From positions 1 to 24,633 of the IMG/VR virus record IMGVR_UViG_3300034374_001518: DNA of 24,633 nucleotides. One strand, 5' to 3'. The translations under genes were made by a program, and so were the position numbers. This stretch comes from a virus. The notes below the pieces were generated by a model that was given only the letters and a program-made list of their open reading frames with translations, did no database searches and had not been told where the DNA came from. Of the stretch, positions 1-24,633 are shown piece after piece. The number at the start of each line of letters is the position of its first letter. Within the stretch, counting starts at the first letter, position 1.

Positions 1-405
1 ATCTGGAAAGTGTTTGCTAAACACCACTATTTAAGCCATAGACATAATAACGCTGCACATGTTTACGTAGCATTTATTAATAACCAATTAGCAGGATTTT
101 TAAGCGTTCTTCATTTACCTAATAAAGACCCAAGAATAAAAAAGGTACATAGATTAGTAATTTTGCCAGATTATCAAGGAGCAGGATTTGGTATTAGATT
201 CTTAGAAGAAATTGCTAGAGTTTATAAAAAAGATAAATGGCGATTTACTATTACAACTTCCGCACCAAGTTTAATATATGCTTTAAAAAATTCTATTAAA
301 TGGCGTTGTAATTCTTATGGTCGTGGAGGTGGTAATAAAGGTTTAAAAGAAATGATTAAAACAGAAGCAAGAAATAGAATAATAGCTTCCTTTGAATTAA
401 AATAA
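1..405 (+). CDS. GNAT-type N-acetyltransferase-like protein, 5' end cut off by the window
   Basis: The reading frame is open from base 1, so the gene begins upstream; 134 residues are visible. The segment HRLVILPDYQGAGFG matches the acetyl-CoA binding loop (motif A, Q-x-x-G-x-G/A) of GNAT acetyltransferases, preceded by the usual beta strands (VYVAFINNQLAGF). A GTG at base 10 could formally start the frame, but the residues before it (IWK) look like part of the conserved 'W-x-x-F-x-K-H-H-Y-L-S' stretch I associate with this phage protein family, so I treat it as internal. Homologues in databases are often mislabelled as ABC transporter proteins; that is from memory. Substrate unknown. No terminator follows; the next gene has its own upstream element. 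Confidence 0.75.
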   Translation: MWKVFAKHHYLSHRHNNAAHVYVAFINNQLAGFLSVLHLPNKDPRIKKVHRLVILPDYQGAGFGIRFLEEIARVYKKDKWRFTITTSAPSLIYALKNSIKWRCNSYGRGGGNKGLKEMIKTEARNRIIASFELK

Positions 406-422
406 TTTTTTTAATTGAAAAT

Positions 423-440
423 TTATTTTTAATTTAGCTG
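423..440 (+). promoter_or_regulatory. Candidate accessory-gene promoter, copy 1 (18-base exact repeat)
   Basis: TTATTTTTAATTTAGCTG lies 21 bases before the start codon of the 112-residue acidic protein. The same 18 bases recur exactly at 7976-7993 before another small non-structural gene. The core TAATTTAG resembles but does not match the Bacteroidota -7 element TAnnTTTG. That it is a promoter is inference; no good -33 TTTG is seen at normal spacing for this copy. Confidence 0.45.
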
Positions 441-461
441 TGAATTTAAAAACAAACAATT

Positions 462-800
462 ATGCACTACATTAAAACAATAGAAGAATTTACAGCAAAC
501 CAATTACGTTCATTAATTACACTTTATTTGTATGAAGAAAAATACGACACTTATGAAAATGATATTATGGAAATTGGATATAACTCTAAAACAGGTTATG
601 TTTATATAGCGTATGACGGTGGCGTATCAATAGCAATTTTTGAAGGTCGTACCGAAGAAAAAGATGTTTGCATTTTTGCTTACGATTACGATACTGGAGA
701 AGAAATGGAGTTTGCTGATTTAGATGATTATTATGCTTATTTAGATGATTTTATAGATGCACAAGCATTAGAAAGCGAACGGAAAATGAACTCCGATTAA
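462..800 (+). CDS. Small acidic protein of unknown function
   Basis: 112 residues, rich in Asp, Glu and Tyr, with acidic clusters such as DYDTGEEMEFADLDDYYAYLDD in its C-terminal half (quoted in part). I do not recognise a family. No signal peptide or membrane segment is visible. The predicted alternation of short hydrophobic strands (GYVYIAYDG, SIAIFEG, VCIFAYDYD) suggests a small beta-rich fold. The ATG is chosen because it is the first in frame and follows an A-rich leader typical of this genome. It has its own upstream element and terminator, so it is likely transcribed as a single unit apart from the packaging genes. Acidic small phage proteins can act as DNA mimics or host-takeover factors, but nothing here shows that. 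Confidence 0.75.
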   Translation: MHYIKTIEEFTANQLRSLITLYLYEEKYDTYENDIMEIGYNSKTGYVYIAYDGGVSIAIFEGRTEEKDVCIFAYDYDTGEEMEFADLDDYYAYLDDFIDAQALESERKMNSD

Positions 801-822
801 ACACAATTAAAACCCAATTTTT

Positions 823-850
823 AAAGGCGGCTTATATAGCCGCTTTTTTT
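823..850 (+). terminator. Rho-independent terminator before the packaging genes
   Basis: A 10-bp stem (823-832 with 838-847, one G:T pair) with core GCGGCT/AGCCGC and a 5-base loop is followed by a T run (844-850). It separates the acidic protein from the terminase transcript. Confidence 0.8.
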
Positions 851-853
851 ATA

Positions 854-861
854 TAATTTTG
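854..861 (+). promoter_or_regulatory. -7 promoter element TAATTTTG before terS
   Basis: Matches the Bacteroidota TAnnTTTG consensus and sits directly behind a terminator. Only 4 bases separate it from the ATG at 866, so transcription would begin at or within a base or two of the start codon, giving a leaderless or nearly leaderless mRNA. Confidence 0.6.
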
Positions 862-865
862 TGAT

Positions 866-1222
866 ATGGCGAATAAACAAAATGTTACATTAAAAAAGGC
901 AATGCTGGTTGCGCTTGAAAAATCTTTAGGCGTAGTTACTACTGCTGCTAATAGTGTTGGCATAACGCGCAAAACACATTACGATTGGTTAAAGAATGAT
1001 GAGCAGTATGCAGCAGATGTTGAGGACTTAGAAAACAGAGTTTTGGACTTTGCTGAAAGCCAACTACACAAACAAATAAACGAGGGAAATACAACAGCAA
1101 CAATATTCCTATTGAAAACAAAAGGCAAAAAACGTGGTTACATTGAACGCCAAGAGATTATGCACGAAGGCGCAGTAACCAGTACATTAGTTGAATGGAA
1201 ACCAGCCGAAGAAGAAAAGTAG
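866..1222 (+). CDS. terS: Terminase small subunit
   Basis: 118 residues. The N-terminal part (about residues 8-50) reads as a helix-turn-helix DNA-binding domain (VTTAANSVGITRKTHYDWLKND), the usual layout of phage terminase small subunits, followed by a helical region (ADVEDLENRVLDFAESQLHKQI) and 'TATIFLLKTKGKKRGYIER', a phrase typical of small terminases ('...ai.FlLKt.....Y.er'). It recognises the packaging site on the concatemer and recruits the large subunit. The 3' end overlaps the large terminase gene by 28 bases, consistent with coupled translation. Confidence 0.88.
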   Translation: MANKQNVTLKKAMLVALEKSLGVVTTAANSVGITRKTHYDWLKNDEQYAADVEDLENRVLDFAESQLHKQINEGNTTATIFLLKTKGKKRGYIERQEIMHEGAVTSTLVEWKPAEEEK

Positions 1223-2376
1223 AACAGATTTGCAATAGGCAGTTTTACGATTTACTTCATAGCAACAAAAGATTTAGAGTACACCAAGGCGGTACGCGTA
1301 GTGGTAAAACCTATGCGATTTGTCAATACCTAACTTATCTTTTAACTGCTTCGGATAAACCGCTTACGATTTCAATTATTCGTAAAACGCTGCCAGCTTT
1401 AAAAGGTTCTGTTTACCGCGACTTTATAAATATCTTAGAACAGACAGGCTTATATTATTTAGGCGTTCACAATAAGGCTGAAAACACGTTTAGATATAAC
1501 GACCACTTGGTTGAGTTTTTGAGCGTGGACGAACCGCAAAAGATTCGTGGGCGTAAACGTAACGTAGCATTTTTAAATGAGGCAAATGAATTAACGATTG
1601 AGGATTTTCGCCAGATAAATATGCGTACTACTGATTACGTTGTACTTGACTTTAACCCTTCCGACCCAATACATTGGATTTATGAAGATGTAATACCAAG
1701 AGATGATTGCGATACTTGGATTACAACATACCGCGATAACAAGTTTCTAAGCAAAGAACTTGTATTTGAAATAGAGCGTATGCGCGAACGCGACCCTGAC
1801 TATTGGCGCGTTTATGGTGAAGGTCAAAAGGCTGTATTTAGTGCAAGGCAAATATTTAACAACTGGCAATTTATACCGCGTGCAGAGTTTCCTGAATTTG
1901 AAGAAACGGTATTGGGCATTGATTTCGGATATAGTAACGATGAATTAGCGATTGTTGAGGTTGCTAAAGTAAACGATAAGCTGTACCTACACGAACTATG
2001 CTACCATAAGGGAATGACCAACCAAGATATAGCCAACTTTTTAAAGGATAAAGAATTGGATAGCGTATTGGGATTTGCTGATTCCGCAGAACCTAAAAGT
2101 ATTGAAGAACTGCGTAGGCTTGGGTGCATGATAAAACCAGCCATAAAAGGTCAAGGAAGTATCAACGCTGGTATTAGTTTAATAAAGGAGTTTGATATTA
2201 TTGTGAGCAAAGAAAGCATCAACTTAACAAAGGAGTACGCGACCTATTACTGGACTGAACTCAAAGATGGAACTATAATAAATAAACCCATTGACCGAAA
2301 TAATCATTTGATGGATGCTTTGCGTTATGCAGTTTACTCGCAATATAGTAAACGCAATGATTTCTTTGTAATATGA
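1195..2376 (+). CDS. terL: Terminase large subunit (packaging ATPase and nuclease)
   Basis: 393 residues, a normal length. The ATPase half shows Walker A GGTRSGKT at residues 32-39, the Walker B region VAFLNEANEL with the catalytic Glu129 (Asn128 replaces the usual Asp), and a coupling motif LDFNPSDP near residue 152. The C-terminal RNase H-like nuclease has its three metal-binding acidic residues at Asp243 (GIDFGYSND), Asp296 (GFADSAEP) and Asp374 (HLMDALRYA). This is the Terminase_3/Terminase_6C arrangement. It translocates DNA into the prohead through the portal and cuts the concatemer. The start at 1195 lies inside terS; the stop overlaps the next start by ATGA. The Asn-Glu Walker B is a noted variant in this group and does not suggest loss of function. 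Confidence 0.95.
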   Translation: METSRRRKVEQICNRQFYDLLHSNKRFRVHQGGTRSGKTYAICQYLTYLLTASDKPLTISIIRKTLPALKGSVYRDFINILEQTGLYYLGVHNKAENTFRYNDHLVEFLSVDEPQKIRGRKRNVAFLNEANELTIEDFRQINMRTTDYVVLDFNPSDPIHWIYEDVIPRDDCDTWITTYRDNKFLSKELVFEIERMRERDPDYWRVYGEGQKAVFSARQIFNNWQFIPRAEFPEFEETVLGIDFGYSNDELAIVEVAKVNDKLYLHELCYHKGMTNQDIANFLKDKELDSVLGFADSAEPKSIEELRRLGCMIKPAIKGQGSINAGISLIKEFDIIVSKESINLTKEYATYYWTELKDGTIINKPIDRNNHLMDALRYAVYSQYSKRNDFFVI

Positions 2377-3221
2377 TAACAGTTAATTCTCTTAGTGGCG
2401 GTAAAACAAGTTCTTATATAGCTGCAAATTACCCAGCGGATTATGACGTATTCGCTTTAGTGCGAATTGAACACGAAGCATCTAAATTTCCTGATGCTAA
2501 AATTCGCCAAGAAGTAGAAGATAGAATACAAGCACCATTCATAGCCACAGCAGAGGATGACATTATCATTTACACCATGCTTGACTTAGAGCAGTACATA
2601 GGTAGAAAGATTACTTGGGTTACGGGAAAGACATTTGATGAGGTTACAACAAGAAATGACAAGGTGTTTCTACCAAGTATGATTAGAAGATTCTGTACGG
2701 TTGAAATGAAAATAGAACCTATGTTTTATTGGTGGGCTGAGAATATAGGGGAGCCAATACAGACCCGAATAGGATTTAGAGCAAACGAAACTCGCAGAGC
2801 AAATTCAATGCTTGAAAGATGCAATGAAAATGGATTGACTGTTTTTAAGGCAACATTTGAAAAGCACAAAGATGGAAGAAATAAGTGGGAGGATGTTCCG
2901 TATCAAAAGCCTCACTTTCCTTTAATAGAAGATAATATATACAAAGACCAAGTGGAACAGTATTGGATAGACAAGCCTGTAAGATTCGCTTGGATGAATA
3001 ACTGCGTAGGATGCTTCCATAAGACACCGCTATTACTTAGAAAGATGTTTGATAAGCATCCAAACAAATTAGAGTGGTTTGCGAGGAGAGAAAGAGAGGC
3101 TTCTAATAACACCCATTGGCGGCCAGAAATGACTTATGATGAGATAAAAAAGTGGAACTCGCAATTTGAATTGTTTGATGACGACTTCAATGAATGTGAT
3201 TCAGGATATTGTGGGCTATAA
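2373..3221 (+). CDS. PP-loop ATPase, PAPS reductase-like (adenine nucleotide alpha-hydrolase superfamily)
   Basis: 282 residues. The N-terminus carries the PP-loop SLSGGKTSSY (residues 6-15), the ATP-pyrophosphatase signature of PAPS reductases, tRNA thiolases and DndC-like enzymes. Six cysteines occur, including a CVGC pair (211, 214) and Cys108, Cys275 and Cys280, which could bind a metal or iron-sulfur cluster. Family members activate a substrate through an adenylate, often for sulfur transfer; the substrate here cannot be read from sequence. It overlaps terL by four bases (ATGA) and is followed by a hairpin and a new promoter, so it is co-transcribed with the terminases although it has no known packaging role. 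A moron affecting host sulfur metabolism, nucleotides or DNA modification are options; none is shown. Confidence 0.82.
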   Translation: MITVNSLSGGKTSSYIAANYPADYDVFALVRIEHEASKFPDAKIRQEVEDRIQAPFIATAEDDIIIYTMLDLEQYIGRKITWVTGKTFDEVTTRNDKVFLPSMIRRFCTVEMKIEPMFYWWAENIGEPIQTRIGFRANETRRANSMLERCNENGLTVFKATFEKHKDGRNKWEDVPYQKPHFPLIEDNIYKDQVEQYWIDKPVRFAWMNNCVGCFHKTPLLLRKMFDKHPNKLEWFARREREASNNTHWRPEMTYDEIKKWNSQFELFDDDFNECDSGYCGL

Positions 3222-3239
3222 TAGGTTTCCTATCTTTTT
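3221..3239 (+). terminator. Weak terminator-like hairpin after the PP-loop gene
   Basis: ATAGG (3221-3225) pairs with CCTAT (3229-3233) around a 3-base loop and is followed by CTTTTT. The stem is only 5 bp, so efficiency is doubtful, but it lies directly before a promoter element. Confidence 0.4.
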
Positions 3240-3240
3240 G

Positions 3241-3259
3241 TATTTTTGAATAAAATTTA
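3241..3259 (+). promoter_or_regulatory. Candidate late promoter before portal
   Basis: TATTTTTGAATAAAATTTA contains the TAnnTTTG -7 element (3241-3248) directly preceded by CTTTTTG. Near-identical copies lie at 20639-20657 and 21908-21926, each just before a structural gene. The start codon is 17 bases after the -7 element. Confidence 0.65.
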
Positions 3260-3265
3260 TTTTTA

Positions 3266-5008
3266 ATGGCGTCATTTTTCGATAGGGTTCGTAATGCACT
3301 TACAAAAAACGCACAACAATCTGCCCAAGAATATAACAAAGCAATATATAACTGGCTTGGCGAAAGCATACTTTGGAACAGAGAAACCGATGATACGTAT
3401 ATAAAAGAAGGCTACCAAAAGAACGCCACTATATATTCGTTAATCAATATCATAACCAAAGCATCTACAACCATTCCTTTTCAGGTTTATGAAAAGACAA
3501 ATGATGCTGATTATAAGCGTTATAAGTCTTTGACAAGCGGTACTTTGGATAGTAGCGCATTGTATAAAGCAGACCTACTTCGCAAGCGTTCACTTGTTGA
3601 ATTAGAAGATACGCCACTTCACGAACTTTTAGAAAACCCAAATGCTACGCAATCGTATGCTTCTTGGCTTACAGAATTAATCGCCTTTAGAAAGCTAACG
3701 GGTAACGGTTACATTTATGGTATTGCGCCTGAAACGGGCATATCTGCTGGAAAGTACAAAGAACTTTATGTAATGCCTTCGCAAATTATGGAGATAATTA
3801 GCGGTGGTATGATGGCTCCAGTAAAAGAGTACACGATTGAATACAACGGTACGCATAGAATACCAGCAGAGTTTATTTGCCATATTAAAGACTTTAACCC
3901 TTATGTAGATGGTACAGGGTCGCATCTTTACGGTCAATCACCGCTTCAAGCTGGACTTCGTGCAATGACTACAAATAACGAAGCTGTTACAACAGGCGTT
4001 AAGTATTTACAGAACCAAACTGCTCGTGGTATTTTAATGAGCGAAGAAGGCGATATTAACGAAGTACAAGCACAGCAGCTTAAAGATAAATTCAGAAAGC
4101 AGCACCAAGGTTCTGCAAATGCTGGTGATATATTGATTACGCCTAAAAAGTTAAGCTGGGTAAACTTTGGGCTTTCTGCTTCAGACCTTTCGCTGATTGA
4201 GCAGTACAACGCTTCAATAAAAGACCTTTGTAATATTTACGGTGTACCAGTACAGCTATTAAACAACACCGATGCTTCTACATATAACAATATGAAAGAA
4301 GCGAAAAAGGCATTGTATCAAAACGCTGTTATTCCTGAACTGCTTAAAATCAAAGACGAATTAAATAGATGGCTTGCGCCACAGTTTGGAGATAAAATTT
4401 GCATTGAGTTTGACTTTACCGCTATTCCTGAACTGCAAGAAGAAACAGAAAAGGTCGTAGACCAACTTGCAAAGGCTTGGTGGATTACGCCAAACGAAAA
4501 GCGCGAAATGATGTCTTATGGAATGGACGAAGAAAGCGATGTATTGAACGATTATTACATTCCAGCTAACCTTGTTCCTGTAAAAAACGTGGACTTGCCT
4601 GAAATGCCAATGGCTGAACCACCAGCAGAAGAACCAAGCCAAGAAGAAATAAAGCGTCAGGTCATTGAACTGCTGACTAAAGAAACTTATACCGACTACC
4701 CACAATCTGCAAGCAACAACGCTAAGCGTATGTTAGAATGGCGTGAAAAGTACGGACGCGATGAAGTACGTGGTGGCACTGAAGTAGGTTGGCAAAGAGC
4801 AAACCAATTAGCAAAACGTGAACCGCTTTCAGTTGAAACCATTGCACGCATGGCACAGTTTAATCGCCATAGAGAAAATGCAACAGTAGCTGAAGAATAT
4901 AAAGATACCCCTTGGAAAGATAGAGGCTATGTAGCTTGGAATTTATGGGGTGGTACAAGCGGAGTTGATTGGGCTATACAGAAGATGGAGAAACTGCGTA
5001 ATGATTAG
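3266..5008 (+). CDS. Portal protein (HK97 family) with an extra C-terminal domain
   Basis: 580 residues, clearly longer than the roughly 400-450 typical of HK97-family portals. Residues 1 to about 430 match that family: the helical N-terminus, 'KNATIYSLINIITKA', the 'LTGNGYIYGI' strand, 'IKDFNPYVDGTGSHLYGQSPL' (quoted in part), and the stem region with 'YGVPVQLLNN'. The portal forms the dodecameric ring at one capsid vertex through which DNA passes. Residues 445-465 are a Pro/Glu-rich linker, and residues 475-580 form a separate domain (ASNNAKRMLEW..., GTEVGWQRANQLA, PLS..TIARM..F.RHR, AWNLWGGTSGVDWA) that I know as a recurring module in phage head proteins of this host group, of unknown function. 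It has its own promoter at 3241. Confidence 0.93.
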   Translation: MASFFDRVRNALTKNAQQSAQEYNKAIYNWLGESILWNRETDDTYIKEGYQKNATIYSLINIITKASTTIPFQVYEKTNDADYKRYKSLTSGTLDSSALYKADLLRKRSLVELEDTPLHELLENPNATQSYASWLTELIAFRKLTGNGYIYGIAPETGISAGKYKELYVMPSQIMEIISGGMMAPVKEYTIEYNGTHRIPAEFICHIKDFNPYVDGTGSHLYGQSPLQAGLRAMTTNNEAVTTGVKYLQNQTARGILMSEEGDINEVQAQQLKDKFRKQHQGSANAGDILITPKKLSWVNFGLSASDLSLIEQYNASIKDLCNIYGVPVQLLNNTDASTYNNMKEAKKALYQNAVIPELLKIKDELNRWLAPQFGDKICIEFDFTAIPELQEETEKVVDQLAKAWWITPNEKREMMSYGMDEESDVLNDYYIPANLVPVKNVDLPEMPMAEPPAEEPSQEEIKRQVIELLTKETYTDYPQSASNNAKRMLEWREKYGRDEVRGGTEVGWQRANQLAKREPLSVETIARMAQFNRHRENATVAEEYKDTPWKDRGYVAWNLWGGTSGVDWAIQKMEKLRND

Positions 5009-5010
5009 TC

Positions 5011-5943
5011 ATGCCATTACCAACCCCACGAGCAAACGAATCTGAAAGCAACTTTGTTAGTAGGTGCGATATAGACCCTACAATGGTAGCGGAGTTTCCT
5101 GACGATGTACAGCGTATTGCTGTTTGCTATTCACTATACGAAGGCGAAACTCAAAAGCTAAATACAGAAAGCACAGTTGCCGATATACGCAACAAGTGGG
5201 AAACGCAACTTAATAAAGCAGAGCGTGAAAACGTGCGAGATGTTTACGCCCTTTACCGCAGCGAATACCGCAAGGCTATACCTAATGCTTCAGAGAATTT
5301 ACCAGTTGAAGAAAACGCCATATTTAAAGGCGAAGATTTAACTGCTATGCTCGTGAAGCTGTACCGCAAAATAGGGTTACAGTTTGCCCTATGGTATTAC
5401 CGAGAGTTTAGAAACTTTATACCTAAAGCTGCGCCTAACTTGGATTTATTAAGCGAGCAATGGGCTGCTGATTTTGAAAACTACGGTAAGCGATATGCGG
5501 CAAGGCATATAAAATTACTTCGTGATACAGCCTTAACTACTTTAAAACGAGTTACGCGCCAATTATTCTTAGACGAAGCATTTCAAACTGCTGGGCAAGT
5601 AGAACGCGCTAGAATCTTACAAAGTCGCTTTGACAAATTAAGCTATATGCAATCTGAACGTATTGTACGGACAGAGGCAACCACCGCTGCTAACTATGCA
5701 ATACTGCGCAGCGCATTAACAGTTTACCCTAAAGAACAGCTTAAAAAGCGTTGGATTACTTCAATGGATGGGCGAGAACGTGCTTGGCACGGTGCAGCTA
5801 ACGGACAGGAGGTAAATATGGACGCAAATTTTATGGTAGGCGGTGAAAGTCTTGAACGCGCTGGTATGGGAAGCGCACGTAACAGAATAAACTGCCGATG
5901 CGTTACGATGCCTATTCCGCAGAAAAATCCACTTGACTTTTAA
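5011..5943 (+). CDS. Minor head / head morphogenesis protein (SPP1 gp7 / Mu F family)
   Basis: 310 residues. The C-terminal part (about residues 205-305) has the Phage_Mu_F signature: RIVRTEATTAANYA, then KKRWITSMDGRERAWH, NGQEVNMDANFMVGGE, and the closing NRINCRCV. Members bind the portal and are packaged in low copy inside the head, aiding assembly or DNA ejection. The first 50 residues are a distinct short module (PLPTPRANESESNFVSRC...EFPDDVQRIAVCYSLYE, quoted in part) that I recognise from other phage head proteins, with two conserved cysteines. The start lies two bases after the portal stop, so translation is probably coupled. The middle (about 100-200) is helical. Assignment of the C-terminal domain is firm; the role of the N-terminal module is not known. 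Confidence 0.88.
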   Translation: MPLPTPRANESESNFVSRCDIDPTMVAEFPDDVQRIAVCYSLYEGETQKLNTESTVADIRNKWETQLNKAERENVRDVYALYRSEYRKAIPNASENLPVEENAIFKGEDLTAMLVKLYRKIGLQFALWYYREFRNFIPKAAPNLDLLSEQWAADFENYGKRYAARHIKLLRDTALTTLKRVTRQLFLDEAFQTAGQVERARILQSRFDKLSYMQSERIVRTEATTAANYAILRSALTVYPKEQLKKRWITSMDGRERAWHGAANGQEVNMDANFMVGGESLERAGMGSARNRINCRCVTMPIPQKNPLDF

Positions 5944-5958
5944 GTTAAATTTTTTATA

Positions 5959-5966
5959 TAATTTTG
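5959..5966 (+). promoter_or_regulatory. -7 promoter element TAATTTTG before the prohead protease
   Basis: TAnnTTTG match, with TTG at 5933-5935 giving a 23-base spacer to a -33-like element. The protease ATG follows 13 bases after the -7 element. Confidence 0.55.
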
Positions 5967-5979
5967 AAAAAAATACAGT

Positions 5980-6660
5980 ATGGAGTTTTTATATAAAGCA
6001 GCACCACTACAAGAACTAATGGACGCCGATGCCGATAGAGGTATTGTAAAGGGCTATGGTTCTTACTTTGATAATAAGGATAGCGACAACGATATTATCC
6101 GAAAAGGTGCTTATACAAAAACCATAAAAGAAAACGGAGAGCGCGTAAAATACCTATACCAGCACAATATGATGCAGCCGATAGGTAAGATGAGCGAACT
6201 GTACGAAGATGACAAAGGGCTTGTGTTCGTAGCTGAAATACCTAAAACAACTTTGGGTAAAGATGTTATTGAACTTATGAAAGCTGGAGTTATCACCGAA
6301 AACAGCGTGGGTATTTTGCCAGTCGTAAAAGAAAACAAAGGCGATTACCGCGAGATAAAAGAAGTTAAGCTGTACGAAATTAGTGCTGTTACATTAGCTG
6401 CTAACGACCAAGCAAAGATTATGGACGTTAAAAGCCAGCAGAACTTAGACCAAATGTACAAGCGATACGATAACATTGCTAAGTTAATCCGTAAGGGTGA
6501 AATTAGCGATGAACTTGGTTATGCATTAGAAGCTGAAATATTAAAGCTAAAATCTTTATTCATGAGTATCACAGAGCCGACTGAAGAAGCCACTTTGCCG
6601 ATAGAAGAAAAGAAAGAAGCAGTTGATATTTATAGCTACTTACTTAATACTTTAAAATAA
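5980..6660 (+). CDS. HK97-type prohead protease
   Basis: 226 residues, normal length for the U35/HK97 gp4 family. The opening GYGSYFDNKDSDNDIIRKGAY is the usual 'G-x-as-f...D..gDii..Gaf' start (quoted within limits). Expected catalytic residues are His62 (YLYQHNMMQPIGK) and Ser109 (ITENSVGI), with the conserved 'LYEISAVTLAAN' strand near residue 133. The protease acts inside the prohead, removing the capsid protein's N-terminal scaffold region and then itself. It is directly upstream of the capsid gene, the standard order. The C-terminal 80 residues are helical and charged and may tether it in the scaffold core. Confidence 0.94.
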   Translation: MEFLYKAAPLQELMDADADRGIVKGYGSYFDNKDSDNDIIRKGAYTKTIKENGERVKYLYQHNMMQPIGKMSELYEDDKGLVFVAEIPKTTLGKDVIELMKAGVITENSVGILPVVKENKGDYREIKEVKLYEISAVTLAANDQAKIMDVKSQQNLDQMYKRYDNIAKLIRKGEISDELGYALEAEILKLKSLFMSITEPTEEATLPIEEKKEAVDIYSYLLNTLK

Positions 6661-6673
6661 TTTAATTCTCAAA

Positions 6674-7870
6674 ATGGAAGAAAACGTAAAACAACAGCTT
6701 GACCAACTTGGCAACTTAATTGATGCTAAGATTGAAAAAGCTAACGGACAAGTCCTTGAGAACGCTAAAGGACAAATTGATAGCGTACTTAAAGGCGAAA
6801 TTGACAACCTTACTAAGTCATTCAATGAGCGTGTAGATGCTATTGAAATGCAAAACAAAAAGAACCTTGAGGCTTCACAAGCTAAAAAGTCTTTCAAAAG
6901 CCAACTTATTGAGGTAATCAAAAATGGTGCTTTAGATGGAATGATTAAAGGACACGCTCGTGCCGCTTCATTCGAAGTTAAAGCTGATATGACTACTGCT
7001 GCTGACTTCACAGGTGAAGTTATTCCAGCCGACAGAGTAGCTGGTTACAAATACGACCCAGCTCGTTCTGTACACGTTCGCTCAATCATTCCTAACGGTA
7101 CAACTTCTTCTGACGTTGTTCGTTTCGTAAAAGAAAGCGGATATTCAGATGGTTCTGCTGCTAAAGCTGAAGGTGCTACTTTAGGTCAATCTGATTTTGA
7201 TTTAACTGCAACTGACGCTAACGTTCAGAAAATCGGTGCTTACTTCCGCGTTTCTGAAGAAATGTTAGCTGATACGCCAGCTATTTCATCTTACATTTCA
7301 ACTCGTGCTGCTGAAAAGCTAATGACTGAAGAAGATGACCAAATCCTTAACGGAAACGGAACTGCGCCAAACCTTTCAGGTATTGTTACAGATTCTGCTG
7401 ATTTCGTTACTGGTTCAGGTGGTTCATTCTACCAGTCAGTTGAAGCTGCTAACGAATTTGATGTATTAGTTGCTGCCCTTAACCAATTAGCGTTAAGCGA
7501 GTACCAAGCTAACTACATTATGTTGCACCCAACTGATTTCCACAAAATCCTATTATTGAAAGATACACAGAACAACTACCTTAAAGACCAAGTTTACGCT
7601 GGACTTCAGCCAAACTTTATGGGAGTGCCTGTTATCATCAACACAGCGATTACAGCTGGAACATTCCTATTAGGAAACTTCGCAGTTGGTACTCAACTTT
7701 GGACTCGTGATAACTTGTCTGTTGAGTTCTTCAGAGAAGATGGAACTAACGTACGTGATGGATTCGTTACTGCGGTTGTTAAAGAGCGTATTGCACTTAC
7801 TAACTACCTACCTAACGCTTTCGTTAATGGTACTTTCTCTACTGCTAAAGCTGCATTAGAAACTCCATAA
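6674..7870 (+). CDS. Major capsid protein (HK97 fold)
   Basis: 398 residues. Residues 1 to about 95 are a charged coiled coil (LDQLGNLIDAKIEKANGQVL...), the delta/scaffold domain expected to be cleaved by the upstream protease. The rest reads as an HK97-fold capsid: VHVRSIIPNGTTSSDVVRF, the 'AYFRVSEEMLADTPAISSYI' spine helix region, 'EEDDQILNGNGTAPNLSGIV', 'YIMLHPTDFHKILLLKD', 'GVPVIINTAITAG', and 'RDGFVTAVVKERIALTNYLP'. Codon choice is visibly more biased than in its neighbours (frequent GCT, GTT, CGT, TCT, AAC), as expected for the most abundant virion protein. A short A/T leader precedes the ATG. A strong terminator follows. Confidence 0.95.
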   Translation: MEENVKQQLDQLGNLIDAKIEKANGQVLENAKGQIDSVLKGEIDNLTKSFNERVDAIEMQNKKNLEASQAKKSFKSQLIEVIKNGALDGMIKGHARAASFEVKADMTTAADFTGEVIPADRVAGYKYDPARSVHVRSIIPNGTTSSDVVRFVKESGYSDGSAAKAEGATLGQSDFDLTATDANVQKIGAYFRVSEEMLADTPAISSYISTRAAEKLMTEEDDQILNGNGTAPNLSGIVTDSADFVTGSGGSFYQSVEAANEFDVLVAALNQLALSEYQANYIMLHPTDFHKILLLKDTQNNYLKDQVYAGLQPNFMGVPVIINTAITAGTFLLGNFAVGTQLWTRDNLSVEFFREDGTNVRDGFVTAVVKERIALTNYLPNAFVNGTFSTAKAALETP

Positions 7871-7872
7871 GA

Positions 7873-7887
7873 CTAACATTTAGTTAG
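7873..7887 (+). other. Small hairpin after the capsid gene
   Basis: CTAAC (7873-7877) pairs with GTTAG (7883-7887) around ATTTA, just before the strong terminator. It might protect the 3' end of the capsid mRNA; that is inference. Confidence 0.35.
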
Positions 7888-7891
7888 ATTT

Positions 7892-7921
7892 AAAAGCCCT
7901 ACCTAACGGTGGGGTTTTTTT
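7892..7921 (+). terminator. Strong rho-independent terminator after the capsid gene
   Basis: A 12-bp stem (AAAAGCCCTACC, 7892-7903, with GGTGGGGTTTTT, 7908-7919, including G:T pairs), 4-base TAAC loop and a T run. It ends the head module and isolates the accessory block. Confidence 0.85.
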
Positions 7922-7960
7922 ATGCCCAAGAAAAAAATTTAAAAAAAACTTTGTTTTTCT

Positions 7961-7993
7961 TTTGTAGATTAAAAATTATTTTTAATTTAGCTG
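7961..7993 (+). promoter_or_regulatory. Candidate accessory-gene promoter, copy 2
   Basis: Bases 7976-7993 (TTATTTTTAATTTAGCTG) are identical to 423-440. Here a TTTG (7961-7964) sits 18 bases before the TAATTTAG core (7983-7990), close to normal Bacteroidota -33/-7 spacing, which supports promoter function. The next start codon is at 8032. Confidence 0.5.
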
Positions 7994-8031
7994 GTGTAAA
8001 ACAATAACAAATAAACTAAAAACTTAAAACG

Positions 8032-8289
8032 ATGCAAAATTTAACCAAATTAGAAAGAGAAGTTTTAGAAGCAGTAATTAGTAGTGATTTCCAAGATGGA
8101 GATAGCAAAGAAGCTGTTGTAGATTATCAAGTATGGTATCTTGAAGAATCAGACGTTAAGATGGAAAGAGGTCAATTAGCAGGAGCCATTTCATCTTGTG
8201 TTAAAAAAGGGTTTGTAATTGTAGAAGATGATGAAGAAGGTAAAACAATTGCAATCACAGAATTAGGTTGGGATATATTAAATCAATAA
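8032..8289 (+). CDS. Small winged-helix-like protein
   Basis: 85 residues. The pattern LTKLEREVLEAV, then 'ESDVKMERGQLAGAISSCVKKGFVIVEDDEEGKTIAITELGWDIL' (quoted in part) reads as a helix, a recognition helix and a beta wing, as in MarR-like or replication-initiator winged helices ('S.cVkKGfV....' then a strand and 'iTelGw'). It could be a small regulator or an accessory DNA-binding protein, but it is quite acidic for a DNA binder. It shares its upstream element with the gene at 462 and is isolated by terminators on both sides, so it is likely a single-gene unit. I do not recognise a named family. Confidence 0.72.
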   Translation: MQNLTKLEREVLEAVISSDFQDGDSKEAVVDYQVWYLEESDVKMERGQLAGAISSCVKKGFVIVEDDEEGKTIAITELGWDILNQ

Positions 8290-8295
8290 TTAACC

Positions 8296-8311
8296 ACCCC
8301 CTTCGGGGGGT
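8296..8311 (+). terminator. GC hairpin with TTCG loop after the winged-helix gene
   Basis: CCCCC (8297-8301) pairs with GGGGG (8306-8310) around TTCG, a very stable tetraloop, plus an A:T closing pair. No T tract follows, so it may act as an mRNA end or processing barrier instead of a classical terminator. Confidence 0.6.
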
Positions 8312-8402
8312 AATTTAAACAAGCGCGCTGAAGAAGCTAGGCGGACTGCTGACGTAACAAATTGCTCAAAAGGGTGGAAAGCCCTTACTTTTAAAACAAA
8401 CT
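8312..8402 (+). other. GC-richer segment with no gene found
   Basis: Ninety bases with noticeably more G and C than their surroundings. One frame is open from 8294 to 8416 but has no ATG, GTG or TTG. It holds a self-complementary AGCGCGCT (8322-8329) and a hairpin AAGGG...CCCTT (8370-8386). It may be a structured leader, a small RNA or the remnant of a gene; I cannot tell. Confidence 0.3.
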
Positions 8403-8528
8403 ATGTATTACGTTATTAAATTAGACAACGCCACAACGCTTTACTTCTTAACTTTTAAAGAGTTTGTGGCTTACAAAAAAGCAAACAAAATTTACCCTTA
8501 TGGATTCACAGAAAAACAAAATGGATAA
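8403..8528 (+). CDS. Small hypothetical protein (41 residues)
   Basis: Begins MYYVIKLDNATTLYFLTFKEF and ends YGFTEKQNG. No family recognised. It overlaps the next ORF by eight bases (8521-8528). Support comes from the A-rich leader before the ATG and the run of overlapping small ORFs, not from homology. The phrase 'TFKEFVAYKKANK' suggests a short helix after two strands. Confidence 0.5.
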   Translation: MYYVIKLDNATTLYFLTFKEFVAYKKANKIYPYGFTEKQNG

Positions 8529-8625
8529 ACTAATGAAAGTGCTTGGTATAGCTACCAACGTAGGATTAGCAATTATAGTATTAGCAATGGCGTTCTTATT
8601 CGTCTATAACCTTATAAGATTATGA
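8521..8625 (+). CDS. Single-span membrane micropeptide (34 residues)
   Basis: MDKLMKVLGIATNVGLAI then a continuous hydrophobic stretch to about residue 30, ending NLIRL; one predicted membrane helix. Its stop overlaps the next start by four bases (ATGA), and its own start lies within the previous ORF, so it is part of a translationally coupled chain. Function unknown; small single-span phage peptides may act in lysis timing or superinfection exclusion, but nothing here distinguishes these. Confidence 0.5.
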   Translation: MDKLMKVLGIATNVGLAIIVLAMAFLFVYNLIRL

Positions 8626-8771
8626 ACGAACTACTTGACCAAATACGCCTTATTGAAGAATACGCAGAGGTTCAAGAAGACCATTACTTGCAGCTACGCA
8701 TAGAACGAGTAAAACAAGCGGCTTTAAAGCTATTAGACGTGCGCGAACACATAACGATAAGACCTAATTAA
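8622..8771 (+). CDS. Small helical hypothetical protein (49 residues)
   Basis: MNELLDQIRLIEEYAEVQEDHYLQL... is strongly helical with heptad-like spacing of Leu/Ile, suggesting a short coiled coil. Start overlaps the preceding stop by ATGA. Function unknown. Confidence 0.55.
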   Translation: MNELLDQIRLIEEYAEVQEDHYLQLRIERVKQAALKLLDVREHITIRPN

Positions 8772-8772
8772 T

Positions 8773-8868
8773 ATGAAAGACGAAAGCACATACAAAGTAG
8801 CCTTTTATAGCTTTATAGCTATGGCGATAACGATTGTAATTTTAGTAATTAATAACCTTTTAAACTAA
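8773..8868 (+). CDS. Single-span membrane micropeptide (31 residues)
   Basis: MKDESTYKVAFYSFIAMAIT followed by IVILVINNLLN; residues 9-28 form one hydrophobic segment. It starts one base after the previous stop. It is the second of three membrane micropeptides in this block. Function unknown. Confidence 0.5.
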   Translation: MKDESTYKVAFYSFIAMAITIVILVINNLLN

Positions 8869-8873
8869 CAGCA

Positions 8874-9059
8874 ATGGGAATGGATAGAGTAACAGCACGC
8901 TCAATCAAAAACAACAAAGGCGATATTGTTTCGGTTGAGTACATAGTTAAAACGCCTACGGGTGGCGAGATGACTTTTAAAGACCGTTTTAAAGCCTATG
9001 AATGGCAAATAAGACTGGATAATCAAAAACCCGTAACTTGGTCGAACCCTAAACTTTAA
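8874..9059 (+). CDS. Small hypothetical protein (61 residues)
   Basis: Predicted beta strands (VSVEYIVKTPTGGEMTFKDRF) followed by a short helix (FKAYEWQIRLDNQ). A second in-frame ATG two codons later (8880) is an alternative start. No membrane segment. It follows the previous stop by five bases and precedes the next start by three, so it belongs to the same small-ORF operon. I do not recognise the family. Confidence 0.65.
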   Translation: MGMDRVTARSIKNNKGDIVSVEYIVKTPTGGEMTFKDRFKAYEWQIRLDNQKPVTWSNPKL

Positions 9060-9062
9060 ATT

Positions 9063-9230
9063 ATGAAATTGACAGAAAAGCAAGGTCATTTAATTTTGAC
9101 TGGTTTATTATTGGTATTGTGGTTAAGCGATTTATTTGTAACGCCTAATTGGACAGGCGGTATTATTTCAACTTTATTGCTTATATTGCAAGGAGTAAAC
9201 TTGAAGCATCTTTTTAAGAGGCGTTCTTGA
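9063..9230 (+). CDS. Small membrane protein with two hydrophobic segments (55 residues)
   Basis: MKLTEKQGHLILTGLLLVLW...: hydrophobic segments at about residues 10-26 and 33-45 separated by a short polar turn (TPNWTGG), and a basic tail KHLFKRRS, giving a likely hairpin in the inner membrane. Last gene of the small-ORF run and followed by a strong terminator. It could be a holin-like or exclusion protein; the size and basic tail fit several possibilities and none is proven. Confidence 0.6.
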   Translation: MKLTEKQGHLILTGLLLVLWLSDLFVTPNWTGGIISTLLLILQGVNLKHLFKRRS

Positions 9231-9260
9231 GTTTAGTTTAGTTTGTTTGGTTAATTCAGA

Positions 9261-9291
9261 AAGAGGCTACTCACACGGGTAGCCTTTTTTT
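9261..9291 (+). terminator. Strong rho-independent terminator after the small-ORF block
   Basis: A 10-bp stem (9261-9270 with 9279-9288; core AGGCTAC/GTAGCCT) and an 8-base loop, followed by T residues to 9291. It ends the small-ORF transcript. Confidence 0.85.
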
Positions 9292-9307
9292 GTTTAACTT
9301 TATTCGC

Positions 9308-9691
9308 ATGACAACCGATTTCAATTACCTTGGTTGTTATGCTGAACAGGCTTTTGCCAGCGAGTGCATAAAACGAGGGTATATTGTAAGTAAACCGTTC
9401 TTAGACAGTTCGCCTTATGATTTGGTGGTAGATAACCACGTTTCATTATTTAAGGTGCAAGTAAAATATACTGCTCAAACACCAAACGAAAACGAACAGC
9501 GCAACAGCGTTCACATTTCACTTTCCAATACTAAATCACAGTACACATTAAAGGCGGTAGATTACTTTGCTATTTATACAGAATACCATAACGGATTCTT
9601 CATAATTCCAAACACAGGTAATATGCAAAGCCTACGTTTAAACGCCAACGGAAAGTACTCGGATTATTTTAATAAATTTGTTTTTAAATAG
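9308..9691 (+). CDS. PD-(D/E)XK-fold endonuclease-like protein
   Basis: 127 residues from the ATG at 9308; an in-frame TTG at 9290 lies inside the terminator T run and is rejected. The layout matches small PD-(D/E)XK endonucleases of the PF11645-like type: a helix with Glu13 (GCYAEQAFASECIKRGY), then Asp38 in SSPYDLVVD, then a strand ending in Gln51-Val-Lys53 (LFKVQVKY), where Q-x-K replaces the common E-x-K. Such proteins include homing-type nucleases and Holliday-junction-resolvase-like enzymes. It lies between the accessory block and the head-tail genes, so it may be a mobile or DNA-processing moron; a role in packaging or degradation of other phages is possible but not shown. It ends seven bases before the next gene. 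Confidence 0.72.
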   Translation: MTTDFNYLGCYAEQAFASECIKRGYIVSKPFLDSSPYDLVVDNHVSLFKVQVKYTAQTPNENEQRNSVHISLSNTKSQYTLKAVDYFAIYTEYHNGFFIIPNTGNMQSLRLNANGKYSDYFNKFVFK

Positions 9692-9698
9692 AAACACT

Positions 9699-9911
9699 AT
9701 GAAAGTAAAAATCAAAGACCAAAAAGTCGCAGAAAGTTTCGGTAAGAAAGTAGGCGATGTAGTGGAAATTCAAGATTGGCAGATTTCCAAGTGGGTTAAA
9801 AACCAATGGGGTCAAGAGGTGGCTGACAAACCAGCTAAGAAAGAAGAAAAAGTTGAAATTGAAACTAAAGAACTGAAAGCAGAAAAAGAAACTAAAGATG
9901 CGACAGATTAA
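9699..9911 (+). CDS. Small head-region protein with charged tail (70 residues)
   Basis: The first 40 residues (MKVKIKDQKVAESFGKKVGD, then VVEIQDWQISKWVKNQWGQEV) resemble the small 'x-G-D-v-v-E-v-.....W...G.A' proteins often found between capsid and connector genes, sometimes called Mu/FluMu-like N-terminal domains. The rest is a Lys/Glu-rich tail, likely disordered. It overlaps the next gene by 14 bases. The start is set by ATG at 9699; an earlier in-frame ATG-less extension is not supported. Role uncertain, possibly a capsid decoration or connector accessory protein. Confidence 0.65.
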   Translation: MKVKIKDQKVAESFGKKVGDVVEIQDWQISKWVKNQWGQEVADKPAKKEEKVEIETKELKAEKETKDATD

Positions 9912-10404
9912 AGTAAACAGCGTTACGGGTTCTGAAATAGTAACTGTAAGCGATGTAAAAGATTATGCGCGTATTGATACAGACGTAGATGATACACTAA
10001 TTGGCAATATGATTACCCAAGCACGTATTTGGTGCGAGAATTATATTAGTCGTGATATTGTTGCAAAGAACCGTACATATTACTTAGATACTACGCAAGG
10101 TATTTTTGACCTTCCATTTGCGCCAGTTGCTTCAATTAGCAGCGTAACGGTCAAGGGCGAAGCTGAAACTTATGAAGCAATAGGATTGGATAACGAAACT
10201 ATTGAATTGGATAACGGTTATGCCGAGCGCGTTAAAGTTACCTACGTTACCACAGGTTTAGACGATGGTCTTTTACAACAAGCCATTTTACAGCTTACTA
10301 CAACATATTACGACAACCGTGGCGAGTTTATTCTTGGAAACATTAGCGATATACCTACCAACGTAAAAAACATTCTTGCAAGCTATAAATCAATGTTCGT
10401 ATAA
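9898..10404 (+). CDS. Head-tail connector / adaptor protein (HK97 gp6-like)
   Basis: 168 residues. The opening 'VTVSDVKDYARIDTDVDDTLIGNMITQARIWCENYISRDI' (quoted in part) is the classic signature of phage gp6-like head-tail adaptors ('...eeaK.hLRid...DD..i..li.aA...iE.yt.r.l'). The middle is beta-rich (IFDLPFAPVASISSVTVKG), the end helical (QQAILQLTTTYYDNRGEF), all usual for the family. It forms the ring attached below the portal. Overlaps its upstream neighbour by 14 bases and the next gene by the TAATG arrangement. Confidence 0.88.
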   Translation: MRQIKVNSVTGSEIVTVSDVKDYARIDTDVDDTLIGNMITQARIWCENYISRDIVAKNRTYYLDTTQGIFDLPFAPVASISSVTVKGEAETYEAIGLDNETIELDNGYAERVKVTYVTTGLDDGLLQQAILQLTTTYYDNRGEFILGNISDIPTNVKNILASYKSMFV

Positions 10405-10730
10405 TGCACGCTGGAGAATTAAATAAACGCGTTACTATTTACCGCATCACAGGAACAGATGATGGGTACGGTGGTACGACTAAATCTAAAACCACGTTAA
10501 AGACTATATGGGCAAAGCTGGTTTATAAAGGCGGTGATGTAGATACGCAAGCTGGGCAACGTATGCAAACCACAAGCGTTGAATTAATTGTAAGGGAACT
10601 TGCTGTTACCGATGTATTGTTTACCGATACTCTAAGCATTGGCGATGACAGTACCGAATATAACATTAACAGCATTTTAGAAACTGAACTTGACAAGCAC
10701 GTAACCATTAAAGCAACAAAAGCAGAATAA
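10404..10730 (+). CDS. Head closure / head-tail joining protein (SPP1 gp16-like)
   Basis: 108 residues. 'AGELNKRVTIYRITGTDDGYGGTTKSKTTLKTIWAKL' (quoted in part) is the standard start of the Phage_H_T_join family: '...lr.RI.i......D..Gg....w....wA.i...'. The following beta strands (TSVELIVREL, DSTEYNINSILET) complete the small beta-barrel. It closes the DNA channel under the adaptor ring. TAATG overlaps on both sides indicate coupled translation. Confidence 0.85.
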   Translation: MHAGELNKRVTIYRITGTDDGYGGTTKSKTTLKTIWAKLVYKGGDVDTQAGQRMQTTSVELIVRELAVTDVLFTDTLSIGDDSTEYNINSILETELDKHVTIKATKAE

Positions 10731-11263
10731 TGGCACGAGTAAGAGGATTTGGACTTGCGGATATGAAAATCAACCAAAACGATATGCGTAGGTTGGAAAG
10801 CAAGCTAAAGCAGCTAAATAAGTACTCGCAGACAGGCGTAGATGAAGCCATAAAGGGGACAGCAGCTAAATCCGCAGAAATAGCAGCCAGCACCGTTGTA
10901 GTGGATATGGGCGCGTTAAAACAAAGTATTAGTTACAGCCAAAGAGGCAAAGCTGAATACGATGTATTTGCGAGTGCTAAGTATGCGCCTTATGTAGAGT
11001 TTGGTACAGGTGAATTAGTAGATGTAAGTGATGCGGTAGAATTAGGCATACCAGCAGCTGCGATACGTTCAGAATTTCAAGGTAGAGGGTTTACAGGTCA
11101 AAAGCCAGTATTCTTGAAAAAACGTGGTTCAAGTGCTGGTGAATGGCGCATGATACAGTTTCCAATTAGTTTAGCACCAAGACCTTTCTTTTTTAGTTCT
11201 GTACGCATAGCCTATAAAATGCTTTTGCAAAAATTAGAACGCGACTTAAAAAAATTGACTTAG
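10730..11263 (+). CDS. HK97 gp10-like head-tail / tail completion protein
   Basis: 177 residues. 'MGALKQSISYSQ', 'YDVFASAKYAPYVEFGTGE' and the C-terminal 'APRPFFFSSVRIAYKML' are the hallmark phrases of the HK97 gp10-like family ('...G.L..Si.......v.vg...Ya.yvEfGt....a.Pfl.pa...'). The N-terminal 45 residues are a helix preceding this core. An insertion between residues 95 and 140 (AAAIRSEFQGRGFTGQKPVFLKKRGSSA, quoted only in part here) makes it a little longer than usual. It fills the standard slot between head closure and tail terminator. Directly abuts the next gene. Confidence 0.85.
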   Translation: MARVRGFGLADMKINQNDMRRLESKLKQLNKYSQTGVDEAIKGTAAKSAEIAASTVVVDMGALKQSISYSQRGKAEYDVFASAKYAPYVEFGTGELVDVSDAVELGIPAAAIRSEFQGRGFTGQKPVFLKKRGSSAGEWRMIQFPISLAPRPFFFSSVRIAYKMLLQKLERDLKKLT

Positions 11264-11698
11264 ATGAACGATGCAATGCCATACATACGTAAAGCAATTT
11301 TAACCCGTCTTTCGGGTGCGATTACGTATAACAGCACAACAATAAATGCTTATAATACTGTGCCACGTGGTGCAGCCTTTCCATACATTCGTGTTTATTC
11401 TGTTAGCAGTACAGAAATAGACCAAAACGCTACCAGCTTCAATGCAGAGGTTATAACACGCGTTGAGGTTGTGGATAGGTTTGATAGCGATACAGGAGGC
11501 GAATTAAGCGTAAATTCAATTATTTCAGATTGCCTAAATTTGTTGCGAACAAGAACCGCTGGTTATTTTGATTTAAGTGCCGATGGGTTCAAAGTATATA
11601 CAGTTGAAAACAGGGGAATAACGTATTTAACTGATAACCTAAAAGACCATACTTACAAAAGAGCGATTATGGAACTTTCTGTAAGGGTTACCGAGTAA
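11264..11698 (+). CDS. Tail terminator / tail completion protein (DUF3168-like)
   Basis: 144 residues. Helical N-terminus ('YIRKAILTRLSG'), then a 'VPRGAAFPYIRVYSVSSTE' stretch and a beta-rich core ending 'YKRAIMELSVRVTE', the shape of gpU-like/DUF3168 tail terminators ('...vp.g..~PYi.i......' then '.....e..i.i..w'). The position, fourth after the adaptor, head closure and gp10-like genes, fits. It would cap the tail tube and join it to the head. It starts immediately after the preceding TAG stop. Unusually, it is followed by the lysis genes and not by the tail tube gene. Confidence 0.8.
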   Translation: MNDAMPYIRKAILTRLSGAITYNSTTINAYNTVPRGAAFPYIRVYSVSSTEIDQNATSFNAEVITRVEVVDRFDSDTGGELSVNSIISDCLNLLRTRTAGYFDLSADGFKVYTVENRGITYLTDNLKDHTYKRAIMELSVRVTE

Positions 11699-11702
11699 TA
11701 AA

Positions 11703-11867
11703 ATGGATATACAAGATTTGAAAATATACGCCCTTAATTTATTCAGCCTCGCTGTTTCATTTACCAATATAGAACTCGTTTTAAGAATACTATTGGTTTT
11801 AATATCCATTGCTTATACAATAGCTAAGTGGTATAAAATGACCAAAGATGACAACGCCAAAAATTAA
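11703..11867 (+). CDS. Small membrane protein at the head of the lysis cassette (54 residues)
   Basis: MDIQDLKIYALNLFSLAVSF, then TNIELVLRILLVLISIAYTIAKWYKMTKDDNAKN. Hydrophobic segments at about residues 8-20 and 24-41, with a charged tail. Starts four bases after the tail terminator stop and overlaps the next ORF by 20 bases in another frame. Its size and position before an endolysin suggest a holin or antiholin-type protein, but a second holin candidate lies at 12632. Confidence 0.6.
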   Translation: MDIQDLKIYALNLFSLAVSFTNIELVLRILLVLISIAYTIAKWYKMTKDDNAKN

Positions 11868-12132
11868 TGATGAAAGCGCGTTATCAATCAATATTAAATG
11901 GTTGGTGCAAATCATTATTCTTGTTGGGACTGCTGTTTACCTCTATCTCGGTCTTGAGAACAGAGTTAAAGAAACAGAATCAGAAATAAAAAGCATAAGA
12001 TATAACCAAAACACATATATATTTCCTGATATAAGAGTTCTTGAAACCGAAGTGATAGAATATAAACTTGAAAGAGAAAGAGTACGCAAAGAATTACAGC
12101 GATTAAGAGAAATAGTAAATGAAAAAAACTAA
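11848..12132 (+). CDS. Membrane-anchored coiled-coil protein, inner-spanin-like
   Basis: 94 residues: a polar N-terminus, one membrane helix at about residues 17-36 (KWLVQIIILVGTAVYLYLG), then a long charged coiled coil (VKETESEIKSIRY..., LETEVIEYKLERERVRKELQ). This is the topology of i-spanins (lambda Rz): N-in, short anchor, periplasmic coiled coil. No lipobox-bearing partner (o-spanin) is visible embedded or next to it, so the assignment is by architecture and context only. Overlaps ORFs on both sides (20 and 14 bases). Confidence 0.6.
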   Translation: MTTPKINDESALSINIKWLVQIIILVGTAVYLYLGLENRVKETESEIKSIRYNQNTYIFPDIRVLETEVIEYKLERERVRKELQRLREIVNEKN

Positions 12133-12262
12133 TAAAACAAATTTCTCAACTTTTATACGAAAGCCAAAAAAGAAACGCGCTGGAATAGTGGCTAAAACTA
12201 AAAGCAGTAAATTAAAAAGTTCTAAGAATTATAAAAAGCGATATAAAGGTCAAGGGCGATGA
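12119..12262 (+). CDS. Highly basic micropeptide (47 residues)
   Basis: Fifteen Lys and four Arg among 47 residues, no Asp or Glu, and a Lys/Arg/Ser-rich sequence resembling RNA- or DNA-binding tails (FIRKPKKKRAGIV, KSSKNYKKRYKGQGR). Its start lies inside the previous ORF and its stop overlaps the endolysin start by ATGA, so it fits the coupled run exactly, which is the main support for its being translated. No family recognised. It could bind nucleic acid or act on membranes. Confidence 0.55.
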   Translation: MKKTNKTNFSTFIRKPKKKRAGIVAKTKSSKLKSSKNYKKRYKGQGR

Positions 12263-12630
12263 TAAACTACTTTAACTATTACGAGTTTGACAGTCCATTG
12301 CAAGAAGGCAGCGGTCAGCTTATGGACAAAAGTTTTTTGTTTATGCTTAACAACGCAAGACACATAGCAAACATTCCTTTTGTTATTACAAGTGGATTTC
12401 GTATTGAAGCTGATATTTATCGCCTTAAAAAAGAAGGGTATAAAGTAAGTCCTAACAGTTCACACTTAAAAGGCTACGCTGCCGATATAGCTATTAAATC
12501 TTCAGGCGATAGATATATTATTATTGATGCGCTTTTAAAAGCTGGATTCAATCGCATAGGCATAGCCAACACTTTTATTCACGTAGATAACGACCCTGAC
12601 AAACCAGCCAACGTAATTTGGACTTACTAA
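12259..12630 (+). CDS. Endolysin: M15 family zinc peptidase (D-Ala-D-Ala carboxypeptidase-like)
   Basis: 123 residues, normal for the short Peptidase_M15_3 class. Zinc ligands are clear: His69 and Asp76 in SSHLKGYAADI (the S-x-H-x-x-G-x-A-x-D motif) and His108 in FIHVDNDPD, with Asp110 near the expected catalytic position. 'FVITSGFRIEADIYRLKKEGYKVSP' (quoted in part) is the usual lead-in 'i.itSgfR....N..vgG...S.H'. It cleaves peptide cross-links in host peptidoglycan at the end of infection. No signal peptide, so export needs a holin. Starts within the stop of the basic peptide; stop is one base before the holin-like start. Confidence 0.92.
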   Translation: MINYFNYYEFDSPLQEGSGQLMDKSFLFMLNNARHIANIPFVITSGFRIEADIYRLKKEGYKVSPNSSHLKGYAADIAIKSSGDRYIIIDALLKAGFNRIGIANTFIHVDNDPDKPANVIWTY

Positions 12631-12631
12631 T

Positions 12632-13051
12632 ATGGAAAACAAAAAGAAACCATTTAGCGAAACAACAATAGGTAAGCTGTTTAATAAAGTAGGTGATGTA
12701 TTGCCCGATAACGGCGTTTTAGGCGTTTTAAAGGAACTTATTGATAAAGACGAAGAACTAACACAAGAAGAAAAAGAACGTGCGTTAAAACGCATTGAAA
12801 TAGCTATGCAAGACCGAGATAGTGCGCGTAAACGTGAAGTAGGTGTTGCGCAAGCTGGAAAGCGTGATTATTTAATGCTTTTAACAGGTCTTGTTGGGCT
12901 TGGTTCTTTTGCCTTTGTTGTTTATGCTACCGTGTATGTACCTACTGTTTTAGACAATGACCTTTTTGTGCATTTGATGGGTATGATTGAAGGCGTAGTT
13001 GTTTCTAATTTGTTCGCCTACTATTTTGGCACGAGCCAAGATAAAAAATAG
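12632..13051 (+). CDS. Holin-like protein with two membrane segments
   Basis: 139 residues. A cytoplasmic N-terminus with an amphipathic, charged helical stretch (residues 35-78, DKDEELTQEEKERALKRIEI...), then hydrophobic segments at about 81-103 (LMLLTGLVGLGSFAFVVYAT) and 110-131 (LFVHLMGMIEGVVVSNLFAY), and a polar tail FGTSQDKK. This is the layout of 'holin of 3TMs'-type phage proteins, in which '...G...G...v...ffG.s...' closes the second segment. Adjacent to the endolysin. It would permeabilise the inner membrane to release the endolysin. Family assignment from pattern only. Confidence 0.75.
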   Translation: MENKKKPFSETTIGKLFNKVGDVLPDNGVLGVLKELIDKDEELTQEEKERALKRIEIAMQDRDSARKREVGVAQAGKRDYLMLLTGLVGLGSFAFVVYATVYVPTVLDNDLFVHLMGMIEGVVVSNLFAYYFGTSQDKK

Positions 13052-13069
13052 TCGTTAGCCGCCTTTTAT

Positions 13070-13077
13070 TAAATTTG
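13070..13077 (+). promoter_or_regulatory. -7 promoter element TAAATTTG before the fibre gene
   Basis: TAnnTTTG match in the 43-base gap between lysis and fibre genes, 17 bases before the ATG at 13095. No clear -33 element is seen. Same spacing as at the portal and tape measure genes. Confidence 0.55.
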
Positions 13078-13094
13078 TAGTAAAATCATTTTTA

Positions 13095-16000
13095 ATGGGC
13101 GTAGATTTATTCGGCAAACAGGTTCAAGATACTTACGATGCAATAATAAAAGTTGGCGATAACAATACGCTAACTTCAACTGCTAAAAGACTTTCCGATG
13201 GGCGCGGTACTGATGCGCCAATATGGTTATCAACCACTAAGATGGGTATTGGTGTTACGCCTGACCTAAATTATACGGTAACCATTAACGGTAGCTTAAA
13301 GGCTACTGATATTGATACTACTACTTTACAATTCTTAGGCGGTACAGGAACGCAAGGCACACTTTCGTGGAATACAGACGAAGAAACCGTTGATATAATA
13401 CAAAATGGTGCTACACTTCAAGTTGGTCAAGAAATACACGTACACGTTAAAAACCAAACAGGTGTTGGTATTCCTGATGGAACGCCTGTTTATGTAACAG
13501 GTACGCTTGGTTCAAGTGGTCGTTTGACTGTTGCGCCAATGATTGCCGATGGTACTATTGAGGCTAAATATTTTTTAGGTATTACAACTGAAGATATACC
13601 TAATGGCGAAGATGGTAAAGTAACCACCTTTGGTAAAATACGAGGCTTAGATACAAGTGCTTACACCGAAGGGCAAACGCTTTATGTTTCTTCTACAACT
13701 GCTGGCGCATTTCAGACTACTGCACCTATTTCGCCTAACCTTGACTTAGAAGTTGCTATTGTTATTAATGTAAGCGCAACGGTTGGTACAATTTTCGTTC
13801 GTGCCAATAACGGGCTTTATTTGCCAATGCTGCACGATGTTTATATTGATACTCCAACAGATGGTCAAGCATTAGTTTATAACGCTACTGAAGAACGCTG
13901 GGAAAATGCAGATGCTGGAGGTACTACTTCAGAAAACTTAATAATTGAAAACAATAGCCCATCTATTAGCCTGATTGACACTTCACCTTCGCCTGATGGT
14001 GGTAGGGTTGATTTAAAAAACGTCAATACAGACTTCTTAATACAGGTAGACCCTGACAACGTAGCTGATTCATCTACTATTCAATTTGAGTTAGATGGTG
14101 TAGAGCGTATGCGCCTTAATGCTACTGGATTTGGTATAGGAACAGTAAGCCCACAAGAAACATTCCACATTAATTCAGGAGTGGATAATAACGTAGCCTT
14201 ATTTGAATCAACAGATTCTACTGCCTCCATTTACTTAAAGGATAGTACAGGAGAAACTCGTTTTAGACAGTCAGCAGAAGCGTTTATAATAGAAAACGAT
14301 GTTGCTAATACGCTAGCTAATTCTTATATATCTTTTAGGATAGATGATACTGAACGCTTACGCATAGATACAGATGGTAATTTATTATTACAAACTGCTG
14401 AAAAACATATAAGATTAGAATCAAGTGGAACGCCCAATGGATATATTAGAATGGGCGATATATATACTACCAATGGTCTTGAGTTATTTGGCGATAATGC
14501 AGTAACGATTGCGTCTGACCTTTATGGTATTACGGTTAGCGATATAAATAATGCCATTACGTTTAATGCTAATGGTGTAGAGGTTGCTCGTTTTGATTCT
14601 TCTGGGCGTTTAGGATTAGGCACTACAAGCCCTGATACTAATACAAATATTCATTTACTAAATAGTGGAAATATTGCATTCAGATTAGAATCTTCAACAG
14701 CCGACGCTATAACATTACAATTTGGTTCAACAACTGAAACAGCTTACGGAAGATTGAGATACGATAGTAGTTCTCATGATATGCGCTTTTACACAAACAA
14801 CACCGAACAAATGCGCATTGACCAAGATGGAAACTTAGGTATTGGAACTACGCCTAACGCTTCATCTAAATTGCACGTCAAAGATGACGATGGCGCAGAA
14901 ATAAGACTTGAGGATAATACAAGTACAACCTTTAGTGTTTTAAGATTCGTTGGCGATGCAAGCACATACGAAAAGGGCTTAATAGCATACAATTCTGCAA
15001 ACGCATTTGATGCAAACGCCTTACACTTATTTAATTCTGCTGGAGATATTGTATTTAGAACAGATGATTCAGGTGGTACAGGCGCAGATAGAATACGCAT
15101 TGATGGAAGCGATGGAAGCGTAACGATTAATCAAACGCTTTATTTAGAAGCTAACGATTCACTTGCCTTTGAAGGTGGAAGCCATTGGATAACCTACAAC
15201 GATGGTGGTGGTAATTTTAACATTCGTGTAGGTCATAAAGATAATTCAAGTGGTACTGAAGAAACGACAGAGGCTGGCTATGTGTTGCATGATGAATGGT
15301 CGCAGTCAGGGGGTTGGAGGCAGTTCTTAGTATCTGATGTTTCAACAGCAGTAGGGGATTTACAAGGCACAGATTGGAATTGGAATTTACAGCTTCAATA
15401 CGATTACCAAACAGTAATATTATATTGGGAGGGCGACGCACGTTTAGCGACCACAAGTACTGGTGTTGAAGTGTTTGGAAACCTAAACTTTAGTGGTAAT
15501 TTATCTCTTGACGATGGCGCAAGCATTACAAGTGATTCAGGCGCACAGTTAATCACAACCAATTCAGGTGAAACTTGGACTGTCAGAAATGGTGGTGGTT
15601 CAGACCCTATTTTAACGCTACAAGACAGCTTAACCAATGTGCTTACTACGTTTGATGTAAATGGATATTTAGGAATTGGTGCTGTACCATTAAGACCTTT
15701 AGATGTTATTGGTTCTGTTGGTAGTGCTGTTGCAACTTTTGCTACCGAAATATCAGGAGGAACAAATAGAGGAATAAGAATAGTTCCTGAAACATTTGGC
15801 GCAACTATTAGTGCAGTTGGATTGAGTACTGAATTAGCATTTGGAACTTCAGATGCTGTAAGTACAGCGGAACGTATGAGGATTGATTCTAATGGGAACG
15901 TAGGCATAGGCACGAGCAGCCCTTCTGCTAAACTTGAAATAGATGGAACAGGCACTCTTTTTAAAGTAAGTGGTGCTGCTTCAAGAGAATTTTTTATTGA

Positions 16001-18863
16001 TACAACCAACCCTGACCACCTAAAAAAGAATCAAAACTTAGTATTACACGCTGACCCTTCAAATAGTCATGCAGACACTAAAATGACTTTTGATATAGAT
16101 GGCGATACAAAAATGATGATTGATTCTGATGGGCGCGTAGGTATTGGAACAGAATCATATTCTTCAAACCTTCACATTGAAGGTGATGGAAATACTGTTG
16201 TTAGAATAATAAGCTCTACTGACGAATTTAGTCAAGTTCAATTTGGTGATTCTGCTGATGTGAACGTAGGTCGTATAACCTATGACCACAGCGTAAATGA
16301 TATGTACTTTTATGTTGCTGATTCAGAGGTATTAAGAATTGATTCTGATGGTAACGTAGGTATAGGTACGAGTAGTCCCTATACTGCTTTGGACGTTTCA
16401 GGTGGAACAATAAATCAAGTAGCAATATTTAGGTCTTCAGATACAACTGCAACCATTGGCTTTGCTGATAATACAACGCCTCTAACGGCTAATCTTTCAT
16501 ACGTTACAGTAGGTGCTGTAGGTAACAATATGGTGTTTAACACCAACTTATCAGAGCGTATGCGCATAGACTCTTCAGGGAACGTAGGGATAGGAGTTTC
16601 TCCTGACTCAGACGCTGAACTTCATATTTACAGAAACGGAAGTGCGGCAAGAATAAGAGTTGAAAGAGAATTTAATCCACAATTAGATTTAGAATCTCTT
16701 AATGGATATGCTCAAATAGGAACTTTGAATAATTTTCCTTTAGCATTCCAAACTAACGGCTCAGAAAGACTTCGCATCACCTCTTCAGGTGACGTAGGTA
16801 TTGGAACGACGTCGCCTGACGCAGGAGGAACAGTTACTTTAGTGGATAGAGTTTTAAGGAGTAAAAACGTAGATGGAGATTCTGGGTTTGACTTTTACGA
16901 AAGTGGTACTGGTGGTTTAATAAGACAACGTAATAATAGACCCATTTATCTTTATACTAACAACGCCATAAGAACTACTATTGACGAAGATGGTCGTATG
17001 GGTATCAACGAAACCAGCCCATCTGCATATCTTCATATAACAAGTAGTGATACAAGTGATTTAACGCACTTCTTATTAGAAAATAATAACTCAGGGGCTG
17101 CAAGTGGCCCAAACCTTGCCTTATATAGAAACTCTGCAAGCCCAGCAAATAACGATGCTCTTGGTAATATCTTGTTTTATGGTAAGGATAGCGCAGGCAC
17201 GCAGATACCATACGCAGAGATATTTAGCGAGATAGCTGATACAACAGCAGGCGCACATGATGGTAGGCTTGTATTCTACAATTATATAGATGGCGTTGGG
17301 GATTATTCAATGGTTCTTGAAGGAAGAAAATTGGGTATTGGTGAAACTAACCCTGATGCTAATATTCATATAAAAAACACAGGACTTACTTCACAGAAGT
17401 TTGAGAACTTTGGAACAGCATATTGGAATTTAGGAATTCCTTCAGGCGAAACGTATTTTGCTTTTGACAACATTAATGACAACCTTTCTGCGCCTAAGAT
17501 GACCATCAGTTCTGCTGGTGATTTAACTGTTGCAGGAAATTTAAATGCAAGTGGAAAACTTCAACTTGGTTCAACAGCTAATTCAGCATATTTAACAGGA
17601 GATGCTAAAATATCTGCTGATGGATATGCAATGGCTAACGCTTTACTTAATGTAAGAACGACAGGAACAACAGCTACTGGAATGGTCTTTGGTATTGGCG
17701 CAACTTATCAAGACGATTACATTCAACTTGTAACAGATGGTGTAGCTGCTGTACAAATAAGCCCAACTCAAGTAGTAGAAATAAATGGTCGCTTAAACGC
17801 TAATAGTACTGTTTTCTTTTATGATGCTGTAACCTTTAATACAGATATTACATTTGATGTTTCATCATACGAATTCATTTTAAATAGAGGTGCATCTACT
17901 GCGGTTGGTCTTGAATGGCAAGCGTCAGGCGCAGTACAATGGCAGCAATACCATTACGCAAATGGAGATTTAAGTTTTTATAATGTAAATGGTAATGACT
18001 TCTTACTTGAGAATACGAATGTTGGTATTGGTAAATCGCCAAGTTATACTCTAGATGTCAATGGAACAATACAGGCTTATGATACTGTAAGAATTGATAG
18101 CAGTTCGGTTGGTAGCCCATATTTAGCATTTTATCAAGCTGGCGCACAATCTGCTTATTTGCAATACGCTGATATTGGTGATGAATTAAAGTTGCAGTCT
18201 AATGGGCTATTCACCTTAATAACAAATGGAACGAATAGTACTATTACTGTTGATGCTTCAAACAATGTAGGTATTAACAACACTTCGCCAAGCCAAGAGT
18301 TAGACGTAACTGGAGATGGAAGATTTACTGGAGATTTATTCTTAGGTCAATTTTTGTATCACAATGGCGACACCAACACCTATATGCGATTTGATGCTGA
18401 TAGGATTCGCTTATTTGCTGGTGGTGTTGAGATGCTTGATTTGGTTGAGGGTGGTACAGATTATGTTGATATTGCTGATACTGTTAGAGTAGATAAGACA
18501 AACAACTATCTTGAATGTACAGGCGATATAATTGGTTACACTTCTACTACTATTTCAGATGCAAATAAGAAAGAGAATGTTAAGACGATTGATTCGCCCA
18601 TTGATAAGATAAAGCAGATTAATGGTTATACATTTGATTGGAAGCACAATGGCAAGGCTTCTGCTGGTGTTATAGCACAAGAGGTTGAGAAGATACTCCC
18701 TGAAGCAGTACAAAAACGAGAAGTCTCTATTACAAGTGAAGAACCTTATTTAACTGTTGAGTACAATGGTATTATAGCATTGCTTATTGAAACAGTAAAA
18801 GAGCAACAAGAAATGATTGAAGATTTAAAGGCCGAGATTAACAACCTAAAAGGCTTATTCTAA
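13095..18863 (+). CDS. Giant tail fibre / appendage with GIGT repeats and C-terminal S74 chaperone
   Basis: 1922 residues. The N-terminal 270 residues carry attachment-like beta domains ('GQEIHVHVKNQTGVGIPDGT'). Residues of the middle contain about 19 imperfect repeats of a phrase '(E)RMRID.dGNVGIGT.SP...Lhi', spaced roughly 50-110 residues apart, typical of trimeric beta-rich fibres. The last 102 residues (from Ser1821) are a peptidase S74 intramolecular chaperone: SDANKKENV has the Ser and, five residues on, Lys1826 of the self-cleaving dyad; then 'INGYTFDWK', 'AGVIAQEVEKILPEAV', 'YNGIIALLIETVKEQQ' ending in a coiled coil. The chaperone trimerises the fibre and then cuts itself off. The fibre likely binds host surface polysaccharide. 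It ends in TAATG overlapping the next gene. Confidence 0.92.
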   Translation: MGVDLFGKQVQDTYDAIIKVGDNNTLTSTAKRLSDGRGTDAPIWLSTTKMGIGVTPDLNYTVTINGSLKATDIDTTTLQFLGGTGTQGTLSWNTDEETVDIIQNGATLQVGQEIHVHVKNQTGVGIPDGTPVYVTGTLGSSGRLTVAPMIADGTIEAKYFLGITTEDIPNGEDGKVTTFGKIRGLDTSAYTEGQTLYVSSTTAGAFQTTAPISPNLDLEVAIVINVSATVGTIFVRANNGLYLPMLHDVYIDTPTDGQALVYNATEERWENADAGGTTSENLIIENNSPSISLIDTSPSPDGGRVDLKNVNTDFLIQVDPDNVADSSTIQFELDGVERMRLNATGFGIGTVSPQETFHINSGVDNNVALFESTDSTASIYLKDSTGETRFRQSAEAFIIENDVANTLANSYISFRIDDTERLRIDTDGNLLLQTAEKHIRLESSGTPNGYIRMGDIYTTNGLELFGDNAVTIASDLYGITVSDINNAITFNANGVEVARFDSSGRLGLGTTSPDTNTNIHLLNSGNIAFRLESSTADAITLQFGSTTETAYGRLRYDSSSHDMRFYTNNTEQMRIDQDGNLGIGTTPNASSKLHVKDDDGAEIRLEDNTSTTFSVLRFVGDASTYEKGLIAYNSANAFDANALHLFNSAGDIVFRTDDSGGTGADRIRIDGSDGSVTINQTLYLEANDSLAFEGGSHWITYNDGGGNFNIRVGHKDNSSGTEETTEAGYVLHDEWSQSGGWRQFLVSDVSTAVGDLQGTDWNWNLQLQYDYQTVILYWEGDARLATTSTGVEVFGNLNFSGNLSLDDGASITSDSGAQLITTNSGETWTVRNGGGSDPILTLQDSLTNVLTTFDVNGYLGIGAVPLRPLDVIGSVGSAVATFATEISGGTNRGIRIVPETFGATISAVGLSTELAFGTSDAVSTAERMRIDSNGNVGIGTSSPSAKLEIDGTGTLFKVSGAASREFFIDTTNPDHLKKNQNLVLHADPSNSHADTKMTFDIDGDTKMMIDSDGRVGIGTESYSSNLHIEGDGNTVVRIISSTDEFSQVQFGDSADVNVGRITYDHSVNDMYFYVADSEVLRIDSDGNVGIGTSSPYTALDVSGGTINQVAIFRSSDTTATIGFADNTTPLTANLSYVTVGAVGNNMVFNTNLSERMRIDSSGNVGIGVSPDSDAELHIYRNGSAARIRVEREFNPQLDLESLNGYAQIGTLNNFPLAFQTNGSERLRITSSGDVGIGTTSPDAGGTVTLVDRVLRSKNVDGDSGFDFYESGTGGLIRQRNNRPIYLYTNNAIRTTIDEDGRMGINETSPSAYLHITSSDTSDLTHFLLENNNSGAASGPNLALYRNSASPANNDALGNILFYGKDSAGTQIPYAEIFSEIADTTAGAHDGRLVFYNYIDGVGDYSMVLEGRKLGIGETNPDANIHIKNTGLTSQKFENFGTAYWNLGIPSGETYFAFDNINDNLSAPKMTISSAGDLTVAGNLNASGKLQLGSTANSAYLTGDAKISADGYAMANALLNVRTTGTTATGMVFGIGATYQDDYIQLVTDGVAAVQISPTQVVEINGRLNANSTVFFYDAVTFNTDITFDVSSYEFILNRGASTAVGLEWQASGAVQWQQYHYANGDLSFYNVNGNDFLLENTNVGIGKSPSYTLDVNGTIQAYDTVRIDSSSVGSPYLAFYQAGAQSAYLQYADIGDELKLQSNGLFTLITNGTNSTITVDASNNVGINNTSPSQELDVTGDGRFTGDLFLGQFLYHNGDTNTYMRFDADRIRLFAGGVEMLDLVEGGTDYVDIADTVRVDKTNNYLECTGDIIGYTSTTISDANKKENVKTIDSPIDKIKQINGYTFDWKHNGKASAGVIAQEVEKILPEAVQKREVSITSEEPYLTVEYNGIIALLIETVKEQQEMIEDLKAEINNLKGLF

Positions 18864-19465
18864 TGGCAATAGAAAGACCTTTATCGCTAAAGTTTATTAA
18901 GGATTATTTTACTAATACCTATACAACGACTAACAGCGATATATCTTTTAGGGCTATAAACTTAGCAAGGGGTAGAACAACGCCTGATTCGTTTGTAGAT
19001 TTTGAGAACAACCAAGTTACAAGGTTTAATTACATTTCAGGCGCAGATGGTGGTGCTTATAGTGGAACAGGTGATTTGAGTAGCACATTTGCTAACTATA
19101 TGACGTTTCAGGATTCAGTTGCAGCAGGTTCTGAAGCAAGCAGCATTTGGAAGCTTATTAATACTTATCAATATGGCTATTCGCCACTTTCTACTGATTA
19201 CCAAGTAAGGATTTATGTAGAACACGATTATACTGTTTCAGGTAATTTTTCAGGGAATATATTTTTAGAACAATCCACAAGTTCAAGTGGCCCTTGGACG
19301 ATTAAGGCAGTAACATTTTCAACAAGTGGAGCAACTGTTAGTTTTGCCTTTACACCTTCCACTTCAGATAATGATTATTTTCGCATAAGATTAGATAATG
19401 ATTATTTCTTTTCAAGTACTGCCATAATGCAAATGGGCATAGGTATTGAAGTATTAGACGTATAA
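18863..19465 (+). CDS. Beta-rich tail-associated protein of unknown function
   Basis: 200 residues. A short helical opening (PLSLKFIKDYFTN) followed by beta strands rich in Ser, Thr, Gly and aromatic residues ('YQVRIYVEHDYTVSGNFSGN', 'SSSGPWTIKAVTFST', 'NDYFRIRLDNDYFFSS'). No membrane segment or catalytic motif. It begins in the stop of the fibre gene (TAATG), so the two are translated together; it may be a fibre partner, a receptor-binding tip or an adhesin-like domain. No family recognised. Confidence 0.7.
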   Translation: MAIERPLSLKFIKDYFTNTYTTTNSDISFRAINLARGRTTPDSFVDFENNQVTRFNYISGADGGAYSGTGDLSSTFANYMTFQDSVAAGSEASSIWKLINTYQYGYSPLSTDYQVRIYVEHDYTVSGNFSGNIFLEQSTSSSGPWTIKAVTFSTSGATVSFAFTPSTSDNDYFRIRLDNDYFFSSTAIMQMGIGIEVLDV

Positions 19466-19485
19466 CTTAAATTTTAATTATAAAC

Positions 19486-19860
19486 ATGAACACTTACACT
19501 TTTAGAATTAACGCAGTAGATGCTAAGGTTAGCTTAGATGGTCTTAGCAACGTGATTACACGAGTACACTACACGCAAATGGCAACCAACGCAGATGGCG
19601 TTATGGTTAGCAGAAACGATGCTGTTGTTTTACCAGCACCACAACCTGAAGTATTCGTACCAGCAGACCAATTAGTACAGGCTGATGTTATTGAATGGAT
19701 TAAGCCATTAATTGACTTAGAGGCTACACAGGCAAGTTTAGATGCAAGAATGGCTGAAAAGGTTACGCCAACACAGGTGCGTTTGACTATTCCTGAAACA
19801 CTTGAGCCTGTTTTTGAAGAAACAGATACTGAAGAACCAGTTGAAGAACCGACAGCTTAA
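19486..19860 (+). CDS. Small tail-region protein resembling a cyanophage/pelagiphage family
   Basis: 124 residues. The pattern 'YTFRINAVDAKVSLDGLSNVITRVHYTQMATNADG' (quoted in part), then 'AVVLPAPQP', 'FVPADQLVQADVIEWIKPLI' and a closing charged segment resembles a small family I know from marine phage genomes ('..w.I...d.....dGl.~vV..vhw...a.......~.g...lp......fip...lt...v..W'), located near tail genes; I do not recall an accession with certainty. Function unknown. The C-terminal 25 residues are Glu/Thr/Pro-rich and probably disordered. Confidence 0.65.
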   Translation: MNTYTFRINAVDAKVSLDGLSNVITRVHYTQMATNADGVMVSRNDAVVLPAPQPEVFVPADQLVQADVIEWIKPLIDLEATQASLDARMAEKVTPTQVRLTIPETLEPVFEETDTEEPVEEPTA

Positions 19861-19865
19861 TTAAC

Positions 19866-19873
19866 TATATTTG
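19866..19873 (+). promoter_or_regulatory. -7 promoter element TATATTTG before the coiled-coil gene
   Basis: TAnnTTTG match with TTG at 19841-19843, a 22-base spacer, and the ATG at 19890 16 bases downstream. It would drive the coiled-coil gene and the first tail tube gene. Confidence 0.55.
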
Positions 19874-19889
19874 TTAAAATTATTTTATT

Positions 19890-20141
19890 ATGGCAAACAA
19901 GATTTCAAAGGAACACTTAGAAAAGCTACAAGAGCAAGTTCAAAAGTTAAATGCTATTAAGCACGACCTTGGCGTTTTAGAAATGCAGAAGCACGGTTTA
20001 TTACACGCTGCTGCGCAGATTCAAGACGAACAACAAAAGCTAAAAATTGAACTTGAGGACTTGCACGGTAAAATTTCTATTAACCTTGAAGATGGGTCAT
20101 TTGAATCTATCGTAGAAGACGCTGAAGTAGTTGAAGGGTAA
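19890..20141 (+). CDS. Small coiled-coil protein (83 residues)
   Basis: Residues 5-65 are an almost uninterrupted helix with heptad Leu/Ile spacing (KEHLEKLQEQVQKLNAIKHD, EQQKLKIELEDLHGKI), ending in an acidic tail (SIVEDAEVVEG). Resembles small helical phage proteins found near tail tube genes. Its stop overlaps the next start (TAATG). It may be an assembly chaperone or a small structural protein; no family recognised. Confidence 0.7.
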   Translation: MANKISKEHLEKLQEQVQKLNAIKHDLGVLEMQKHGLLHAAAQIQDEQQKLKIELEDLHGKISINLEDGSFESIVEDAEVVEG

Positions 20142-20626
20142 TGGCACTTTTACAGTCATCTGACATACTCATTGAAGTTGATGGGACTGTAATTGGTCAT
20201 AGCAAAGACAGTACGTTTAGCTTAGAAGTTGATTTAGCCAATACTTCTACAAAGGCTTCAGGCGGTTGGCTTGAATTTATGCAAGGACTGCGTAGTGGTC
20301 GCGTTGCAGTTTCAGGGCTAACCAATTATTCCGATACTTTAAACTTTGAGCAGCTTGCTGGGTATATAATTACTCGGCAAGTTGTTACTGTTTATTTCAA
20401 AGACTTTGGGGGTGGCGATTTAGTACTTGGCGGTACTGCGTTTGTAGATAACGTTTCAGAAACTGCGGAATACGAAAGCATAACAACTTTTAATGTAGAT
20501 TTTACGCTACACAACACAAGACCGTTTACGCGCCCACAATTTCACCTTATTTATCCAGACCAACGCGTGTGGAATAATATCTTTGAACAATGGAATTTAC
20601 TGGCTACGTTGTGGCAAAACACATAA
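20141..20626 (+). CDS. Tail tube protein paralogue 1 (TP901-1 major tail protein type)
   Basis: 161 residues. It shares with the next gene the block 'IGHS.DSTFSLEVDLANTSTKASGGW.EFMQGLRSGRVAVSGL' (quoted in part), then 'YSDTLNFEQLAGYIITR', which is the tail tube fold of the TP901-1 major tail protein type ('...ig.s.~~sl....~~~~t.K.s.Gw.e...G.~..~is~dgl.~~~'). It differs from the second copy by lacking its short N-terminal insert and by having about 35 additional C-terminal residues (RPFTRPQFHLIYPDQRVWNN...). It may be a minor tube or distal tube subunit or an alternative tube protein. Ends 13 bases before a promoter element. Confidence 0.8.
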   Translation: MALLQSSDILIEVDGTVIGHSKDSTFSLEVDLANTSTKASGGWLEFMQGLRSGRVAVSGLTNYSDTLNFEQLAGYIITRQVVTVYFKDFGGGDLVLGGTAFVDNVSETAEYESITTFNVDFTLHNTRPFTRPQFHLIYPDQRVWNNIFEQWNLLATLWQNT

Positions 20627-20638
20627 TTTTTTCTTTTG

Positions 20639-20657
20639 TATATTTGAATAAAATTTA
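20639..20657 (+). promoter_or_regulatory. Candidate late promoter before tail tube protein 2
   Basis: TATATTTGAATAAAATTTA: 18 of 19 positions match the portal promoter at 3241-3259, again directly preceded by CTTTTG. The ATG follows at 20680 with a longer leader than elsewhere (33 bases after the -7 element). Confidence 0.65.
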
Positions 20658-20679
20658 AACACAAATAAAATCTATATAG

Positions 20680-21102
20680 ATGGCTACAACAGGAGTATTT
20701 AATGGAACTAACCTTGTTCTCGCAGTAGGTTCTTCAGGAAGCGAAGTTACTATTGGGCATACTACAAGCTGCTCAATGAGTTTTTCACACGATTTGCCTG
20801 AAGCAACTACTAAAGATAGCAGCGGTTGGGCTGAATTTATTAGCGGTGTTCGTGGTGCTACTATTTCTTTTGATGGATTAGTTGATTATAACGATACCAC
20901 TAACGCTGAAGAACTTGCAGACTACATTATCAACCGTACAGCGATTTCTTTCGTATTCGGAACTAGTGTGTCAGGTGATTCAGTTTACACAGGAACAGGA
21001 TACATTGATAGTATTGAGGTTTCTGCTGATATGGAAGCACCAGTTTCTTACAGCGGTTCAATTACCGTTACAGGTGCTATTACCAAAGCGACTAACGCTT
21101 AA
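20680..21102 (+). CDS. Tail tube protein paralogue 2, probable major tail protein
   Basis: 140 residues, with the tail tube pattern 'LVLAVGSSGSEVTIGHTTSC', 'TTKDSSGWAEFISGVRGATI', 'YNDTTNAEELADYIINRT' and 'GTGYIDSIEVSADMEAPVSY', closely paralleling the upstream gene and matching the TP901-1 major tail protein type. It is the better candidate for the main tube subunit: it has its own promoter, a long leader, highly biased codons (GCT, GTT, ACT, TCT) like the capsid gene, and a strong hairpin behind it. It polymerises on the tape measure to form the tail tube. Confidence 0.85.
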   Translation: MATTGVFNGTNLVLAVGSSGSEVTIGHTTSCSMSFSHDLPEATTKDSSGWAEFISGVRGATISFDGLVDYNDTTNAEELADYIINRTAISFVFGTSVSGDSVYTGTGYIDSIEVSADMEAPVSYSGSITVTGAITKATNA

Positions 21103-21125
21103 TAAAGCATAAATCATAAATTTAT

Positions 21126-21155
21126 ACAGATAGGGGTTTAGTTACCCCTATTTGT
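21126..21155 (+). terminator. Strong hairpin between tail tube and tail chaperone genes
   Basis: An uninterrupted 12-13 bp stem (core ATAGGGGT 21130-21137 with ACCCCTAT 21144-21151, extended by ACAG/TTGT) with a 6-base loop. Only a short T-rich stretch follows, so it is likely a partial terminator or 3' stabiliser that lowers expression of downstream genes. Confidence 0.65.
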
Positions 21156-21182
21156 GTTAATTTTAGGCAAACAAAGAATACA

Positions 21183-21563
21183 ATGGCAAACAGAAAACGA
21201 GGGTATTACACCACAAAGCTGGGCGGTAAGAACCGCACCATGCACTTTTCAATGAACTTTTGGGCAAACTTTACTGACCTTATGGGCGTTAGCCTTGAGG
21301 GGGTTGGTAAGATATTTGAAGGCGGTTTAAGCCTTAAAGCAATACGCGCCCTAATTTATTCTGCATTATTAGCGCAAGACCAAGAGCAAGGCGTTGAACC
21401 TGACTACAACGAGTTTACAGTTGGTTCTTGGTTAGAGGATTTAGAAGCGGAACTGCTAAACGATATTATCAATGCTATGCTTGAAAGTCGCATATTAGGT
21501 AACGAACTTAATATGGGTATTGAGCGTAACGTAAAGCGCACTACTAAAAACGAGGGAAAGTAA
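21183..21563 (+). CDS. Tail assembly chaperone, short form (gpG-like)
   Basis: 126 residues. 'TTKLGGKNRTMHFSMNFWANF' followed by 'GGLSLKAIRALIYSALLAQD' and 'VGSWLEDLEAELLNDIINAM' is the helical pattern of small tail assembly chaperones (lambda gpG analogues) placed directly before the tape measure gene. The last sense codons are GAG GGA AAG followed by TAA; they contain the heptamer G GGA AAG that allows a -1 shift to make the long form. The chaperone coats the tape measure and recruits tail tube subunits. Product ratio would be set by the shift frequency. Confidence 0.87.
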   Translation: MANRKRGYYTTKLGGKNRTMHFSMNFWANFTDLMGVSLEGVGKIFEGGLSLKAIRALIYSALLAQDQEQGVEPDYNEFTVGSWLEDLEAELLNDIINAMLESRILGNELNMGIERNVKRTTKNEGK

Positions 21564-21616
21564 ACAGCCGACTTGACTGGGAAACCCTTTTAGACTTCTA
21601 TATTGGACAGGTCGGC
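21554..21616 (+). promoter_or_regulatory. Programmed -1 ribosomal frameshift signal (heptamer plus stem)
   Basis: The heptamer GGGAAAG (21554-21560) is in the correct phase (G GGA AAG, X XXY YYZ) and abuts the zero-frame TAA (21561-21563). Six bases later begins a 9-bp stem, GCCGACTTG (21567-21575) with CAGGTCGGC (21608-21616), one G:T pair, enclosing a 32-base loop. Spacing and phase are those of known -1 sites; the same heptamer acts in lambda G/GT. After the shift, reading continues with GTA AAC. Confidence 0.88.
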
Positions 21617-21901
21617 ATAGACCCTGAAAAGTTTTGGGGCAACACGTGGAAAGAAAACCAACTATTAGGCGAGGCGCACATGATTAAGCTGAACGTAAGT
21701 TGGGAACAAACACGTTTTATAGCCTCTATGCTTATCAATGTAAACGTAGATAAAAAGGCTAAAATGGTTCGCCCTGAGCAATTATTTCCATTACCACAAG
21801 ACGTATATACCGAGCGCGGTAAACCTAAATCAACGCCTGAACAATACGAGAAATTCAAAGCAAGAGCGGACGCTGCCTTACAAGAAAGGGCAAAGTCTTA
21901 A
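21560..21901 (+). CDS. Tail assembly chaperone T extension, expressed by -1 frameshift (gpGT-like)
   Basis: This frame is open from the slip site to 21901 and adds 113 residues to the 126 of the short form, for a 239-residue fusion. It starts VNSRLDWETLLDFYIGQVGI and continues DPEKFWGNTWKENQLLGEAH, then MIKLNVSWEQTRFIASMLI. An ATG at 21680 could start only the last 73 residues and would discard a clearly coding stretch (in-frame residues conserved in style: 'DWE.L..fyiG..GidPe.Fw..T..E'), which fits T-domains of siphovirus tail chaperones. The T part binds tail tube protein while the G part coats the tape measure. Treat 21183-21560 joined to 21560-21901 as one product. Confidence 0.85.
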   Translation, partial: VNSRLDWETLLDFYIGQVGIDPEKFWGNTWKENQLLGEAHMIKLNVSWEQTRFIASMLINVNVDKKAKMVRPEQLFPLPQDVYTERGKPKSTPEQYEKFKARADAALQERAKS

Positions 21902-21907
21902 TTTTTG

Positions 21908-21926
21908 TATTTTTGAATTAAATTAT
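21908..21926 (+). promoter_or_regulatory. Candidate late promoter before the tape measure gene
   Basis: Third copy of the late element: TATTTTTGAATTAAATTAT, preceded by ATTTTTG. It lies between the chaperone stop (21901) and the tape measure ATG (21932), with 16 bases from the -7 element to the ATG. Confidence 0.62.
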
Positions 21927-21931
21927 CATTT

Positions 21932-24160
21932 ATGGCGGATAGCTTATTACGGGTAGTACTCAAAGGTGATGCTACCCAGTTAAATTCTTCATTAAAAACC
22001 GCTTCTGCTCGACTAACAGCGTTTGGCTCAAAAATGCAAGGTGTTGCTAGTCAGATGCGCTCTATATCTATACCGTTGGCTATTGCTGGGGGTGCTGCTG
22101 TTAAAATGGCTGCAACCTTTGACAAGTCAATGACCCAAATAAAATCTTTAGTTGGTGTTGCTGGCGATGAAGTTGATGCAATGGGCGAACGCGTTAAAAC
22201 TATGTCCACGGATATAAGCGTTAGTTCAAACGAAGCTGCTGAAGCATTATTCTTTATTACTTCTGCTGGATTACGTGGCGAAGAAGCAATGCAAGTGTTA
22301 GAGGCTTCAATGAAAGCTGCTTCCGTAGGTTTAGGTGATACTAAAACCGTAGCTGACCTTGCAACTTCTGCAATGAACGCTTATGGTTCTGAAGTGCTTT
22401 CTGCTGCCGATGCAACTGACGTAATGGTTAGTGCGGTTCGTGAAGGTAAATTAGAAGCAAGCGAATTAGCTGGCTCAATGGGGCGAGTATTGCCAATAGC
22501 AAGTGCTATGAGCATACGTTTTGACGAAGTAGGTGCTGCCTTTGCTGCACTTTCAAGAACGGGTACAAATGCTGCTGAAGCTGCTACACAAATACGAGCA
22601 ATTTTAACTTCACTTTTAAAACCAACTGCTGATGCTAAAAAAGCCTTAGCAGAAATGAATTTAAGTTCAGAAGGGTTACGTCAACAAATAAGAGAAAAAG
22701 GGTTATTATCTGCACTCGAAACGCTGAAAACAAGTTTTGAGGGCAATGATGATGCGACACAACGCGTATTTGGAAATGTTCGTGCGCTTTTACCAATATA
22801 TGACTTACTTGGTGCAAACGTTCAAACTACTCGTGATATATTTGATAGCATGACTAAAAGTGCTGGTGCTACTGAAAAAGCATTTGGCACTTTACAAGAA
22901 AGCGCAGAATTTAAGTTGCGTAAATCACTTAAAGGCGTTCAAAATTCACTTACTGATGTTGGCGGTGTAATTTTAGAAAGTTTACTACCACATATTCAAG
23001 ACCTTTCTGAAAGTATAAAAGGTTTATTTGAGGACTTTAAAACATTAGATGAAGATACTCAAAAGGCATATATACGACTTGGTGAAATTATTGTAGTTGC
23101 GCCATTAATAGTTAGTGCAATAGGGACAATAACAAGAGCAATAGGTGGTCTATCTAGTGCTATTGTATTTTTAACTAGTTCGGCAGCTTTAGGCAAACTA
23201 AAAACTCTACTTCCTGTTTTGGGTCAAGTAGCTGCTTTAGGTTATTTAGGAGTAAAAGCAGCAGATGAATTAACAGGCGAAGTTGCGCCTGATGTTAGCT
23301 TATGGGAACGTCTTAAAATTGGTGTTTCCGGATTAATTGACCCTATGGCTGCGGTCAATAATTTGATTGGCGCACAAGTTGCAGCTTCTAAAGAATCTAA
23401 AAAAGCTACTGAAGATAAAATTGCTGCTGATGAACAAGCTGTAAAAGTAGCTGGCGTTCTTTTAGATTTACAAGATAAATTAAATAAACCTACTGCCACT
23501 GCAAGTGGCGGTGCTGCTGCAAAAGCAACGGGAGTTAGTATTCCAACATTAGAAGATGATTTAACTTCAATAGAAACACAAGCAAACGAAACAGCAAAGG
23601 CATTAGATATTATGCTTGCTGGTGATTCTGATTTAACTTATGCTTTAGCAACTGATTCAGCTTCAATAGAATATTTTGGAAATATAGTTGCCGATACAGC
23701 AGCAAAAGTACGCGACCCATTACAGCAAATAGGAGAAACAGTAAACGAAACAACTAAGTCGGTCAGCAACCTAACGCTTATGATAGCACGCGATTTAGCT
23801 GGTGCTTTTGAAGCTGTACTTAATGGCGAAAACTTCTTTAGGTCAATGATTGAAACACTTAAAGAATTAGTTAAGCGTTTGTTGGCTGCTGCTGCTGCTG
23901 CTGCACTTTTAGCCTTGTTTACAGGTGGTAATTTTGGTGCTATATTTAGCGGTCTTTCAGGTTTAAATCTAAACGCAAACGGTATGTCAGGTGGCGGTTC
24001 AGTAGGTACGCCTACATTGGGAACTACTGGAAATATACCAGCTAAGATTACGCCAAATGGAGGTGTAAACTTAACAGGTCAGTTTAGAATTGATGGACAG
24101 GATTTAGTAGTGGCTGTGGAGCGAGCAAACAAGCAAAGAGGAAACTTTATTACAGGATAA
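21932..24160 (+). CDS. Tail tape measure protein (TP901 core type)
   Basis: 742 residues. The N-terminal 330 residues match the TP901-type tape measure core: 'KMAATFDKSMTQIKSLVGVAG', 'VSSNEAAEALFFITSAGLRG', 'DLATSAMNAYGSEVLSAADA', 'EASELAGSMGRVLPIASAM', 'AAFAALSRTGTNAAEAATQIRAIL' (each quoted within limits). Hydrophobic segments lie near residues 385-430 and 648-668, the second including seven consecutive alanines. The C-terminus is Gly-rich. The protein sets tail length and is ejected ahead of the DNA; at about 0.15 nm per residue the tail would be near 110 nm. It follows the frameshifted chaperone gene, the expected order. Own promoter at 21908. Confidence 0.93.
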   Translation: MADSLLRVVLKGDATQLNSSLKTASARLTAFGSKMQGVASQMRSISIPLAIAGGAAVKMAATFDKSMTQIKSLVGVAGDEVDAMGERVKTMSTDISVSSNEAAEALFFITSAGLRGEEAMQVLEASMKAASVGLGDTKTVADLATSAMNAYGSEVLSAADATDVMVSAVREGKLEASELAGSMGRVLPIASAMSIRFDEVGAAFAALSRTGTNAAEAATQIRAILTSLLKPTADAKKALAEMNLSSEGLRQQIREKGLLSALETLKTSFEGNDDATQRVFGNVRALLPIYDLLGANVQTTRDIFDSMTKSAGATEKAFGTLQESAEFKLRKSLKGVQNSLTDVGGVILESLLPHIQDLSESIKGLFEDFKTLDEDTQKAYIRLGEIIVVAPLIVSAIGTITRAIGGLSSAIVFLTSSAALGKLKTLLPVLGQVAALGYLGVKAADELTGEVAPDVSLWERLKIGVSGLIDPMAAVNNLIGAQVAASKESKKATEDKIAADEQAVKVAGVLLDLQDKLNKPTATASGGAAAKATGVSIPTLEDDLTSIETQANETAKALDIMLAGDSDLTYALATDSASIEYFGNIVADTAAKVRDPLQQIGETVNETTKSVSNLTLMIARDLAGAFEAVLNGENFFRSMIETLKELVKRLLAAAAAAALLALFTGGNFGAIFSGLSGLNLNANGMSGGGSVGTPTLGTTGNIPAKITPNGGVNLTGQFRIDGQDLVVAVERANKQRGNFITG
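23885..23905 (+). repeat. GCT trinucleotide run in the tape measure gene
   Basis: Six GCT repeats plus GCA encode seven alanines, in frame (residues 652-658). A change in unit number would alter length by whole residues only. Confidence 0.8.
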
Positions 24161-24163
24161 CAA

Positions 24164-24633
24164 ATGGCATACGGTCTTATATACAACTTAAACTTCGCGA
24201 GCAATTTAGAAGGCAATAGAAAGCACCGTTTATCTATTTATAAAGAAGGGCATACTGCTACCATTACAACTTCAGATAATAATATTATTGGTACTGAAGA
24301 ACCCGTGCGATTGATATGGGATAGCACCGATGATATTTACGGCAATATAATGGGTTCAAGGTTAGAAATCAACCTTTTGAGCGATGAGGTAAAGAATATA
24401 AATATCAATGATATTTTAGAAGCGACAACTGCCGATGAGTTTCAGGTTAGGTTTTATATTGAAAACGGTTCAGGAACGCTTGTTGAGTATTGGCGAGGGT
24501 ATATAAACAATGCTACATTTCAGCAGCGTATTTCTTCTGTACCTGTACGCTATACGCTTATTGCTACCGACCTTTTAACGATGCTTGGTAGTTTGAGTAT
24601 TGCGGATAACGCTGAGGTTATAAAACCGCGTTC
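24164..24633 (+). CDS. Distal tail / baseplate-like protein, 3' end beyond the window
   Basis: 156 residues visible: MAYGLIYNLNFASNLEGNRK, then 'HRLSIYKEGHTATITTSDNN', 'EPVRLIWDSTDDIYGNIMGS', 'RLEINLLSDE', 'FQVRFYIENGSGTLVEYWRG', 'NATFQQRISSVPVRYTLIAT'. Beta-rich with a pattern ('i..s.l.i.l....d.ef......d...f.v......g....w.G.i..d') that I associate with distal tail or tail hub proteins of Bacteroidota phages. It follows the tape measure gene by three bases, the standard slot for a distal tail protein. The gene is truncated by the window edge, so size and C-terminal domains are unknown. Confidence 0.7.
   Translation, partial: MAYGLIYNLNFASNLEGNRKHRLSIYKEGHTATITTSDNNIIGTEEPVRLIWDSTDDIYGNIMGSRLEINLLSDEVKNININDILEATTADEFQVRFYIENGSGTLVEYWRGYINNATFQQRISSVPVRYTLIATDLLTMLGSLSIADNAEVIKPR

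Follow-up and report, generated by a model that had tools for sequence, protein, structure and literature searches.

Organization of the tail gene locus

We analysed a window of 24,633 nt from an uncultured tailed phage, in which the G/T locus and the tail tube (20680-21102) and tape measure genes beside it lie on the plus strand. Toward its end, genes follow one another in the order tail tube, G, T and tape measure, and the reading frames of G and T overlap. The tail tube (major tail) protein, the presumed partner of the T domain, is encoded at 20680-21102 (PF06199, E = 1.5e-16; phrog_1407, E = 1.4e-26), and the tape measure protein, the presumed client of the G domain, at 21932-24160 (PF10145, E = 6.5e-31; phrog_1533, E = 2.5e-69). 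Between them, the zero-frame ORF at 21183-21563 encodes a predicted 126-aa gpG-like tail assembly chaperone, assigned by its gene position and by its match to phrog_2115, ‘tail protein’ (E = 3e-8), which 17 of 17 family members match too. G has no confident Pfam match, a PDB profile search with it returned nothing, and its structure was modelled too poorly for a fold search (pLDDT 48). The T domain, with 113 codons and a stop, occupies the −1 frame at 21560-21901 and is recognized by selection on its codons, by phrog_16333 (matched in 14 of 14 members) and by a weak match to PF09550, Phage_TAC_6 (4 of 14 members, best E = 0.0014), in which the window’s own T falls below the cut-off. The T model reaches a pLDDT of 75, and its best match in a viral library is weak (E = 1.2e-3) and to an unnamed protein. 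A search of 50,697 phage records returned no match to T at E ≤ 1 and no isolated phage encoding it.

Several neighbouring genes have features of their own. A gene at 20141-20626 is adjacent to the one at 20680-21102 and also matches phrog_1407, its PF06199 match being weak; the two probably arose by duplication of a tail tube gene. A tail fibre gene at 13095-18863, which separates the head-completion genes from the tail tube genes, encodes 1922 aa with repeated GIGTxSP-type motifs and C-terminal matches to tail-fibre families. The 282-aa gene at 2373-3221, between terminase and portal, lacks a confident Pfam match, and the sequence SGGKTSSYIA at its N-terminus is similar to a PAPS-reductase-like nucleotide-binding motif.

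A Shine–Dalgarno-like motif precedes none of the 26 gene starts between 462 and 21932 of the window, and missing Shine–Dalgarno motifs are expected for Bacteroidota phages. The terminase is nearest to those of Bacteroides phages, and many Flavobacterium phages match it too. On these two grounds, the phage likely infects Bacteroidota. Three MAG contigs in the T search carry archaeal, gammaproteobacterial and alphaproteobacterial labels, which we set aside as uninformative about the host, the contigs probably being misbinned phage. A literature search found no papers on this phage group.

A candidate slip site at the end of G

The zero-frame ORF ends with the codons GAG GGA AAG TAA, and the −1 frame opens at 21548, giving a 16-nt overlap of the two frames (21548-21563). 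Within it, G_GGA_AAG at 21554-21560 is the sole in-phase heptamer of the form X_XXY_YYZ. A 6-nt spacer follows (21561-21566), opening with the zero-frame stop TAA (21561-21563), and then a putative stimulatory stem, whose 5′ arm GCCGACTTG (21567-21575) pairs with the 3′ arm CAGGTCGGC (21608-21616) around a 32-nt loop. The −1 frame runs for 113 codons (21560-21898) to a stop at 21899-21901; the predicted GT fusion has 239 residues, with 40 T codons upstream of an ATG at 21680-21682. The original prediction had described an in-phase G GGA AAG just 5′ of the zero-frame stop, a 6-base spacer, a −1 frame open for 113 codons to 21901, a 239-residue fusion and 40 residues before the ATG, and all of these coordinates are exact. 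Its 9-bp stem also has the correct arms and positions, and amounts to nine pairs only if a G-U wobble is counted beside the eight Watson–Crick pairs. Stop read-through as a route to T is excluded, because the zero frame contains many stops beyond 21563.

Considered as a single sequence, the window makes a suggestive to moderate case, because three of its measures lie near chance. GGGAAAG occurs twice in the whole window, matching chance expectation; hairpins of at least nine pairs, with G-U allowed, begin at about 1% of window positions; and the fold of 21548-21640 is unremarkable for the lone sequence (z = −1.18). Among the related sequences, conservation and covariation go far beyond chance, and the comparison decides the case.

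Conservation of the slip site among relatives

IMG/VR and genome contigs were searched three times for relatives, and the arrangement was scored where a contig spans the junction. The search of viral contigs with G yielded 80 loci, 79 of which reach the end of G. Every one of the 79 has a heptamer in phase close to the zero-frame stop, together with a −1 frame that is open for 103-118 codons, running off the contig in two. Searching viral and genome contigs with T yielded 77 loci (L083-L159), which are partly contigs already found with G and include three genome contigs; the G ORF, the heptamer and the −1 frame are present in all 77. Heptamer conservation, proposed earlier as a check, is therefore complete: an in-phase heptamer occurs in every junction-spanning relative. 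The dominant type is GGGAAAG, and the rest are A_AAA_AAA runs, one GGGAAAC (L084) and one ambiguous locus with two candidates (L085). Several relatives have their zero-frame stop displaced to 16-37 nt from the heptamer start, with the heptamer unmoved, which indicates that the slip site itself is kept, not its nearness to the stop. A relative that had lost both heptamer and stem and expressed its −1 frame separately, the case that was to count against the original prediction, was not seen; where GGGAAAG is lost, another in-phase heptamer replaces it.

These counts bear on the reading in which a chance heptamer coincides with a frameshift introduced into one contig by sequencing or assembly, or with a decaying gene. 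The chance-level heptamer count in the window and its fold z of −1.2 are what this reading would lead one to expect. The same layout, however, recurs in all junction-spanning relatives from many metagenomes, and T is under purifying selection. We assign this reading a negligible probability; conservation across the group already refutes it.

Evidence that T is made as a fusion with G

ORF callers list 21680-21901 as a separate ORF and so miss the fusion and the 40 residues before the ATG, as the original prediction had anticipated. These calls favour a reading in which G and T are separately initiated genes, T starting at ATG 21680 or by termination–reinitiation, and a T-like ORF in the distant Cellulophaga phage phi10:1 is likewise annotated with its own ATG. 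The relatives argue against it. Of 59 distinct T sequences, only 17 have methionine at the ATG position, and the best-conserved part of T, LDWxxLLDYYIGQVGINPxxFWxxTWxENQLLGE, lies upstream of the ATG. Mean identity to the window is 0.70 in the pre-ATG part and 0.59 and 0.45 in the later parts, and pN/pS is 0.198 in T codons 3-40 and 0.276 and 0.507 in the later parts; the 40 pre-ATG residues are the best conserved and are under purifying selection. Moreover, the −1 frame from 21548 to 21679 contains no ATG, GTG or TTG, the in-phase heptamer is conserved, and the stem covaries. We consider separately initiated genes extremely unlikely and reject an independent start at ATG 21680; T is predicted to be made only as the GT fusion.

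The phi10:1 junction (NC_021802.1, L082) is organized differently. In the same place, before gp086, an unannotated ORF shows weak homology to G (26% identity, E = 5e-3). This G-like ORF ends at an A8G run (L082:3832-3860), with no GGGAAAG. The T-like ORF occupies the +1 (or −2) frame. The junction is possibly another frameshift type.

Covariation of the downstream stem

The stem starts 6 nt past the heptamer in the window; the spacer in stem-bearing relatives is 4-6 nt, usually 6. On an ungapped alignment of 31 sequences, RNAalifold predicts the same stem with seven of its nine pairs. Over the nine pairs, 95.6% of cells are paired (89.0 ± 1.1 when shuffled), 15 cells are changed on both sides (4.6 ± 1.6 when shuffled) and the covariation score is 0.262 (0.146 ± 0.014 when shuffled), values for paired fraction, double changes and covariation that none of 500 shuffles reaches. 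The counts of pairs or types are not clearly above shuffling (64 of 500 each). Slid registers of the stem pair in just 10-52%. In an unconstrained scan for helices of at least 5 bp across 110 nt and 60 distinct sequences, the helix 14-22/55-63, which corresponds to window positions 21567-21575/21608-21616, has the highest covariation by a wide margin; the covariation of the stem, which the original prediction had singled out for checking, is borne out. In the T codons, pS is lowest in the first six (0.34 versus about 0.5-0.86 elsewhere), where most of the 5′ arm lies.

The pair nearest to the ribosome, 21567/21616, is G-C in 40 of 60 sequences and C-G in 17. Because its 5′ side falls at the second position of a Ser/Thr codon, the change AGC to TCC (both Ser) is frequent there; on the 3′ side of the swap, the Gly codon GGC becomes GGG. 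On a tree built without the codons of this pair, changes number about 10 on one side of it and about 11 on the other. For six independent pairs on supported branches, the partner co-changes in 5.6 on average and is never opposed (median p = 0.031). The swap between G-C and C-G at the base of the stem thus recurs independently on the tree, as reconstructed from these sequences. The tree test is limited to 21567/21616, the remaining pairs having too few independent changes.

Since the window’s genes are without Shine–Dalgarno sites, a hairpin, not a Shine–Dalgarno-like element, is the likely stimulator. The original prediction had added that the 32-base loop could take part in a pseudoknot by pairing with downstream sequence. 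The loop is long enough, and a small second hairpin lies just downstream, at about 21622-21638. The comparative scan gave this suggestion no support: no helix joining the loop to sequence within 110 nt approaches the main stem in covariation. The candidates, 24-28/92-96 and 24-29/79-84, mostly coincide with conserved W and FW codons, at which covariation is uninformative. A pseudoknot stimulator is, in our judgement, improbable.

A clade without the stem

A_AAA_AAA replaces the slip site at the end of G, and the stem is absent, in L037, L038, L050, L053, L054, L066 and L067, as well as in L070, L071, L073, L074, L078 and L079. At the homologous place, the duplex in stem-less A-run members amounts to 2-6 kcal/mol, versus a mean of 14.5 kcal/mol in GGGAAAG members whose heptamer is immediately followed by the stop. 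A rule that an A-run heptamer accompanies stem loss is weakened by four members (L034, L083, L106 and L149) that have GGGAAAG and lack the homologous stem. Those four group with the A-run members (support 82 on a quick tree), which makes stem loss look like a property of a clade; L053 and L084 are placed elsewhere, with weak support. By this grouping of sequences, the stem was lost, or never gained, in one clade. The stem would consequently be a common stimulator and not a strict requirement.

The A-runs raise the question of whether the fusion is produced by transcriptional slippage instead of ribosomal frameshifting. Polymerase slippage is plausible on the A-runs found here in some relatives (AAAAAAAAAC, L037 group), and these loci may have switched to transcriptional slippage or to a slip site that works without a stem. 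The window’s own site, however, is GGGAAAG, a known ribosomal slip heptamer with homopolymers of at most three; the zero-frame stop comes directly after it, and a covarying hairpin stands at a ribosome-sized spacing. For the window, transcriptional slippage is highly improbable, and ribosomal frameshifting is the reading that we retain.

Comparison with lambda and proposed mechanism

Levin, Hendrix and Casjens reportedly described the −1 programmed frameshift of phage lambda G/GT in 1993. Its slip site is G_GGA_AAG (PMC7618472), in agreement with the original prediction that the heptamer is shared with lambda. This heptamer is highly shift-prone in Escherichia coli, and the lambda gpG and gpGT proteins, made at about 30:1, link the tape measure and tail tube proteins (PMC5009743). 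The window resembles lambda in having the identical heptamer at the end of its G gene, in its predicted G and GT products and in their position between the tail tube and tape measure genes. Unlike lambda, its T has no detectable similarity to any phage record at E ≤ 1. The covarying hairpin 6 nt past the heptamer is seen in this group; lambda was compared by heptamer, products and gene position. As in the frameshift pairs of PMC5009743, two overlapping ORFs precede the tape measure gene, the shift is −1, and the heptamer varies among relatives; unlike those pairs, these belong to an uncultivated, probably Bacteroidota-infecting group with a stem in most lineages and none in one clade.

We conclude, with high confidence, that the locus is a −1 programmed ribosomal frameshift cassette of the lambda G/GT tail-assembly-chaperone kind. 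Sequence comparison establishes its frames, its heptamer, coding selection on T from the first conserved codons and its covarying stem; we infer that slippage occurs, at what ratio, and which proteins make contact. Most ribosomes would terminate at TAA 21561, producing the 126-residue G. A minority would pause at the hairpin 6 nt downstream with tRNA-Gly and tRNA-Lys on GGA AAG, slip one base back to GGG AAA, and continue for 113 codons to yield the 239-residue GT. The roles of the two proteins are carried over from lambda by analogy: the tape measure protein (21932-24160) would be coated with many copies of G and few of GT, whose T portion would bring in the tail tube protein (20680-21102).

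More tentatively, and with the odds clearly against it, the route to the fusion may have changed within the group while the coding outcome stayed the same. Most members would use G_GGA_AAG with a compensatorily tuned hairpin, on host ribosomes that probably make no use of Shine–Dalgarno stimulators, and one clade would be hairpin-less, in part with A-runs that may act by transcriptional slippage. The mechanism is well known in phages and not new in kind; the additions are the covariation evidence and the stem-less clade, through which a trade between slip site and stimulator can be tested. The compensatory mutations in the stem provide a clean comparative case for an RNA stimulator of phage tail frameshifting. 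A large uncultivated phage group, whose T is absent from the phage record collection, thus appears to carry a lambda-type tail frameshift, and standard ORF calling would truncate its second gene.
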